DNA from: Allochromatium vinosum DSM 180
GTDB taxonomy: Bacteria > Pseudomonadota > Gammaproteobacteria > Chromatiales > Chromatiaceae
Length of the DNA: 64,000 bases
NCBI RefSeq assembly: GCF_000025485.1
Contig: NC_013851.1
Location: 673,001-737,000, forward strand
Direction of reading: 5' to 3'
Under the pieces are notes generated by a model. It made no database searches, was not told where the DNA came from, and saw only the letters and a list, made by a program, of their open reading frames with translations. The position numbers and the translations under genes are program-made. This document shows positions 1 through 64,000 of the stretch, piece after piece. Each line of letters starts with the position of its first letter. Within the stretch, counting starts at the first letter, position 1.

Positions 1-217
1 CGTCATTCAGGCGGGCATCGGCGATGTCGTTCAGTTCAAGATCTTCGAGGCGATCCATCAGGGCCTCGTAGGCTTGCGCCGGCACGCAATAAAAGGCCGG
101 CTCGTTGCGGTTGAGGACGGCCACCGGAAGACCGGCTCCGGCCGCGACCGTGCCCATCGGATTGCGTTTCAGCTCTGAAATGCTCGCCGTCGTTTCGGCC
201 AGGATTCGATGCGTCAT
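1..217 (-). CDS. Phd/YefM-type (StbD-like) antitoxin, partial
   Basis: The reading frame begins at the ATG at 217 and runs off the left edge of the window, so only 72 residues are visible. It opens MTHRILAETTASISELKRNP, which is the classic start of type II antitoxins of the Phd/YefM/StbD group: a short DNA-binding strand-helix segment with an S-x-x-E-L-K-x-N-P core. It continues with a V-A-V-L-N-R-N-E-P-A-F-Y segment and a tail rich in E, D and L, as expected for the toxin-binding arm. Family knowledge says the protein represses its own operon and neutralises a RelE/ParE-type toxin. That toxin should lie just outside the window. A perfect 18-base palindrome lies 12 bases before the start codon and is the likely operator. 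The family call is firm; the exact subfamily is not. Confidence 0.78.
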   Translation of the reverse strand, partial: MTHRILAETTASISELKRNPMGTVAAGAGLPVAVLNRNEPAFYCVPAQAYEALMDRLEDLELNDIADARLND

Positions 218-228
218 GGCAGATTGGG

Positions 229-246
229 AGTGCTTTTAAAAGCACT
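229..246. promoter_or_regulatory. 18-bp perfect palindrome, probable antitoxin operator
   Basis: AGTGCTTTTAAAAGCACT reads identically on both strands and ends 12 bases before the ATG of the antitoxin gene. Antitoxins of this group bind as dimers to such palindromes and autorepress. No other gene lies close enough to own it. The operator role is inferred from position and symmetry. Confidence 0.6.
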
Positions 247-326
247 TAATCTAGAGCGTTCAACAGGTTTTATCAAGCCGGCCGGATGAGCAGGATGAGT
301 ACGAAAGCCGGGTCGGTAGATTGGTG

Positions 327-3300
327 TCAGGACGCCACATGCCGTTCAGTTCGCCCCAACAGCCGCCGCATCCGCTCGATCCCATCGTCGACCAGCGTAT
401 AGACCACGGGCACCACCAGCAGACTCAGGAAGGTCGAGGTGATGAGTCCGCCGATGACCACGATCGCCATGGGCGCGCGGAAGCTCGGGTCGGTGCCGAT
501 GCCGAGCGCGATCGGCAGCATGCCGGCGCCCATGGCGAGCGTGGTCATGATGATCGGGCGCGCGCGCTTGCGGCAGCCGTCGAGCAGCGCCTCCCAGCGG
601 TTCAGTCCATGCTCGCGCCGCGCCAGGATGATGTAGTCGATCAGCAGGATCGAGTTCTTGGTGGCGATGCCCATCAGCATGATGAGTCCGATCATCGACG
701 GCATCGACAGCGCGCTACCGGTCACGAACAGGGCGAGAAACGCACCGGGGATCGACAGCACCAGCGCCGCCAGGATGGTCGCCGGCTGCACGAAGTCGCG
801 AAACAGCAGCACCAGCACCGCATAGATGCAGAGCACCCCGGTCAGCATCGCCAGACCGAAGCTGGCGAAGAGTTCGCCCATGACCTCGGCATCGCCGACC
901 GTGGTCTGGAACACGCCCGGCGGCAGTTGGCGCAGGCTCGGCAGCGCCAGCGCCTGCTTCTCGACTTCGCCCAGCGGCTGCTGATTGAGTTCGATCTCGA
1001 AGTTGACGTTGCGCAGCCGATCGTAGCGATCGATCTCGGCCGGCCCGCTGTCGAGCGTCAGCGTGGCGATGGCGCCGATCAGCACCGGACCATCGCGTCC
1101 GGGTACGGTCAGACTGCGCAGCAGATCGAGATCCTGCCGCGCCGCAGGCGGCAGCTTGACCACGATCGGCACTTGGCGCTGGGACAGATTGAGCTTGGGC
1201 AGCGATTGGTCGTAGTCGCCGCTGGTGGCGATGCGCAGGGTCTCGGCGATGGCCGCCGAGGTCACGCCCAGCTCGGCGGCGCGGGCGAAGTCGGGCCGCA
1301 CCACCAGTTCGGGCCGCACCAGACTGGCGGTGTTGGTGACGCCGCCGATGCCGGGGATGGTGCGCAGTTCGCGCTCGACCCGGCGTGCGTGCTCGGCCAG
1401 GAGCTGACCGTTCTCGCTGGCCAGCACCAGGATGTACTTCTCGTTGGCTCCGGCCAGACCCACGGTGAACCGGATACCGGGAATGGCGGTCAGCGCCTCG
1501 CGCAGCTCGCGCTCGATCGATTGCTTGGTGACACCGCGCCGCTCGTTGCGCGGCGTGAGGCGGATGGTCAGGGTCGCCTTGCGCACCTCCTGCACGCCCG
1601 TGGCCACGAAGGGGTCGCCGCCCGCCGAACCGCCGCCGATGGTGGTATAGACCAGCCGCACCTGCGGGTGACGGGCGACCAGCACCCGTGCCTGCTCGGC
1701 CGCCGCCAGCGTCTGGTCGAGCGTGCTGCCGGGCGGGAGCTGGAGATTGACCTGAGTCTGGGACATGTCGTCGGGCGGCAGGAAGCCGGTCGGCAGCAGC
1801 GGCACCAGCGCGAAGGAGCCGACGAAGAACCCGGCCGCGCCCAGGAGCGTCAGCCAGCGATGGCGCACACAGAACCCGCTCAGGCGCACCACGGTATCGA
1901 GCCAGCGCGGCCGGTCGTGGAGCCGGCGCGGCGGGTGCAGCAGATAGGCCGCCATCATCGGCGTGAGCAGCCGCGCCACCACCAGCGACACGAACACCGC
2001 AATGGCCGCCGTCCAGCCGAACTGCACGAAGAACTTGCCCGCCACCCCGCTCATGAAAGCCGTCGGCAGAAACACGGCGATCAGTGTGAAGGTGGTGGCG
2101 ATGACCGCCAGCCCGATCTCGTCGGCCGCCTCCATCGCCGCCTGATAAGGCGTCTTGCCCATCCGCAGATGGCGCATGATGTTCTCGATCTCGACGATGG
2201 CGTCGTCGACCAGGACACCGATCACCAGCGACAGCGACAGCAGGGTCACGACATTGAGCGTGAACCCGAGCAGATACATGGCCGCAAAGGTCGGCAGGAT
2301 CGACAGCGGCAGCGCCGTGGCCGAGACCAGGGTCGCGCGCCAGTCGCGCAGGAAGGCCCAGACCACCAGCACCGCCAGCACCGCGCCCTCCAGCAGCAGC
2401 GACATCGAGCCTTCGAAGTTCTCCACCACCGGGTCGACGAAATTGAAGGACTCGACGACCTCGATATCGGGGTGCTCGGCGTGCAGTCGAGCCAGTTCGG
2501 CCCGTACCCCCTCGGCCACCTCCAGTTCGCCAGCGCCACGACTGCGCACCACCTCGAAGCCGACCACCGGGCGCCCGTCGAGCAGCGCGGCCGAACGCCG
2601 TTCGGCAATGGTGTCGGTCACGGTGGCGACCTGACCGAGCCGGATGCGCCGGCCATCGGACAGACTGATGTCCAGTTCGGCCAGCTCGGCGGCGGTCCGG
2701 ACCGTGGCCAGGGTGCGCACCGACTGCTCGGCTCCGCCCAGATCGGCGCGTCCGCCCGAGTCCTCGCGCTGGATCCGGCGCAACTGGCGCGAGATGTCGG
2801 CGGCCGTGACCCGCAGCGCCAGCAGCCGGTCCGGGTCCAGTTCGATCCGCACCTCGCGGTCCACGCCGCCGACCCGGCTCACCGCGCCGACGCCCGGCAC
2901 GCTGAGCAGACGCCGCGCCAGGGTGTTGTCGACGAACCAGGACAGCGCCTCCTCGTCCAGACGCGGCGAATCGACCGTGTAGCTCAGGATCGGCAGTCCG
3001 GTCAGGTCGATCTTGGCGACGATCGGCTCTTCCAGATCGCCGGGCAGGTCGGAGCGGATGCGCGAGACGGCATCGCGCACGTCGTCGACGGCCTCCTGGG
3101 TCGGTTTCTCCAGCCGGAATTCGGCGGTGACGGTCGCGGTGCCGTCCTGAACCTTGGTGTAGATGTGCTTGATGCCCTGGAGACTGGCGATGGCGTTCTC
3201 GATCTTGCGCGCCACCTCGGTTTCCAGCAGCGCCGGCGCCGCGCCGGGCAGACTGGCCGAGACCCGCACGCTCGGCAGATCGATGTCCATGAACTGCTGG

Positions 3301-3401
3301 ACCTTCATCGCCATGAACGACAGCGTGCCCATGAAGGCCAGCAGGGCGAACAGCAGGATCGCCGGGATGGGGTTGCGGATCGACCAGGCGGAGACGTTCA
3401 T
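327..3401 (-). CDS. RND multidrug efflux permease (AcrB/HAE1-like)
   Basis: This 1024-residue protein is a proton-driven inner-membrane efflux pump of the resistance-nodulation-division superfamily. The first transmembrane helix is at about residues 12-30. It is followed by a large periplasmic domain and then the hydrophobic block of helices 2-6. The helix-4 motif GVLVDDAIVEIEN places the proton-relay Asp pair at 399-400. The helix-10 motif ATKNSILLIDY carries the partner Lys at about 915. Length is normal for the family. The ATG at 3401 overlaps the stop of the upstream adaptor gene by ATGA, which fixes the start. No TolC-type outer-membrane partner lies nearby, so the pump presumably borrows one encoded elsewhere. 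It is the last gene of the chemosensory run, which is unusual company. The substrate is unknown; the sequence looks like drug or organic-compound pumps rather than CzcA metal pumps. Confidence 0.93.
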   Translation of the reverse strand: MNVSAWSIRNPIPAILLFALLAFMGTLSFMAMKVQQFMDIDLPSVRVSASLPGAAPALLETEVARKIENAIASLQGIKHIYTKVQDGTATVTAEFRLEKPTQEAVDDVRDAVSRIRSDLPGDLEEPIVAKIDLTGLPILSYTVDSPRLDEEALSWFVDNTLARRLLSVPGVGAVSRVGGVDREVRIELDPDRLLALRVTAADISRQLRRIQREDSGGRADLGGAEQSVRTLATVRTAAELAELDISLSDGRRIRLGQVATVTDTIAERRSAALLDGRPVVGFEVVRSRGAGELEVAEGVRAELARLHAEHPDIEVVESFNFVDPVVENFEGSMSLLLEGAVLAVLVVWAFLRDWRATLVSATALPLSILPTFAAMYLLGFTLNVVTLLSLSLVIGVLVDDAIVEIENIMRHLRMGKTPYQAAMEAADEIGLAVIATTFTLIAVFLPTAFMSGVAGKFFVQFGWTAAIAVFVSLVVARLLTPMMAAYLLHPPRRLHDRPRWLDTVVRLSGFCVRHRWLTLLGAAGFFVGSFALVPLLPTGFLPPDDMSQTQVNLQLPPGSTLDQTLAAAEQARVLVARHPQVRLVYTTIGGGSAGGDPFVATGVQEVRKATLTIRLTPRNERRGVTKQSIERELREALTAIPGIRFTVGLAGANEKYILVLASENGQLLAEHARRVERELRTIPGIGGVTNTASLVRPELVVRPDFARAAELGVTSAAIAETLRIATSGDYDQSLPKLNLSQRQVPIVVKLPPAARQDLDLLRSLTVPGRDGPVLIGAIATLTLDSGPAEIDRYDRLRNVNFEIELNQQPLGEVEKQALALPSLRQLPPGVFQTTVGDAEVMGELFASFGLAMLTGVLCIYAVLVLLFRDFVQPATILAALVLSIPGAFLALFVTGSALSMPSMIGLIMLMGIATKNSILLIDYIILARREHGLNRWEALLDGCRKRARPIIMTTLAMGAGMLPIALGIGTDPSFRAPMAIVVIGGLITSTFLSLLVVPVVYTLVDDGIERMRRLLGRTERHVAS

Positions 3402-4522
3402 TCGGCGAGGCGCACCAGATCGCCGTCGGCGAGGAAGCCGACGCCGCTGTCGACCACCTCGGCCGTGGCCTCCAGTCCGGCGGTGATCTCGACCCGATCG
3501 CCCAGACGCCGGTCGACCCCGACCTTGGTCTGGATCACGGTGCCGCCCGGCTCCAGCCGGAACACATAGGCGAAGCCCTCGCGCGCCAGCACCGCCGACT
3601 GGGGCAGCGTCAGGGCCGGACTCTCGCCGAGATCCAGCTCGCCGCGAACGAACATCCCGGCGCGCAGCGGCCGGCCGGTCGCCTCGGCGGGCAGGTCGAC
3701 ATAGACCAGTCCGGTGAGTGTGCGCGCATCGATGGTCGGGGCAACGCGCCGAATCTGGCCGTTCACCGGCGTGCCGTCTGGCGCGAGAATCCGGGCCGGT
3801 CCGCCCGGTTGCAGCCGCGCCAGCTCGGTCGCCGGCACCTCGGCGCGCCACTCCAGCCGGCTGTCACGGATGAGGCGCAGCAGCTCGTCTCCGGGCTGGA
3901 CGAGTGAGCCCTGGGTGGCGCTCAGCGAGGCGACGATGCCGGCGACCGGCGCCAGCACGCTGGTCCGCGACAGCCGTAGTTCCTCGCTGCGCACCCGAGC
4001 GCGGGCGGCATCGAGCCGGGCCAGCGCGGTCCGTTCGGCGCTCAGGTATTGATCGGCCTGCTGCGCACTGAGCGCGGCCGTGCCGCGTGACTCACGTGCA
4101 CGGTCGGCGTCGGCGCGGGCCTCGGCGAGCAGTGCCTCGGCTTCGGCTACGGCGGCGCGTGCCTGTTGGAACGCCGCCGTCACGCTGTCGCTGTCGATGC
4201 GCGCGAGCAACTGGCCGCGCTCGACCCGGTCGCCGATCTCGACCAGCACCTCGACGAGCCGATCGCCGCCGATCTCGGCGCCGACGACCACCTCACGCCA
4301 GGCGGCGATATTCCCGGTGGCGGCGATGGTGCGCGGCCAGTCGCGGATCTCGGGACGGGTGGTGGTGACGGTCAGGGCCGGCTTGGTCGGCCGGGCGGGG
4401 GCGTCATCGTCTGCCTGGAGCCAGCCCGCCTGGCCGCCCAGGCCGAATACCAGGGCCAGCCCCAGGCCGAGACGATGGATTCCACTGAGTCGTCGTGGAT
4501 GTGTGTTGTCGAGCGCATGCAT
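3398..4522 (-). CDS. RND efflux periplasmic adaptor (membrane fusion protein)
   Basis: A 374-residue periplasmic adaptor of the HlyD/AcrA type. An N-terminal hydrophobic segment at about residues 17-36 ends in Q-A-D-D and looks like a Sec signal peptide. Next come a lipoyl half-domain (…VLVEIGDRVERGQLLARI…), an alpha-helical hairpin rich in A, E and R at about 110-190, the second lipoyl half (VLAPVAGIVASLS), a beta-barrel and a C-terminal membrane-proximal domain. It bridges the RND pump to an outer-membrane channel. Its stop overlaps the pump start (ATGA). Only 15 bases separate its start from the CheW-like gene upstream, so it is probably transcribed with the chemosensory genes. There is no N-terminal lipobox Cys, so it is probably soluble or anchored by an uncleaved helix. 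Confidence 0.92.
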   Translation of the reverse strand: MHALDNTHPRRLSGIHRLGLGLALVFGLGGQAGWLQADDDAPARPTKPALTVTTTRPEIRDWPRTIAATGNIAAWREVVVGAEIGGDRLVEVLVEIGDRVERGQLLARIDSDSVTAAFQQARAAVAEAEALLAEARADADRARESRGTAALSAQQADQYLSAERTALARLDAARARVRSEELRLSRTSVLAPVAGIVASLSATQGSLVQPGDELLRLIRDSRLEWRAEVPATELARLQPGGPARILAPDGTPVNGQIRRVAPTIDARTLTGLVYVDLPAEATGRPLRAGMFVRGELDLGESPALTLPQSAVLAREGFAYVFRLEPGGTVIQTKVGVDRRLGDRVEITAGLEATAEVVDSGVGFLADGDLVRLAE

Positions 4523-4537
4523 GTCGATGTCGTTCGT

Positions 4538-4954
4538 TCAGTGCGTCAAACGCCAGGCGTCGAGGAGGATCAGGAGGCGCTCGGCGGGTGGTTCGCCGAG
4601 CAGGGCCAGGGCACGCACGCCGTTGGGGCGCAGGCGCGCGGCCAGCAGTGGAGGGAGCGGCTGGATCGCACGTACCGGAAGCTCGAAGTGCACGACGGGT
4701 TCACCGACGCGGATCAGTCGCCGCCAGTCCGGATGGACGATCTCGAGCAGACGCTGGCGCGACGGCTCGGACGCGGTTGAATCGGGCCATTCGATGAGTT
4801 CGGCCAGACTGGGCGCGGCGGTTTCAGCCGGGTTGCGCATGGCGCCGATCTTGGTCGCCTCCAGCGCCAGACAGTGCCCGGCGCTCTCGAACCGAACGAG
4901 CGCAAGGGTCTCCGGTGGTGCCACGGGGCCGTGTTCGACTCCAGTCCGAACCAC
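4538..4954 (-). CDS. Short CheW-like chemosensory protein (WspD position)
   Basis: A 138-residue protein encoded from a GTG directly after the stop of the CheW gene. It contains a LALVRFESAGHCLALEA segment resembling the first strands of a CheW fold. Near the end, RLIRVGEPVVHFELPVRAI and RLLILLDAWRL resemble CheW strands. The middle is short and the usual CheW glycine pattern is poor. In Wsp-type systems a second CheW-like adaptor (WspD) occupies the operon, and this gene fits that slot by position. I see no enzyme motif. It may be a degenerate coupling protein or a structural partner specific to this system. The chemosensory link is confident from context; the fold assignment is tentative. 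Confidence 0.55.
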   Translation of the reverse strand: MVRTGVEHGPVAPPETLALVRFESAGHCLALEATKIGAMRNPAETAAPSLAELIEWPDSTASEPSRQRLLEIVHPDWRRLIRVGEPVVHFELPVRAIQPLPPLLAARLRPNGVRALALLGEPPAERLLILLDAWRLTH

Positions 4955-5518
4955 TCAGCCTGCCCCGCTCAGGTAGTCCTGGAACAGCGCATCGAGATCC
5001 AGCAGGAACACGCTGTGTTCGTCGAGTTGGAAGACTCCGCGCGCGGTCCGGCGCAGTGGCTCAGCCAGCGTGTCGGGCACGGCCTGGATCGCGTCCTCGG
5101 CGACATCCAGCACATCGACGACGCGATCGACCCGCAGTCCGCTGCGCATCGGTTCACCGCCGACTTCGTGCGACCCCTGGGCCAGCAGGATCGCCCCCTG
5201 CCGGCCGGGCGCGCCGTGCCCGATCCCCAGCAGATCGCCCAGCCGGATGACCGAGGTGATGTCGCCGCGCACACTGATGACACCCTCGAGCGCCGGCGGA
5301 CAGCCGGGCACGAAATGGATGGTCGACAGTGGCAGGATCTCGCTGACCTGACGCCCCGGCAGGGCCTGGAGCCGCTCGCCGATGGCGAAGACCACGAGCT
5401 TGACGGTGGGCGCGTCGACTTCGACCAGCTCCGCCTCGCCGCGGCGGCGTCGGTCCAGGATCTCGCTCAGTGGGTCCGGATTCGGGTGCAGGCTGTCGGA
5501 GGCCATCGCCGTGATCAC
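4955..5518 (-). CDS. CheW-type coupling protein
   Basis: A 187-residue protein with a full CheW domain: KLVVFAIGERLQALPGRQVSEIL, then IHFVPGCPPALEGVISVRGDITSVIRLGDLLG, the standard hydrophobic strand and RG-x-I-x-x-V-I-x-L signature. CheW bridges the chemoreceptor to the CheA kinase on the cytoplasmic side of the receptor array. A 40-residue N-terminal extension (…LSEILDRRRRGEAEL…) precedes the domain. The annotated start is a GTG at 5518 that overlaps the cyclase stop (GTGA). An internal ATG four codons later is a possible alternative. It lies between the diguanylate cyclase and the short CheW-like gene. Confidence 0.9.
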   Translation of the reverse strand: MITAMASDSLHPNPDPLSEILDRRRRGEAELVEVDAPTVKLVVFAIGERLQALPGRQVSEILPLSTIHFVPGCPPALEGVISVRGDITSVIRLGDLLGIGHGAPGRQGAILLAQGSHEVGGEPMRSGLRVDRVVDVLDVAEDAIQAVPDTLAEPLRRTARGVFQLDEHSVFLLDLDALFQDYLSGAG

Positions 5519-7194
5519 TGTCTGCTGTTGGAGTGGGCGATCAGGATGCGATTGCGCCCCGCACGCTTGGCGCGATAGAGCGCGGCGTCGGCCGCCTCGA
5601 TCAGCGCCGAGGGATCGCTGTATTCGGGGAAGGCGGCCAGCCCGCCGCTGAAGGTGCAGTGGAACTCCGTCCCGTCGGCGATGAAGGTCACGGCTGCGAA
5701 GCTCTCGCGCAGTGAATCCATGATGGTCTTGGCCTGATCGGCGTCCAGGCCGGTCATGATGACGGCGAACTCCTCGCCGCCATAACGCCCGACGATGTCG
5801 GACTCGCGCAGCCGCAGTCGCAGGGTGCGCCCGAGGGCCATCAGCACCTGATCGCCGGTCGGGTGCCCGTGAGTGTCGTTGACGGCCTTGAAATGATCGA
5901 CGTCGATCATGGCCAGACAGAGCAGACGCCCGGAGCGCTGGCAGGAGGCCATGGCGACTTTGAGCAGTTGCAGGATGGTGTTGTGGTTGAACAGTCCGGT
6001 GAGGCTGTCGCGGATCATCAGCGAGCGCAGGGTGCGCATGCGTTCGGCGCGCAGATGGACCTCGGTCACGAGGCGTTCGGGTTCGATCGGCTTGGTGAGA
6101 AAGCCGTCGGCGCCGACTTCCAGCGCCTTGAACTGCCGCCGCGCGTCGGTCTCGGAGGAGACATAGATGATCGGCAGCCCCAGATAGCCGGGGATCTGGC
6201 GCAGCACGCGCGCCAGCTCGGGACCGGAGCAGTGGGGCATGTAGAGATCCATCAGCACCAGATCGGCGTCGAACTCTTCCAGGATGGCGGGCACGCGCTC
6301 GGGTTCATTCGCGACACGCGTGACCATGCCGGCCGCGTCCAGCACCATGGCATAGAACTGGCCCACGTCCGGATCATCGTCGACGATCAGGATGTGATAG
6401 GGATCGGGCGTGCCGCGACTGGTGAGCTGATCGAGCAGCTCGGCCAGTTCGACGGCCTTGACCGGCTTGCGGCAGTAAGCGTACCCGCCGGCCTTGACCG
6501 CGCGCAGACGGGCCTGGAAGTCGTCGCGCATCGAAATGAACAGGCAGGGAACGTGGGTATCCAGCCGGGCGTTCAGTTCGGCGACGGCCGCCGGTCCGGC
6601 GTCCCGCCCCTCCGGGAACATGATGTCCATGATGATGGCCGCCGGCAGCCGTTTCAGGGCAGCCAGGCGCAGCGCCTCCAGAGACGCGTAGGGTTCGACC
6701 TCGTAGCCGAAGCAGCCGAGCTGGTCGGACAGATCGCGTGCCAGTATCGGGTCGTCGTCACAGAGATAGATGAGACGCTGGTTCGATCCGGCTTCATCGG
6801 CACGTTGAGCCGGCAGGGTGAAACGCGGCTGACTGTCGGCCGCCATGGCGCTGTCGACGCTCAGCTTGAGCTCTTCGAGTGTTTGGACGTGCCGGCGCAG
6901 ATCGGCGAGCAGGTGCGGCGAGAGCCGCCGGTCGCCGTCGAGCACCTCTCGCAGGGTCTGCTCGGCCTCTTTGGCCGAAGCGTTGATGGCGTCGAAGCCA
7001 AAGGAGGCGCCCGACCCCTTGAGCGTGTGGAAGATGAGATGGAGCTGACTGAGCGGCTCGTCCTGGCGCTCGCTGGTCGTGAGCGCGGCCAGCAGCTCGC
7101 GCGCCTGACGCAGACGGTCGGGAAGCTGCTCGATGAAGGACGCACGCAGACGCCGCTTGCGTTCCTGGAAGGAGTCCTGGGGGCCGGCCGGCAT
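5515..7194 (-). CDS. Hpt-REC-REC-GGEEF diguanylate cyclase response regulator (WspR-like output)
   Basis: A 559-residue cytoplasmic signalling protein that should make cyclic di-GMP from two GTP. Domains in order: a histidine phosphotransfer domain (HTLKGSGASFG, His56); receiver 1 at about 141-258 with acceptor Asp190 in IIMDIMFPEG; receiver 2 at about 266-385 with acceptor Asp316 in VLMDLYMP and the conserved Lys in FLTKP; and a GGDEF domain at about 390-555. The active-site loop is GGEEF at 472-476, so it should be catalytic. An RESD product-inhibition site sits at 463-466, the correct distance upstream. Canonical WspR has a single receiver. The extra Hpt and second receiver are unusual and suggest a relay or branched phosphate input from CheA. 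It sits inside the chemosensory operon, just upstream of cheW. Confidence 0.93.
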   Translation of the reverse strand: MPAGPQDSFQERKRRLRASFIEQLPDRLRQARELLAALTTSERQDEPLSQLHLIFHTLKGSGASFGFDAINASAKEAEQTLREVLDGDRRLSPHLLADLRRHVQTLEELKLSVDSAMAADSQPRFTLPAQRADEAGSNQRLIYLCDDDPILARDLSDQLGCFGYEVEPYASLEALRLAALKRLPAAIIMDIMFPEGRDAGPAAVAELNARLDTHVPCLFISMRDDFQARLRAVKAGGYAYCRKPVKAVELAELLDQLTSRGTPDPYHILIVDDDPDVGQFYAMVLDAAGMVTRVANEPERVPAILEEFDADLVLMDLYMPHCSGPELARVLRQIPGYLGLPIIYVSSETDARRQFKALEVGADGFLTKPIEPERLVTEVHLRAERMRTLRSLMIRDSLTGLFNHNTILQLLKVAMASCQRSGRLLCLAMIDVDHFKAVNDTHGHPTGDQVLMALGRTLRLRLRESDIVGRYGGEEFAVIMTGLDADQAKTIMDSLRESFAAVTFIADGTEFHCTFSGGLAAFPEYSDPSALIEAADAALYRAKRAGRNRILIAHSNSRQ

Positions 7195-7232
7195 GTCGAT
7201 GGTGCCTCGTTCGCGTCTCCGGTCGTTGCGGT

Positions 7233-7580
7233 TCAGAGTCGGTCGAGCAGTTCGGGCAACCGCTGCTCCAGTGAATCGTCCTTGGCGAGACAGGCGCGGA
7301 GTCCGGGTTCGCGCTCCAGCAGTGGCGTGGGGTCGTCTCCGGTCAGGAGCACGAATGGCTGGTCCAGGCCGCGTTCGCGCAGCTCCTGGAACAACTCCAG
7401 TCCATCGAGCAGCGGCATGTGCAGGTCCGAGACCACCAATTCGAAGGTCGCATCCTCGGTGAGTCGCTCCAGAGCCTCCAGGCCATGTTCGGCGAGCTGG
7501 CAGCTGTGTCCGGCCTCTTCGAGAACGGCCAGGGTCATCTCGCCGGCCAGCGGGTCATCGTCGACGATCAGTATGCGCAT
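7233..7580 (-). CDS. Single-domain CheY-like response regulator
   Basis: A 115-residue stand-alone receiver. The acidic pair lies in ILIVDDDP, the phospho-acceptor Asp is in VVSDLHMP, the switch Thr is in VLLTGDDP and the Lys is in CLAKDD, so all catalytic positions are present. There is no output domain. It is encoded between cheA and the multi-domain cyclase, 45 bases after cheA and 38 bases before the cyclase. It may be a phosphate sink for CheA, an intermediate that donates phosphate to the Hpt domain of the cyclase, or a regulator of a separate target. Wsp systems do not normally carry such a gene. Confidence 0.88.
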   Translation of the reverse strand: MRILIVDDDPLAGEMTLAVLEEAGHSCQLAEHGLEALERLTEDATFELVVSDLHMPLLDGLELFQELRERGLDQPFVLLTGDDPTPLLEREPGLRACLAKDDSLEQRLPELLDRL

Positions 7581-7625
7581 GGGGGTCTCAGATCCTCGAA
7601 ATCGGGTGCGGGCGCGAGTCAGGGG

Positions 7626-9821
7626 CTAACCTAACAGATTCATGAGTGTATCGACCAGACTCGATTGATTGAAGTCGCCCTTGACGATATAAGCATCGGC
7701 ACCGACCTGGATGCCGCGCTGCTTGTCCTCGGGCTTCTGGCGCGAGGTGACGATCACGATCGGCGTGGAGCGGTACTGATCGTGACCGCGCAGACGCGCC
7801 GTCAGCGAGAAGCCGTCCAGGCCCGGCATGTCGACGTCGGTGATCACGGCGTCGAAGTGTCCGCCGAGCGCCTTCTGCCAGCCGTCGAGTCCGTCCTCGG
7901 CCAGGGTGACGCGGTAGCCGTGGGCCTCCAGGATCTCGCGCTCGATCTCGCGCGTGTTGAGCGAGTCGTCGACGACCAGGATGCGCTGTCCGCCGGGCGT
8001 CTGATGGGACACGCGCCGGTCGGCGATCACCAGCGGCGCCTCGCCGCGCAGTCGGCGCGCCATCTCCAGGAGTGCGGGCGCCTGGAGGATGCTGACCAGG
8101 GCGTTGTCGCCGGTGACGACCATTCCGGCCACCAGACCGCTGGCGTGCAGGTGCACCGGCAGTGGCTTGATGACCATGTCGCGCTCGTCGAGCAGCCGGT
8201 CCACGACCAGACCCAGCTTGGTCTGGCGCGACTGGATGACCACCACCAGCCAGCCGTGCCCGGCCGTGTCGCCGGCGGTGGTCTGGAGCGCGGGCAGATC
8301 GCCGGCCTGGACCAGCGGCAGAAATTCGTTGCGCAGCACCATGGCCGGGCGGTCGCCGACCAGCAGGGTCTGGTCGCGCGGCACCCGGATCAGTTCGGCG
8401 ACCTGATGCGCGGTCAGCCCGAAGGCGCGTCCGCCGGCCTCGAACAGCAGCACCCGCATCACGGCGAGCGAAGCCGGGAGTTGGAGACCGAAGCGGGTGC
8501 CGAGGCCGGGACGGCTGGAGATCGACAGCGAGCCGCGCAGATCCTCGACGATGGCGCGTTTGACCACGTCCAGGCCGACACCGCGCCCGGAGATGTCGGT
8601 GATGATGGCGCTGGTACTGAATCCGGGCAGGAAGATGAGCTCGTTGACGGCTTCGTCATCGAGACCGGCGGCGCGGGCCGGATCGATCAGGCCCTTCTGG
8701 ATCGCCTTGGCGAGGATGCGCTCGCGGTCCAGGCCGCGACCGTCGTCCTCGATCTCGATGAGCACGCCGACGCCTTCCTGGCGCGCCGAGAGTCGCAGTC
8801 GCCCGAGGCGCGGCTTGCCGGCGGCCTGGCGTTCGTCCGGGGATTCGAGTCCATGGTCGATGGCATTGCGCAGCAGATGCACCAGGGCATCGCTGAGATG
8901 ATCGATGAGCTGGCGGTCCAGCTCGATCTCGCCGCCGCTGATCTCGCAGTTGACCTCCTTGCCCAGCTCGCGTCCGAGCTGGCGCGCCAGGGGGGCGATC
9001 GGCTCGAAGACGATGGCCAGCGGCAGCATCCGCATCACCAGGGCGCGATCGTTGAGTTCGGTCGTCAGGCGTTCCTGTTCCTGGACCAGATCGCGCAGGG
9101 CGAGCGTGAAGCCGTGCATGGCGTGCGACTGGGCCGTCAGTCGCTCGCGCTCGGGTTCGGCCTCCATAGAGGCCAGCGCGGCCAGGGATTTGTCGAGCGT
9201 GCGGGCCTCCAGCAGCTTGTGACGCAGCTTGGCCTGATTGGAGACGACCTCGCCCATGAGCTTGATGAGTTCGTCGAGCTTGTCCATGCGCACCCGCACG
9301 CTGTCGGGGGCGCGCAGGACGGTCAGGGTCGAACGCGTCGCCTCATCAGGCGGTGCTTCGGTCGGTGTGGGCCGGGACGCATCGTTTGGCGCGGGCGCCG
9401 CTTCGGGGGCGGGCGCGGATGGAGCCGTCTCACCCTGGGCCGCCGCCGCGAGGGCCGCGCAGAGCGACTCGTCCGGGGGCGCGAGCTGGCCCGCGCTCGA
9501 TTCCACCTGCTCGACCAGGGCGCTGATGGCGTCCAGGGCGCGTATCAGGAGTGCGCCGAGTTCGGGACTCGGTTGTGTCCGGCCCTCGCGCAGCGCGCCC
9601 AGTACCTCTTCGAGCTGATGCGCGGTCTCGGCGATGCTCGTCAGCTTGAGCATGCGCGCCGAACCCTTGATGGTATGGGCGGCGCGGAAGAGCTCGTTGA
9701 TCGTCTCGCCGTCCAGGCCGGCGCCCGAGGCCAGCGGCGCCAATCCGGCTGCGAGCCGCCCCAGGTGATCGCGGGCCTCGCCGGTGAAACGGGGTAGGAA
9801 TTTCTTGATGTCCAGGGCCAT
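7626..9821 (-). CDS. cheA: CheA histidine kinase with C-terminal receiver (WspE-like)
   Basis: A 731-residue hybrid CheA. The Hpt domain carries AAHTIKGSARML with phospho-His49. A Pro/Ala-rich linker follows at about 130-180. Then come the dimerisation helices (MDKLDELIKLMGEVVSNQ), an HATPase domain with LLRNAIDHGLESPDER (N box) and IEDDGRGLD (G1 box), a CheW-like regulatory domain, and a C-terminal receiver with acceptor Asp662 in VITDVDMPGLDG. The kinase autophosphorylates on the Hpt histidine under receptor control and passes phosphate to the receivers encoded beside it. The fused receiver is typical of WspE/FrzE-type alternative-function systems rather than flagellar CheA. It starts 13 bases after the CheR stop. 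Confidence 0.95.
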   Translation of the reverse strand: MALDIKKFLPRFTGEARDHLGRLAAGLAPLASGAGLDGETINELFRAAHTIKGSARMLKLTSIAETAHQLEEVLGALREGRTQPSPELGALLIRALDAISALVEQVESSAGQLAPPDESLCAALAAAAQGETAPSAPAPEAAPAPNDASRPTPTEAPPDEATRSTLTVLRAPDSVRVRMDKLDELIKLMGEVVSNQAKLRHKLLEARTLDKSLAALASMEAEPERERLTAQSHAMHGFTLALRDLVQEQERLTTELNDRALVMRMLPLAIVFEPIAPLARQLGRELGKEVNCEISGGEIELDRQLIDHLSDALVHLLRNAIDHGLESPDERQAAGKPRLGRLRLSARQEGVGVLIEIEDDGRGLDRERILAKAIQKGLIDPARAAGLDDEAVNELIFLPGFSTSAIITDISGRGVGLDVVKRAIVEDLRGSLSISSRPGLGTRFGLQLPASLAVMRVLLFEAGGRAFGLTAHQVAELIRVPRDQTLLVGDRPAMVLRNEFLPLVQAGDLPALQTTAGDTAGHGWLVVVIQSRQTKLGLVVDRLLDERDMVIKPLPVHLHASGLVAGMVVTGDNALVSILQAPALLEMARRLRGEAPLVIADRRVSHQTPGGQRILVVDDSLNTREIEREILEAHGYRVTLAEDGLDGWQKALGGHFDAVITDVDMPGLDGFSLTARLRGHDQYRSTPIVIVTSRQKPEDKQRGIQVGADAYIVKGDFNQSSLVDTLMNLLG

Positions 9822-9834
9822 GATGGATAGCGGG

Positions 9835-11433
9835 TCAGTCGCTCGCTTCGAGTCGGGTCAGGCGGATCTGGCACAGTTGACGCAGGTCGCCGAGTGCCAG
9901 GTCCGGCGCGCCGATCAGCGCCGCCATGGGATCGGGTGGACCGGCCTCGCGTTCGAGCTGACGCAGGACGACGCGGTATTCGCGCTGCGCCAGTTGGGCC
10001 TGTCCGGTCGCGTGATAGACCTCGGCGAGCTGGAAGTGCGCCGGCCAGGACTCGGGTCGATGATAGATGGCGCGTCGCAGAAAACCGATGGCCTCGGTCG
10101 TGCGTCCCTGACGCTGGGCGCTGCGCCCCAGGAGCAGCAGGGCCTCCAGATTCCAGTGATCGATCTCGAGCACGCGGTGCGCCAGCGCCATGGCGTTCGG
10201 GGTCCGGTTCATCTCGAACAGCAGATGGGCCTTGAGCACCAGATCCCTGGGCCTCGGCTGGGGGGCGACGCAGAGCGGTTCGAGACGTTCGAGCGCCGCC
10301 TGATGGCGCTCGCTCTGGGCGAGGGCGAGCGCCTCGTCATGGATGGCGTCCGCCGCTGGGCCGTCGGGCGCGTCCTGAGCCGGTGGCTGGGCGCGCGTGG
10401 CCGGTATCAAAGCGTATTCGGTGCGAGACCTCTCTGGATCGGAGCGACGCCGGATAGTCTGTGGATGACTGGACATATCCGGCGGCGGTCGTCTGGAGTC
10501 GCCGGACGCCGGGACGCCGGGGCGCGACTCACGCGGGCGTGCCGGTGGTGTTCGTCCAGCGTCCCGAGCCCGATCGGTGCGCTCCGTCCCGGCTAGCGTT
10601 CTTGCCACGGGCGGCGCACCCATGACCGGCGATTCATTGATGAACAGGAAGACCCCGTCGCACTCGCGCAGCGCCAGGATGCCGAAGTCGTTGGCCAGGG
10701 TCTCGGAGATGCCGACGATCAGATAACCGCCGGGCACCAGCAGCGTCTTGAGCCGCTCCAGCACGCGCCGGCGGGTCGGGGCATCGAAATAGATCGAGAC
10801 GTTGCGAAAGAAGATCACGTCCTGACCGGCGAGTGCCGGAGGATAGTCGGCGGCGAGCAGGTTGAGCGGCTGGAAGCACACCTGTCGGCGCAGACGCTCG
10901 TCGATCTGGAAATGATTGGTGTCGACGGCGCTGAAATAGCGCTCCTGGAGCTGCGGACTCAGGGCGCGGAAAGAGAAGCGGCCGTAGACGCCGGCGCGTG
11001 CGTGTTCCAGGGCCGCGCGATCGACGTCTCTTGCCTGGATCTCGAAGAGTTGGTCGGCCAGCTCGCCATAGCGCTCGCGCAGGGCCATCAGGATCGAATA
11101 GGGTTCCTCGCCCGTCGAGCAGCCGACCGACAGCAGGCGCACCGGCCCGTCGGCAGCGCGATGTGCCAACCGCTCGGGACAGAGCCGTTCGGTCAGCAGC
11201 TTCAGATGCTGGGACTCGCGGTAGAAGTAGGTCTCGTTGATGGTGATGAGACTGGTGAGGGTGTGCAGCTCGGTCTCGTCGTTGTGCAGCCGCGCCAGAT
11301 AGTCCTCGGGCGAGCGGTCGCCGACGGTGCTGATGCGCTTGGCGAGCAGTTCGCGCCAGAGATCGTTGCCATAGGTGCCGGCATTGAGTCCCAGGTGTTG
11401 GCGGATGAAGTCCTGGATGGATTCGAGACTCAT
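9835..11433 (-). CDS. cheR: CheR methyltransferase with TPR tail (WspC-like)
   Basis: A 532-residue protein starting at the ATG at 11433, which overlaps the cheB stop (ATGA). Residues 1-270 form CheR: an N-terminal helical domain, the SAM-binding segment LLSVGCSTGEEPYSI, TINETYFYRE and the NVSIYFD element. It methylates receptor glutamates using SAM. A disordered Arg/Pro-rich linker follows at about 275-370. Then come about three tetratricopeptide repeats at about 400-510 (AEVYHATGQAQLAQREYR and similar). A CheR-TPR fusion is the WspC architecture and differs from the plain CheR of flagellar systems. The TPR part probably tethers the enzyme to the receptor or array. Confidence 0.93.
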   Translation of the reverse strand: MSLESIQDFIRQHLGLNAGTYGNDLWRELLAKRISTVGDRSPEDYLARLHNDETELHTLTSLITINETYFYRESQHLKLLTERLCPERLAHRAADGPVRLLSVGCSTGEEPYSILMALRERYGELADQLFEIQARDVDRAALEHARAGVYGRFSFRALSPQLQERYFSAVDTNHFQIDERLRRQVCFQPLNLLAADYPPALAGQDVIFFRNVSIYFDAPTRRRVLERLKTLLVPGGYLIVGISETLANDFGILALRECDGVFLFINESPVMGAPPVARTLAGTERTDRARDAGRTPPARPRESRPGVPASGDSRRPPPDMSSHPQTIRRRSDPERSRTEYALIPATRAQPPAQDAPDGPAADAIHDEALALAQSERHQAALERLEPLCVAPQPRPRDLVLKAHLLFEMNRTPNAMALAHRVLEIDHWNLEALLLLGRSAQRQGRTTEAIGFLRRAIYHRPESWPAHFQLAEVYHATGQAQLAQREYRVVLRQLEREAGPPDPMAALIGAPDLALGDLRQLCQIRLTRLEASD

Positions 11434-12488
11434 GGCGCCGTGCCCACCAGACGGCACAGGGCGCCGGCGATCTCTTCGAGGGGCAGCACGCGGCCGATGG
11501 CACCGGCGTGGATGGCCTCGCGATTCATGCCGAAGATGAGCGAGCTGGGTTCGTCCTGGGCCAGGGTCTGACCGCCGGCGGCGCGGATGTCGAGCAGTCC
11601 CCGCACGCCGTCGCGGCCCATGCCGGTGAGGATCACGCCCAGCGCCTGATCGCCATGGCGTTCGGCCACGGAAGACAGCAGCCGGTCGCAGCTCGGATGA
11701 TAGATGTCGCGTGCCTCCGGTTCGACGTAATGCAGACGCCGGCCAGCGCTCAGGACCAGATGCCGGGCCGGGTCGGCCAGATAGATACGCCCCGGTCGCG
11801 GGATCTCGCCGGCCTGGGCCACCACGACCTCCAGTGCACAGAGATCGTTGAGCCAACCGGCCATGGCCTCGGCGAAGCCGACCGACAGATGCTGGGCGAT
11901 CAGGACCGGGGCGGCGAGCGTCGCCGGTAGCCGGGGCAGCAGGGCCGCCAGTGCCTGGGGTCCGCCGGTGGACGAAGCGATGGCGATCAAACGCTCGCCC
12001 TGGGTGTCCGGGCCGTTGGGGACGGGGGGTGGCGTCGCGTGTGGGTGCAACGTCGGCCCGGCCTGGGACACGAGCGCGGCGCCGCCCGACTGACGCCGGA
12101 TGTGCCGGATCACGGGTACCCCGGCGAGCATCCGCAGCCGCCGTGCCAGGGCGCCGCCATCATCGATCCCCGGCTTGGCGGTGGCTTCCAGCGCCCCGCG
12201 CGCCACGGCCGACATGGCATTGTGCGAGTCGGCCAGATCCGAGAGCACCAGGATGGGCGTGGCCCGCACAGCCATGATCTCTTCGATGGCGGTCAGTCCG
12301 TCCATCACCGGCATCTGCAAGTCCAGGGTGATGATGTCGGGTTTGAGCTGGAGCGTCAGCTCCAGTGCCTCGCGTCCGTTGGTTGCCTCGCCACAGACGC
12401 TCAGTCCAGGCTCGGACTCCAGCAGGGCGCGGATGAGCGCACGCGCCGTGCCGCTGTCGTCGACCACCAGGACGCGGATCGGCTTCAT
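11430..12488 (-). CDS. cheB: CheB protein-glutamate methylesterase (WspF-like)
   Basis: A 352-residue response regulator with methylesterase and deamidase output. The receiver at 1-120 has acceptor Asp56 in TLDLQMPVMDG. The esterase domain at about 160-345 has the Ser in ASSTGGP (172-173), His200 in IAQHL and the Asp in TGMGRDGVRG (293). It removes methyl groups added by CheR and resets receptor gain when phosphorylated by CheA. The stop overlaps cheR and the start overlaps the MCP stop (ATGA at 12485-12488), so the first three genes are translationally coupled. In Pseudomonas, loss of the equivalent WspF locks Wsp signalling on and raises c-di-GMP. Confidence 0.95.
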   Translation of the reverse strand: MKPIRVLVVDDSGTARALIRALLESEPGLSVCGEATNGREALELTLQLKPDIITLDLQMPVMDGLTAIEEIMAVRATPILVLSDLADSHNAMSAVARGALEATAKPGIDDGGALARRLRMLAGVPVIRHIRRQSGGAALVSQAGPTLHPHATPPPVPNGPDTQGERLIAIASSTGGPQALAALLPRLPATLAAPVLIAQHLSVGFAEAMAGWLNDLCALEVVVAQAGEIPRPGRIYLADPARHLVLSAGRRLHYVEPEARDIYHPSCDRLLSSVAERHGDQALGVILTGMGRDGVRGLLDIRAAGGQTLAQDEPSSLIFGMNREAIHAGAIGRVLPLEEIAGALCRLVGTAP

Positions 12489-14452
12489 GCGTCGCCCAGG
12501 GGCCGGGCTTCGGTGACGGTCGGCCGTGACTCCAGGGTCCGTTCATCGAGCACGAAGCGATCGACCTGACCTTTGAGCATCGCCGAGAGCTGGGTCATGC
12601 TCTGGGCCACCTGCGAGATGCGGCGCACCGACTCGGCCGTCTCGGCGCTGGCGGTCACGATCTCCTTGAGTGCGACCACCACCTGATTGCTGGCGGTGCG
12701 CTGCTGCTGGGTCGAGAGACTGATCTGCTGGGCCGAGCTGGTGGTCTCGCTCGCGGTCTGCACCAGTTCGCGCAGGAAGTCGGCGGTGCGCGCCGAGGCG
12801 TCCAGCCCCTGGTCGATGCCGACCGAGCCTTTTTCCGAGGTGATGACCAGCCGGCCGATGGTCTCCTGGATCTCGCCGATCTTGTGCGCGATCTCGGCGG
12901 TCGACTCGCTGACCGAGTCGGCCAGACGCCGGATCTCGGCCGCCACCACGCCGAAACGCTTGCCGGCCTCGCCCGCCGAGGACGCCTCCAGCGCGGCATT
13001 GAAGGCGATCAGCTTGGTCTGATCGGCCACGGTGTCGATGATCTCCATGATGCGCGTGATCTCCTTGGACTTGCCGCCCAGATCGACGATCTCCTTGAGC
13101 GAGACCTGATTGTCGTGGCGGATCTCCTCCATCTTGTCGACCAGCTGGCGCATGGCCTGCTCGCCGTGGAGACTGCCGTCGTAGGTGCGGCGTGCGATCT
13201 CGACCACCGAGCCCGAGTATTCGGCGATCTGCGCCGAGGACGAGGACAGTTCCTCCATGGTCGAGGTGATCTCGGCCACCGAGCTGGACATCTGACTGGA
13301 GGTGGCCGCCTGTCCGTCGACGGCCTGGGCGATCTGGCGCGCGGCCTCGTGGACCGAGATCGCGTTGCGCTCGACCTCGGCGACCAGATCGCGCAGATGA
13401 CGGCGCATGCGGTCGGTCGCGCCCGCCAGCCCGGCCAGCTCGTCGCGTCCGTCCAGAGTGACCGCACGCGCCAGATCGCCGGCGGCCACGCGGTCGACGC
13501 CCTGGGTGAGGCGCTCGATGCGTCGCGCCAGCACCCGCGCCGAGACGAGCGCGAGCACCAGACCGATCGCCAGCACCAGACCGCCGAGCATCCAGGTTCG
13601 CTCGATCGCCCGTGCCCGGATCTGGCTGTAGACCTGACGATCCTTGGCGACCTCGATCACCCCGAGCGGCTGGCCGGCATAGTCCCGGATCGCTTCGGCA
13701 TAGACGGCCATGGGCACGCCGCCGATCGTCAGTTGGGCGTACTGGGGCGTGCCGGCAGCGGCCGCCGCGATGGTCGCCTCGTCGAGGAGCGGGCGCTCGC
13801 CGGCGGTGCTGGCGAAGGTCTCGATCTGGCCGTCGCGGGTCAGGTGGAGCGCGGCCTCGACGCCGTGGCGTGCCTTGAAGCCCTCGAAGAAGGCCGGCCC
13901 GAACGACATGCCGAACTCGACCGAGCCGAGATGACGACGGCCCTGATCGAAGACCGGGACAATGCCGCGCGCACCCAGACCGGCGACACCGGATTCCAAG
14001 CCGCGCTGGGGTTTGCGCTGGGTGTTGGTGTCGACGACCGAATGCCGGAAGCCGGCGAGATCGTCGCCATATTTCTCGATCTGGTGCAGTCGCAGGAAGG
14101 AGGTCGCGGGCGGGGTGTGGAACTGGAACTGGACCGCGCCATAGTCCTTGCTCAGCACCTCGTAGGGCGCGAGGAGCTGCTCGCGCAGCCAGTCGCGATC
14201 ACCGGCGGCGAAGTGCTGCCGGACCTCGGGGATGTTGGCGACCAGGGCGCTCATGGCTTCGGCCAGCCGGGTTTCGGCCTCGACGTCGAGCCGGATGCGT
14301 TCGGCATACTGGCGCAACTCGGTGCGCTCCGCCTCCAGGGCCAGACCGTCCAGGGCGCGCAGATTGAAAAAGGACAACACCGAGACGGCGAGCAGGATCG
14401 CTGTCCCGGCGCCGATCATGTAGTTGACCCAGAGACGGAGGTTGGTGAACAT
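12485..14452 (-). CDS. Methyl-accepting chemotaxis protein with dCache_3-like sensor
   Basis: A 655-residue transmembrane receptor and first gene of the operon. TM1 is at about residues 10-30. The periplasmic sensor at about 32-285 contains FQFHTPPATSFLRL (110-122), a hallmark of dCache_3/DUF3365-like double Cache domains. TM2 is at about 288-310. A HAMP domain with RIERLTQGVDRVAAGDLARAV follows. The long helical signalling hairpin has the conserved tip around IDTVADQTKLIAFNAALEAS. It detects an external ligand and controls CheA. The ligand cannot be read from sequence. In Wsp systems the receptor (WspA) responds to surface contact; this sensor domain differs from a simple four-helix bundle, so the stimulus may be chemical. 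Confidence 0.94.
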   Translation of the reverse strand: MFTNLRLWVNYMIGAGTAILLAVSVLSFFNLRALDGLALEAERTELRQYAERIRLDVEAETRLAEAMSALVANIPEVRQHFAAGDRDWLREQLLAPYEVLSKDYGAVQFQFHTPPATSFLRLHQIEKYGDDLAGFRHSVVDTNTQRKPQRGLESGVAGLGARGIVPVFDQGRRHLGSVEFGMSFGPAFFEGFKARHGVEAALHLTRDGQIETFASTAGERPLLDEATIAAAAAGTPQYAQLTIGGVPMAVYAEAIRDYAGQPLGVIEVAKDRQVYSQIRARAIERTWMLGGLVLAIGLVLALVSARVLARRIERLTQGVDRVAAGDLARAVTLDGRDELAGLAGATDRMRRHLRDLVAEVERNAISVHEAARQIAQAVDGQAATSSQMSSSVAEITSTMEELSSSSAQIAEYSGSVVEIARRTYDGSLHGEQAMRQLVDKMEEIRHDNQVSLKEIVDLGGKSKEITRIMEIIDTVADQTKLIAFNAALEASSAGEAGKRFGVVAAEIRRLADSVSESTAEIAHKIGEIQETIGRLVITSEKGSVGIDQGLDASARTADFLRELVQTASETTSSAQQISLSTQQQRTASNQVVVALKEIVTASAETAESVRRISQVAQSMTQLSAMLKGQVDRFVLDERTLESRPTVTEARPLGDA

Positions 14453-14584
14453 CAGTCGCTCTCGTGCAGGCCGCGTCTGGCGCGGACGTTGAAACCGCGG
14501 ATCGAGAACCGGATGCTAGCCTAACCCGAGTCGCCAAAGAAGACTCCCCAGTCTTGAATCACTCTGGATCGTCCTGGAGCCGTC
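14453..14584. promoter_or_regulatory. Divergent intergenic region, chemosensory operon and thioesterase
   Basis: These 132 bases separate two divergent starts and must hold both promoters. I see no confident -35/-10 pair. A short perfect hairpin (AAGACT, loop CCCC, AGTCTT) lies at 14540-14555. The role is inferred from position only. Confidence 0.35.
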
Positions 14585-14959
14585 ATGGAAAGTTACACCG
14601 TCGTCCGACCCGAACATCTCAACCACTACGGCCATCTGTTCGGTGGCTGTCTGCTCAAATGGGTCGACGAGATCGCCTGGATCGCCGCCAGTCGCGACAA
14701 TCCGGGCTGCCGCTTCGTCACCATCGGCATGGACCGCGTCGAATTCCATCGCGGCGTCGAGCTGGGCACCGTACTGCGTTTCGTCGCCGGCGAGAGCTGT
14801 CGGGGACGCACTTCGCTGACTTATGGCGTGAGCGTCTATGCCGATGATCTGGAGACCGGACGCGAGGAGTCGATCTTCTCGACCTGCATCACCTTCGTGC
14901 GGCTCGACGAGCAGGGGCGCAAGCTTCCCCTGCCCACCGCCGAACCGGCCCTGGTCTGA
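14585..14959 (+). CDS. Hotdog-fold acyl-CoA thioesterase (YciA/BFIT-like)
   Basis: A 124-residue single-domain acyl-CoA hydrolase. The N-terminal PEHLNHYGHLFGGCLLKWVDEIAW is the diagnostic N-x-x-G-x-L-F-G-G-x-x-L-x-W-x-D motif of the YciA/acyl-CoA hydrolase hotdog family, with the catalytic Asp in WVDE. Later strands (FVTIGMDRVEFHR, LTYGVSVYAD) fit the fold. It cleaves acyl-CoA thioesters in the cytoplasm; chain-length preference is unknown. It stands alone on the plus strand, divergent from the chemosensory operon and convergent with the next thioesterase, with 14 bases between the two stops. Confidence 0.88.
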   Translation: MESYTVVRPEHLNHYGHLFGGCLLKWVDEIAWIAASRDNPGCRFVTIGMDRVEFHRGVELGTVLRFVAGESCRGRTSLTYGVSVYADDLETGREESIFSTCITFVRLDEQGRKLPLPTAEPALV

Positions 14960-14973
14960 CGGTCGGCGAGGCG

Positions 14974-15414
14974 TCATTCCGTGGGTTGGGTTCGAGCCGC
15001 CATGACGTGGCCGGCCAGCCCGGCGCGCAGTGCCTCCGGCAGCGACTCGCCGACATGGATCTCGTCTGTTACCAGGACATGGATGGTTCTGGCCGTGGCC
15101 ATCTCTTCGCCGGCTTCGTTCAGGAAGCGATAACCGATCGCGAACGAACGTCGGCGCAGATCCTCGACCCGCACCTCGACCCGGATGCGGTCGCCATGGC
15201 GCATCGGGCGCCGGTAGTCGGCCTCGGCATGGGTCAGGGGCAGCAGGATCTCGCCATCGCGGAGCATGGCGTCGATCGGATAGCCGATGTGCTCCATGAA
15301 GGCTTCGAGCGCGTCCTGCGCGTGCCGGAACAGATGGGCGAAGAACAGGCGTCCGGCCGCGTCTGTGTCGTGCAGCCGGATATGCAGTTCGTATCGAAAC
15401 GTTTTGTCTGTCAT
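14974..15414 (-). CDS. 4-hydroxybenzoyl-CoA-type thioesterase, possible DHNA-CoA hydrolase
   Basis: A 146-residue hotdog protein starting at the ATG at 15414. The segment RLHDTDAAGRLFFAHLFRHAQDALEAF carries the D-x-D-x-x-G and following H/E pattern of the 4-HBT branch, with the catalytic Asp in DTDAAG. Members of this branch hydrolyse aromatic acyl-CoAs. One group releases 1,4-dihydroxy-2-naphthoate from its CoA ester in menaquinone and phylloquinone synthesis. The same window holds menF, D, B, A and C but no such enzyme, so that role is plausible. A tol-pal YbgC-like role is an alternative, but no tol genes are nearby. The family is confident; the substrate is inferred. Confidence 0.72.
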   Translation of the reverse strand: MTDKTFRYELHIRLHDTDAAGRLFFAHLFRHAQDALEAFMEHIGYPIDAMLRDGEILLPLTHAEADYRRPMRHGDRIRVEVRVEDLRRRSFAIGYRFLNEAGEEMATARTIHVLVTDEIHVGESLPEALRAGLAGHVMAARTQPTE

Positions 15415-15503
15415 CAAGTTGCCGTCGAAGACACATCCCTGTGTCGAGGTGGCGCGTCGGGCGAGTCCTGATTCGGACCGTGCCCGGCGCGCCCGATCGC
15501 GCT

Positions 15504-16100
15504 TCAGGACGAGCGCTTGGAGGCCGCCGAGCCACGGGTGCTCAGCAGGAAGAACGCGGCCACGAGGAAGGCGACGATGGCTACGGCGATGACCATGGTC
15601 ACGGGCTTGTTGGCCGGGTCGACGACCTTGAAGGGCTCGCCGATCTTGACCAGGATGGCCGAGTGGCCCGGATCGGCCAGCAGATAGCCGCAGAAGCCGA
15701 GGAAGGCGCCATAGACGACCATTTTGGTGTCCAGGTAGAGGCCGACCAGCAAGGCGACCAGAGCGGTCATCATGATCAGGGTGACGGCCGCCTTCTGCCC
15801 ACCGAGGGCCGAGTCGACGCCCATCTTGTGCAGGATGGTCAGCACCCAGGCCAGGGCGCCCCAGATGATGATCTGCTTGGCCAGATAGAACAGACGCGAG
15901 TCGCCCCGCACATAGGCATTGCCCCAGGCGGTGACCAGCGAGATGAGTCCGATGACCGGAACGAAATAGCCCCAGTAGACGGCGATGCCGCTCGCGTTCT
16001 CGCGGGTGAGCGCGAAGAGCGCGACGGTGCCGGCATAGAGGATGATGAGCGGGAACAGGGCGAGCATCAACGAGCCTTGCGATTTTGCGGATGTTGTCAC
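15504..16100 (-). CDS. Unknown six-helix integral membrane protein
   Basis: A 198-residue hydrophobic protein that I do not recognise. The likely start is the GTG at 16100, because AGGAGGG sits six bases before it. The frame also extends upstream to an ATG that would place the ribosome site inside the coding sequence. Six probable membrane helices lie at about residues 12-32, 41-64, 73-95, 105-123, 126-145 and 168-190. The short loops include a DTK and an ADPGHS segment, and the end is Ser/Arg/Lys rich. No transporter or enzyme signature is visible. It is monocistronic, with its own promoter region shared with the divergent alpha-2-macroglobulin gene. Confidence 0.72.
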   Translation of the reverse strand: MTTSAKSQGSLMLALFPLIILYAGTVALFALTRENASGIAVYWGYFVPVIGLISLVTAWGNAYVRGDSRLFYLAKQIIIWGALAWVLTILHKMGVDSALGGQKAAVTLIMMTALVALLVGLYLDTKMVVYGAFLGFCGYLLADPGHSAILVKIGEPFKVVDPANKPVTMVIAVAIVAFLVAAFFLLSTRGSAASKRSS

Positions 16101-16365
16101 GACGGACCCTCCTAACATTTTGGGTTGCTGTGGTTGATAGCCGATAGCCTGTGTGAAACTGCAAGCGAGACCACCGAATCGGTCAAGCCCGCCGATAGTA
16201 ACCTCACTGAAACTGCGTGTTAAGGGTCGAACGCGAACTCGATGGAGCGCCCTCGCCCCGGCATTGGGCGAAAAGTGTTCGAGCAATCCATGTCGCGCAT
16301 TGCTCGGACGCCGTCGGAGGACTAGAGTTCACCCCATCCGGTCCACCGTCGATGGGGTCGTCGCC
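16101..16365. promoter_or_regulatory. Divergent 265-bp regulatory region with hairpin
   Basis: This gap separates the minus-strand membrane protein from the plus-strand alpha-2-macroglobulin gene. It contains the AGGAGGG ribosome site of the former at 16107-16113, a repeated TGAAACTGC word at about 16154 and 16207, and a hairpin at 16280-16306 (CGAGCAAT, 11-base loop, ATTGCTCG). No T run follows the hairpin, so it is not a simple terminator. I could not identify a promoter with confidence. Confidence 0.4.
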
Positions 16366-19300
16366 ATGCCCGCTTACGTGTCTGTCTCCTTGCTCGGTCG
16401 TCTGTCACTGCTGCTCTGTGTGTGGCTTGCCTTGCCAACCGATCGGGCTTTGGCCGCCGAGCGCGCGATCGAACTCACGCCCGGCATCGACTACTTCGGG
16501 CGCGATTACTCGACCCTCAAATCCGTCACACTGGAGGATTGTCAGGCGGCCTGTCTGAACGACAGCCGCTGCCGCGCCTTCACCTACAACACCAAGGCCG
16601 AATGGTGTTTCCTCAAGGAGAATCACGAGGAGGCCCGTCCCTTCGCCGGTGCGGTCTCCGGGCATGTCGTCGAGCAGGCCGGACAAGCCGCAGGTACGGA
16701 CAACACGACACCACGCCCCGTCTCGTCGACTGTGCGATTGGCCGATCTCGGTTTTCTGCCGCCGCGTGAACTGGGAGAGGCACGCCGTCTGGCCGCCAAG
16801 CTGGCGAGCGCGCCCGTGCCAGAGGTCAAGCTCGCGACCCTGACGGCTCAGGCGCGCACGGCGCTGCAATCCAAGCAGCCGGCTCAGGCGGCTGCGCTCC
16901 AGTCCCAGGCGCTGCGTCTGGCGCCTGATGATCGGGGTCTCTGGACATCGCTGGCCGAATCCTCGCTCGCAGCCGCTCAGAGTGGTGATTGGGACGAGCG
17001 TCAGCGTCATCGCCAGCAGGCGACGGCGGCGGCCATCAATGCCTATCCGCAGGCGCGATCGGTTGACGAACGGGCGGCCACCCTGGCGCTCATCGCCCGC
17101 ACTCTGGCTCAGCGTGAGGAATGGCGCGCCGCAATCCGCGCCAATCGGGCTTCGCTCGCCCTGGTCGAGTCGCCCGAACTGCGCCGGATCCTCGACCAGC
17201 AGATCGCCGAGCATGGCTTCCGCATCACGGGGCACGAGGTCGAATCGGACGCCGCCAGCCCACGGATCTGTATCCAGTTCAGCGACCCGCTCGACCCAAG
17301 CCGGCCCAATCTCACCGATTTCGTGCGCGTCGTCGCCCGCACCGACCTGCCGATCGAGGCCGAGTCCAAGCAGATCTGTATCGACGGCGTGCGCCACGGT
17401 GAGCGTTATCAGGTGCTGGTGCGTCCCGGATTGCCCGCCGCCGACGGCGAGACGCTGAGCAAAGGCTCTGAACTCGACATCTATGTCCGCGATCGTGCAC
17501 CCATGGCCCGTTTCCTCGGTCGTGCCTATGTGTTGCCCAAGGGCGGCGAGGCGGCGATCCCGGTGGTCTCGGTCAATACCGATACCCTGGAGGCCGAGGT
17601 CCATCGGCTCGGTGATCGCGTCCTGACCCAGGCGCTGGAAGAAGGGCTGCTGGAGCAACAGCTCGGGCGCTGGAACCTGGAGCGCATCCAGGAACGCACC
17701 GGCGAGTCGATCTGGAAGGGCGCCATCGAGGTCAAGCCCGAACTCAACCGCGAGGTGACGACGGCGGTTCCGGTCGGCGCCCTGGTGTCCGAACTCAAGC
17801 CCGGCATCCATGTCCTGACCGTGCGTCCGCGCAATGCGCCCGACGACGGCAGTTCGCTCGCGACCCAGTGGTTCCTGGTCTCGGATCTGGGGCTGACCAC
17901 GCTCGCGGGCAATGACGGACTCCATGCCCTGGTGCGCTCGCTCTCCAGTGCCAAGCCGCTCGGACGGGTCGAGGTGCGGCTGGTCGCCGTCAACAACGAG
18001 ATCCTGGGCCGCGCGACCACGGACAACGAAGGCCATGCCCGCTTCGATCCCGGTCTGCTGCGCGGCACCGGCGGCAATGCTCCGGCGCTGCTGGTGGCCG
18101 AGTCGTCGGCCGGGGACTATGCCTTTCTCGATCTGACCCAGTCGCCCTTCGATCTGAGCGACCGGGGTGTCGAGGGCCGGTTGCCGCCCAAGCCGCTCGA
18201 TGTCTATCTGGTCAGCGAGCGCGGTGCCTATCGTCCGGGCGAGACCGTGCATCTCACGGCGCTGGTACGCGACTCGCGCGCGCGGGCGGTGACGGATCTG
18301 CCGATCACGCTCATCGTCAAACGTCCGGATGGGATGGAATATCTGCGCACCCTGACCCAGGATCAGGGGCAGGGCGGTCATGCGGCCGATGTCCAGCTCA
18401 CCAAGACCGCGCCGCGCGGCACCTGGCGCGCGGCCGTCCATGCCGATCCCAAGGGGCCGGCGCTGGCCGAGCTGGCGTTTCTGGTCGAGGACTTCCTGCC
18501 CGAGCGGCTGACCTTCGAGCTGGATTCGTCCAGTCCGGCGATCGATCCGGCCGATCCGCCGTTGCTCACGCTCGACGCCCGCTTCCTCTACGGCGCACCG
18601 GCCGGCGGGCTGGCGCTGGAAGGTGAGGTCCAGGTGAAGCCGACCGATACTCTGGCCGCCTTCCCCGGCTATCGCTTCGGTCTGGAAAGCGAGGAACTCG
18701 AACCGCTCGGTGCGCCGCTGTCGGGCGGGCGCACGGATGCCGCCGGTCATGCCGAGGTGCCTCTGGATCTGCCCGAGATCCCGCCGACCACCAAGCTGCT
18801 GGAGGCCGACATCCAGGTGCGAGTGCTGGAGGAGGGCGGACGGCCGGTCGAGCGCCAGCTCAAGCGTCCGGTCGCGTCCAAACAGACGCGGATCGGACTC
18901 AAGCCGCTGTTCGAAGGCTCTGTGGAGGAGGGCGGCAACGCCCGATTCGAAGCCATCGCCATCGATCCCGATGGCCGGCGCCAGTCGCTGTCCGGCGTGC
19001 GCTGGACCCTGGTGCGCCTCAAGACCAGCTTCCAGTGGTACGCCTCCGACGGCAACTGGAACTATGAACCCATCACCACCACCGAGCGCGTGGCCGACGG
19101 CACCCTGGATCTGGACGCGCTCAATGCCGGGCGGATCGAGGCGGCGGTCGACTGGGGCACATATCGTCTGACGCTCTCGACCCAGGACGGCGCGGTGCTG
19201 CCGGTCGATCTGGAGTTCGAGGCCGGTTGGTACGTCGAACCCAAGACGCAGGACACGCCCGATCTGCTCAAGGTCTCGCTCGACAAGCCGAGCTATCGGG

Positions 19301-21897
19301 TCGGCGAGACGGCGCGGGTGCGGCTCGAACCGCGCTTCGCGGGACTGGCCTTGGTGATGGTGGTCGACGACCGGCTCATCGGCATGAAAGCGGTCGAGGT
19401 GCCCGAGAACGGCACGACTGTCGAACTGCCTGTGACCGCCGAGTGGGGACCAGGCGCCTATGTCACAGCCGCGCTCTATCGTCCGATGGATCTGGAGGCA
19501 CGCCGGATGCCGGGCCGCGCGCTCGGTCTGACCTGGGCCGGTGTCGATCCGGGGGCGCGCAAGCTGGTGCTGGCGTTGCCTGAGACGCCGCAACTCACAG
19601 GCACGGTGCGTCCGCGCCAGACCCTCGAGATCCCGGTCCAGGTCGAGGGCGTCAAGTCCGGACAGCCGGTTTATGTCACGGTTTCGGCGGTCGATCTCGG
19701 GATTCTGAACCTCACGCGCTATCAGCCGCCCGCGCCGGACGACTGGTATTTCGCCCAGCGTCGGCTGGGGATGGAGATCCGCGATCTCTATGGCCGGCTC
19801 ATCGACCGCATGCAGGGCGTGCCGGGTGTGGTGCGCACGGGCGGCGACGGACTGAGTCTGGCGATCGAAGGCCCGCCGCCGACCGAGGAACTGCTCGCCT
19901 ATCACTCGGGCATCATCAAGCTCGATGATCGCGGCCAGGCCAGCGTCTCGGTCGAGCTGCCCGACTTCAACGGCGCGGTGCGCGTCATGGCGATGGCCTG
20001 GAGCGCCGAGGGCGTGGGTCACGCGGTGCGCGATCTGACGGTGCGCGATCCGATCGTGGTGACGCCGACGCTGCCGCGCTTCCTGGCGCCGGGCGACCGC
20101 TCGCGATTGCTGCTGGGTCTGGACGCGGTCGAGGGACCGGGCGGCGAGGTCGGATTGGCGATCACGGCTGAAGGCGATCCGATCCAGGTTGCGCCCGAGT
20201 CGGCCCGCTCCAGTCTGACCCTGGCCGAGGGCGAGCGCGCACAGACCAGCGTCGCGTTTCAGGCCGAATCGGTCGGCGATGCGCGGTTGAACATCGATCT
20301 GCTGACCCCGGACGGTCAAACCCTGCGCAAGACGCTGCGCGTACCGGTGCGCTCCAATGCGCCGCGTACCAGCCGCACCGAAGTGGTGACGCTTCAGCCG
20401 GGCGCTGAACTGACTCTGGATGCCGGGCGGCTCGCCGACCGTGTGACCGGAACCGGCTCGCTGCTTGTCTCGATCGGCGGGGCCGGACGGCTGGATGTCG
20501 CCGGACTGCTGATGGCGCTCGACCGCTATCCCTATGGCTGTGCCGAACAGCTCACCAGCCGCGCGTTGCCGCTGCTCTATCTCAACGAGGTTGCCCAGAC
20601 CGCCGGACTCGCCGGCGAGGGCGGGGCGAACGAACGGGTCCGCACGACCATTGCCGAGATCCTGGCCAAGCAGGACAGCAGCGGCAGCTTCGGTCTTTGG
20701 GGCAACGACGGCGGCGGCGACACCTGGCTCGATGCTTATGTCACAGACTTCCTCACCCGTGCGCGTGAGAAGGGCTACGCCGTACCGGATGCGCCCTTCC
20801 AGATGGCGCTCGACAACCTGCGCAACACCCTCAGCTATGCCCCGGACTTCAGCTCCGGCGGCGAGGACATCGCCTATGCGCTCTATGTGCTCGCCCGCAA
20901 CGGACGCGCCGCCATCGGCGATCTGCGCTATTACGCCGACACCAAACTCGACGCCTTCGCCACGCCGTTGGCCGTGTCTCAGCTTGCCGCCGCGCTCGCC
21001 ATCCAGGGCGACCGTCCGCGCGCCGACGGGCTGTTCCGCAGCGCGCTCGGCAAGCTGGCACAGAGCCATGACGATCGGCGCTGGCGCTCGGACTATGGTT
21101 CGCTGTTGCGCGATGGCGCCGGGCTGCTGACGCTGGCCGCCGAGAGCGAATCCTCTACGGTGAATCTCCAGTCGCTCGCGCAGCGGCTCCCGGCGCTGTG
21201 GGTGGGCGAGTCCTACACCAGCACCCAGGAACAGGCGTGGCTGCTGCTCGCGGCCCATGCCCTGATGCAGTCGAGCGAACAGCCGGTCTTGAGTGTCGAT
21301 GGGGCGGCGCAGGCGAGTGTCTTTCATCGTCGTGTCGATGACACTCAACTGGCCGCGCGTCCGCTGTCGATCGTCAATCGCGGCGCGAGTCCGGTCGAGG
21401 CGCTGGTGACGGTGACGGGCGTCCCGCGCGTGCCTGAGCCGGCGGGCGGTCAGGGCTATCGGATCGAGCGTGCCTACTATGATCTGGAGGGACGGCGGGT
21501 CCGGTTGACGGAGGTCGAGCAGGGCGAGCGTCTGATCGCCGTGCTCACGGTCGAGGCGACCGAGCCGCGTCAGGCGCGTCTGATCCTCGACGATCCGCTA
21601 CCAGCCGGGCTGGAGATCGACAATCCCAACCTGATCCGTGCCGGCGACGTCTCGGGCATTCCCTGGCTGGGGTTGGAGAACGAGGCCAAGCACACCGAGT
21701 TCCGCGCCGATCGCTTCATCGCCGCCATCGATCGCGATGCCGACGACTCGGCGCAGTTCCAGCTCGCCTATCGGTTGCGTGCGGTCTCGCCCGGTGTGTT
21801 CGCGCATCCGGCCGCGACGGTGGAGGACATGTACCGGCCCGGTCTGCGCGCCTGGACCGAAACCGGTACGGTCGCGGTGCGCGAGGCGGGGCCATGA
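16366..21897 (+). CDS. Bacterial alpha-2-macroglobulin (YfhM-like) with N-terminal PAN/Apple domain
   Basis: An 1843-residue secreted or periplasmic protease trap. A Sec signal lies in the first 30 residues (LLLCVWLALPTDRALA). It is followed by a PAN/Apple-like domain with YSTLKSVTLEDCQAACL and a second Cys pair (SRCRAF, EWCFLK). A TPR-like helical stretch occupies about 150-290. Macroglobulin beta-domains follow (…LVSERGAYRPGETVHLTALVRD…), then the thioester domain with YGCAEQLTS, so the C-x-E-Q thioester is intact at 1392-1395. Substrate proteases cleave the bait region and become covalently trapped. There is no lipobox Cys, unlike E. coli YfhM, so it is probably soluble or anchored another way. 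It precedes pbpC by 44 bases, the conserved pairing. The start is the ATG at the signal peptide; the open frame extends further upstream but without a plausible leader. Confidence 0.93.
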   Translation: MPAYVSVSLLGRLSLLLCVWLALPTDRALAAERAIELTPGIDYFGRDYSTLKSVTLEDCQAACLNDSRCRAFTYNTKAEWCFLKENHEEARPFAGAVSGHVVEQAGQAAGTDNTTPRPVSSTVRLADLGFLPPRELGEARRLAAKLASAPVPEVKLATLTAQARTALQSKQPAQAAALQSQALRLAPDDRGLWTSLAESSLAAAQSGDWDERQRHRQQATAAAINAYPQARSVDERAATLALIARTLAQREEWRAAIRANRASLALVESPELRRILDQQIAEHGFRITGHEVESDAASPRICIQFSDPLDPSRPNLTDFVRVVARTDLPIEAESKQICIDGVRHGERYQVLVRPGLPAADGETLSKGSELDIYVRDRAPMARFLGRAYVLPKGGEAAIPVVSVNTDTLEAEVHRLGDRVLTQALEEGLLEQQLGRWNLERIQERTGESIWKGAIEVKPELNREVTTAVPVGALVSELKPGIHVLTVRPRNAPDDGSSLATQWFLVSDLGLTTLAGNDGLHALVRSLSSAKPLGRVEVRLVAVNNEILGRATTDNEGHARFDPGLLRGTGGNAPALLVAESSAGDYAFLDLTQSPFDLSDRGVEGRLPPKPLDVYLVSERGAYRPGETVHLTALVRDSRARAVTDLPITLIVKRPDGMEYLRTLTQDQGQGGHAADVQLTKTAPRGTWRAAVHADPKGPALAELAFLVEDFLPERLTFELDSSSPAIDPADPPLLTLDARFLYGAPAGGLALEGEVQVKPTDTLAAFPGYRFGLESEELEPLGAPLSGGRTDAAGHAEVPLDLPEIPPTTKLLEADIQVRVLEEGGRPVERQLKRPVASKQTRIGLKPLFEGSVEEGGNARFEAIAIDPDGRRQSLSGVRWTLVRLKTSFQWYASDGNWNYEPITTTERVADGTLDLDALNAGRIEAAVDWGTYRLTLSTQDGAVLPVDLEFEAGWYVEPKTQDTPDLLKVSLDKPSYRVGETARVRLEPRFAGLALVMVVDDRLIGMKAVEVPENGTTVELPVTAEWGPGAYVTAALYRPMDLEARRMPGRALGLTWAGVDPGARKLVLALPETPQLTGTVRPRQTLEIPVQVEGVKSGQPVYVTVSAVDLGILNLTRYQPPAPDDWYFAQRRLGMEIRDLYGRLIDRMQGVPGVVRTGGDGLSLAIEGPPPTEELLAYHSGIIKLDDRGQASVSVELPDFNGAVRVMAMAWSAEGVGHAVRDLTVRDPIVVTPTLPRFLAPGDRSRLLLGLDAVEGPGGEVGLAITAEGDPIQVAPESARSSLTLAEGERAQTSVAFQAESVGDARLNIDLLTPDGQTLRKTLRVPVRSNAPRTSRTEVVTLQPGAELTLDAGRLADRVTGTGSLLVSIGGAGRLDVAGLLMALDRYPYGCAEQLTSRALPLLYLNEVAQTAGLAGEGGANERVRTTIAEILAKQDSSGSFGLWGNDGGGDTWLDAYVTDFLTRAREKGYAVPDAPFQMALDNLRNTLSYAPDFSSGGEDIAYALYVLARNGRAAIGDLRYYADTKLDAFATPLAVSQLAAALAIQGDRPRADGLFRSALGKLAQSHDDRRWRSDYGSLLRDGAGLLTLAAESESSTVNLQSLAQRLPALWVGESYTSTQEQAWLLLAAHALMQSSEQPVLSVDGAAQASVFHRRVDDTQLAARPLSIVNRGASPVEALVTVTGVPRVPEPAGGQGYRIERAYYDLEGRRVRLTEVEQGERLIAVLTVEATEPRQARLILDDPLPAGLEIDNPNLIRAGDVSGIPWLGLENEAKHTEFRADRFIAAIDRDADDSAQFQLAYRLRAVSPGVFAHPAATVEDMYRPGLRAWTETGTVAVREAGP

Positions 21898-21941
21898 GTG
21901 CAAGGCGGCGGTAGACCACGGTCGAGTCGCCTGGACGCCTC

Positions 21942-24047
21942 ATGATGCGGCGATATCGTATCGGCCTGCTGCTGGCGGTCGGTCTGGTCATCGGTGCCGG
22001 AGCCGGTGTCTGGCTGTGGTTCGACGACTGGATCGACACCGCCCCGCTGCCTGAGATCGCACTCGCCACTTCGCCGCAGATCCTCGACCGCGAGGGGCGG
22101 CTGTTGCGCGCCTTCCCGGTGGCCGACGGGCGCTGGCGGCTACCGGTCGCGCTCGATGCGGTCGATCCGCGCTATCTGGACCGGCTCCTGGCCATCGAGG
22201 ACCGGCGCTTTCGCGACCATGCCGGCGTCGATCCGCTGGCGCTCATGCGCGCGGCCTGGCAATGGCTCAGATACGGTCGCATCGTCTCCGGCGGCTCGAC
22301 GATCACCATGCAACTGGCGCGGCTGCTCGACGGACGCTCGACCCGCGATCTCGCCGGCAAGCTGCATCAGATGCGTCTGGCTCTGGCGCTGGAGCGACAG
22401 CTGGACAAGGACGCTATCCTCAGCGCCTATCTCAATCTGACGCCCCAGGGCGGCAACCTCGAAGGCGTGCGCGCCGGAGCACTCGCCTGGTTCGGCCATG
22501 AACCGCACCGGCTGACGGCGACGGAATCGGCGCTCCTGATCGCCTTGCCCCAGGCCCCCGAGGCGCGTCGTCCCGACCGCGACCCTGAGACCCTGCGCCG
22601 CGCCTGCGCGGCCATCCTCCAGCGTCTCCATGCAGCCGGTCTGATCGACACCATCGAACTGGCCGGCGCCTTGCGCGAGCCGGTACCGAGCGCGCGCCGC
22701 CCCTTTCCCATGCTCGCCGCCCATCTGGCCTGGCGCGCGCATCGCGCCCACCCCGAACGCTCGATCCAGCGCCTGACCCTCGATGCCCGGCTCCAGGAGC
22801 GCCTCGAAACACTGGCGGCCGAGCGCGCCCGCGCCCTGGGCGAACGGGTCTCGCTCGCCATCCTGGTCGCCGATCACACCACGGGCGAGATTCACGCCGC
22901 GGTCGGTTCGCCCGATCCGCTCGACGAGGCGCGCCGGGGCCATGTCGACATGACCCGCGCCATCCGCTCGCCCGGCTCGACCCTCAAGCCCCTGATCTAT
23001 GGTCTGGCCTTCGAGGACGGCATCGCCCATCCCGAGAGTCTGATCGAGGATCGCCCGACCGGCTTCGACGGCTATGCCCCGACCAACTTCGACCGCGCGT
23101 TCCAGGGCACGGTCTCGGTACGCCATGCCCTGCAAGCCTCGCTCAACATCCCGGCCGTGCGACTGCTGGAGGCGGTGGGACCGGCACGGCTGACCGCGCG
23201 TCTGCGCCGTGCCGGAGTCGAACCCGTGCTGCCCGACGGCTCCGCGCCCGGTCTGGCGATCGGTCTGGGCGGCGTCGGGGTGACGCTGACCGATCTGGTC
23301 CGGCTCTATGCCGCGATCGCGCGCGGCGGGTCGCCGGTCGTGCTGCGCGTGTCGCTCGAACGTGAAACGACGGACGATGATCCCATTCGCCGCCACGGCT
23401 CCCGGATTGCACGTCCGTCGCGGCCCGTGCTGGACGAGCGCGCCGCCTGGCTGGTCGGCTCCATCCTCGCGGGAGTCCCGGCCCCGGATCGCGCCACGGC
23501 CGAGCGCATCGCCTTCAAGACCGGCACTTCCTATGGCTATCGCGATGCCTGGGCCATCGGCTTCGACGGGCGCTGGGTGGTGGGCGTCTGGACCGGGCGG
23601 GCCGATGGTGCGCCCGTTCCGGGTCTGGCCGGGATCGAGGCCGCTGCCCCGATCCTGATCGATGTCTTCGCCCAGCTCGGCCGGCGTGCGCCGTTGCCGC
23701 CGCCACCGCCCGGCGTGCGCCCGATGACTCATGCCCAGTTGCCCGAAATCCTGCGGCACGTCCCGGCGGCGAGCCGTGCGAGCGCTTCGGTCACCGCGCT
23801 GGAGATCGCCTATCCGCCGCCGGGGGCGCGCATCGATCTGGGATTCGGCTCGGCGCGTACCGAATCGCTGGTGCTCAGGGTTCGGGGCGGCACACCGCCC
23901 TTCACCTGGTTTGCCGACAGCGGACCCATCGCCCGCGAACCCTTTTCCAGAGCCGCGCGCTGGATACCGACAGGGCCGGGCTATGTGACGCTGGTCGTCG
24001 TCGATGGGCGTGGCGAATCGGCGCGGGTGCGTGTTCGGCTCGACTGA
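21942..24047 (+). CDS. pbpC: Penicillin-binding protein 1C, peptidoglycan glycosyltransferase/transpeptidase
   Basis: A 701-residue bifunctional class A PBP. One N-terminal membrane helix lies at about residues 7-27. The GT51 domain at about 50-220 has LAIEDRRFRDHAGVD with the catalytic Glu, and GGSTITMQLARLL. The transpeptidase domain at about 280-580 has the active Ser346 in SPGSTLKPLIYG and the KTG triad in FKTGTSYGYRD. A BiPBP_C beta domain closes the protein at about 610-700. It polymerises and crosslinks peptidoglycan in the periplasm. Pairing with the alpha-2-macroglobulin gene is conserved in many proteobacteria and is thought to protect cells whose wall is under repair. Length is slightly below E. 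coli PbpC. Confidence 0.94.
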   Translation: MMRRYRIGLLLAVGLVIGAGAGVWLWFDDWIDTAPLPEIALATSPQILDREGRLLRAFPVADGRWRLPVALDAVDPRYLDRLLAIEDRRFRDHAGVDPLALMRAAWQWLRYGRIVSGGSTITMQLARLLDGRSTRDLAGKLHQMRLALALERQLDKDAILSAYLNLTPQGGNLEGVRAGALAWFGHEPHRLTATESALLIALPQAPEARRPDRDPETLRRACAAILQRLHAAGLIDTIELAGALREPVPSARRPFPMLAAHLAWRAHRAHPERSIQRLTLDARLQERLETLAAERARALGERVSLAILVADHTTGEIHAAVGSPDPLDEARRGHVDMTRAIRSPGSTLKPLIYGLAFEDGIAHPESLIEDRPTGFDGYAPTNFDRAFQGTVSVRHALQASLNIPAVRLLEAVGPARLTARLRRAGVEPVLPDGSAPGLAIGLGGVGVTLTDLVRLYAAIARGGSPVVLRVSLERETTDDDPIRRHGSRIARPSRPVLDERAAWLVGSILAGVPAPDRATAERIAFKTGTSYGYRDAWAIGFDGRWVVGVWTGRADGAPVPGLAGIEAAAPILIDVFAQLGRRAPLPPPPPGVRPMTHAQLPEILRHVPAASRASASVTALEIAYPPPGARIDLGFGSARTESLVLRVRGGTPPFTWFADSGPIAREPFSRAARWIPTGPGYVTLVVVDGRGESARVRVRLD

Positions 24048-24206
24048 GGGTTGATTTGCATGGCGTGGATTTTTGTCAATGCTTTGAATTGATTTTTCTG
24101 TATTCAATCCGACGAACGGCATCGGTGCATGGTGATGTATGTGTATAAACTACCTGCCTGATTGCCTGTCGATCGTTGCGGATCGTATTGTTAGGGATTG
24201 CACGAA
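24048..24206 (+). promoter_or_regulatory. AT-rich promoter region of the TonB receptor operon
   Basis: A 159-base stretch markedly richer in A and T than its surroundings. It holds an inverted repeat TTGAAT (24084-24089), 12-base spacer, ATTCAA (24102-24107) and a TATAAA at about 24144-24149. It drives the TonB receptor, YfiR-like and cyclase genes. The inverted repeat may be a regulator site. It does not look like a canonical Fur box to me. Confidence 0.4.
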
Positions 24207-26231
24207 ATGAGAACACTTGGATGCTCGATCATCGCTATGCGTCGCTTGTCGACGGCTTTGGTATTGTCAGTGTGTTTTCAATCGGTCGTCAGTGCCGGCA
24301 GCGACGAGCGTGAAGATCTGCTGGCCCTGCTGGACAGGGCGACCGAGTTGGCCACCAAAAGTGGTATGAACGCCAATTTCGTCCCCGGCATGGCGACCAT
24401 CCTCAGCGGCGACGATCTCCTGCAGCGCGGTGCGCGCACGGTCTGGGAGTCGCTGGCTCTGGTGCCGGGCCTGAGTCTGGGGCTGGAGATGACCGGCGAG
24501 CGTCAGGTGCTCAGTCGCGGTGTCGGGCACGGCTATGCCTCGGGCAACATCAAGATCATGCTCGACGGCATCTCCATGAACTCCTCGCTGCTGGCGACCG
24601 CCAACAGCGTGCTCGACATCCCGATCGAACAGGTCGAGCGCATCGAAGTCATCCGTGGTCCCGGTTCTTCGGTGCATGGCGAGTATGCCTACGCCGGTGT
24701 CATCAACGTCATCACCCGCAAGCGTGAACGTCAGGTCCGTCTCCAGGCCGGCGAGGACATGGGGTCGGGTCTGGGCGCGATCTGGTACTGGGACGATCCG
24801 CAGCGCGATCTGAGCCTGTCGCTGAATCTGGCCGGACTCGAGAGCGATGATGCCGGTGTCCGGATCAGTGAGGACGCACTCGCCGCACTCGGTGAGTCCA
24901 GCCTCTCCAACGCTCCTGGTCACTCCAACGAAGCCCAGCGTTACAAGGCGGCCTTCACCAACCTCCAGTGGCGTGACTTCTTCCTCGATCTCAAGCTGAT
25001 CGAGGACGACTACGGCGACCATTTCGGCATCAATCACTTCCTGCCGCCCGCCGACGGCAATCTGGCCACGCGCCAGGAGCTGGTCTCGGCCCAGGCCGGC
25101 TTCGATCCGCGTCTGTCCGAGACGCTCAGCGCCAAACTGCGCCTGGAGTTCCTGCGCCAGCAACGCGATCGCCGTCGGCTCTATGTCTTCCCGGCCAGCT
25201 ATCTGGCCGACGAACCCATCTACATGAACCAGGACTATCAGGAGACGCGCCATCGCGGTTCGGCGGATGTCTTCTGGCGTCCGAATGACGAGCATACGGC
25301 CCTGTTCGGTCTGGAGCTGAGCCGGATCACCATCGAGCAGGCCAAGTGGGAGTGGACCAATCTCCCGTTCGAGATCCCCTCGACCTGGCTCGACACCGAC
25401 CACGACCGCACCATCGTCGGGCTGGTCGCGCAGGACGAATACCGCGCCAGCGACCGGCTCACCCTGACCGCGACCCTGCGCTACGACGACTACAGCGATG
25501 CCGGGTCCATGCTCAGTCCGCGCGCGGCGGCCGTATGGCGGTTCGACGCGTCCAATATCCTCAAAGCGCAGTATGCACGTGCCTTCCGCCCGCCGACCTT
25601 CTATGAACTCGAATACGCCGCCCAGACCGACCTGGAGGCCAGCGAGATCGATACCTTCGAACTCGGCTACATCCTGACCCGGCCGCGCTGGGAGGCCCGC
25701 GCCACGCTCTTTCATTCGGACCTGACCGATCCCATCCTCTTCGCCGAATCGGACGACGAAGGCTATGTCAACAGTGAAGACGTCCGGCTGCGCGGCGTCG
25801 AACTCGAATACGTCCAGCGGCTCGGCACACGCTGGAAGATCGACGCCAACCTGTCCTATGTCGACGCGGTGCGCCCGGACAGCGACACGGCGGTGCCGGG
25901 CGGGGCGCGCTGGCTGGGCAATCTGGCCCTGCTCTGGCGTCCGCACGAACGCTGGACGGCCGCGCTGCAACTGAACTATATCGGTGAGCGCAGCCGCGTC
26001 GATTACGAATCGCGTCAGGATCTGGACGACTCGACCACGCTCGACCTCACGCTCAACTATCAGACGGCCGCCAAGGGCGTGTCGCTGCACGCCGGTGTGA
26101 AGAACCTGGGGGATACACGCGTCTATTATCCCGACATCCTCACCAGTTACGGAGGTGTCGAACTCATCTATCCCGACGGCTATCCCAGGGCGGGACGTCG
26201 TTGGTGGGTGTCCCTGGCCTACGCCTTCTGA
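24207..26231 (+). CDS. TonB-dependent outer-membrane receptor
   Basis: A 674-residue outer-membrane beta-barrel receptor. A signal peptide ends near SVVSA/GSDE. The plug domain contains MATILSGDDLLQRGARTVWESLALVPGLSL, then IEVIRGPGSSVHGEYAYAGVINVITR, the standard plug signature. The barrel follows with repeated amphipathic strands, FRPPTFYELEYA, and a terminal aromatic F (SLAYAF) typical of BAM-folded barrels. It may import a ligand using TonB energy. The neighbours are a YfiR-like protein and a diguanylate cyclase, so it may also act as a signalling receptor. Start choice: the ATG at 24207; an ATG at 24237 would give a tidier signal peptide. The ligand is unknown. No obvious extended TonB box is readable. 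Confidence 0.92.
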   Translation: MRTLGCSIIAMRRLSTALVLSVCFQSVVSAGSDEREDLLALLDRATELATKSGMNANFVPGMATILSGDDLLQRGARTVWESLALVPGLSLGLEMTGERQVLSRGVGHGYASGNIKIMLDGISMNSSLLATANSVLDIPIEQVERIEVIRGPGSSVHGEYAYAGVINVITRKRERQVRLQAGEDMGSGLGAIWYWDDPQRDLSLSLNLAGLESDDAGVRISEDALAALGESSLSNAPGHSNEAQRYKAAFTNLQWRDFFLDLKLIEDDYGDHFGINHFLPPADGNLATRQELVSAQAGFDPRLSETLSAKLRLEFLRQQRDRRRLYVFPASYLADEPIYMNQDYQETRHRGSADVFWRPNDEHTALFGLELSRITIEQAKWEWTNLPFEIPSTWLDTDHDRTIVGLVAQDEYRASDRLTLTATLRYDDYSDAGSMLSPRAAAVWRFDASNILKAQYARAFRPPTFYELEYAAQTDLEASEIDTFELGYILTRPRWEARATLFHSDLTDPILFAESDDEGYVNSEDVRLRGVELEYVQRLGTRWKIDANLSYVDAVRPDSDTAVPGGARWLGNLALLWRPHERWTAALQLNYIGERSRVDYESRQDLDDSTTLDLTLNYQTAAKGVSLHAGVKNLGDTRVYYPDILTSYGGVELIYPDGYPRAGRRWWVSLAYAF

Positions 26232-26245
26232 GCGGGCGCCCGCCG

Positions 26246-26833
26246 ATGAATACCGCCGACACACGCTCACTGTTCCTGGGGCTGCTGTTGGGGGTCATGC
26301 CGTTGATCGTCCTGCACAGCGCGCCCGGCGAGGGCCAGACGCTCTGGCGCGAGGATGAACAACGGGTGCGCGTTGGACTCAAGCTCTTCCCGGCCTGTGT
26401 CGGCGCACTCGAATCGATCGAAGACTGGCTGACGCCCAGGGGGGTGCTGCTGGTGCTGGTGGTCCACACCGGATCGGGCGCGAGCGCCCGCCCGGTCGTC
26501 GCGAATCTGGAGTCCGTGGACCGGATTCGCGACTATCCGCTGGAGGTCCGGCTCGTGTCGGCGGCCGAGTTCGACGACTATTCGGGAGCACGGCCGGTGG
26601 GTGTCTTCGTCGCCAGCGCCGACCTGGAGCCGCGACGCTTGCGCGGCTGGTCCGAGCGCCATCGAACGCTCGTCTTCTCGCCCTTCGCGGGTGCGGTCGA
26701 AGGTGGAGCCATCGCCGGTGTCCATGTCGCCGATCGCGTCCTGCCCTTCGTCAGCCCGACACGGGCGCGTCGGGCCGGACTGCGCTTCAAGCCCTTCTTT
26801 CTCGACGTGGCCCGTCTCTATGATGGTGACTGA
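26246..26833 (+). CDS. YfiR-like (DUF4154) periplasmic regulator of diguanylate cyclase
   Basis: A 195-residue exported protein with an N-terminal hydrophobic signal segment (LFLGLLLGVMPLIVLHS). The body has the look of the YfiR/HmsC family: a short Rossmann-like region ending in AIAGVHVADRVLPFVSPTRARRAGLRFKPFFLDVARLYDGD, corresponding to the family's conserved G-x-I-x-G…R-V-x-P…A-G-L…L-L-x-x-A. In Pseudomonas, YfiR restrains the cyclase YfiN from the periplasm. Here it is coded between a TonB receptor and a membrane cyclase, a recurring three-gene arrangement. It has one Cys, so the YfiR disulfide is not conserved. It overlaps the next gene by about 11 bases. Confidence 0.66.
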   Translation: MNTADTRSLFLGLLLGVMPLIVLHSAPGEGQTLWREDEQRVRVGLKLFPACVGALESIEDWLTPRGVLLVLVVHTGSGASARPVVANLESVDRIRDYPLEVRLVSAAEFDDYSGARPVGVFVASADLEPRRLRGWSERHRTLVFSPFAGAVEGGAIAGVHVADRVLPFVSPTRARRAGLRFKPFFLDVARLYDGD

Positions 26834-28319
26834 GCCGCTGCGCGGAGTCGCGCGCCATCTGTCGTCACGGCTCGAGGGCTATCTGGCTCTGGTCTTCGGT
26901 CTGCTCGGTCTGATGCTGATGCTGCTGATCGCCTCGCACTGGTTCCTGGTGCTGGAGCCGACGCTGCGCGCCGAGGCCGAGAGTCGGGCCACCGTGCTGG
27001 CGCAGTCGCAGATCCAGGGTCTCGAACGTCTGCTCGATGAGGATCGCGATCCGGAGCAGCTGCGACGCGACCTGTTGGCGGCGCTCGGGTCGATCCTGCT
27101 GTTCAAGGATGGATCGACGCAGGAGCACTTCATCCAGCGCATCAGTCTGATGTTCGACTATGATATTTTCCGTGTACGGCGTGGAAGTCTGGATCTGGAT
27201 CTCGGCAGTACCGTCTGCGAGCGCTGTTTCGTGGCGCGCATCCCGCTCTATCATCCCGAGGATCGGGTGCTCGTCGGGGTGGCGACCTGTTATTCAAGTC
27301 CCAGGTTCCTGCATGATCTGACCGGCAATCTGGGCACGACGCTGGTGTGGGTGGTGGGATTCATCCTGCTGTCGACCGGCTATGCCTGGTTCCAGACCCA
27401 GCGTTTTCTGCGCCGTCTGCGCGAGAGCGAGAACAATCTGCGCGCCGTCTTCGAGGCGGCCCCCTTCCCGATGCTGCTCCAGGCCGAGGACGCGTCGCGA
27501 CCGCACCGCGCCAATGTCGCCGCCAAGCGCTATCTGGAGTTGCGCGAGACGCCCGATGGCGCCCTCGACAGTGCGGCCTGGCGTGACTTGGCCAGTGTGG
27601 CGCTACCGAGCCGGGACGGCGAGACGCGCGAGGTGCGTTTCGACGGACTGGAGCAGGACCGGAAACACTGGGCCCTGGTGTCCTCGACTCCGATGAATTT
27701 CTCGGGCATTCCGAGCCGGCTCATCGGTCTGGCCGATATCAGCGAGCTGAAGGCGATCCAGGACGAGTTGCGTGCCGCCTCCTTCACCGATCCGCTGACC
27801 GGACTCTACAACAGGCGCTATCTCTATCAGCGTCTCGCCCACGAGATCGATCTGGCCAATCGCTACAAGCACCCGCTTGCGGTCATCCTCTTCGATCTGG
27901 ATCTCTTCAAGCGCATCAACGACACCTTCGGACATGGCGTGGGTGACGACGTGCTGGTGTGCGTCAGCGGTACGCTCAAATCCTGTATCCGGGAGGTCGA
28001 CGTGGCCGGGCGCCATGGTGGTGAGGAGTTTCTGGTGATCCTGCCGCATGCCGATCTGACCGAGGCCACCGAGGTCGCCGAGCGCATCCGGGCCTCGGTC
28101 GCCCAGATCAGCTGGTCCGTGGAAGGCCTCGCCGCCACCATCAGCGGTGGCGTGGCCCAGCATTGCGGTGAGAGCCTCGATGCCTTTCTGGACGTCGCCG
28201 ATCGCCGGCTCTACATGGCCAAGGACTCCGGGCGCAACCGCATCCTGGCCGCGCCGGTGGGCATTGTACCGGATCGGACCGTTGCTCCAGCCACCGCCAC
28301 GCGGATCGCCGCTCGTTAG
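26823..28319 (+). CDS. Membrane-bound diguanylate cyclase (GGEEF)
   Basis: A 498-residue inner-membrane c-di-GMP synthase. TM1 is at about residues 20-43. A periplasmic sensor region at about 45-175 contains CERC and ATCYSS Cys-bearing motifs. TM2 is at about 178-198. A PAS-like segment follows at about 210-330 (NNLRAVFEAAPFPMLLQ). The GGDEF domain begins at DPLTGLYNRRYL and has GGEEF at 399-403, so it should be active. The inhibitory site REVD is at 390-393. The start is taken as the second of two adjacent ATGs (26820 and 26823); both overlap the YfiR-like gene. The likely scheme, inferred from YfiBNR, is that the outer-membrane receptor relays a signal through the YfiR-like protein to this cyclase. 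Confidence 0.9.
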   Translation: MVTEPLRGVARHLSSRLEGYLALVFGLLGLMLMLLIASHWFLVLEPTLRAEAESRATVLAQSQIQGLERLLDEDRDPEQLRRDLLAALGSILLFKDGSTQEHFIQRISLMFDYDIFRVRRGSLDLDLGSTVCERCFVARIPLYHPEDRVLVGVATCYSSPRFLHDLTGNLGTTLVWVVGFILLSTGYAWFQTQRFLRRLRESENNLRAVFEAAPFPMLLQAEDASRPHRANVAAKRYLELRETPDGALDSAAWRDLASVALPSRDGETREVRFDGLEQDRKHWALVSSTPMNFSGIPSRLIGLADISELKAIQDELRAASFTDPLTGLYNRRYLYQRLAHEIDLANRYKHPLAVILFDLDLFKRINDTFGHGVGDDVLVCVSGTLKSCIREVDVAGRHGGEEFLVILPHADLTEATEVAERIRASVAQISWSVEGLAATISGGVAQHCGESLDAFLDVADRRLYMAKDSGRNRILAAPVGIVPDRTVAPATATRIAAR

Positions 28320-28365
28320 AGAGAGACGGCGCGCGCGTCGGGTCCGGAGCACGGCCGAGGTCCGG

Positions 28366-29622
<1,257 letters not shown>

Positions 29623-29826
29623 CACGGTTGTGTTCGTCAGGACGGATGTCAGGGTTGGCGGCCGTGCCTCGCTGTGGAGGCGATGTCGTTGGGGCGTGCG
29701 GCGAGGGCGGCGGGCCGGCTGGATGATGAGGGCGTCCGGATGGACGCCCCGCGTGGATTCGGTTCCTGGATTGAGTGTCCTCGATGGCGCGGGGGTCGCG
29801 CCTGGGGTCTCGATCGAGCGCGCGGC
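29623..29826 (-). promoter_or_regulatory. C-rich rho leader with hairpin, probable rut/autoregulation site
   Basis: The transcript strand between trxA and rho is strongly C over G, by my hand count roughly 90 C to 50 G over about 198 bases. That is the composition of Rho-utilisation sites. A perfect hairpin (GGGCGTCC, four-base loop, GGACGCCC) lies at 29730-29749 with no T tract. I see no convincing leader peptide. Autoregulation by Rho is known in E. coli; here it is inferred from composition and position. Confidence 0.5.
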
Positions 29827-30153
29827 TCAGAGATTGCTGTCGATGAAGGCCGTCAGCTGGGACTTGGAGACGGCGCCGACCTTGGTGGCCTCGACTTCGC
29901 CGCCGCGGAAGAGCATCAGGGTCGGGATGCCGCGGATGCCGTAGCGGGGCGGGGTGTTGGGGTTCTCGTCGATGTTGAGCTTGGCGATCTTGACCCGTCC
30001 GGCGTATTCGTCGGCGATCTCGTCGAGCACGGGAGCGATCATCTTGCAGGGTCCGCACCAGTCGGCCCAGTAGTCGACCAGCACCGGATCGGGGGATTTC
30101 AGAACCTCTTCTTCGAAAGAGTCATCGGTCACATGGACGATGCTATCGCTCAC
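29827..30153 (-). CDS. trxA: Thioredoxin 1
   Basis: A 108-residue cytoplasmic disulfide reductase with the canonical WCGPC active site ([20 protein letters not shown]), the cis-Pro in [11 protein letters not shown] and the usual fold length. It is reduced by thioredoxin reductase and serves ribonucleotide reductase and other partners. It starts with GTG, preceded by GGGAG nine bases upstream. Gene order trxA-rho with divergent rhlB is a conserved gammaproteobacterial block. Confidence 0.97.
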
Positions 30154-30173
30154 TGAAGTCGTCTCCCATTGTA

Positions 30174-30201
30174 TTTATATTGACGTGGATGGATTGGCGA
30201 A
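30174..30201 (-). promoter_or_regulatory. Candidate trxA promoter
   Basis: Read on the minus strand: TTCGCC (-35, plus coordinates 30196-30201), a 16-base spacer and TATAAA (-10, 30174-30179), about 20 bases before the GTG start. The -10 is good and the -35 weak. It lies in the 240-base gap shared with rhlB. Confidence 0.4.
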
Positions 30202-30265
30202 GGGCGTGAAGGCTCGCCGGAGCGGCGTCGCGCGTGGATCTGCAACGAGGATGGGGGCCTGTGAA

Positions 30266-30295
30266 TTGGCGTTGGTATCGGCCCTTGAGTAAGAT
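30266..30295 (+). promoter_or_regulatory. Candidate rhlB promoter
   Basis: TTGGCG (30266-30271), an 18-base spacer and TAAGAT (30290-30295) give a plausible sigma-70 promoter, with a leader of about 90 bases before the rhlB ATG. It is a match by eye only. Confidence 0.38.
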
Positions 30296-30393
30296 GCTAT
30301 TTGATCCAAAGCGAAGGTAATTTGCAAGCCTTGCCGTCCGCGAGGCTTCGAAACCGCTCAGCAGGCCAACCCGGACGTTCACCGATAGCTTCA

Positions 30394-32445
30394 ATGACCG
30401 ACACACATCTGACCTCGACCCGCTTCGACAGTCTCGCGCTCGATCCCCGGATCCTTGCCGGTCTCGCCGAGGCCGGCTTCACCCAATGCACGCCCATCCA
30501 GGCCGAGACCCTGCCGATCGCCCTCCAGGGCCATGACATCGCCGGACAGGCCCAGACCGGCACCGGCAAGACAGCGGCCTTCCTGGTGGCGCTGATGCAG
30601 CGTCTGCTGCATGAGCCGCCTGAAGCCATGCCTGAATCGGCGGCGGCGCCTGAGACGCCCGTCTCGGCGGACGGCTCGCCGGAAACCGAATCGCTCGATC
30701 CGGCGAACGCGCTGGAAGCCGAGTCCGAACCTGAGTCCGCGCCCGCGCCCGCCCGGCGTCGCCGTGGCCCACGGGCGCTGGTGCTGGCGCCGACGCGCGA
30801 GTTGGCGGTGCAGATCCACAAGGACACGCTGGCGCTGGCCAAGCATACGGGCTTGCGTTCGACCGTGGTCTATGGCGGCACCGGCTATCAGCAGCAGCGC
30901 GACGAGCTGGCCGCCGGGGTCGACATCCTGATCGGTACGCCCGGACGCCTGATCGACTACTACAAGCAGCATGTCTTCGACCTCAAGCGCATCGAGGTGG
31001 TGGTGCTCGACGAGGCCGATCGCATGTTCGATCTCGGTTTCATCAAGGACATCCGCTATCTGTTCCGCCAGATGCCGCCGGTCGAACAGCGGCTGGGGAT
31101 GCTGTTCTCGGCGACGCTCTCCTATCGGGTCACGGAGCTGGCCTATGAGCACATGAACCATCCGCGTCTGGTCAAGATCGAGACCGAGCAGGTGACGGCC
31201 GACCGGGTGCGTCAGGTCTGCTACATGACGGCTAACGAAGAGAAGATCCCGTTGCTGCTGGGGCTGATCCGCGGCTGGCCGGACGGGCGCATCATCGTCT
31301 TCGTCAACACCAAGCGCGAGGCCGATCGCGTCTGGGGCTATCTCCAGGGCAACGGCATCGACACTGCCGTGCTCTCGGGCGATGTGCCCCAGCCCAAGCG
31401 GTTGAAGCTGTTGCGCGACTTCACCAACGGCACCTTGCCGGTGCTGGTCGGCACCGATGTGGCCGCGCGCGGTCTGCACATCCCGGATGTGACCCATGTG
31501 GTCAACTACGACCTGCCCGAAGACCCCGAGGACTATGTGCACCGCATCGGACGCACGGCGCGCGCCGGGGCGGCGGGGGACGCGGTCAGCTTCGTCTGCG
31601 AGACCTATGCCTTCTGTCTGCTCGACATCGAGCAGTACATCGGGATCAAGGTGCCGGTCGAGCCGGTCGATCCGGCGCTGCTCGCCGAGGTCGATCCGCG
31701 CAGCCGCATCCGGCCGGATCGCGCCGATCGTGAGGAACGGCGCGATGGACGCGACAAGCGTGGCGGACGCGAGCGCGGTGAGGGGCGTGGTGTGCAAGGT
31801 CGCTCGTCGGAGCGCGACGGGGCGAGCGGGCGTGATCGGCGGCCGGGGCGTGAGCGTCCGGCGCCGCGCTCAGAGATGTCGGCCAGTGCGATCGAAGTAT
31901 CCGCCACGGTCGAGACCCCGGCTTCGAGTCCGGCGCGCGAGACCGTCGCGGCCATGCAGGAGACGCCCGCTGTTCCGGCCGTCCAGTCCGAGCCGGTCGC
32001 GCGCCCGCGTCAGGAGCGTCCGGACACCAGCCCGCCGACCCGCTTCAAGACGCTCGACGAGAGCTTCCTCGACCAGCTCGTCGACGAGTGGCCGGAGCGC
32101 ACCGGGCCGGAGCTGGAGATCCCGGACATGCCGATCATCCGCCGGATCAAGCGTGCGCGCGGTCAACTCGAACCGGCGGCCCTGACCAGTCCGCCGGTCA
32201 AGCCGCGCGAGCCGGCCGAGAAGGCGCCGGCCAAGGCCAGATCCGCCGAGGCGCCGCGTCCGGTCAGCGCAGGTCCGAACGCCGAACCGGTCGTGGCGGC
32301 CTCAGCGCCCAAGACCGACTCGGAAACCGCCGAAGCCCGATCCGCCAAGCGGCGTCGGCGGCGGCGCAAACCGACCGGGGAAGGGCGTGGCGTCCAGGCT
32401 GAAACGGAGACGGTTTCGGATCAAGCGCCCGAGACCGTGGACTGA
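30394..32445 (+). CDS. rhlB: DEAD-box RNA helicase RhlB with acidic insertion and long tail
   Basis: A 683-residue ATP-dependent RNA helicase. The core motifs are complete: the Q motif (F-T-Q-C-T-P-I-Q), AQTGTGKT at 53-60, PTRE at 133-136, TPGR, DEAD at 206-209, SAT, and [10 protein letters not shown]. Divergence from trxA and the RhlB-like C-terminal core ([16 protein letters not shown], then ETYAF) support RhlB rather than RhlE. Two oddities stand out. About 54 residues rich in P, E, A and S are inserted at about 72-125 between motifs I and Ia, where E. coli RhlB has a short loop. An Arg/Glu/Pro-rich disordered tail of about 250 residues follows the core. Basic RGG-like repeats at about 445-490 may bind RNA or RNase E. 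The 3' end overlaps the next, convergent gene by 25 bases. Confidence 0.92.
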
Positions 32446-33128
32446 GCCGCTGCGGCGAGTCCAGGCAACAGCGCCGAGAAGTCACTGATCGCTGGAAACT
32501 CGTCGGTTTGGCGCGGCGGTTGCCTGGAGTCGGGCGCCAGCACGGCCAGCAGTCGGCGAAAGCCATACGCACGCGCCGTGCGCAGGACATCCAGGTTGTC
32601 GTCGACGAAGAGCGAGCGCTCGGGGTCGAACGGCTCGATCGCCTGGAACGCCGGCCAGAACGCGGGCGACTCCTTGGCGATCCCGAGATCGTGCGCCGAG
32701 ACCACGCGCTCCAGATGACCGGCGAGCGGCGTGCGTTCGAGCTTGAGCGCGAGCGTCTTCTGATGGGCGTTGGTGACGAGGACGCGCCGCTTGCCGAGCG
32801 CGGCCAGGGCTTCCAGGAAGTCCGGCACATGCGGATGGACCGCGATCAGGTGCTCGACCTCGCGTTTGAGCAGCAGGATGTCCAGGCCCAGCTCGCGGCT
32901 CCAGTGGTCGACGCAGTACCAGTCGAGCGTGCCCGCGATGTCGCGATACCGGGCGTGCAGTTCGGCGCGGGCCGCCTCGAATGACAGGCCGCGCGCCTCG
33001 CCATAGCGGCGCGGGACGTGTTCGAGCCAGAAGTGATTGTCGAAATGCAGATCGAGCAGAGTGCCGTCCATGTCGAGGAAGACAGTATCGATCCGGGGCC
33101 AGTCGATGGGGGCATTGGTTGTGGTCAT
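32421..33128 (-). CDS. yrfG: HAD-family GMP/IMP nucleotidase, YrfG-like
   Basis: A 235-residue haloacid-dehalogenase phosphatase. Motif I is [18 protein letters not shown], with nucleophile and acid Asp; motif II is VLVTNAHQ; the Lys is in [10 protein letters not shown]; motif IV is [10 protein letters not shown]. The [20 protein letters not shown] segment and overall length match YrfG, which dephosphorylates purine nucleoside monophosphates in E. coli. It lies convergent with rhlB, with a 25-base overlap, and divergent from the thioredoxin-like gene by about 35 bases. The family is sure; the substrate is inferred from YrfG. Confidence 0.85.
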
Positions 33129-33162
33129 GGGGTATCGAGTGCGAACTGGGATCAGGAGGTTG

Positions 33163-34056
33163 ATGCTCGTGACGGCGATCTGGCTTGCCGTCGGGACTCA
33201 GGTGTGGGCGCTCGACATCCGCGCCGACCTGGAGGCCGCCGTCGCCGCCGGCAAGCGTGGGCTCATGGTCTATTTCGATCAGGAGGACTGTGCGTATTGC
33301 GAGCGTTTCAAACAGGTGAACCTCGCCGACCCGGATATCCTCGCCTATCTCCAGCGTCATTTCGACCTGATATCCGTCGACATCCATGGACGCGCCGAGG
33401 TCAGGACGCTCGACGGCGAGCGACTCGACGTGCAGACCTGGGCACGGCGCGAGCAGACCGACTTCACGCCCTCGATCCTGTTCTACGACGCCGATGGGCG
33501 GCTCGCGCTCTGGCTGCGCGGCTATCATCCGCCCTATGCGTTCCGGGCCGCGCTCGAATACGTCGCCGATGGGCACGACCGGCGCGAGTCCTTCGACGAT
33601 TATCTGGCGCGCGGCGACGAGCGTCTCGTCTTCGATAGCGAGGATCTCAACGATCAGCCCTTCTTCAGCCCGCCGCCCCATGTGCTCGACCGCCGGATTC
33701 CGGCCGAGCGCCCGCTGGCGGTGTTCTTCGAGCGCGGCGACTGCCATCCCTGCGACGTGCTCCACGATCAGGTGCGGCGCTCGCCCGAGATCCGGCGTCG
33801 GTTCGAGGCGCTCGATACGGTTCAGCTCGACCGGCGCTCCGAGACGCCTGTCATCACGCCCGCCGGCGAGCGCACCACGGCCCGCGCCTGGGCCGATGCG
33901 CTCGGTCTCCAGCACGCCCCGGCGATCCTGTTCTTCGACGGACGGGGGCGCGAGTTGCAGCGGCTCGATTCGGTCGCCGGCTTCCGGCGTCTGAGTCAGC
34001 GGCTCGACGACATCCTGGCGTCCGACCGAGCGTCGTGTCAGGTCGAGTCGCCCTGA
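33163..34056 (+). CDS. Periplasmic protein with two thioredoxin-like domains (SoxW-like)
   Basis: A 297-residue exported protein. A short signal peptide is followed by …VWA/LDIRADLE. The first thioredoxin fold has the redox pair in EDCAYCERF (C-x-x-C), followed by FTPSILFYDADG with the cis-Pro-type element. The second fold has GDCHPCDVLHD and APAILFFDGRG. Both CxxC motifs are intact. Proteins like this reduce or isomerise thiols in the periplasm, for example in cytochrome c or Sox maturation. AGGAGG lies three bases before the ATG at 33163; the GTG at 33169 has better spacing, and a longer form from the ATG at 33127 is also open. It is apparently monocistronic, followed by a hairpin and then pta. 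The exact partner is unknown. Confidence 0.75.
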   Translation: MLVTAIWLAVGTQVWALDIRADLEAAVAAGKRGLMVYFDQEDCAYCERFKQVNLADPDILAYLQRHFDLISVDIHGRAEVRTLDGERLDVQTWARREQTDFTPSILFYDADGRLALWLRGYHPPYAFRAALEYVADGHDRRESFDDYLARGDERLVFDSEDLNDQPFFSPPPHVLDRRIPAERPLAVFFERGDCHPCDVLHDQVRRSPEIRRRFEALDTVQLDRRSETPVITPAGERTTARAWADALGLQHAPAILFFDGRGRELQRLDSVAGFRRLSQRLDDILASDRASCQVESP

Positions 34057-34126
34057 GCCGCGGCCCAATCCCGGCCACCCCTCGCCGGAGAGAATCTGAT
34101 ATTTTTGCACAATGCAGTATTTCATC

Positions 34127-34147
34127 GGCCATGCTCCGAGCATGGCC
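34127..34147 (+). other. Hairpin between thioredoxin-like gene and pta
   Basis: GGCCATGCT, loop CCG, AGCATGGCC: a perfect nine-base stem followed by CCTTTCT. It may end the upstream transcript or form part of the pta leader; the T run is weak. It starts 70 bases after the upstream stop and ends 27 bases before the pta ATG. An AT-rich stretch at 34097-34123 just before it may hold the pta promoter. Confidence 0.4.
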
Positions 34148-34174
34148 CCTTTCTGACTTCGATAGAGTAAGACC

Positions 34175-36295
34175 ATGCAGAGTATCTACATCGCCGGCGC
34201 CGGGGCTGGCAGCGGCAAGTCGGTTGTCGTCCTGGGCTTCATGGAGATGTTGTCGGCGATTGGCCGCCGGATCGGTTTCTTTCGGCCCTTTGCGCCCCGG
34301 GGAGCCGAACTCGACAATCTAACGGCCCTGATCCGCGAACGTTACGCGCTGCCGTTCCCGCCCGAGATGCTCTACGGCTGCACCGTGGAGACGGCACGCC
34401 AGTTCATCGGCAGCGGGCGCTATGACGAGCTGCTCAAGCTCATCATGAACAAATTCAAGATGCTCGAAGAGCAGTGCGATCTGGTCGTCTGCGCCGGCAC
34501 CGACTACAACGGACTCATCCCTTCGCTGGAATTCGGCTTCAACGTCGATCTGGCCAACAACTTCGGCTGTAGCCTGGTGGCCGTGGTCAAGGGCTTCGGA
34601 CGTACCCCGCAGGAAGCCTGGGACGCCCTGCACATCACCCATGAGCTGATGCGCGAGCGCGGCGGCGACTTCCTGGCCACCGTGGTCAATGGTGTGGCGC
34701 CGCAGGATCTGGAGACCGTGCGCGGCCGGGTCCAGCATCTGCTCACCGAGACCGAGACCATCTATGTGCTCCCGGAGCAGCAGGCGCTCGGCATGCCGAC
34801 CGTGGGCGAGATCCGGCAGGCGCTTGGCGCCGAGTGTCTCTATGGCGAGGGCGACGCCCTGCATCAGGTCGTCACCAACTACAAGATCGCCGCCATGGAG
34901 ATCCCGGATTTCCTGCGCTATGTCGAGGACGGCTGTCTCATCATCACGCCAGGCGACCGCTCCGACATCATCCTGGCGAGTCTGGCCGCCGATGCCTCCT
35001 CGGCCTTTCCGCGCGTGGCCGGACTGCTGCTCACCGGCGGTCTGCGACCGGCCGACAAGGTCCGCGATCTGATCGAGGGCCTGCGTCGCACCAAGGTCGC
35101 CATCCTCCAGGTGCCGACCGACACCTTCACCACGGCCATGCATGTGAGCCGGATCGAATCGAGCCTGCTGCCGGGCGACGATCGCAAGATCGCCGCCGCG
35201 CTCGGCGTCTTCGAGGCGAACGTCGATCTCGACGAGTTGCGCGGACGCATCGCCGTGCATCATACCGAGCGCGTCACGCCGCTGATGTTCGAGTACGAGC
35301 TGATCCGCCGCGCCAAGTCGCGCCGCCAGCGCATCGTGCTGCCCGAGGGCGGGGACGAGCGCATCCTGCGTGCCGCCGAGATCCTGTCGCTGCGCCAGGT
35401 CGCCGACCTGATACTGCTCGGCAATCCCGAGCGCATCCAGCGCCGTGCGGCGGAGTTGGGCCTGGATCTCGGTGACATCCGCATCATCGATCCGATCGAC
35501 TCGCCCGATCGCGACCGCTATGCCCGGACTTATTACGAGCTGCGCAAGCACAAGGGCATCTCCGAGCAGATGGCGCACGACGTGCTGGCCGACGTCAGCT
35601 ACTTCGGCACCCTCATGGTCTACCACGGCGATGCCGACGGCATGGTCTCGGGCGCGACCCACACCACCCAGCACACCATCCGGCCCTCGTTCGAGACGGT
35701 CAAGACCAAACCGGGCGTGAAGCTCGTCTCCAGCGTGTTCTTCATGTGTCTGCCGGACCAGGTGCTGGTCTATGGCGACTGTGCCGTCAATCCCAATCCC
35801 GACTCCGAGGAGCTGGCCGACATCGCCATCAGCTCGGCGCAGACGGCGACGGCCTTCGGCATCGAGCCGCGCATCGCCATGCTGTCGTATTCGAGCGGCA
35901 GCTCCGGCAAGGGCGAGGATGTCGACCGGGTGCGCGAGGCGGTGCGACTGGTGCGCGAGCGCCGGCCCGATCTCAAGGTCGAGGGGCCGATCCAGTACGA
36001 TGCGGCGGTCGACATCGAGGTCGGACGTTCCAAGATGCCCGACAGCGAGGTCGCGGGTCATGCCACGGTGCTGATCTTCCCCGACCTCAACACCGGCAAC
36101 AACACCTACAAGGCCGTGCAGCGCAGCGCCGGTGCCGTGGCCATCGGCCCGGTACTCCAGGGGCTGAACAAGCCGGTCAACGACCTCAGTCGCGGCTGTA
36201 CCGTGACCGATATCGTCAACACCGTGGCCATCACGGCCATCCAAGCCCAAGGCGAGTCCATCGCGGCCGCCGCCAACGAGGAGTGCGCGCGATGA
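34175..36295 (+). CDS. pta: Phosphate acetyltransferase
   Basis: A 706-residue long-form Pta that interconverts acetyl-CoA and acetyl phosphate. The N-terminal BioD-like P-loop domain has AGAGAGSGKSVV. A DRTGG domain lies in the middle at about 215-335. The catalytic PTA_PTB domain fills residues 375-700 (RIVLPEGGDERILRA, GMVSGATHTTQHTIRP, FPDLNTGNNTYKAVQR). Length matches E. coli Pta. It overlaps ackA by ATGA, so the two enzymes are translationally coupled and together convert acetyl-CoA to acetate with ATP gain, or the reverse for acetate uptake. Acetyl phosphate can also phosphorylate response regulators. Confidence 0.97.
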   Translation: MQSIYIAGAGAGSGKSVVVLGFMEMLSAIGRRIGFFRPFAPRGAELDNLTALIRERYALPFPPEMLYGCTVETARQFIGSGRYDELLKLIMNKFKMLEEQCDLVVCAGTDYNGLIPSLEFGFNVDLANNFGCSLVAVVKGFGRTPQEAWDALHITHELMRERGGDFLATVVNGVAPQDLETVRGRVQHLLTETETIYVLPEQQALGMPTVGEIRQALGAECLYGEGDALHQVVTNYKIAAMEIPDFLRYVEDGCLIITPGDRSDIILASLAADASSAFPRVAGLLLTGGLRPADKVRDLIEGLRRTKVAILQVPTDTFTTAMHVSRIESSLLPGDDRKIAAALGVFEANVDLDELRGRIAVHHTERVTPLMFEYELIRRAKSRRQRIVLPEGGDERILRAAEILSLRQVADLILLGNPERIQRRAAELGLDLGDIRIIDPIDSPDRDRYARTYYELRKHKGISEQMAHDVLADVSYFGTLMVYHGDADGMVSGATHTTQHTIRPSFETVKTKPGVKLVSSVFFMCLPDQVLVYGDCAVNPNPDSEELADIAISSAQTATAFGIEPRIAMLSYSSGSSGKGEDVDRVREAVRLVRERRPDLKVEGPIQYDAAVDIEVGRSKMPDSEVAGHATVLIFPDLNTGNNTYKAVQRSAGAVAIGPVLQGLNKPVNDLSRGCTVTDIVNTVAITAIQAQGESIAAAANEECAR

Positions 36296-37506
36296 AGGTG
36301 CTGGTTCTGAACTCGGGCAGTTCCTCGATCAAATATCAGCTCTTCCGCGTCCAGGACTGGCAGGCGCTGGCGTCGGGGCTGGTCGCGCGCATCGGCGAGC
36401 CGGAGGGCGAGGTCAAACTCAACTGGCTCGACAGCGATGAGGTGTCGCATTCCAGCCAGGAATCGCTGCCGATCTCGAGCCATGAGCAGGGCATCGATTA
36501 CATCATCCGTGCGCTGCGTGACAGCGGGGTGCTGGTCGAGGTCGGCGAACTGGCGGCCATCGGGCATCGCGTCGTCCATGGCGGCGTGCGTTTCAAGCAG
36601 CCGGCGCGTATCGACGACTCGGTGATCGAGGCCATCCGCGAGGTCGTCCCGCTCGCCCCGCTGCACAATCCCGGTCATCTGGCCGGCATCGAGGCGGCCT
36701 GCTCGCACTTTCCGGGGGTACCCTCGGTCGCCGTCTTCGACACGGCCTTTCATCAGACCATGCCGCCGGCGGCTTATCGCTATGCCATCCCCGAGGCGCT
36801 CTATACCGAGCATCGCATCCGCCGTTACGGCTTCCACGGCACCTCGCATCACTATGTCGCCAAGCGTGCCGCCGAACTGCTCGGCAAACCGCTCGATCAG
36901 TGCAACCTGATCTCCCTGCATCTGGGCAATGGCGCGAGCGCCACGGCGATCCGCGCCGGGCAGTGCGTCGACACCTCCATGGGCCTGACCCCGCTCGAAG
37001 GGCTGGTCATGGGCACGCGCAGCGGCGACATCGATCCGGCGGTCGTCATCTATCTGTGCAAGCATCTGGGTCTGGACGCCGACGGACTCGACCGGCTGCT
37101 CAACCGTCAGAGCGGACTGCTGGGACTGTGCGGCGTCAACGACATGCGCGAGATCGACCAGCTGGCCGCCGCCGGCGACGAGCGCGCCGAGCTGGCCATC
37201 GCCATCACCACCCACAGGCTCAAGAAATATATCGGCGCCTATTACGCCGAGCTGGGCCGGGTCGATGCCCTCGTTTTCACCGGCGGTATCGGCGAGAACG
37301 CCGCCGAGATCCGCCGCCGTGCCTGCGAAGGGCTGGAGCGGCTGGGCATCCGGCTCGACACCGAGCTCAACGCGTCGCGCGCCCAGCGTGGCGAGCGCTG
37401 CATCAGTCTGCCCGAGTCTGAGGTCCGGGTGCTGGTCGTCCCGACCAACGAAGAGCTGGAGATCGCCCAGCAGGCGCTGCGGACGGTTGCGGACATCGAC
37501 CGATGA
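36292..37506 (+). CDS. ackA: Acetate kinase
   Basis: A 404-residue enzyme of the acetate and sugar kinase/Hsp70 fold. It shows MKVLVLNSGSSSIKYQLF (phosphate 1 motif), HRVVHGG, FDTAFHQTMP (acetate and catalytic Asp region), RRYGFHGTSHHYV, LHLGNGASATAI and FTGGIGENAAEIR. It makes ATP and acetate from acetyl phosphate and ADP. The start ATG at 36292 overlaps the pta stop. Length is normal. The next gene starts 80 bases later and is unrelated. Confidence 0.97.
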   Translation: MKVLVLNSGSSSIKYQLFRVQDWQALASGLVARIGEPEGEVKLNWLDSDEVSHSSQESLPISSHEQGIDYIIRALRDSGVLVEVGELAAIGHRVVHGGVRFKQPARIDDSVIEAIREVVPLAPLHNPGHLAGIEAACSHFPGVPSVAVFDTAFHQTMPPAAYRYAIPEALYTEHRIRRYGFHGTSHHYVAKRAAELLGKPLDQCNLISLHLGNGASATAIRAGQCVDTSMGLTPLEGLVMGTRSGDIDPAVVIYLCKHLGLDADGLDRLLNRQSGLLGLCGVNDMREIDQLAAAGDERAELAIAITTHRLKKYIGAYYAELGRVDALVFTGGIGENAAEIRRRACEGLERLGIRLDTELNASRAQRGERCISLPESEVRVLVVPTNEELEIAQQALRTVADIDR

Positions 37507-37586
37507 CCGCGCGCCGGACGTGCCGTGCTGGGATCAGCCACGCCAGTACGCGATAATCGCCGGATCAAACCATACAGGAGACGACG

Positions 37587-39413
37587 ATGTCCGAACCCAG
37601 CCCCCCTCAGTCCGGTAGTCAATCCTTCTGGAAGCTGATCGCCTTTGCCCTGATGTTCGCCCTGGTCGGCGTCTACATCCTCTACAACTGGTACGACGAC
37701 AGACTCAAGGCTCAGATCTCTGAAAAAGATGGGCTCATCGTGCAACTGAGCGATCGAGTCAAGGAGACCGAGGCACGGCGTCTGGCCGCCGAGGAGGGCT
37801 GGAATGCCAGTCGCGCCGAGATCGACGCGCTCAAGGAGCGGTTCGAGTCCGAAAAGCAGGATCTGAACGACCAGATCCGCATGCTCGAGGAGATCAAGGT
37901 CGGCCTGGGGCAGGACATGGAGGGCATCAAGGCCGCACACGCGGCGGTGCTGGCCGATGAGCGTCAAAAGACCGCCCAGGCCGTGGCCGAGCAGGAGCGT
38001 CTGGCGGCGGCGCGCGACGAGGTCCAGGCACGGCTGGAGACCGAACGCGACAAGGTCCAGGCGCTGAAGGCCGATCTGGGCCGGGTCAACGTGGCCATCG
38101 CCGAGGCCGCGACCAGTCATCAGCAGCGGATCGCCGAGCTGGAGCGCCATCTCAATGAGCGCGTGTCCCTGGCACGCACGACGCCGGAGGACGCCGAACT
38201 GCTCAGGACTGTCCAGGAGCTGGGTCTGCTGGGCACGCCCGAGGGCCGCACCGCCGAGGCTCAGGCGCTCGCCGACGAACTGGCCACGGCCAAGGCCGAG
38301 TTCGAGACGCTCTACAAGGAGCACGAAGCCGTGCGCACGCGTCTGGCCGAGTCCCAGACGGCGTTGCAGAAGGTCCGCATGGATCTCGAGCTGAGCCACC
38401 GCGATGCCGCTCAGGCCGGACAGGCGCGTGAGGCACTGGGCAGGGTTGCGGCAATCGAGGCTGATCTGAACGCCGAGCGCGAGGCGCGCGCCGCCCTGCA
38501 ACAGCAGTACGACGACGCCATCGCCGCGCATGAGGCCGCGCTGGCCGAGCGCGACCAGCGCCTGACCGAGCTGCAAACGGTGCTGGAGACAGCGCGTGCC
38601 GAAGCCGGTGACGAGGCGCGGAAGACCGAACGGCTCGCCGCCGCCGAGTCGCGCATCCAGGAGCTGGAGTCCAGCCTGGAGACGGTACGCGCCGAGGCCG
38701 AGGAGGCCCGGACGACTTTGAACGCGGCGCTGGAGCAGGCACGCGCTCGACTGGCTGAACTGCAACAGGCGGCCGAGACGACGGCTCAGGACGAAAACCA
38801 GGCCTTGACCGAGGCGACGGCGCGCATCGCCGCGCTCGAAGCCGAGCTGGAGCAGGCGCGTGCCCAGGATGGGGACGCTGAGGCGCTGAGCGCGGCTCAG
38901 GCACGGATCGACGCGCTCGAAGCCGAGCTGGAGACAGCGCGCCAGTCGGTTCAGCCCGAAGCGCCGTCAGCCGATCAGAGCGAGGCCGCCGCCGAGCTGG
39001 CTCGTCTGCGCGCATTGCAGACCCGTTTCGCCCAGCTCAACGGCACCTTCACCGAGCGCGGACTCCTCCTGAGTCTCGCCGAGTCCGAGCTGAGCTTCCC
39101 CACCGGCCGGGCGACCCTGCCGACCGGCGAGCTGGCGAGTCTGGAGCGTATCGCCGAGCTGCTGAAGGCGCATCCCGAGCTGACCGCGCGTATCGAGGGC
39201 CATACCGACAGCCTCGGTAGCGCGGCGCTCAACCAGAGCCTGTCGCTCCAGCGCGCCGAGGCCGTGCGTCAGGCGCTCGTCGAGCGCGGTGTGGACGGCG
39301 GGCGTCTGAGTGCAGAAGGACTCGGGCCGACGCGCCCGATCGCCGACAACGCGACCGCCGAGGGACGCGGCAAGAACCGCCGTGTCGAGGTCTATATTCT
39401 CGACCGCGACTGA
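37587..39413 (+). CDS. Inner-membrane coiled-coil protein with OmpA-like peptidoglycan-binding domain
   Basis: A 608-residue protein with one membrane helix at about 15-34 and no cleavage site, so it is anchored in the inner membrane. About 450 residues of heptad-rich coiled coil follow (E, A, L, R, Q), with recurring short blocks such as ARI-x-ALEAELE-x-AR at about 410-455. The C-terminal OmpA domain at about 490-605 has EGHTDSLGS with the Asp, and GRGKNRRVEV with the Arg, that bind diaminopimelate. The coiled coil could span a good part of the periplasm and tie the inner membrane to peptidoglycan. Similar architecture occurs in MotB-like and envelope-spacing proteins, but there is no MotB proton Asp in the helix. 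AGGAGAC sits eight bases before the ATG. Confidence 0.8.
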   Translation: MSEPSPPQSGSQSFWKLIAFALMFALVGVYILYNWYDDRLKAQISEKDGLIVQLSDRVKETEARRLAAEEGWNASRAEIDALKERFESEKQDLNDQIRMLEEIKVGLGQDMEGIKAAHAAVLADERQKTAQAVAEQERLAAARDEVQARLETERDKVQALKADLGRVNVAIAEAATSHQQRIAELERHLNERVSLARTTPEDAELLRTVQELGLLGTPEGRTAEAQALADELATAKAEFETLYKEHEAVRTRLAESQTALQKVRMDLELSHRDAAQAGQAREALGRVAAIEADLNAEREARAALQQQYDDAIAAHEAALAERDQRLTELQTVLETARAEAGDEARKTERLAAAESRIQELESSLETVRAEAEEARTTLNAALEQARARLAELQQAAETTAQDENQALTEATARIAALEAELEQARAQDGDAEALSAAQARIDALEAELETARQSVQPEAPSADQSEAAAELARLRALQTRFAQLNGTFTERGLLLSLAESELSFPTGRATLPTGELASLERIAELLKAHPELTARIEGHTDSLGSAALNQSLSLQRAEAVRQALVERGVDGGRLSAEGLGPTRPIADNATAEGRGKNRRVEVYILDRD

Positions 39414-39421
39414 TGCCGTCG

Positions 39422-39447
39422 GCGCGGATTCGAGCTAGAATCCGCGC
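39422..39447 (+). terminator. Terminator-like hairpin after the OmpA-domain gene
   Basis: GCGCGGATTC, loop GAGCTA, GAATCCGCGC: a perfect ten-base stem starting 9 bases after the stop codon and followed by GATTCCGTTTTCC. The T run is short, so termination may be partial. Confidence 0.6.
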
Positions 39448-39471
39448 GATTCCGTTTTCCGTCCTCCCATG

Positions 39472-39506
39472 ACCAGCGGCTCGTTGCTTTGGCGCGAGCC
39501 GCTGGT
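39472..39506 (+). promoter_or_regulatory. Second large hairpin upstream of opgG
   Basis: ACCAGCGGCTCG, 11-base loop, CGAGCCGCTGGT: a perfect twelve-base stem that ends 84 bases before the opgG ATG. It lies 24 bases after the first hairpin. With no T run it is more like a leader structure or regulator target than a terminator. Control of opgGH by medium osmolarity is known in enterobacteria; a link to this structure is speculative. Confidence 0.45.
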
Positions 39507-39590
39507 GCTTGCGCGTCTGGACCGGGTGCCACGGATTCGGCCATCATCACAGGCACTTTTGGCGTTCAATCACACTCCATCGAGAACATC

Positions 39591-41156
39591 ATGACGCTCG
39601 CTCGACTGTTCGGAATCCTGGTTATTGGATCGACGTTGGTTTCTGGCATACCACTGCGGGCGGACGACACCCCGGGTCTGGTCGAGCCGGCGCCGAGCGA
39701 GGGCGCTCCCGGCGCCTTCACCTTCGCCGCCGTGGTCCGGCGCGCCCAGGAACTGGCGACCACTGATTACCAGCCCGACCGCCCGGCGCTCCCGGACTAT
39801 CTCGCCGATCTGGACTACGACCAATATCGCGATATCCGTTTCGACCGCGACGAGAGTCTGTGGAAGGCCGAGGGGCTGCCATTCCAGATGCAGTTCTTTC
39901 CGCGCGGTTTCCTGTTCAAGGACCGGGTGACGGTCAACGTCGTCGAGGAGGGCGTCTCGCAGGTCGTACCCTTCCAGCACGATCTCTTCGACTATGGCCG
40001 CAATCAGGTTCCCGAGGAGATGCCGGCGGATCTCGGTTTCGCCGGGTTGCGTCTGCTCTATCCGGTCAACCGAGACGACATGTTCGATGAGGTGGTGGTC
40101 TTTCTGGGCGCGAGCTATTTTCGCGGTGTCTCCAAGGGCCTGAACTACGGCATCACGGCACGCGGGCTGGCGATCGACACCGGGCTTCCGACTCAGGAGG
40201 AATTCCCGATCTTCCGTGAGTTCTGGGTGTTCAAGCCCGCACCCGATGCGGTCGACATCACGGTGTTCGCCCTGCTCGACAGCGAGAGCGTCACGGGCGC
40301 CTACAGCTTCGTGATCCGTCCGGGCATCGAGACGGTGATGGACGTCAAGGCGCGGCTGTTCATGCGTCAGTCGGTCCAGAAGCTCGGGATCGCGCCGCTG
40401 ACGAGCATGTTCCTCCATGGCGAGAACACCGACCGTTTCATGGATGATTTCCGGCCCGAGGTCCACGACTCCGACGGTCTGCTGGTCGTGAACGGCACCG
40501 GCGAGCGCATCTGGCGTCCGCTGACCAATCCGCTCGGTCTGCGCGTGAGCGGTTTCGTCGCCGAGAACCCCCGGTCCTTCGGGCTGTTCCAGCGCGATCG
40601 CACCTTCGGTCATTACGAAGACCTGGAGGCGCACTATCAGAACCGCCCGAGTGCGCTCGTCGAGCCGATCGGCGACTGGGGCCGGGGTACGGTCGAACTG
40701 GTCGAGATCCCGAGTGATGCCGAGCGTTACGACAACATCGTCGCCTACTGGATGCCTGAGCGCAAACCCGAGCCGGGCGATGAGCTGAAGCTCGAATACC
40801 GCCTGCGTTTCGGTCTGGACCCCGAGGCCGGTCTGCTGGGCGGGCGCGCGGTTTCGACCCGTATCGGCGCTGCCGGCGCCGATGTCCCGGACTCCAGTCG
40901 GCGCAAGTTCGTGGTCGACTTCGCCGGCCAGTCCCTGGCCCAGATGTCGCCCGAGACCGAGGTCGAGGCCGTAGTCACCAGCACCTCGGGCGAGCTGTCC
41001 CAGCCGGTCGTGCAGTGGAATCCCAACACCCAGGGCTGGAGGCTGTTTTTCGAACTGAGACCGGATGGCCGCGAGCCGGCGGATCTGCGTGCCTTCCTGC
41101 GTCAAGGCCATGACGTGCTCAGCGAGACCTGGAGCTACAGATGGGTTCAGGAGTGA
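39591..41156 (+). CDS. opgG: Periplasmic glucan biosynthesis protein OpgG (MdoG)
   Basis: A 521-residue periplasmic protein needed for osmoregulated periplasmic glucan. The signal peptide is in residues 1-25, ending near PLRA/DD. The body is the MdoG fold: FTFAAVVRRAQELA, LDYDQYRDIRFD, LPFQMQFFPRGFLFKDRV, FLGASYFRGVSKGLNYGITARGLAID and FRPEVHDSDGL, all family signatures. The C-terminal Ig-like domain is at about 395-520. The family is now grouped with GH186 enzymes that act on beta-1,2-glucan. The next gene overlaps its end by 16 bases, followed by opgH. The chosen ATG gives a proper signal peptide; the open frame extends upstream without one. Confidence 0.95.
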   Translation: MTLARLFGILVIGSTLVSGIPLRADDTPGLVEPAPSEGAPGAFTFAAVVRRAQELATTDYQPDRPALPDYLADLDYDQYRDIRFDRDESLWKAEGLPFQMQFFPRGFLFKDRVTVNVVEEGVSQVVPFQHDLFDYGRNQVPEEMPADLGFAGLRLLYPVNRDDMFDEVVVFLGASYFRGVSKGLNYGITARGLAIDTGLPTQEEFPIFREFWVFKPAPDAVDITVFALLDSESVTGAYSFVIRPGIETVMDVKARLFMRQSVQKLGIAPLTSMFLHGENTDRFMDDFRPEVHDSDGLLVVNGTGERIWRPLTNPLGLRVSGFVAENPRSFGLFQRDRTFGHYEDLEAHYQNRPSALVEPIGDWGRGTVELVEIPSDAERYDNIVAYWMPERKPEPGDELKLEYRLRFGLDPEAGLLGGRAVSTRIGAAGADVPDSSRRKFVVDFAGQSLAQMSPETEVEAVVTSTSGELSQPVVQWNPNTQGWRLFFELRPDGREPADLRAFLRQGHDVLSETWSYRWVQE

Positions 41157-41698
41157 TCGACCGGCTCGACGTACTCGACGCGCCCGCGCCGGCCTCCTGG
41201 TCCACCCCCGAGGACCATGCGGTGGTCGATCGGCGTGTGCGGCTCTATCTCAATGCTCTGGGCGTGCAGGATCCGCACGAGACCGAGGTGCTGGTGCGCC
41301 GCGTGATCGAGCGGGTCGAGTTCCGGGCCACGCTCGGTCAACTGGGCGAGCCGCTGGAGGTCGCGATCGAGGAGACGCACCGGCTGCTCGATCGCTGGCT
41401 GATCGCCGAACTGGGGCTGGACGCCGAGCCGGACCAGCTCTCGGCGGCCCGCGCCGCCGTGCTCGGCGGTCATCTGCCGGGCTGGACGCGGCGTTGGGCC
41501 GGTCTGAGCGAGGTGTCGCTGGCTGAATCCATCCGGGCGGTCCGCTTCCAGGCGGTCCCCGAACGCGCGCCTCTGAATATGGAACCCAATCCCATTCGGC
41601 TCTGTTGCCATCGCCTGATGCGGCGTCTGCTGGCCAGAGTCGGGCGTTGGTTGGGGATTTCGGGACGGCGCCATGCTGTGCCGGAGGTTCACCCATGA
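41141..41698 (+). CDS. Unknown protein between opgG and opgH
   Basis: A 185-residue soluble protein that I do not recognise. It overlaps opgG by 16 bases and opgH by ATGA, so it is coupled to both, which argues that it is real and works with them. It is helical, rich in L, E, R and V, with no signal peptide and no membrane helix. The C-terminal 40 residues are basic with two adjacent Cys (RLCCHRLMRRLLARVGRWLG), perhaps an amphipathic membrane-binding helix. Because OpgH works in the inner membrane, a cytoplasmic accessory to glucan polymerisation is a reasonable guess. No catalytic motif is visible. Confidence 0.75.
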   Translation: MGSGVIDRLDVLDAPAPASWSTPEDHAVVDRRVRLYLNALGVQDPHETEVLVRRVIERVEFRATLGQLGEPLEVAIEETHRLLDRWLIAELGLDAEPDQLSAARAAVLGGHLPGWTRRWAGLSEVSLAESIRAVRFQAVPERAPLNMEPNPIRLCCHRLMRRLLARVGRWLGISGRRHAVPEVHP

Positions 41699-43770
41699 AC
41701 CGCTACGGCGTCTCGACCTTTGCGGCCCGCTATCTACCGCGTCCGCTCTATTTCACGCTGGTTCTGCTCACCACCGTCTTCTGCCTGTCGCTGCTGTCGT
41801 CGGCGATCCAGGACGGCGGACTCTCGACGCTCGAAATCGTGCTGCTGATCCTCTATACCATCCTGATGTTGTGGATCAGCGCCTCGTTCTGGACGGCGGC
41901 CATCGGTTTCATGGTGCTGGCGTTGCAGGGACGCTGGGGCGAGCGCGCGGCGCCCGAGCCGGCCGCATCCGCCGAGACCGGCGCCTTCAAGACCGCGCTG
42001 GTGATGCCGGTGTACAACGAAGACCCGGAGCGGGTCTTCGCCGGACTGCGCGCCATGTTCGACTCGCTGGTCGCGACCGGACACTCCGACGGGTTCGAGT
42101 TCTTCGTCCTGAGCGACACGCGCGAGCCGGACATCTGGCTCCAGGAAGAACAGCACTGGCGGCGCTGGTCCGAGGAGCTCGGCGATCGGGTGCCGCTCTT
42201 TTACCGCAATCGGGTCGAGAACACCGCGCGCAAGAGCGGCAATCTGGCCGATTTCTGCCGCGACTGGGGCGGTCGCTATCGCTACATGATCGTGCTGGAC
42301 GCCGACAGCATCATGAGCGGCGAGACCCTGGTCGAGATGGTGCGCCGCATGGAGGCCGATCGACGACTCGCCTTGATCCAGGTGCCGCCGGTGCCGGTCA
42401 ACCGCTCGTCCTTCTTCGCACGCATGCTCCAGTTCGCCGGCAGTCTCTATGGACGGCTGTTCGTCGCCGGGCTTGCGTTCTGGCAACGCGACACGGCGAA
42501 TTTCTGGGGCCACAACGCCATCATCCGGGTGCGTCCCTTCGCCGATCACTGCGGTCTGCCCAAGCTGCCGGGACGCGAACCCTTCGGCGGCGACATCCTC
42601 AGTCATGACTTCGTCGAGGCGGCGCTGCTGGCGCGCGCGGGCTGGAAGGTGCGGCTCGCACCCGATCTCGGCGGCAGTTACGAGGAGATCCCGCCGACCC
42701 TGATCGACTACGCCAAGCGCGACCGGCGCTGGTGTCAGGGCAATCTGCAACATGCGCGGCTGATCCTGGCGCAGGGCTTCAAGCCGCTGAGCCGGCTGCA
42801 TTTCGCCATGGGCGTCATGTCCTATGCCGCCTCGCCGCTGTGGCTTCTGTTCCTGATCGCGACCGGGGCCGAAGCCTATTTCAAGAGTCTGCAACAGACG
42901 GTGTATTTCTTCGGCTACAACGTCATGCCGATCTGGCCCGAGTCCTATGTGGTCGAGATGACCACGGTGCTGTGGGTGACGCTCGTGCTGCTGTTTCTGC
43001 CCAAGATCCTGGCGCTGGTTCTGCTGGCGCTCGATCGCGACGAGGCGCAGCGTTTCGGCGGTCTGCTCAAGGCGAGTCTCAGCGTGCTGATCGAGAGTCT
43101 GCTGTCGGTGCTGCTCGCGCCCGTGCTGATGCTGTTCCAGAGCAAGTTCGTGGCGGCGATCCTGTTGCGCACCAGCGTCGGCTGGCCGGCTCAGCAGCGT
43201 GGCGATCATCAGACCGGCGTGCTGGAGGCGCTGGGCGCGCATGGCGTCCATACGCTGATCGCGTTCGCGGTCGGCTATGTCGCCTATGTGCATGTGCCGG
43301 ATTTCTTCTGGTGGTTCACGCCGGTGCTCGCGGGGCTGGTGCTCTCGGTTCCGGTCTCCATCCTCACCAGCCGTACCTCGCTCGGATTGCGTTTGAAAGA
43401 GGCCGGACTCTTCCTGACGCCGGCCGAGACCGAGGAGCCGCCGGTGCTGCGTCGGCTGGAGGAACGGCTGGCCGAGTCGTCGCCTCCGATCGAGGCGCCT
43501 GCGGGGGAGCGGGCGTTCTGGACGCGGGCCATGATGAATCCAGGCGTCTACGCCCTGCACGACGCGCTGCTGCACGACGAGCCGCAGACCCGGCGGCGGC
43601 GGCACATCCTCGAAGGTCTGACCCTGCAACTCCAGGACGAGGGTGAGGATTCGCTCAGTCTGCGCGAGCAGCGGGCGTTGCTGTCGCATCGTGACGGGCT
43701 GCATTTGTTGCACACCCGGCTGTGGGCGGCGCCGACGCTGGACGCACCGCCGCCCCTCGCGAACGGATGA
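41695..43770 (+). CDS. opgH: Glucan glucosyltransferase OpgH (MdoH)
   Basis: A 691-residue inner-membrane GT2-family enzyme that builds the linear beta-1,2 backbone of periplasmic glucan from UDP-glucose and moves it to the periplasm. Helices lie at about 17-37 and 48-80. The catalytic domain has MPVYNEDPERVFAGLRAM, the DAD (VLDADSIMSG), the acceptor HD (ILSHDFVEAALL) and the RRWCQGNLQH motif (Q-x-x-R-W). Several more helices follow at about 375-590. The C-terminal cytoplasmic tail ends RLWAAPTLDAPPPLANG. GGAGG precedes the ATG. Its N-terminal cytoplasmic extension is short compared with E. coli OpgH (847 residues), so the nutrient-dependent FtsZ-inhibition region is probably missing. Confidence 0.95.
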   Translation: MNRYGVSTFAARYLPRPLYFTLVLLTTVFCLSLLSSAIQDGGLSTLEIVLLILYTILMLWISASFWTAAIGFMVLALQGRWGERAAPEPAASAETGAFKTALVMPVYNEDPERVFAGLRAMFDSLVATGHSDGFEFFVLSDTREPDIWLQEEQHWRRWSEELGDRVPLFYRNRVENTARKSGNLADFCRDWGGRYRYMIVLDADSIMSGETLVEMVRRMEADRRLALIQVPPVPVNRSSFFARMLQFAGSLYGRLFVAGLAFWQRDTANFWGHNAIIRVRPFADHCGLPKLPGREPFGGDILSHDFVEAALLARAGWKVRLAPDLGGSYEEIPPTLIDYAKRDRRWCQGNLQHARLILAQGFKPLSRLHFAMGVMSYAASPLWLLFLIATGAEAYFKSLQQTVYFFGYNVMPIWPESYVVEMTTVLWVTLVLLFLPKILALVLLALDRDEAQRFGGLLKASLSVLIESLLSVLLAPVLMLFQSKFVAAILLRTSVGWPAQQRGDHQTGVLEALGAHGVHTLIAFAVGYVAYVHVPDFFWWFTPVLAGLVLSVPVSILTSRTSLGLRLKEAGLFLTPAETEEPPVLRRLEERLAESSPPIEAPAGERAFWTRAMMNPGVYALHDALLHDEPQTRRRRHILEGLTLQLQDEGEDSLSLREQRALLSHRDGLHLLHTRLWAAPTLDAPPPLANG

Positions 43771-45079
43771 CCTCGCGATAGAAGCATGCGCTGGTCTTGG
43801 GCCGGCGCGTCCGGTCGCCGGGATCGACCTGATAGAGACCGAAGCGCTTGGAATAGCCCTCGGCCCACTCGAAGTTGTCGAGCAGCGACCAGACGCAGTA
43901 ACCGCGCAGGTCGACGCCCTGTTCGAGCGCTGTCGCGGCGGCCCGGATGTGGGCACGCAGATAGGCGACACGCCTGGGGTCTTCGACCAGCCCGTCGCGT
44001 GGCGGCGGATCGTCGAAGGCCGCGCCGTTCTCAGTGATATAGAGCGGCGGATTGGCGTAGCGGTCGCGCAGCCACAGCAGGGTTTCGGTCAGGCCCTCGG
44101 GATAGACCTCCCAGTCCATGGCCGTCAGTTCGGCGTCCGTCGGCGTGATGCGGATCGCGTCGAGCGGCGGCGCCTCGGGCGCGGCCCGGACCAGACCTCG
44201 CGAATAGTAGTTGACCCCGATGAAATCGCCCGGACAGCGGATCTTTGCCAGGGATTCGGCTGAAAACTCCGGCCAGGCCGGACCGAAGATGTCGGCCAGT
44301 TCCTCTGGATAGCGTCCGAACACGAGCGCATCCAGGAACCAGCGGTTGATGAAGGCGTCGCGCCGCCGGGCGGCCTCCAGATCCGCCGGGGACGGCGAGG
44401 CCGGATGCTGGGGTTCGAGATTGACCGCCAGCCCGATCCGGTGCCGTCCCAGGGCGCGATAGGCGGCGACAGCTTCCGCATGGGCCAGCAGCAGATGGTT
44501 CGCCACGCGCGGCGGCTCGAACAGATCCCGGTGTCCGGGGGCGAGCTGACCGTCCAGATAGCCGGGCACTGTGACCACCCAGGGTTCGTTGAGTGTGATC
44601 CAGAGCGGTACGCGATCGTCCAGGGCTCGAAAGACCGTCCCGGCATACTCGGCGAACCAGTGTGGACTGTCCGGATTGAGCCAGCCGCCGCGCTCGTGCA
44701 GGGCCACGGGCAGATCCCAGTGATAGAGCGTGGCCATCGGCTGGATGCCGTGCTCCAACAGGGCATCGACCAGACGCTCGTAGAAATCCAGTCCGCGGCT
44801 GTTGACCGCGCCCCGCCCCTCGGGCAGCACCCGTCCCCAGGCCAGGCTGAAACGGTAGGCGCTCAGCCCCAGCTCGGCCATGAGCGCCACGTCTTCCAGA
44901 GAGCGATGATAGTGATCGCAGGCTAGATCGCCGGTGTCATGGCCGGCGACCCGCCCCGGTGTGTGCGCGAAACGGTGCCAGATGCTGGGTCCGGCACCAT
45001 CGGCGAGCGGAGACCCCTCGATCTGATAGGCCGAGGTCGCCGCGCCCCAGAGGAAGTCGTCCGGAAAGGGTGCGGCCAT
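43655..45079 (-). CDS. GH1 beta-glucosidase
   Basis: A 474-residue family 1 retaining glycosidase with the acid/base Glu in WITLNEPWVVT and the nucleophile Glu in LYITENGAAFDD. The FLWGAATSAYQIEG start and the DNFEWAEGYSKRFGLYQVD end are both classic. There is no signal peptide, so it acts in the cytoplasm. The ATG at 45079 has GGAGG eight bases upstream and lies two bases after the ABC-gene stop, so the two are one transcript. Its last 38 codons or so lie antisense to the opgH 3' end, and the protein tail after YREVIRSRG looks like read-through with no family counterpart. In this setting it may hydrolyse short beta-glucans to glucose. Confidence 0.93.
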   Translation of the reverse strand: MAAPFPDDFLWGAATSAYQIEGSPLADGAGPSIWHRFAHTPGRVAGHDTGDLACDHYHRSLEDVALMAELGLSAYRFSLAWGRVLPEGRGAVNSRGLDFYERLVDALLEHGIQPMATLYHWDLPVALHERGGWLNPDSPHWFAEYAGTVFRALDDRVPLWITLNEPWVVTVPGYLDGQLAPGHRDLFEPPRVANHLLLAHAEAVAAYRALGRHRIGLAVNLEPQHPASPSPADLEAARRRDAFINRWFLDALVFGRYPEELADIFGPAWPEFSAESLAKIRCPGDFIGVNYYSRGLVRAAPEAPPLDAIRITPTDAELTAMDWEVYPEGLTETLLWLRDRYANPPLYITENGAAFDDPPPRDGLVEDPRRVAYLRAHIRAAATALEQGVDLRGYCVWSLLDNFEWAEGYSKRFGLYQVDPGDRTRRPKTSACFYREVIRSRGAAVRPASAPPTAGCATNAARHDATATPAARAD

Positions 45080-45081
45080 GG

Positions 45082-46881
45082 TCAATCCTCCACGTCATCC
45101 GAACGATTCGCCCTGTCGGTGCGTCGACGGCCACCATGGGGCGGGGATGGTTCGCGGCCCGGATCGTCGTCGGATACCGGCAGGCGCAGACGCCAGGAAC
45201 CATCGGCGGCGATTTCGAGCAGCCGGTCGTAGAAGCGCGGGTCGTCGCCCGGATCGCCCAGCGTGAAATAAGTGATCCCCTGCTGGCGTAGCAGGTTGAG
45301 CAGCTCGCCGAGCGGACATTCGCTCAGGCTGCGGCTGGGATGGTCGAGGAAGACGAAGCGCGGTGCGGCCAGCAGTACGCGCGCGAAGCTCAGTCGCTGC
45401 TGCTCGCCCAGTGACAGCAGATCGCTCCAGTTGCGCTCGGTGTCCAGACCGCCGGCCTTGTTCAGGGCCGGCGTCAGACTCAACGATTCCAGGCTGGCCA
45501 GGATCTTCCAGTCCGGCAGCCAGCGCTCCTGACAGGGACGCAGCAGCACCTCGCGCAGGGTGCCGGGCGGCACATAGGGGCGCTCCGGCAGGAAGAAGAT
45601 GACATCGTGTCCGGGATGCAGGATGCGCCCCGTGCCATGCGGCCACAGATCTGCCGTAGCCCGGAACAGCGCCTTCTCGGCCGCTTCGCTGGTCGAGCGC
45701 ACCAGCAGGCTCACGCCCGCCGGCAGCGACAGACTCAGATCCTCGATCAGGACGCGGCCATCGCGCGGCGAGTGCAGCGTCAGATGCTCGAAGGCGACGC
45801 TGCCGCACTCCTCGCAGAACTCCACGCGCGGCGCCTGTTCCGGGCGCTCCTGATCCATGGCCTCACGCAGGGCATTGAGCCGCGCGACCACGGCCGTGTA
45901 GTTCGAGATCGACTGGAACTGGGTGACGATCAGCGAGAAGGCGCCGAGCAGATGCGCGAAGGCGACCGCTGACTGAGTGATGACCCCGAACTGGGCCTCG
46001 CCCTGGATGAACAGCGGCGCGACCAGCAGCGCCGGGATGATCTGGATCAGATAGTTGTAGCCGGTGGTGAAGAAACCGAGATTGCGATTGACCTCGATGA
46101 TGCGCTGGAAGTTGGCCGTCAACTGGTTCAGGCGGTCGCGCAGCCGGGCGTTCAACCGTTCCTCGCGCCGCAGCAGGGCCACGGATTCGGCGTTCTCGCG
46201 TACATGGACCAGACGCGCGCGGAAGTTGGCCTCGCGGTCGAGCTGATCGTAATTGAGCCTGACCAGCGGTTTGCCGAGATAGATGGTCAGGATCGAGCCA
46301 AGGATGGAGTAGGCGACCGCGACCACGAACAACAGCGGGCTGATGGTCCAGAGCACGCCGGAGAAGGCGACCACCGTGAAGCTTGCATTGAGGAACATCA
46401 GGGTGAAGGAGAGGGTGGTCGCCGTGAGCGCGCGGATGTCCTCGGAGATGCGCTGATCGGGGTTGGGCAGCTCGCCGGCTGAATGCAGTCTGAAATAGGT
46501 CCGCTCGTCGAGATAGCGGTCGATGGCGCGCTCGGTGAGCCACTTGCGCCACAGCAGCCCCAGGCGTTCCTCGGTGTAGCGGTAGATGACGGCGACCACG
46601 GTCGAGATGCCCAGGACGAAGATGAACAGCAGGGCGTAATGGACGAATCCGCCCATGTCCTGGTTCTCGATCGCGGTCATGAAGTCGCGGTTGACGTAGC
46701 TGTTGATGACGTTCAGTCCATTGATCGCGAACAGGAACAGGATGAGCAGCACGAACAGCGCCTTGGCCCTGCCGCCGACCTCTGAGGCGCCGAGCTGTTG
46801 CAGCATGCGCACGAAGCGGTTCCAGATGGCCGGTGTGATCGGCACCTTGAGGGCGTTCAGGAGAGACCAGGGGAAGCGCAT
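45082..46881 (-). CDS. SbmA/ABCD-type ABC protein with degenerate ATPase domain
   Basis: A 599-residue ABC half-transporter of the ABC_membrane_2/SbmA_BacA class. Membrane helices fill residues about 30-320. They include the class signatures LLWRKWLTERAIDRYLDERTYFRL and NPDQRISEDIRAL. The nucleotide-binding domain at about 390-570 keeps the C-loop (LLSLGEQQRLSFARVLL) but has lost the rest. The P-loop position reads RSTSEAAEKAL instead of G-x-x-G-x-G-K-S. Walker B reads FVFLDHPSRSLSE, with His for the catalytic Glu. The switch His is Asp in TLGDPGDD. It is therefore unlikely to hydrolyse ATP by itself. True SbmA proteins lack this domain and run on protons. It is cotranscribed with the GH1 glucosidase. 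Cargo is unknown; a glucan fragment or peptide is possible. Confidence 0.86.
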   Translation of the reverse strand: MRFPWSLLNALKVPITPAIWNRFVRMLQQLGASEVGGRAKALFVLLILFLFAINGLNVINSYVNRDFMTAIENQDMGGFVHYALLFIFVLGISTVVAVIYRYTEERLGLLWRKWLTERAIDRYLDERTYFRLHSAGELPNPDQRISEDIRALTATTLSFTLMFLNASFTVVAFSGVLWTISPLLFVVAVAYSILGSILTIYLGKPLVRLNYDQLDREANFRARLVHVRENAESVALLRREERLNARLRDRLNQLTANFQRIIEVNRNLGFFTTGYNYLIQIIPALLVAPLFIQGEAQFGVITQSAVAFAHLLGAFSLIVTQFQSISNYTAVVARLNALREAMDQERPEQAPRVEFCEECGSVAFEHLTLHSPRDGRVLIEDLSLSLPAGVSLLVRSTSEAAEKALFRATADLWPHGTGRILHPGHDVIFFLPERPYVPPGTLREVLLRPCQERWLPDWKILASLESLSLTPALNKAGGLDTERNWSDLLSLGEQQRLSFARVLLAAPRFVFLDHPSRSLSECPLGELLNLLRQQGITYFTLGDPGDDPRFYDRLLEIAADGSWRLRLPVSDDDPGREPSPPHGGRRRTDRANRSDDVED

Positions 46882-47069
46882 CGCGGCGGTCGGTCTTGAC
46901 AGGGGTTGAGGTGGGTTTGGGCATCGGTCGGAGCGATGCGTCCATCGGATGACTTTGGGCCGCGCGCAGTATAGCCTAGCGCCCGTATTGCCGAGAGTCA
47001 TTCTGCCGCCCCCCGGAGCGCGGTGCGGGCGGGTTTCGGGCTCGTGCCCCTTCGCCGAGGAGCGACCGC
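46882..47069. promoter_or_regulatory. Divergent promoter region of the glucan-utilisation genes
   Basis: A 188-base gap between the minus-strand ABC-GH1 operon and the plus-strand glycosidase-GH94 operon. A TATACT (minus strand, 46968-46973) is a good -10 for the ABC gene; I find no clear -35. GAGGAG precedes the plus-strand ATG at 47070. Shared control of both operons is likely from the layout. Confidence 0.4.
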
Positions 47070-50000
47070 ATGCACATCCTGGATCTGGACGATTTCAGCG
47101 ACCTCTCTGTCTGGTCCAGCGTCGTTTCGGGGCAGGCGCGTCTCGATCTGGCCGCCGACGCCGGGCCGGAAGGCGAGGGCGGGGCCATGCGGCTGGACTT
47201 CGATTTCGGCGAGGGCGGCGGCTTCGTGGTCGCGCGCCGGACAGTGCGTCTGACACTACCGGACAGCTTCGCGATTCTGCTCCGGGTACGCGCCGAAGCG
47301 CCTGCCAATGCCTTCGAGTTCAAACTGATCGACCCGAGCGGCGAGAACGTCTGGCGCTTTCGCGATGAATCCTTCGACTTCGATTCGGACTGGCGCGCGC
47401 TGCGGATCGGCAGCCGTGCGATGGCCTTTGGCTGGGGGCCGGCCGGTGGCGGCGCACCGACACAGGTCGGCGCTGTCGAGATCGCCATCACGGCTGGGCC
47501 GGGTGGGCGCGGGTGTCTGTGGATCGCTGATCTGCGGATCGAGGATCGCACGCCATCCCAACCGCCCGCGATCCGCGCTTCCAGCGAACGGCCGGGGCAG
47601 GGCGCGGCCTGTATCCTGGACGGCCGATCCGACACGGCCTGGCGTCCCGCGCAACGGCCGGCCTGGGTCGAGCTGGATTGCCATGAACCGTGCGATTACA
47701 GCGCCCTGATGCTGCACTGGGACTCGCCTGAGCCGCGCACCTTCGAGATCCTGGCGGGCGACGACGGTGCGCACTGGACCCGTCTTCAGGCCGTCTCCAG
47801 TGCGCGCGGCCAGCGCAACACGGTCTATCTGCCCGAGGGGTGCTCGCGCTTCCTGCGGCTCGCTCTGGCGGGCGGGGAGGGCGATCCGGTTCCGGGTCTG
47901 GTCGGCCTGGAACTGAAGCCCGAGACCTTTGCCCGCTCCATTGAGGACTTCGTTCACCGTCTGGCCGAGCAGGCACCGCGCGGCCGGTATCCGCGCTGGC
48001 TCTATCGCGAACAGACCTACTGGACGCCGATCGATATCCCCGACGGCACGGTGCCGGCGCTGTTCAACGAAGAGGGGCTGATCGAGGTCTGGCGTGCCGG
48101 TCCGGCGATCGAGCCGTTGCTGAGCGTCCAGGGCGAGCGGCTGACCTGGGCCGACTGCACCGTCGAGCCGTCGCTGCTCCAGCCGCCGCTGCCGATTCCA
48201 CGCTCGACCTGGAGTACGGAGGGACGGCGCTTCGAGACGCTCGCCTTTGCCCACGGAGCGCCGGGGCGGGTCTGGCTCTTCATCCGCTATCGGCTGGAGA
48301 ACCTGGGTACGGCTCCGCTGAACGCGACGCTCCAGATCGCGATCCGTCCCGTGCAGGTTTCACCGCCCTGGCAGGGTTACAGGGACATCGGCGGTGTGGC
48401 GCGGATCGACCGGATCGCCTGGGAGCAGGGCGACGTGCGGGTCGATGGCCGGCTGGCTCTGGTTCCGCTCTCGACGCCGACCGGCTTCGGGGCCATGGCC
48501 TTCGACACCGAGGCGATCGATGAACCCGTTGCCGCCGTCGCTTCGTCCAAGACCGCTGCGGTCGAGGATGGACTCGGTCTGGCCTCGGCGGCGCTGCGCT
48601 TCGATCTGGACGTGGCGCCGGGTGCGCATCGGGAGATCTGGCTCGCCGCTCCGCTCGGTGAGCACGAGGACGCCCATCCCCGCGAGCTGGCCGGTGCGGC
48701 CGGTGCGGTCGAGTCGCACCTGAAGGCGGCGCTCGACCAATGGTCGCAGCGACTCGGGGCCGTCGAGCTGCACCTGCCGGAGATCGCGCGCGACGCTTGG
48801 GAGGGCTGCCAGGGGGCGCTCGCCCATATCCTGATCAATCGCGACGGTCCCGCGCTCCAGCCCGGACCGCGCCGTTATACGCGCTCCTGGATACGCGATG
48901 GCGCGACCATGGGAGCGGCGCTGCGGCGATTCGGTCTCAAGGGCGAGGCCGTCGACTTCATCGACTGGTATGCCGGGTTCCAGGCCGAGGACGGCAAGGT
49001 GCCCTGCTGCGTCGACCGTCAGGGCGTCGACTGGCTGCCCGAGCACGACAGCCCTGGTCAGTTCATCTTCGCCGTCGCCGATGCCTGGCGTTTCGGGGCG
49101 GATCGGGCGCGTCTGGAGGCGCTGTGGCCGGCGGTGTGTCGGGCCGTCGATTATCTGGAACGATTGCGGACCGAGCGGCTGACGCCGCCCTATCAGGAAC
49201 CCGAGCGTCGCGCCTGTCTGGGGCTGCTGCCGGAGTCGGTGAGTCATGAGGGCTATCTGGCCCATCCGGTCCATGCCTATTGGGACGACTTCTGGGCGCT
49301 GCGCGGACTCAAGGATGCCGCTGAGCTGGCCGAGGCGCTGGGCGACGGCGAGCGTGCCGGGCACTTCGCCCGTCTGCGCGATGCGTTCAGTGCGGCCCTC
49401 TATGTCTCCCTGGATCGGGTCATGGAGGAACGCGGCATCGATTTCCTGCCCGGATCGGTCGAATGGGCCGACCACGACCCCACGGCGACCGCCAATGCCC
49501 TGACCCTGATCGACGAGTCCCACCGGTTGCCGGTAGCGGCCATGCAGCGCACTTTCGATCAGTTCATGCAGCGATTCCGCGCTGTCCATGGGTCGGACCC
49601 TGTGCCCTGGACCAACTACAGTGCCTATGAAATCCGCATCGCGGGCGCCCTGATCCGGCTCGGACGGCGCGCGGAGGCGCATGAGCTGCTGCGGTGCTAT
49701 CTGGCCGAGCGCCGGCCGGCAGTCTGGAACCAGTGGCCCGAGATCACCTGGCGCGATCCCAGGTCGCCCGGTCATCAGGGCGATCTGCCGCATGCCTGGA
49801 TCGGGGCCGAATACTGTCTGGTGTTCCGCGATCTCTTCGTTTACGAGCGCGGGGCGGATCGCTCGCTGGTGATCGGCGCCGGTCTGCCGGTCGAGTGGCT
49901 GGCGGCGGGTGAGATCCGGGTGCGTCGCCTGCCGACGTCCTACGGCCGGCTCGATCTGGACATCGCGCGCTTCGACGGCGGCGCGGTGCAGATGCGGGTT

Positions 50001-50159
50001 GGCGGTGAGTTGCGGCTTCCGCCCGGTGGTCTGTGGGTGGCACCGCCGCTGCCGGGTCCGCTGACGCGCGTCGAGATCGACGGCGAGCCGAGCCGCGACT
50101 TCAATGCCACCGAGGCGCATCTAACGACGCTTCCGGCTGAGATCGTACTGGTCGGTTGA
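47070..50159 (+). CDS. Discoidin (F5/8 type C) plus six-hairpin glycosidase-like protein
   Basis: A 1029-residue cytoplasmic-looking protein without a signal peptide. An N-terminal beta-sandwich at about 1-150 is followed by a discoidin/CBM32-like domain at about 155-290 (IRASSERPGQGAACILDGRSDTAW, WVELDCHEPCDYSALML). A beta-linker domain lies at about 290-560. The C-terminal half is an alpha/alpha six-hairpin glycosidase module at about 570-960, with RRYTRSWIRDGATMGAALRRFG, an acidic W-x-D element in GSVEWADHDPTATANAL, and NQWPEITW. The latter family includes amylo-alpha-1,6-glucosidase- and GH94/GH65-like clans. The catalytic residues cannot be assigned with certainty. It overlaps the GH94 frame and shares its transcript, pointing to a joint role on a beta-glucan. 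Confidence 0.74.
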   Translation: MHILDLDDFSDLSVWSSVVSGQARLDLAADAGPEGEGGAMRLDFDFGEGGGFVVARRTVRLTLPDSFAILLRVRAEAPANAFEFKLIDPSGENVWRFRDESFDFDSDWRALRIGSRAMAFGWGPAGGGAPTQVGAVEIAITAGPGGRGCLWIADLRIEDRTPSQPPAIRASSERPGQGAACILDGRSDTAWRPAQRPAWVELDCHEPCDYSALMLHWDSPEPRTFEILAGDDGAHWTRLQAVSSARGQRNTVYLPEGCSRFLRLALAGGEGDPVPGLVGLELKPETFARSIEDFVHRLAEQAPRGRYPRWLYREQTYWTPIDIPDGTVPALFNEEGLIEVWRAGPAIEPLLSVQGERLTWADCTVEPSLLQPPLPIPRSTWSTEGRRFETLAFAHGAPGRVWLFIRYRLENLGTAPLNATLQIAIRPVQVSPPWQGYRDIGGVARIDRIAWEQGDVRVDGRLALVPLSTPTGFGAMAFDTEAIDEPVAAVASSKTAAVEDGLGLASAALRFDLDVAPGAHREIWLAAPLGEHEDAHPRELAGAAGAVESHLKAALDQWSQRLGAVELHLPEIARDAWEGCQGALAHILINRDGPALQPGPRRYTRSWIRDGATMGAALRRFGLKGEAVDFIDWYAGFQAEDGKVPCCVDRQGVDWLPEHDSPGQFIFAVADAWRFGADRARLEALWPAVCRAVDYLERLRTERLTPPYQEPERRACLGLLPESVSHEGYLAHPVHAYWDDFWALRGLKDAAELAEALGDGERAGHFARLRDAFSAALYVSLDRVMEERGIDFLPGSVEWADHDPTATANALTLIDESHRLPVAAMQRTFDQFMQRFRAVHGSDPVPWTNYSAYEIRIAGALIRLGRRAEAHELLRCYLAERRPAVWNQWPEITWRDPRSPGHQGDLPHAWIGAEYCLVFRDLFVYERGADRSLVIGAGLPVEWLAAGEIRVRRLPTSYGRLDLDIARFDGGAVQMRVGGELRLPPGGLWVAPPLPGPLTRVEIDGEPSRDFNATEAHLTTLPAEIVLVG

Positions 50160-50182
50160 GCCACGAGAACAGAGACATCGAC

Positions 50183-53100
50183 ATGCAACAGTTTTTCGAT
50201 CCGCACGGCCCCGAGTCGAGTCTGCATCGACTGAGCAACGGTTCGCTCGAAGCCCTGATCTCGGAGTCAGGCGCCGGTCAACTGCGCTGGAACGGACTGG
50301 CGCTCACGCGCTGGCATGCCGATCCGGTCGAGGACGATCTTGGGAGTCTGCTCTATGTCCGGGATCTGGATTCGGGCGCGGTCTGGTCGCTTGGCTATCA
50401 GCCGACGCGCGTCGAGCCGCGTGTCTATCGCGTCGGCTGTCAGGATGACCGTTTCCGGCTCGAACGCGAGGATCAGGGCATCGCCCTGCGGCTCGATCTG
50501 AGTCTGGATGCGACCAGGGATCTGGAGCGGCGATGTGTGCGGCTGACCAATGTCTCGGACCGGGCGCGCCGGATCGAGCTGACCAGCTATCTGGAGGTGG
50601 TGCTCTTTCCCTCCGAGGCCGATGCGGCCCATCCGGCGTTCGCCAAACTCTTCGTTCAGACCGAGCGGGATGCGTCTACGGGGGCGCTGCTCGCCCGCCG
50701 TCGTCCGCGCGGTCAGGGTGAGTCCTGGCCCTGGATGATCCATGCGCTGCTCGGCGCCGAGGCCGTGCAATGGGAGACCGATCGCGCCCGTTTCATCGGA
50801 CGAGGCCGGAATCGAACGCGTCCGGCCGCACTGTTCGGTTCGGCCCCGGAGGCCGGTTCGCTGTCCGGCCGTCTGGGGAATGTGCTCGACCCCATCCTCT
50901 CACTGCGTACAGTGATTGAGTTGCAACCCGGTGCCGGTAGCGAGCTGACCTGGATCACGGGCGCGGCGCCCGACCGCGCGGCGGCGCTGGCGCTTCTGGA
51001 TGGCGAGTCGCTGAAGACATCCGTATCGGCCTCATCGCTGTCCACTGACGATGAGGCGCCGGCCAGTCGCGACGCCGACGACGAACTGGCCGAATCGACT
51101 CAGGATCTACGCTTCTTCAACGGCTACGGCGGTTTCTCCGCAGACGGGCGTCGCTATGAAATCCAGTTGCCGTATCAAGGATCAGCCGGCCATCGCCGCC
51201 CGCCCCAGCCCTGGATCAATGTCATCGCCAATCCGGATTTCGGCTGTCTGGTGAGTGAGTCCGGCGCGGGCTATACCTGGTCGCGCAACAGTCAGGCCAA
51301 CCGGCTCACCCCCTGGTTCAACGATCCGGTCGGCGATCCGCACGGCGAGGCGCTCTATGTGCGCGACGAGGCGACCGGCGAATCCTGGTCGCCGCTGCCC
51401 GGACCGCGTCCGGCGCCCGCCGGCTATCGGGTGACGCATGGGCTGGGCTTCACGCGCTTTGCGCTCCAGTACGCCGGGCTGGAGCAGGAAACGACCCTCT
51501 TCGTGCCGCGCCATGATCCGCTGCGTGTCCTCAGGCTGCGCCTGACCAACCCCGGCGCCGGCACACGGCGCCTGTCGCTGTTGGGCTATCAGCGTCTGGT
51601 CATGGGCCAGCAGCCGTCGTCGGGCAGCGCCATCGTCACGGCGATCGAGCCTGCGTCGGGGCTGTTGCGCGCGATCAATCCAGAAGCGGGCGATTTTGCC
51701 GGCGGCATCGTCTTCGCCACGGCGATCGTCTCGGGCGGCGCGGTCATCGAGCGCGATTTCACCACCGACCGCCTGTCGGTCATCGGCCGTCATCGCGATC
51801 TCGCCGACCCCGTGGCGCTGGAGCCGGGCCGACGGCTCGACGGGCGTCAGGGCGAAGTGCGTGATCCCTGTTTCGCGCAGCGGCTTCGGGTGAGTCTCGA
51901 ACCGGGCGCGACCCTGGTCTGCGACTGGCTGCTCGGCGAGGCGATGAGCGAGACGCAACTGGGCGATCTGCTGCAAGGCTACGCCGATCCGGCGGCCATC
52001 GGCGCGGCCTTCGATGAAGCCGTCGCATTCTGGGACGATCTGGTCTCGCACGTCCAGGTCGAGACGCCCGAACCGGCCATCGATCTGATGCTCAACGGCT
52101 GGTTGCTCTATCAGAACCTCGGCTGTCGGATCTGGGCGCGTTCGGCTTTCTATCAGTCCGGCGGGGCTTACGGCTATCGTGACCAACTTCAGGACGCCGC
52201 CGCGCTCGCCGCCATCCGCCCGGACATCACGCGCGCCCAGATCCTGCTGCACGCGGCGCATCAGTTCGTCGAGGGCGACGTGCTGCACTGGTGGCATCCG
52301 GCGCCGCTCGAACGCGGACTGCGCACCCGCTTCTCGGACGATCTGCTCTGGTTGCCCTTTGTCCTCGCACACTATGTCCGGATGACGGGCGATGTCGGCC
52401 TGCTGGACGAGATTCAGCCCTATCTGGCCGCGCCCGAGCTGGCGCCGGGGCAGGATGAAAACTATCTGACCCCAGTGCTCAGCGGCGAGTCGGGCGATCT
52501 CTACGACCATGGCTGTCGCGCCATCGACCGTTCGCTGACGCGCGGTGTGCATGGTCTGCCGCTCATGGGCACGGGCGACTGGAACGACGGCATGAACCGG
52601 ATCGGGCGTGCCGGACACGGCGAGAGCGTCTGGATGGGGTTTTTTCTGTACCGGGTGCTGAGCGACTTTCTGCCGTTGTGCGAGCGGCGCGGCGATCAGG
52701 CGCGCCTCGACCGCTATCGTGCCTGTCAAGCCGAGCTGGAACGCGCCCTGGAGACCAGCGGTTGGGATGGCGACTGGTACCGTCGCGCCTACTATGACGA
52801 CGGCACGCCGCTCGGCTCGGCGGCCGACGCGGAATGCCGCATCGACGCCCTGGCGCAGGCCTGGGCGGCACTCTCAGGCGCGGTGCCGCGCGCGCGCGCC
52901 GAGCAGGCGCTGGATAGCCTGGAACGCCATCTGGCCAGCGAGCCGGACCGGCTGATCCGACTGCTGACACCGCCCTTCGTCGACACCCCGCACGATCCCG
53001 GTTACATCAAGGGCTATGTCGCCGGTGTGCGCGAGAACGGCGGCCAATACACCCATGCCGCCTGCTGGGCGGTCGCGGCCATGGCCGAACTGGGACGGCA

Positions 53101-53584
53101 CGAGCAGGCCGCGCCCTGGCTGGCGCGGCTCAGTCCGGTCAGCCATACCCGCACATCCGCAGACGTCCGGCGCTACCGGCTCGAACCCTATGTGGTGGCC
53201 GCCGACGTCTATGGCGAACCGCCGCACGTTGGGCGCGGCGGCTGGAGCTGGTATACGGGTTCGGCGGGCTGGTGGTATCGGGTCGCGCTCGAATCCGTCC
53301 TGGGTCTGCGGATCGAGAACGGCCGCGAGCTGGTCATCCGGCCCTGCATCCCGGCGAGCTGGCCGGGCTTTCGGCTCCGTTACCGTCTGCCGGACGGCGT
53401 GACCGAATGTGAGATCCAGGTGGATAATGGCGACGGCGGCGGGGTCGTCATCGCGGCCAGCCTCGACGACAGGCCTCTGACCATCCAGTCGGGCGCGGCG
53501 CGTGCCGTGCTGCCCGTCGGTCCCGGCCGCCATTCCATCCGGGTGAAGCTCGGTGCCTCGCCCGTTTCCGCTCCAACTCCATAA
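50183..53584 (+). CDS. GH94-family phosphorylase, likely 1,2-beta-oligoglucan type
   Basis: An 1133-residue protein resembling stand-alone GH94 enzymes and the C-terminal half of cyclic beta-1,2-glucan synthase (NdvB). Two related beta-sandwich modules, at about 1-330 and 340-640, share motifs such as GSLEALISESGAGQLRWNG / GCLVSESGAGYTWSRNSQAN and LYVRD. The alpha/alpha barrel follows with AYGYRDQLQDAAAL, the catalytic-Asp motif GTGDWNDGMNRIG (799-802 D-W-N-D), and phosphate-site segments IKGYVAGVRENGGQYTHAA and GGWSWYTGSAGWWYRV. GH94 enzymes split beta-glucosidic links with phosphate to give glucose 1-phosphate. Length near 1100 residues matches 1,2-beta-oligoglucan phosphorylases better than cellobiose phosphorylase (about 800). 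Start: the ATG at 50183; a TTG at 50156 overlaps the upstream gene. Confidence 0.83.
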   Translation: MQQFFDPHGPESSLHRLSNGSLEALISESGAGQLRWNGLALTRWHADPVEDDLGSLLYVRDLDSGAVWSLGYQPTRVEPRVYRVGCQDDRFRLEREDQGIALRLDLSLDATRDLERRCVRLTNVSDRARRIELTSYLEVVLFPSEADAAHPAFAKLFVQTERDASTGALLARRRPRGQGESWPWMIHALLGAEAVQWETDRARFIGRGRNRTRPAALFGSAPEAGSLSGRLGNVLDPILSLRTVIELQPGAGSELTWITGAAPDRAAALALLDGESLKTSVSASSLSTDDEAPASRDADDELAESTQDLRFFNGYGGFSADGRRYEIQLPYQGSAGHRRPPQPWINVIANPDFGCLVSESGAGYTWSRNSQANRLTPWFNDPVGDPHGEALYVRDEATGESWSPLPGPRPAPAGYRVTHGLGFTRFALQYAGLEQETTLFVPRHDPLRVLRLRLTNPGAGTRRLSLLGYQRLVMGQQPSSGSAIVTAIEPASGLLRAINPEAGDFAGGIVFATAIVSGGAVIERDFTTDRLSVIGRHRDLADPVALEPGRRLDGRQGEVRDPCFAQRLRVSLEPGATLVCDWLLGEAMSETQLGDLLQGYADPAAIGAAFDEAVAFWDDLVSHVQVETPEPAIDLMLNGWLLYQNLGCRIWARSAFYQSGGAYGYRDQLQDAAALAAIRPDITRAQILLHAAHQFVEGDVLHWWHPAPLERGLRTRFSDDLLWLPFVLAHYVRMTGDVGLLDEIQPYLAAPELAPGQDENYLTPVLSGESGDLYDHGCRAIDRSLTRGVHGLPLMGTGDWNDGMNRIGRAGHGESVWMGFFLYRVLSDFLPLCERRGDQARLDRYRACQAELERALETSGWDGDWYRRAYYDDGTPLGSAADAECRIDALAQAWAALSGAVPRARAEQALDSLERHLASEPDRLIRLLTPPFVDTPHDPGYIKGYVAGVRENGGQYTHAACWAVAAMAELGRHEQAAPWLARLSPVSHTRTSADVRRYRLEPYVVAADVYGEPPHVGRGGWSWYTGSAGWWYRVALESVLGLRIENGRELVIRPCIPASWPGFRLRYRLPDGVTECEIQVDNGDGGGVVIAASLDDRPLTIQSGAARAVLPVGPGRHSIRVKLGASPVSAPTP

Positions 53585-53593
53585 GGATCGACC

Positions 53594-54136
53594 ATGTCCC
53601 TGACTGCCACACGTGCGCGCCCACTGATTGCCGCTGTCCTCCTGGGCGCGCTGGCTCCAGCCACCACGCTGCGCGCCGATGACATCGAACCCCTGAGCGT
53701 GGCGGTCATCAAGGCCACCACCGGCCTGTGCAAGCGCGGCGAGACCTGCCACACGGATCGCGCCGGCTCCTGGACGCCGAAGAAAGCCATCGCCATCCTC
53801 GCCGTCTCGGTCGCCGAGCAGGCCGATATCGACCTCTATGCCGACATCGAGGTGAGCACCCGGCCCGAGATGTATCAGTGCTCCGGGGACGATTCCAGAG
53901 GCTGCATCTTCCGTGCGAAATACGCCGGACCCGGACTGGTCGACTATGCCGCGACCTCGGGCAGCACCTATGTCGGCTCCAACATCACCAACACCACCAT
54001 CACCTTCCCGTCCGGCTACGGCCTCATGGTCCAGGCCGGCGAACCGATCTACGTCCATCTCGATGTGCGCAACGGCAGCCTCATCGATCTCCAGGTCGAT
54101 CAGGATGCCTGGATCTACTACGTCGAGGCCGACTGA
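53594..54136 (+). CDS. Unknown secreted four-cysteine protein
   Basis: A 180-residue exported protein with a clear Sec signal (LIAAVLLGALAPATTLRA/DD). The mature part is beta-rich, with four Cys in two close pairs (GLCKRGETCHTD and MYQCSGDDSRGCIF), probably two disulfides. A Thr/Asn/Ser-rich segment (STYVGSNITNTTITFPSGYG) and VHLDVRNGSLIDLQVDQD suggest a small beta-sandwich, perhaps a carbohydrate binder. It starts nine bases after the GH94 stop with AAGGA upstream, so it ends that operon. I recognise no family. Confidence 0.72.
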   Translation: MSLTATRARPLIAAVLLGALAPATTLRADDIEPLSVAVIKATTGLCKRGETCHTDRAGSWTPKKAIAILAVSVAEQADIDLYADIEVSTRPEMYQCSGDDSRGCIFRAKYAGPGLVDYAATSGSTYVGSNITNTTITFPSGYGLMVQAGEPIYVHLDVRNGSLIDLQVDQDAWIYYVEAD

Positions 54137-54144
54137 CCCGGCGC

Positions 54145-55503
54145 TCAGTCCGATGGCGGTCGCGGCGGCTTGGGCGTGCGGCGCCGGGCCGGCATCCCAT
54201 CGGACACGGCCAGGATCAGGCCGAGCATGACGAAGCTCGTCATCAGACTGCTTCCGCCGTGGCTTATGAAGGGCAGCGTCACCCCGGTCAGGGGGATGGA
54301 CTTGGTGACGCCGCCCAGATTCAACAGGGTCTGGGTGGCGAGTTCCGTGGTCAGCCCCAGGCACAGGAGCCGCCCGAATCCCTGGCGCGTCTGGTCGGCG
54401 ATCGTCAGTCCGCGACCGAACAGCACCAGGAACACCAAGACCAGCAGTACGGCGCCGACGAAGCCCAGCTCTTCGCCGATCACCGCATAGATGAAATCCG
54501 ACTGGGCGATCGGCGTATATTCCGGATTGCCCGCACCGAAACCTTCGCCCCAGAGTCCGCCCGAATACATCCCCGAGAGTCCCTGGAGGATCTGCCAACT
54601 GTTGCCGGTCGGATCCTGGAAGGGATCGAGCCAGGCGGCGAGACGGCGCTGGCCGTGACTGAAGACGGTCAGGAGCAGCGCCCCGGCGAGAGCCGCCAGC
54701 ACGCCGCCCAGCACCAGATAGGCCGTGCGCCCCGTGCCGAAGAAGAGCATGACCAGCAGCGCGACGCTCAGGATGACGACCATCCCCAGATCGCGCTGGG
54801 TGAGCAGCAAGGCCGACAGTCCCAGACAGAACAGCAGCAGCGGCCACAGATGACGCATGGGCGGAAGCGGAAAGCCCTTGCCCCAGTTGGCCAACCGTTT
54901 GGCATGGCGGTCGATGAATCCGGCCAGGAACACCACCACGGTCACTTTGAGCAGTTCGGTCGGTGTCACCAGTCCGACGCCATAGACCGCGCCGCGATAA
55001 CGCTGACCGAACAGGAGCACGACGGCGACCAGTACCAGTGACCCGGCGGCCCAGACCCAGAGCCAGTGCCCTTCGGTGAGCCGCGCATAACGGCCATGAC
55101 TCAGGCCGATCGCCACCAGCAGCATCAGCACGATTCCGGCCGGCACCAGATAGAGACCCGGATCGAGCGGATTGGCGACATCGAACGTTCCGAGCCGCAC
55201 TTGCGCCAGCAATCCGAAACCGGCCAGGAAGGCCAGGGCGCCGATCAGGATCTGATCGCCCTGGAAGTGCACCGACACCAGCGTCAGATGCAGCACGACC
55301 AGGGTGCCGGCATAGAGCGTCCAGGGCAGCGGATCGGTCAGCGCGAAAGCGCGTCCCTCGGCATAGCCGGATCCGAGCATCATCCCGAAGCCGATGCCGA
55401 TCCCGAGCACGCTCAGCCACAGCAAGCGCCGCTCCGGCCAGCGCCGTGACCAGGCCTGGACGAAGGGATGCGTGTTCATGTCGGGGCGTTGGCGCGGCTT
55501 CAT
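54145..55503 (-). CDS. SEDS-family peptidoglycan glycosyltransferase (FtsW/RodA/SpoVE)
   Basis: A 452-residue polytopic protein with about ten membrane helices. Family signatures include VGLVTPTELLKVTVVVFLAGF (helix 5 region), LLTQRDLGMVVILSVAL with the catalytic-type Asp in Q-R-D-L-G, FGAGNPEYTPIAQSDFIYAVIGEELGFVGA and TGVTLPFISHGGSSLM. These glycosyltransferases polymerise lipid II in partnership with a class B PBP. The partner is coded 29 bases upstream. The start is ambiguous: the ATG at 55503 or the ATG at 55479. It is convergent with the secreted Cys protein, with eight bases between stops. It is most likely an extra SEDS protein beside the housekeeping FtsW and RodA, because no mre or division genes are here. 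Confidence 0.9.
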   Translation of the reverse strand: MKPRQRPDMNTHPFVQAWSRRWPERRLLWLSVLGIGIGFGMMLGSGYAEGRAFALTDPLPWTLYAGTLVVLHLTLVSVHFQGDQILIGALAFLAGFGLLAQVRLGTFDVANPLDPGLYLVPAGIVLMLLVAIGLSHGRYARLTEGHWLWVWAAGSLVLVAVVLLFGQRYRGAVYGVGLVTPTELLKVTVVVFLAGFIDRHAKRLANWGKGFPLPPMRHLWPLLLFCLGLSALLLTQRDLGMVVILSVALLVMLFFGTGRTAYLVLGGVLAALAGALLLTVFSHGQRRLAAWLDPFQDPTGNSWQILQGLSGMYSGGLWGEGFGAGNPEYTPIAQSDFIYAVIGEELGFVGAVLLVLVFLVLFGRGLTIADQTRQGFGRLLCLGLTTELATQTLLNLGGVTKSIPLTGVTLPFISHGGSSLMTSFVMLGLILAVSDGMPARRRTPKPPRPPSD

Positions 55504-55532
55504 GGTTCGGTTCGACACGGCTCGTCTGTCGC

Positions 55533-57128
55533 TCAGGGCTTGGAGGCCGACGGCATCAATCCCAGCGCATGCGCGCGCTGTAGCAGGTCGCGGGCGATGG
55601 GGGCGGCGGTCGCCGAGCCATAGCCGCCATGCTCGACCAGCACGGCCACGGCCAGCGCCGGTCGCTCGGCGGGCGCGAAGCCGACGAACCAACTGTGCGC
55701 GTCGCCCTGGGGATTCTCGGCGGTGCCGGTCTTGCCGGCGATCGCCAGTTCGGGGATGTCGATCGCACGCGCCGTGCCCTCGGTGACGACACGCCGCAGC
55801 ATGGCGGCGAGGCGGTTGGCCACGTCCGGGTGCATGAAGCGAGCGAGCACCTCGGGCCGAGCGGTGGCGATCAGGCGCGGCCGGACCGCCACACCCTGAT
55901 TGGCCAGGGCGCCGGTCAGCAGCGCCATGTAGGCCGGACTGACCAGGAGACGTCCCTGACCGATGGCGGCCTGTGCCAGGCCATATTGATCGTTGGCGGC
56001 GAGTGCGGGCCAGTGCCCGGTGCGCATCGCAAAACGGCCATACGTGCTCTGGTGCAGCAGGATCTGGCCATTGAATCCGAGCCGCTCGGTCAGTTCCTGA
56101 AAGGCGTCGTGTCCCTGGAGCACGCCGAGTTGGGCGAAGAAGACGTTGGAGGAGACCGCCAGGGCGCGCTCCAGCCCCAGACGTCCGTAGCCCTCCCAGA
56201 CATGGCCGGTCCGGCGTGCGCTGTAGTATTCGTGATCTCGGATCTTGCGATAGTGCGACGCGGTGGTGAAACCATCGCCCGGACAGGCCAGGGTGCCGTT
56301 GAAACCGCGTTCCAGCGCCAGCGCCGCCACCGCGATCTTGAAGGTCGACCCCGGCGGATAGAGTCCCTGGGTCGCGCGGTTGAGCAGCGGGGTGGCCGGG
56401 TCCGATCCGCTGAAGAGTTCGGCGTCGATCCGGTTGGGGTCATGGGCCGGTACGCTCGCCAGGACGCGCACCGCGCCGTCGCGCGGATCGAGCATCACCA
56501 CAGCGCCACGCCGCGCACCGAGCCGTTCGACCGCCAGACGTTGCAGCTCGGCGTCGATGGTCAAGACCACATCCCGCCCGCGTGGCCGCTTGTCGCCACC
56601 GAGGATCCGGCGCCCCAACTCGCCGAGATCCTTGAGGCTGTTGGGGTCGCCGCCATCGAGCTGGCGGCTGACCACGGCCTCCATCCCGCTCGCCCCGAAG
56701 CGCGGATGGGTGTAGCCGACCACGGGCGCGAAGACGGGACCGTCGGGATAGTGGCGTTGGACCCGTCCCTCGCGTTCGAGGCTCTCGGCCAGTACCTCGC
56801 CGCGCCGGTCGAGCAGACGTCCGCGCTGGATCCAGTGGGCCGGATTGAACTCGCGTCGATCGTGCGACTGCATGAAGGCGACGAACTGGGGGCGATAGAG
56901 TCCGGTCAGTTGCCAGGTCGCCTGATAGAGCAGCACGGCGCCGAAGAGCGCCATGAGTCCGGTCATGGGCGTGCGAAAGGCCCCCTTGGGTCGGCTCAGA
57001 TGCTTGAGCCGTGCGGCGTCGCGCAGATCGAACAGTTGCTTGACCAGCAGGAACAGGGTCAGGAAGAAGGCCGCCTGGAGTGCGAGCCGCGCGGCGGACC
57101 AGGGATCGATGTCGAGCGAGACGTTCAT
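55533..57128 (-). CDS. Class B penicillin-binding protein (PbpA-like) partner of the SEDS protein
   Basis: A 531-residue transpeptidase. Catalytic motifs are intact: GSTFKIAVAA (S-x-x-K), SSNVFFAQL (S-x-N) and IAGKTGTAENPQGD (K-T-G). The membrane-proximal part (WIQRGRLLDRRGEVLAE, RVQRHYPDGPVFAPVVGYTHPRFGASGME) resembles the compact PbpA of actinobacteria more than MrdA or FtsI. It has two N-terminal helices at about 10-31 and 53-72 with a basic loop between them. By the positive-inside rule the loop is cytoplasmic and the N-terminus periplasmic, which is odd for a PBP. It follows menC by 12 bases, so it is likely in the men transcript. Confidence 0.88.
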   Translation of the reverse strand: MNVSLDIDPWSAARLALQAAFFLTLFLLVKQLFDLRDAARLKHLSRPKGAFRTPMTGLMALFGAVLLYQATWQLTGLYRPQFVAFMQSHDRREFNPAHWIQRGRLLDRRGEVLAESLEREGRVQRHYPDGPVFAPVVGYTHPRFGASGMEAVVSRQLDGGDPNSLKDLGELGRRILGGDKRPRGRDVVLTIDAELQRLAVERLGARRGAVVMLDPRDGAVRVLASVPAHDPNRIDAELFSGSDPATPLLNRATQGLYPPGSTFKIAVAALALERGFNGTLACPGDGFTTASHYRKIRDHEYYSARRTGHVWEGYGRLGLERALAVSSNVFFAQLGVLQGHDAFQELTERLGFNGQILLHQSTYGRFAMRTGHWPALAANDQYGLAQAAIGQGRLLVSPAYMALLTGALANQGVAVRPRLIATARPEVLARFMHPDVANRLAAMLRRVVTEGTARAIDIPELAIAGKTGTAENPQGDAHSWFVGFAPAERPALAVAVLVEHGGYGSATAAPIARDLLQRAHALGLMPSASKP

Positions 57129-57140
57129 CGGACGATTCCG

Positions 57141-58334
57141 TCAGCCAAGCGAGGGGTTGGCCCCAGGGTTCGGGTCGTCGCCGGACACGGGTTCGACAGC
57201 GCGGGCCTCCTGCGTGCCGGAGTCCGTCGAGGCGGGCGGCCAGGGCACGAACCCCGATCCGGATCGATCCGGGAGTTCGAGCCGGCCGGCGCAGGGTCGA
57301 GGCGCCCGACCCAGGTCGGCGGCGAGCCAATCAGCGGTCGCCAGTCCTTGAGGGATCGGGCTGGCGATGGCCCCAGCCAGTTGTGCCGTGGGCCAGAGTC
57401 CGGCGGCGCTCTCGACCAGGCTGGTTACGACCACTTCGATACCCGCCGCTTGGGCGCGGCGCGCCAGTTCCAGCGTGCGGCGCAGACCGCCGAGCGCGGC
57501 CGGCTTGAGTACCAGACGCCGCACACCGAACTGTGCCGGATCGGTCCCGGCCAGTCGGCTGGTATCGTGCGTTGCGAATCGGGCTGGTAACGATTCGTCC
57601 AGGGCCAGCGGGAAGGGGGCGAGGGCTTGCAGTGCGGCCAGCCGCTCGGGTGTCGGCTCGGTCAGCGGTTCCTCGATCGACTCGATCGGTAGCCGGAGTT
57701 GGATCAGGCGTTCGATGAGCCGGCGTGCCTGATCGAAGCTCCAGGCGCCATTGGCGTCCAGGCGCAGGCCGACATCCAGTCCTGCGCCAACCAATGGGGG
57801 CCGCATGAGCGCGATCAGGGCGTCCAGGTCGGACGCCGGTGTCTCGACGCCGACCTTGAGTTTGAGCACGCGGAAGCCTTGTGCATGGCGTGTCACGAGA
57901 TCCTCGCCGCGCACTGTGCCAAGCGGTCCGAGCATGGCGTTGACGCTGATCCGGGCGATGGGGGCTGAGTCGGGCGCGAGCCAATCACGCAGACTCAATC
58001 CCTGATGACGGCTGGCCAGATCGGTCAGGGCGCACTCCAGGGCGAAGCGCGCGGCCGGGGTCTCGGATGTATCGCCATCTGCATCCAGAGCGGCCAGGCC
58101 TGTCGCGACATCCTGTCCGGGCAGGCTCGCCGTGAGTCGGGCGAGCGCGGCGCCGGCGGCTTCGTGCGTCTCGGTGCCCGCCGCCGGCAGCGGAGCGCAA
58201 TCACCGTAGCCGGTCAGTCCATCGGCCTCGACCCAGACCAGCCAGCCGCACCGCTGTGCAAATCCGCCGCGCGCGCTGTTCCAGGCGTGGCGTAGCGGCA
58301 GTTCATAGGGCCGGAATCCGGCGTGTTCGATCAC
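57141..58334 (-). CDS. menC: o-Succinylbenzoate synthase
   Basis: A 397-residue enolase-superfamily enzyme that dehydrates SHCHC to o-succinylbenzoate in menaquinone synthesis. The N-terminal cap is RPYELPLRHAWNSARGGFAQRCGWLVWVEA. The catalytic K-x-K is in FRVLKLKVGVET. Metal ligands are in LRLDANGAWS, IESIEEPLTE and LALDESLPA. The second Lys is in LVLKPAALGG. It starts with GTG at 58334, overlapping the menA stop (GTGA). The C-terminal 40 residues after RLELPDR are a Pro/Ser/Glu-rich extension beyond the barrel. It lies in a menB-menA-menC run on the minus strand. Confidence 0.92.
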   Translation of the reverse strand: MIEHAGFRPYELPLRHAWNSARGGFAQRCGWLVWVEADGLTGYGDCAPLPAAGTETHEAAGAALARLTASLPGQDVATGLAALDADGDTSETPAARFALECALTDLASRHQGLSLRDWLAPDSAPIARISVNAMLGPLGTVRGEDLVTRHAQGFRVLKLKVGVETPASDLDALIALMRPPLVGAGLDVGLRLDANGAWSFDQARRLIERLIQLRLPIESIEEPLTEPTPERLAALQALAPFPLALDESLPARFATHDTSRLAGTDPAQFGVRRLVLKPAALGGLRRTLELARRAQAAGIEVVVTSLVESAAGLWPTAQLAGAIASPIPQGLATADWLAADLGRAPRPCAGRLELPDRSGSGFVPWPPASTDSGTQEARAVEPVSGDDPNPGANPSLG

Positions 58335-59263
58335 GCCGTGCCGGGCAGCAGCAGGCTCAGGATCAGCAACCCGACGAGCAGTGCCTGATACTGCGCCGTG
58401 CGCGCCAGTTGCGCGTTGAGCGCCGGACCCAGAGCGCCGCGCCACAGCCGCCAGATCAGCAAGGCTGCCGGCGGCAGGGCAGCGAGCAGGGGCCAGAACG
58501 CCTGGAGCGGATCGAGCCGCATCAGCAGCGGGATGGGCACGAGCAGCAGCAGGGCATAGAGCACCCTGGCCCGCCCGCGTCCGATCAGGCGGCAGAGCGT
58601 GCGCCGCCCGGCCGCCGTGTCGGTTTCGAGATCACGATAGTTGTTGATCAGCAGCACCGCCGAGGCCAGACAGCCGAGCGCCGCTCCGGCGACCAGCACC
58701 GAGCCGTCGAGCGTCAGGGTTTGCAGATAGTAGGTGCCGCCGACTGCTGCCACGCCGAAGAAGAGCAGCGCATAGACCTCTCCGAAGGGGCCATAGGCGA
58801 TCGGACGCGGACCACTGGTATAGGCATAGCCGGCCGCCAAGGACGCCAGCCCGACCAGCAGGATCGGCCAGCCGCCGCGCACCAGCAGCGCCAGGCCGAG
58901 CACGAAGGCGAGCGCGAACATGCCATGCGCGGCGTTCTTGACCTGGCGTGCAGTCAGCCAGCCTTGCGCCGTAGCGCGCGGCGGACCGAGCCGTTCGTCC
59001 GTGTCGGTGCCGCGCTCGAAGTCGGCGGCGTCGTTATGCAGATTGGTGCCGATCTGGATCGCGACCGCCGCCAGCAGGGTGGCGAGCGCGGTCCAGACGG
59101 CCAGGGTGCCGGTCGCGGCGCCGGCCAGCGCGAGACCGGCGATCACAGGCGACAGCGTCAGTGGCAGCGTCTTGGGGCGCGCGGCCAGGAGCCAGCGGAC
59201 CAGCGGGGAGGGTGTCTGTCGTTCGGGCATGGAGTCAGGGGTCGAGGCGTGAAGCACTGGCAT
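58331..59263 (-). CDS. menA: 1,4-Dihydroxy-2-naphthoate polyprenyltransferase
   Basis: A UbiA-type membrane prenyltransferase of about 310 residues that joins a polyprenyl chain to DHNA. It has about eight helices. The two prenyl-diphosphate and Mg sites are NLHNDAADFERGTD and LINNYRDLETDTAAGRRT, the MenA forms of N-D-x-x-D and D-x-x-x-D. WLLAARPKTLPLTLSPVIAG matches the family N-terminus. The ATG at 59263 lies eight bases after the menB stop; the ATG at 59230 is closer to the family length. It overlaps menC at the stop. Confidence 0.93.
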   Translation of the reverse strand: MPVLHASTPDSMPERQTPSPLVRWLLAARPKTLPLTLSPVIAGLALAGAATGTLAVWTALATLLAAVAIQIGTNLHNDAADFERGTDTDERLGPPRATAQGWLTARQVKNAAHGMFALAFVLGLALLVRGGWPILLVGLASLAAGYAYTSGPRPIAYGPFGEVYALLFFGVAAVGGTYYLQTLTLDGSVLVAGAALGCLASAVLLINNYRDLETDTAAGRRTLCRLIGRGRARVLYALLLLVPIPLLMRLDPLQAFWPLLAALPPAALLIWRLWRGALGPALNAQLARTAQYQALLVGLLILSLLLPGTA

Positions 59264-59272
59264 CCGCACTAC

Positions 59273-60187
59273 TCAAGGCCGACGCGGAAAACGGCCGAAG
59301 TCGGGTGCGCGCTTTTCGAGGAAGGCATTGCGTCCTTCCTGGCCTTCCTCGGTGGTGTAGAACAGCGCTGTGGCATTGCCGGCCAGTTCCTGGATGCCGG
59401 CCAGACCGTCGGTGTCGGCATTGAAGGCGGACTTGAGCACGCGCAGTGCGGTCGGCGACAGGCGGTTCATCTGGCGGCACCAGTCGACCGTCACCGCTTC
59501 CAGCTCGGCGAGCGGCACGACCGTGTTGACCAGCCCCATGTCGAGCGCCTCCTGTGCATCGTACTGACGGCACAGGAACCAGATCTCCTTGGCCTTCTTC
59601 AGACCCACGGTGCGCGCCATGAGTCCGGCGCCGAAACCGGCGTCGAAGCTGCCCACGCGCGGTCCGGTCTGGCCGAAGCGGGCGTTGTCGGCGGCGATGG
59701 TCAGGTCGCAGATCAGATGCAGCACATGGCCGCCGCCGATCGCATAACCCGCGATCATAGCCACCACCGGCTTGGGCAGGGTGCGGATCTGGCGTTGCAG
59801 CTCCAGCACGTTCAGATGCTCGACGCCGGCCTCATCCTTGTAGCCCTCGTGGCCACGGATGCGCTGATCGCCGCCCGAGCAGAAGGCCAGCTCGCCCGCG
59901 CCCGTGAGGATGATGACGCCGATCTCGGGGTCCATGTGGGCGCGGTGGAAGGCGTCGATCAGCTCGCGCACCGTCTGCGGGCGGAAGGCGTTGCGCACCT
60001 CGGGCCGGTTGATGGTGATCTTGGCGATGTGCTCGGCCTGATGGTAGAGGATGTCCTGATAGCGGGCGTCTGCGGGCGCCTCCCAGTGGATGGGACGCGA
60101 GTCGGTCTCGGGTCGATTCGCGGTCGATTGCATGGTCTCTGACGCCACCTGGGATGCCTCGCTGTGCATGGAAACTGGGGGCGTCAT
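59273..60187 (-). CDS. menB: 1,4-Dihydroxy-2-naphthoyl-CoA synthase
   Basis: A 304-residue crotonase-fold enzyme that cyclises o-succinylbenzoyl-CoA to DHNA-CoA. Signature segments are [59 protein letters not shown] and [20 protein letters not shown], with the MenB-specific G-S-F-D. Length is close to E. coli MenB plus about 20 N-terminal residues. The start is uncertain: ATGs at 60187, 60169 and 60133 are all possible, and a TAAAAT element just before 60187 could be a -10, which would favour a later start. The vapBC module lies upstream in the opposite direction, so menB probably has its own promoter. Confidence 0.94.
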
Positions 60188-60246
60188 TTTAGCCGCAAAT
60201 GGTCCGGGATCGGTGACGGGTTGACGGAAATGGATGCGGGTATAGA

Positions 60247-60266
60247 CTGATGGTATGTATCATCAG
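60247..60266. promoter_or_regulatory. Inverted repeat before vapB, probable VapBC operator
   Basis: CTGATG, 8-base spacer, CATCAG, ending 14 bases before the vapB ATG. TTGACG (60221-60226) and TATAGA (60241-60246) lie just upstream but only 14 bases apart, a poor promoter spacing that a repressor could still overlap. VapBC complexes bind such repeats; the role here is inferred. Confidence 0.45.
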
Positions 60267-60280
60267 GCCGGAGTCGTCCC

Positions 60281-60526
60281 ATGCGTCAAACCGCCAAACT
60301 GTTCATGAACGGCCGCAGTCAGGCCGTGCGCCTGCCCGCCGAATTCCGCTTCGATGGCAAGGAGGTCTACATCGAACGGCAGGGGGAGGCTGTCATCCTC
60401 AGGCCCAAGGCCAAGGATTGGGGGGAATTCTTTGCTCGCGATCCGGTGATGCCGTCGGATTTCATGTTGGATCGTAAAGACGAACCGCCGCAAGACCGGG
60501 AGTTTTTCCATGATCTGGATGCTTGA
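60281..60526 (+). CDS. vapB: VapB-type antitoxin
   Basis: An 81-residue AbrB/SpoVT-fold (VapB/MazE-like) antitoxin. It opens MRQTAKLFMNGRSQAVRLP with the N-G-R-S-Q-A-V-R-L-P DNA-binding core and continues VYIERQGEAVILRPK. The acidic and aromatic C-terminus (…EPPQDREFFHDLDA) is the toxin-neutralising tail. It overlaps vapC by 17 bases. The pair sits on the plus strand between menD and menB, both on the minus strand. Confidence 0.93.
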   Translation: MRQTAKLFMNGRSQAVRLPAEFRFDGKEVYIERQGEAVILRPKAKDWGEFFARDPVMPSDFMLDRKDEPPQDREFFHDLDA

Positions 60527-60911
60527 CACCAACATCTGTAGCTATGTGATGCGCGAGCTGCCCGCCAGTGTCAAAGCGTGTTTCTATCAGGTCGGCCCGG
60601 AAAATCTCGCCATCTCCACGGTCGTGCTGGCCGAATTGCGTTATGGCGCTGCACGTCATCCGACGCGATCAGCGCTGTATTGCGCTGAAATCGACAATTT
60701 CATCAGCCGGCTGGAGGTTTTGCCCTGGACGACGGGAGCAGCCGCGCATTACGCCGAACTACGCACGGTACTGGAACGCCAGGGCCAGCCCATCGGCAAC
60801 ATGGACATGCTCATCGCGGCCCACGCGCTGGCAGAGAACGCGGTGCTGGTCACGCACAACACTCGTGAGTTCGAGCGCGTGCCGGGATTGAAGGTAGAGA
60901 ACTGGGTGTGA
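60510..60911 (+). CDS. vapC: VapC-type PIN-domain ribonuclease toxin
   Basis: A 133-residue PIN-domain RNase. Acidic active-site residues are Asp6 (MLDTNIC), Glu42 (VLAELRYG) and Asp99 (GNMDMLIAAHA). The THNTREFERVPGLKVENW ending is typical of this VapC group, with Asn at the fourth position as in many relatives. Members cut initiator tRNA or rRNA. It should be active and is kept in check by the overlapping vapB product. It ends 46 bases from the menD stop, convergently. Confidence 0.94.
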   Translation: MIWMLDTNICSYVMRELPASVKACFYQVGPENLAISTVVLAELRYGAARHPTRSALYCAEIDNFISRLEVLPWTTGAAAHYAELRTVLERQGQPIGNMDMLIAAHALAENAVLVTHNTREFERVPGLKVENWV

Positions 60912-60956
60912 TAGGCGCAGCACATGGCGTGCTGTCAGCCGACTTGCGATGATGCG

Positions 60957-62717
60957 TCAGGCATCGTCACGCCGCACACTGACGGCCCGCCAGAAATCGC
61001 GATGGATCTGTCGACTCAGATCGGCGTCGATGACGACCTCGATCAGTCCTGACGGACGGTCCGTCTGCATGGATTCGGTCAAGGCCTGGCGGAACCCGTC
61101 GCGATCGGAAACCGAGCGATGGGCCAGCCCGAAGGTTCCTGCCAGGGCTCGCAGGTCGACCGCGACCGGCGTGCGCCACAGCGTCTCGAAGCCGGGCAGC
61201 CCATGCTGGGGCAGATAGTCGAAGATGCGCCCGCCGCCGTTGTTGATGACGATGCAGGGCCGTGAGAGCGTGCGCAGTGCCGGCAGTCCGCTGAGATCGT
61301 GCAGGAAGGACAGATCACCGAGCAGCCCGGTGGTCGGGAGTCCTCCGGCGTTGAGTCCGGCCAGCGTCGAGGTCTGACCGTCGATGCCGCTCGCGCCGCG
61401 ATGGCCAAAGACCCTGAGTGGCCGAACGCGACTGCCCGACCAGGTGTCGAGCTGGCGGATCGGCATGGAATTGGCGCACAGCAATCCTTCGCCCTCGGGC
61501 ACCTGGGCGATGAGATCGCGGATCAGGTGTCCCTCGCACCAGGGCGCCTGATCGAGATACTCGGCGGCGAAGCGCTCCAGACGGCGTTCGGCCTGGAGCC
61601 AGCGCGCGAACCAATCCGGGTCCGGTGTGCCGGGTTCCGGATCCGCGTCAGCAAGCCAGACGCAAAAGGCGGCTGGATCGGCGTCGATCTTGAGTCGGAC
61701 GTCATGATTGGGATCGCTCCAGCCGCGCCCGGCGTCGACCAAAATCGTCGGGACATCCGCCAGCCAGCCCAGCAGTGTTTTGGAGACCGGCGCGCGTCCG
61801 AAGCGCAGCACCCAATCCGGCTTGAGTGCGGCAGCGGTCGCTGGATGGCGGAGCAGACTGTCGTAACGGGTGAGACGATGTTCCGAGGCGCAACCGAACC
61901 GCAAACCCGACAGCGGATCGCACAGCACGGGTACTTCGAGCCGCATCGCCAGATGCCAGAGCGCCTCCGCGCCATCCGCCGTCCAGTCGCCCGGCCCGCA
62001 GCAGATCACACCGCGCCCAGAGCCGTGCGAAATCCGCGCCGACATCCAGTCTGACCGGGGCGGAGTCTGAGGCAGACCCCAGCCCGCCGGACGGGCCGGG
62101 CGTCGCGTGCCCATGGTGTCGGACACGGCCGACTCCGTCTGAATCGGTGCGGCCTCGATCCGGCAATCCGGCCCCGGAACCAGCGGTTCACGAAAAGGCA
62201 GATTCAGATGCACAGGCCCCGGCCAGTCGCCCTGGCTCTCGACCGCCGCGCGCCGACCCAGTGCCCGCATCAGTTTGACTGCGCCGGGCGAATCCTCGGG
62301 CGTACCCGGATCATGGAAAGCGCGCACATGCACGCCGAAGAAACGGGTCTGGTCGATGGTCTGGTTCGCCCCCCAGCCGCGCAGTTCGGGCGGACGATCG
62401 GCCGAGAGCAGCACCAGCGGAATCCCGGACTCCGAGGCTTCGATGACCGCCGGAAACCAGTGGGCGAGCGCGCTCCCCGAGGTGCAGACCAGCCCCACCG
62501 GACGCCCCGAGGCCCGCGCCACGCCCAGCGCGAAAAAGGCCGCACTGCGCTCGTCGAGGATCGGCGTGACGGTCAGTGCCGGTTGACGCTGAGCCGCCAG
62601 CACCAGCGGCGTGGAGCGCGATCCGGGCGAAAGCACCAGATGACGCATTCCACCCTCGACCAGTCCATCGAACAGGGCCAGCGCCCAGCGCAGATTCAGA
62701 CAGCCCTGATCGGTCAT
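60957..62717 (-). CDS. menD: SEPHCHC synthase (MenD)
   Basis: A 586-residue thiamine-diphosphate enzyme that joins isochorismate and 2-oxoglutarate, the first committed menaquinone step. It begins MTDQGCLNLRWALALFDGLVEGG. It has HLVLSPGSRSTPLVLAA, the catalytic Glu in LDERSAAFFALG, the ThDP and Mg site GDLSFLHDLSGL…IVINNGGGRIFDYLPQ, and the isochorismate-site Arg-rich segment SMPIRQLDTW. The ATG at 62717 overlaps the menF stop (ATGA). It ends just before vapC. Confidence 0.95.
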   Translation of the reverse strand: MTDQGCLNLRWALALFDGLVEGGMRHLVLSPGSRSTPLVLAAQRQPALTVTPILDERSAAFFALGVARASGRPVGLVCTSGSALAHWFPAVIEASESGIPLVLLSADRPPELRGWGANQTIDQTRFFGVHVRAFHDPGTPEDSPGAVKLMRALGRRAAVESQGDWPGPVHLNLPFREPLVPGPDCRIEAAPIQTESAVSDTMGTRRPARPAGWGLPQTPPRSDWMSARISHGSGRGVICCGPGDWTADGAEALWHLAMRLEVPVLCDPLSGLRFGCASEHRLTRYDSLLRHPATAAALKPDWVLRFGRAPVSKTLLGWLADVPTILVDAGRGWSDPNHDVRLKIDADPAAFCVWLADADPEPGTPDPDWFARWLQAERRLERFAAEYLDQAPWCEGHLIRDLIAQVPEGEGLLCANSMPIRQLDTWSGSRVRPLRVFGHRGASGIDGQTSTLAGLNAGGLPTTGLLGDLSFLHDLSGLPALRTLSRPCIVINNGGGRIFDYLPQHGLPGFETLWRTPVAVDLRALAGTFGLAHRSVSDRDGFRQALTESMQTDRPSGLIEVVIDADLSRQIHRDFWRAVSVRRDDA

Positions 62718-64000
62718 GCGAACTGCAACGCCGTCGACATGGCCGCGAGCTTGTGTTCGGTCTCCTGCCATTCGCTCGCCGGGTCCGAGCCGGCGACGAT
62801 ACCGGCCCCGGCATAGAGATCGGCCGTGCGGTCGAGGATGTGCGCACAGCGCAGCAGTACCCAGAGTTCGCCGGTCAGATCCGGCTCGACGAGGCCGGCC
62901 GCGCCCGTATACCAGCCGCGTTCGAGCGGTTCGTTGTGGTTCAGCCAGTCGCGCGCCTCGCGGCGGGGCTGACCATTGGTCGCGGGCGTGGGATGCAGCC
63001 GTTCGGCCAGCTCGAACACGTCGACGCCCGGATTCAGCTCGCCGCGCAGGCGGGTCCACAGGTGCTGGGCGTTGTTGAGCTGGAGAATGCTCGGCCCCTC
63101 GGCCGGCTCCAGACGGCGACAGCACTGAACGAGCGCCTCGCGGACGGCCTCGACCACCACCCGATGCTCGCGCAGGTTCTTCTCGCAGCTCTGGAGACCG
63201 AGCGTGATGGCCGCATCGCGCTCGCTGTCCTCGGCACGGCAGGCGGTGCCGGCGATGGCATCGGCCTCGACCCGGTCGCGGCGCTGGGTGAAGAGTCGTT
63301 CGGGCGTGGCCGCGACGAAGCTGGCGGCATGGCGCCGGATGTTGATCACCTGACAGGACGGGAACAGATAGCTCAGCGCCGCATTGAGCCGGTCGAGATC
63401 GAAACGCCTGTGGCCCTGGAGCCGTTGCCGGCGGCAGACGACGACCTTTTCGAGCCGCTCCCGATCGATCTCGTCGAGCGCGTTCAGCACCAGCGTGCGC
63501 CAGTCGTCGCGATCCGGCGTGCTGCCCAGTGCGTCGAGATGCGCCGGGGTGAGCGGATCGAGCGCCGGACGTCCGAGCAGGGGCACCAGACGGTCGAGCC
63601 AGGCGTCCCAGCGTGCCAGCACGTCATCGCGTTCGGCTGGACGCTGGGTGGTCAGCACCAGCGCCGACTGACCGCCATGTGAGATCAACGCCAGCTCTGG
63701 CAACCACAGGAGCGCATTGGGCAGATCGTCGCTCGCGGCGGACGTCTCCGGCGTGGCCGCGAAGCCCAGCATCCCGAACCCGTTGAAGCCGGTCTCGTCC
63801 GGATCGCACTGCACCCAGTCGGCGCGTAGCCCCTGAGCGATGCGCCGCAGTTCGCTCAGGCGCTCTGGCCCCTGCGCCTGCCATTCGCCGGCGATGCCGT
63901 AGCCCGCGCGCAGGTCGCCGCGATGGTTGTGCGCGAAATGAAAGCGCGGTCCGTCGAGATCGGGCGCACTGGTCAGGGGATGCGGCAGTTCGAGGATCAG
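62714..64000 (-). CDS. menF: Isochorismate synthase, partial at window end
   Basis: Only the C-terminal 428 residues are visible, because the frame is open to the right edge. The chorismate-binding domain has KVVVCRRQRLQGHR, FVAATPERLFTQRRDRVEADAIAGTACR, EKNLREHRVVVEAV, LWTRLRGEL, LHPTPATNGQPRREA and GWYTGAAGLVEPD, all standard MenF/EntC/TrpE motifs. It converts chorismate to isochorismate. It is translationally coupled to menD (ATGA), the usual menF-menD order. The missing N-terminus should be short. Confidence 0.93.
   Translation of the reverse strand: MILELPHPLTSAPDLDGPRFHFAHNHRGDLRAGYGIAGEWQAQGPERLSELRRIAQGLRADWVQCDPDETGFNGFGMLGFAATPETSAASDDLPNALLWLPELALISHGGQSALVLTTQRPAERDDVLARWDAWLDRLVPLLGRPALDPLTPAHLDALGSTPDRDDWRTLVLNALDEIDRERLEKVVVCRRQRLQGHRRFDLDRLNAALSYLFPSCQVINIRRHAASFVAATPERLFTQRRDRVEADAIAGTACRAEDSERDAAITLGLQSCEKNLREHRVVVEAVREALVQCCRRLEPAEGPSILQLNNAQHLWTRLRGELNPGVDVFELAERLHPTPATNGQPRREARDWLNHNEPLERGWYTGAAGLVEPDLTGELWVLLRCAHILDRTADLYAGAGIVAGSDPASEWQETEHKLAAMSTALQFA

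Follow-up and report, generated by a model that had tools for sequence, protein, structure and literature searches.

How can an ABC half-transporter work when the ATPase domain attached to it lacks the residues for ATP hydrolysis? The question is raised by the gene of P0001 in the window, i.e., the whole stretch of 64,000 nucleotides of Allochromatium vinosum DSM 180 analysed here. By its motifs, P0001 is an ABCD/YddA-type (PF06472) half-transporter with an ATPase domain that lacks residues needed for hydrolysis. How an ATP pump becomes an ATP-free transporter is an open question. For SbmA, passages of PMC13316013 speculate on a derivation from a YddA-type membrane part that was separated from its ATPase domain, and they agree with the statement, made in a sequence-only reading of the window, that the SbmA/BacA family works without such a domain. 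P0001 belongs to a widespread, maintained family of pseudo-ATPase transporters that points to another route than SbmA: the domain stays, the catalytic site dies and selection moves to the Q-loop side. No description of a pseudo-ATPase PF06472 family was found in the titles, the abstract starts and some passages of the open-licence literature.

Sequence set and scope

The homologues were obtained mainly from a scan with peptides derived from P0001, with 80 of 95 loci taken, so that the clade of P0001-like proteins with a degenerate ATPase domain (the dead clade) is over-sampled. Several loci came from near-identical or MAG sources, and all counts are thus counts of sequences, not of independent events. 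The alignments comprised 88 distinct sequences including P0001, later 128. Motifs were counted in 77 dead-clade members with a readable ATPase domain and in 35 ATP-type relatives, referred to as intact. Five fragments (L149, L152, L156, L157, L163) and four partial copies (L084, L095, L111, L128) were left out of the tree; these rows except L084, plus the SbmA-type rows L165 and L169, were left out of the motif counts. In the survey of the family of the window organism, a match with E < 1e-200 was taken as membership in the main dead clade and was present in 14 of 58 genomes, the window genome included. The latter has 3,669,074 bases in 3 contigs and is listed as 100 % complete. Copies L051, L055 and L057, on three contigs of a MAG titled Methyloversatilis, were very close to the copies L099, L054 and L053 of Methylocaldum sp. 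14B; because of these near-matches the MAG is probably mislabelled or mixed.

A half-transporter with a degenerate ATPase domain

The gene of P0001, its domains and motifs, and the neighbouring genes are listed in Table 1. Pfam scores, taken on a longer ORF version of 639 aa, were 148 bits for ABC_membrane_2 (PF06472, family cut-off 24.4), 56.1 bits for SbmA_BacA and, below the cut-off of 25, 22.3 bits for ABC_tran; they bear out the SbmA/ABCD-type membrane part named in the sequence-only reading. In an AF2 model of P0001 based on 75 sequences, the 10-residue means of pLDDT were 92-98 over residues 352-566; confidence in the membrane domain was low at about residues 161-190 and 301-330. The top Foldseek match of the whole model was Rv1819c, and VIA-align gave Z values of 25.8 for ABCD1, 23.9 for ABCD4, 23.7 for ABCD3 and 21.8 for Rv1819c. 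The C-terminal ABC ATPase fold is predicted to be retained in P0001.

Table 1 Position of P0001, its domains and motifs, and neighbouring genes in the window
Feature	Position	Strand	Basis
Pseudo-ATPase ABC half-transporter P0001, 599 aa, ATG at 46881	45082..46881	-	ORF, Pfam, alignment, AF2
Six-helix type IV membrane domain, residues 20-345	45847..46824	-	PF06472 148 bits; AF2 helices
R101...E104-E105 on the long TM2 helix, clade-specific charges	46567..46581	-	Alignment
D215 on the long TM4 helix	46237..46239	-	Alignment
Nucleotide-binding-domain fold (predicted as kept), residues 352-566	45184..45828	-	AF2; full-length matches Rv1819c, ABCD1/3/4
Degenerate Walker A STSEAAEK, residues 396-403 (P-loop stretch RSTSEAAEK)	45673..45696	-	Alignment
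Q-loop segment FLPERP with E433 in place of Gln; the NBD stretch around it is the best conserved in the dead clade	45577..45594	-	Alignment, conservation scan
Signature motif LSLGEQQ (LSLGEQQRL), intact in P0001	45397..45417	-	Alignment
Walker B FVFLDH, Asp present, catalytic Glu to His	45340..45357	-	Alignment
H-loop His to Asp (D543), context TLGDPG	45253..45255	-	Alignment
GH1 beta-glucosidase-family gene, ATG 45079, 2 nt past the transporter stop	43655..45085	-	Pfam
Divergent gene, 1029 aa, F5/8 type C domain and predicted glycoside hydrolase/phosphorylase-like fold, family unnamed	47070..50159	+	Pfam, structure model
GH94 phosphorylase-type protein	50156..53584	+	Best solved match cyclic beta-1,2-glucan synthase
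MdoG/OpgG, periplasmic glucan biosynthesis	39489..41156	+	Sequence match
MdoH/OpgH glucosyltransferase	41605..43770	+	Pfam

The wrecked P-loop, the exchange of the Walker B Glu for His and that of the switch His for Asp, all described from the letters of P0001, were confirmed there and proved to extend beyond it. Gly-6, the Walker A glycine in front of the lysine, was missing from all 77 dead-clade members, as were the catalytic Glu of Walker B and the His of the H-loop; of the 35 ATP-type relatives, 35, 35 and 31 have these residues. Alignment of the homologues at Walker A, a check proposed with the sequence-only reading, thus gave a replaced Gly-6 in 77/77. P0001 has STSEAAEK where GxxGxGK[ST] is the Walker A pattern of ATP-driven ABC transporters. 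The Q-loop Gln was found in 2/77 (Glu in 72/77) versus 34/35. Other positions were more variable in the dead clade. The Walker A Lys column held Lys in 38 of the 77 sequences, Arg in 20 and Glu, the residue of P0001, in 15 (Lys in 35/35 relatives); the Walker B Asp was present in 64/77 versus 35/35, the Walker A Ser/Thr for magnesium in 17/77, and P-loop forms such as GPNxxAKx persist in many members. Judged by the lysine and the Walker B aspartate, nucleotide binding would be possible in some dead-clade members. The C-loop had been called intact, which is correct for P0001 but does not hold as a family trait: the signature Gly occurs in 44/77 dead-clade members versus 35/35 relatives, the signature Ser in 69/77. 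Two residues absent from the intact proteins are typical of the dead clade, A404 (76/77) and E433 (72/77). The motif losses of P0001 recurred in orthologues (76-91 % identity) from Chromatiaceae whose genomes were sequenced separately; because of this recurrence and the zero counts among the 77 members, the losses are beyond chance or sequencing error. By the alignment, they are a family trait of the whole sampled clade, which covers several phyla.

Origin of the dead proteins

When only the membrane domain was used for the tree (118 rows), so that ATPase motifs could not drive the grouping, 76 dead proteins formed one branch with an SH-aLRT support of 100. Its nearest neighbours were four intact proteins (support 92), from Myxococcota and from a delta-proteobacterial MAG, followed by seven intact ones of Cyanobacteriota and Thermodesulfobacteriota; together with these 11 proteins the dead clade forms a group with full support. 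Three SbmA-type rows were on a separate branch with a length of 1.3, and the dead clade did not group with them. A careful tree of 49 rows recovered the dead branch (25 of the 76 rows, 100/100) and the same sister group (93/90). The main dead clade appears to have one origin. The proposal that P0001 is an intermediate towards SbmA fails as ancestry, with the dead clade nested among 11 intact proteins away from the SbmA rows and only 2/6 positions of the SbmA glutamate ladder acidic.

A second small dead group (L017, L018, L146, L150) was placed elsewhere in the tree. Its members have a gap at the Walker A Lys column and no H-loop His, and keep the Walker B Glu. A single clade for all dead proteins was rejected by the AU test with p 0.001, a value to be read with the group having been named after the first tree and with long branches involved. 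From the separate placement and this rejection, the ATPase domain probably died at least twice. L181 of genome G353 combines a near-intact P-loop (GRSGSGKR) with Gly for the Walker B Glu, Glu for the Q-loop Gln and Asp for the H-loop His; it is perhaps a third, younger loss.

Maintenance of the domain

Comparison of the P0001 gene with those of relatives in the family gave dN/dS values of 0.10-0.21 for the nucleotide-binding domain (NBD) and 0.11-0.20 for the membrane domain (TMD) in 12 of 13 comparisons; one gave no value. Among close relatives the dead domain is under purifying selection. A sequencing error or a recent pseudogene was ruled out by these NBD values and by the changes common to separate genomes.

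Conservation is distributed differently over the NBD in the two sets. The ten catalytic positions had 2.42 bits in the dead proteins, where the NBD mean was 2.41, versus 4.16 bits and a mean of 2.22 in the intact proteins. The Q-loop segment 429-443 had 3.53 bits in dead and 2.95 bits in intact proteins, the membrane domain means of 3.08 and 2.15 bits; since the sets differ in spread, they are better compared by the ranks inside each set. Among 200 NBD segments of 15 residues, those starting at 430 and 429 ranked 1 and 2 in the dead proteins; in the intact proteins the segment at 429 ranked 18, and signature and Walker A segments were on top. By these profiles, the constraint in the dead NBD is shifted from the ATP site to the Q-loop side. 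In ABC transporters, the Q-loop faces the membrane domain.

Over larger distances another pattern emerged. The NBD/TMD identity ratio was 0.70-0.78 for dead pairs at 53-69 % TMD identity, and in the small intact set about 1.0 for pairs at 44-48 % and 0.85 for three pairs at 57 %. For closer pairs the ratio was 0.94-0.96 in the dead proteins (80-90 %) and 0.83-0.86 in the intact ones (84-89 %), again from the small set. Distant dead proteins have diverged more in the NBD than in the TMD, which counts against a reading of the domain as maintained.

Search for a partner

P0001 was the only PF06472 protein found in a whole-genome search of the window genome, which encodes six other half-transporters of the PF00664 type, none within the window. 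We covered 42 genomes with a dead copy: the window genome, 13 relatives, 25 genomes behind loci, and G138, G179 and G248 from a class survey. A PF06472 protein with intact Walker A was present in 15 of the 42 and absent from 27, the window genome included, with the absences among the 25 genomes behind loci weaker than that in the window genome, as these genomes have no completeness figure, include many MAGs and were given a loose first look. The 15 partner candidates include L181 in G353, itself partly degenerate. Some methanotroph genomes hold several dead copies. Genome G338, behind locus L059 (Methylotetracoccus oryzae), has six PF06472 proteins (L171, L199, L200, L201, L202, L203), of which five are dead; the remaining one has an intact P-loop. 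The partnership in an asymmetric heterodimer, suggested earlier as the alternative to an SbmA intermediate, is not supported as a general answer, given the missing intact PF06472 partner in 27/42 genomes, although 15/42 have one; the search for an intact paralogue recommended with it yielded in the window genome no second PF06472 protein, only the six PF00664-type proteins as candidate partners.

Charged residues of the membrane domain

SbmA is described in passages of PMC13316013 as carrying a ladder of six glutamates and as having neither an ATPase domain nor coupling helices. Two of the six ladder positions are acidic in the dead clade: the counterpart of E193 is E147 (E in 56, D in 18 of 74 sequences) and that of E276 is E217 (74/74). 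Both acids also occur in intact relatives (10/12 and 11/12) and in YddA. The other four positions hold Leu, Asn, Arg and Ser/Ala/Thr/Asn. According to the same passages of PMC13316013, YddA is without only E203 and E287 of the ladder glutamates; the present alignment has an Asn in YddA at the E269 column, and the alignment of this column is thus uncertain. At the YddA glutamate two residues past the E269 column, no fixed acid was found in the dead clade among the sequences listed. An SbmA-type proton-coupling ladder was ruled out for the dead clade, four of the six glutamates being absent, with the E269 column uncertain.

Charges specific to the clade were located elsewhere in the long helices. 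Position 215, two residues from E217, is Asp in 77/77 dead-clade members versus Arg or Lys in 30/35 intact proteins. R101 was present in 73/77, E104 in 75/77 and E105 in 72/77 dead-clade members; the commonest residues in the 35 intact proteins were S (9) and Y (7) at position 101, R (11) at 104, and Q (16) and K (8) at 105. Further clade-specific polar residues in long helices are Q280 (74/77) and Q321 (75/77). The AF2 helix boundaries, read with the usual type IV topology, would place D215, R101 and E105 close to the gate, on helix extensions at the cytoplasmic side.

Genomic context and candidate substrate

The transporter gene is surrounded by genes for carbohydrate-active proteins (Table 1). 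The GH1 gene was found in 21 of 23 Chromatiaceae dead loci, and its best solved match is a general beta-glucosidase. The 3' ends of the convergent GH1 and mdoH frames share 116 bp (43655-43770). Members of the family of the divergent gene at 47070 occur in 27/69 dead loci. A sequence search at E 0.01 gave no solved relative of the 47070 protein, and only by Foldseek did its model resemble GH94, GH15-type and GH63-type enzymes. The GH94 protein matched residues 2017-2778 of the cyclic beta-1,2-glucan synthase chain with 818 bits, a match that does not prove the linkage specificity.

Within up to about 8 kb on each side, a SOGP, GH94 or 47070-family gene was present in 31/69 dead loci (14/23 in Chromatiaceae, 17/46 in others from several phyla) versus 0/11 intact loci, a weak control, since dead loci served to select the neighbour families and the comparison covered just 11 intact loci. 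Such a gene was absent from this range in 29/46 non-Chromatiaceae and 9/23 Chromatiaceae dead loci, and one substrate may not fit all dead-clade members. Likely neighbour genes were chosen by a composition score and 20 ORFs were run on Pfam, which confirmed SOGP domains at L064, L084, L086 and L111; of the remaining 16 neighbours, most had no sugar link. Neighbour-clustering counts were set aside because of many shadow ORFs on the opposite strand of GC-rich DNA. In a simple hydropathy scan, the N-termini of four GH94, six SOGP and one GH1 protein had no strong hydrophobic stretch and thus look cytoplasmic; MdoG has one. The 47070-family member L053 has a signal-like N-terminus. Passages of PMC12369401 report that in other bacteria GH94 SOGP and GH1 enzymes act on beta-1,2-gluco-oligosaccharides, that an ABC binding protein binds these, and that OpgG and OpgD of E. 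coli are beta-1,2-glucanases. The gene neighbourhood, taken together with the enzymes and the binding protein in these passages, suggests an import of beta-glucan oligosaccharides for cytoplasmic phosphorolysis.

Proposed mechanism and alternatives

We consider P0001 an ATP-independent, homodimeric oligosaccharide carrier with ATPase domains kept as structural or gating parts, at a probability of about 0.5. The two six-helix membrane domains of the homodimer would form an alternating-access cavity. The two attached ATPase-fold domains would be unable to hydrolyse ATP and would probably not use it; docked via the Q-loop and the coupling helices, they may serve as a structural clamp or gate. Either the gradient of the substrate itself or an ion gradient would drive transport, and breakdown in the cytoplasm would pull the substrate inward. 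The likeliest substrate would be a linear, probably beta-1,2-linked, beta-glucan oligosaccharide from osmoregulated periplasmic glucan, which the GH94 enzyme would phosphorolyse and the GH1 enzyme hydrolyse after import. ATP independence, the homodimeric state, substrate, direction and driving force are what we infer here.

Some of the residues described above would also suit other modes of action. A proton-coupled secondary transporter like SbmA, with a different acidic cluster (E104/E105, E147, D215 and E217) on the cytoplasmic extensions of TM2-TM4, is unlikely. It would account for the strict Asp at 215 in place of the Arg or Lys of intact proteins, for its closeness to the E276 counterpart E217 and for the clade-specific acids E104 and E105, and SbmA itself, for which an origin from a YddA-type ABC protein is proposed, runs on protons (passages of PMC13316013). 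However, four of the six ladder positions are non-acidic, the two acidic ones are shared with ATP-type relatives, and R101 beside E105 could equally reflect rewired salt bridges. Improbable is an asymmetric heterodimer, in which the dead half would join an ATP-competent half-transporter and complete the ATP site of the partner with its kept signature: 27 of the 42 genomes, among them the complete window genome, are without a Walker-A-intact PF06472 protein, no other PF06472 or PF00664 match lies within the window, and the signature Gly is gone in 33/77 members, whereas the frequent signature Ser, the 15 genomes with an intact PF06472 protein and the six PF00664-type half-transporters of the window genome speak for it.

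A role in nucleotide sensing, with the domain binding nucleotide or another ligand without hydrolysis and thereby gating a facilitator, is quite improbable. The GPNxxAKx-like forms, the Walker A Lys in 38 and the Walker B Asp in 64 of the 77 members and the strong conservation of the Q-loop stretch are consistent with such a sensor, but Gly-6 is replaced throughout, the magnesium Ser/Thr is kept in only 17/77, and P0001 itself has Glu in the Lys column. Highly improbable, finally, is a decaying relic en route to domain loss. The fall of ATP-site conservation to the domain average and the NBD identity lagging behind that of the TMD over long distances would fit decay; purifying selection on the NBD close to that on the TMD among close relatives, the clade-wide residues A404 and E433 absent from intact proteins, and the retention of the domain in several phyla argue against it.

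The carrier with retained ATPase domains leads to a wider proposal, which is tentative and in its full extent rather doubtful: a widespread ABC family may have passed from primary to secondary or facilitated transport with the ATPase domain kept as a gate, D215, E104/E105 and R101 near the cytoplasmic gate may have taken over energy coupling for the import of periplasmic beta-glucan oligosaccharides, and the ATP site would have been lost at least twice, apart from SbmA. With the dead clade, the transition away from an ATP pump can be tested directly in bacteria that grow in culture; the clade may also provide an importer for periplasmic glucan turnover.

Comparison with known transporters

In heterodimeric ABC exporters with one degenerate site, e.g., TmrAB, TM287/288, BmrCD and Rv1273c/72c, the partner chain is largely intact and encoded alongside. 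The dead clade shares with them the degeneration of ATP-site residues in one chain. It differs in the 27/42 dead-copy genomes without a Walker-A-intact PF06472 protein and in the changes of the Walker A Gly, the Glu, the H-loop His and the Q-loop Gln. A separate sugar-binding subunit distinguishes the ABC importers for beta-1,2-gluco-oligosaccharides of Listeria innocua and Streptomyces griseus from a single half-transporter of the P0001 type, and they are of another ABC class. Their loci resemble that of P0001 in a transporter gene beside GH94 or GH1 (passages of PMC12369401).

With half-transporters of the YddA/BclA/Rv1819c type, the dead clade has in common the membrane fold, the TMD-NBD layout, a signature of the LSLGEQQ type and, by alignment, the coupling-helix regions that SbmA lacks. 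In these transporters (35 relatives), Walker A and the catalytic Glu of Walker B are conserved and the H-loop His is present in most, whereas the dead clade lost these and exchanged the Q-loop Gln for Glu; transport by BclA requires ATP hydrolysis according to passages of PMC12003926. The SbmA/BacA (SLiPT) peptide importers have a related membrane domain, seen in the SbmA_BacA score of P0001, and for SbmA a descent from a YddA-type ABC protein and a proton-driven, ATP-independent mode are put forward in passages of PMC13316013. In contrast to them, the dead clade keeps the ATPase domain and is without four of the six ladder glutamates. The dead clade stands as an analogue of SbmA: probably a separate exit from the use of ATP, with the domain kept.
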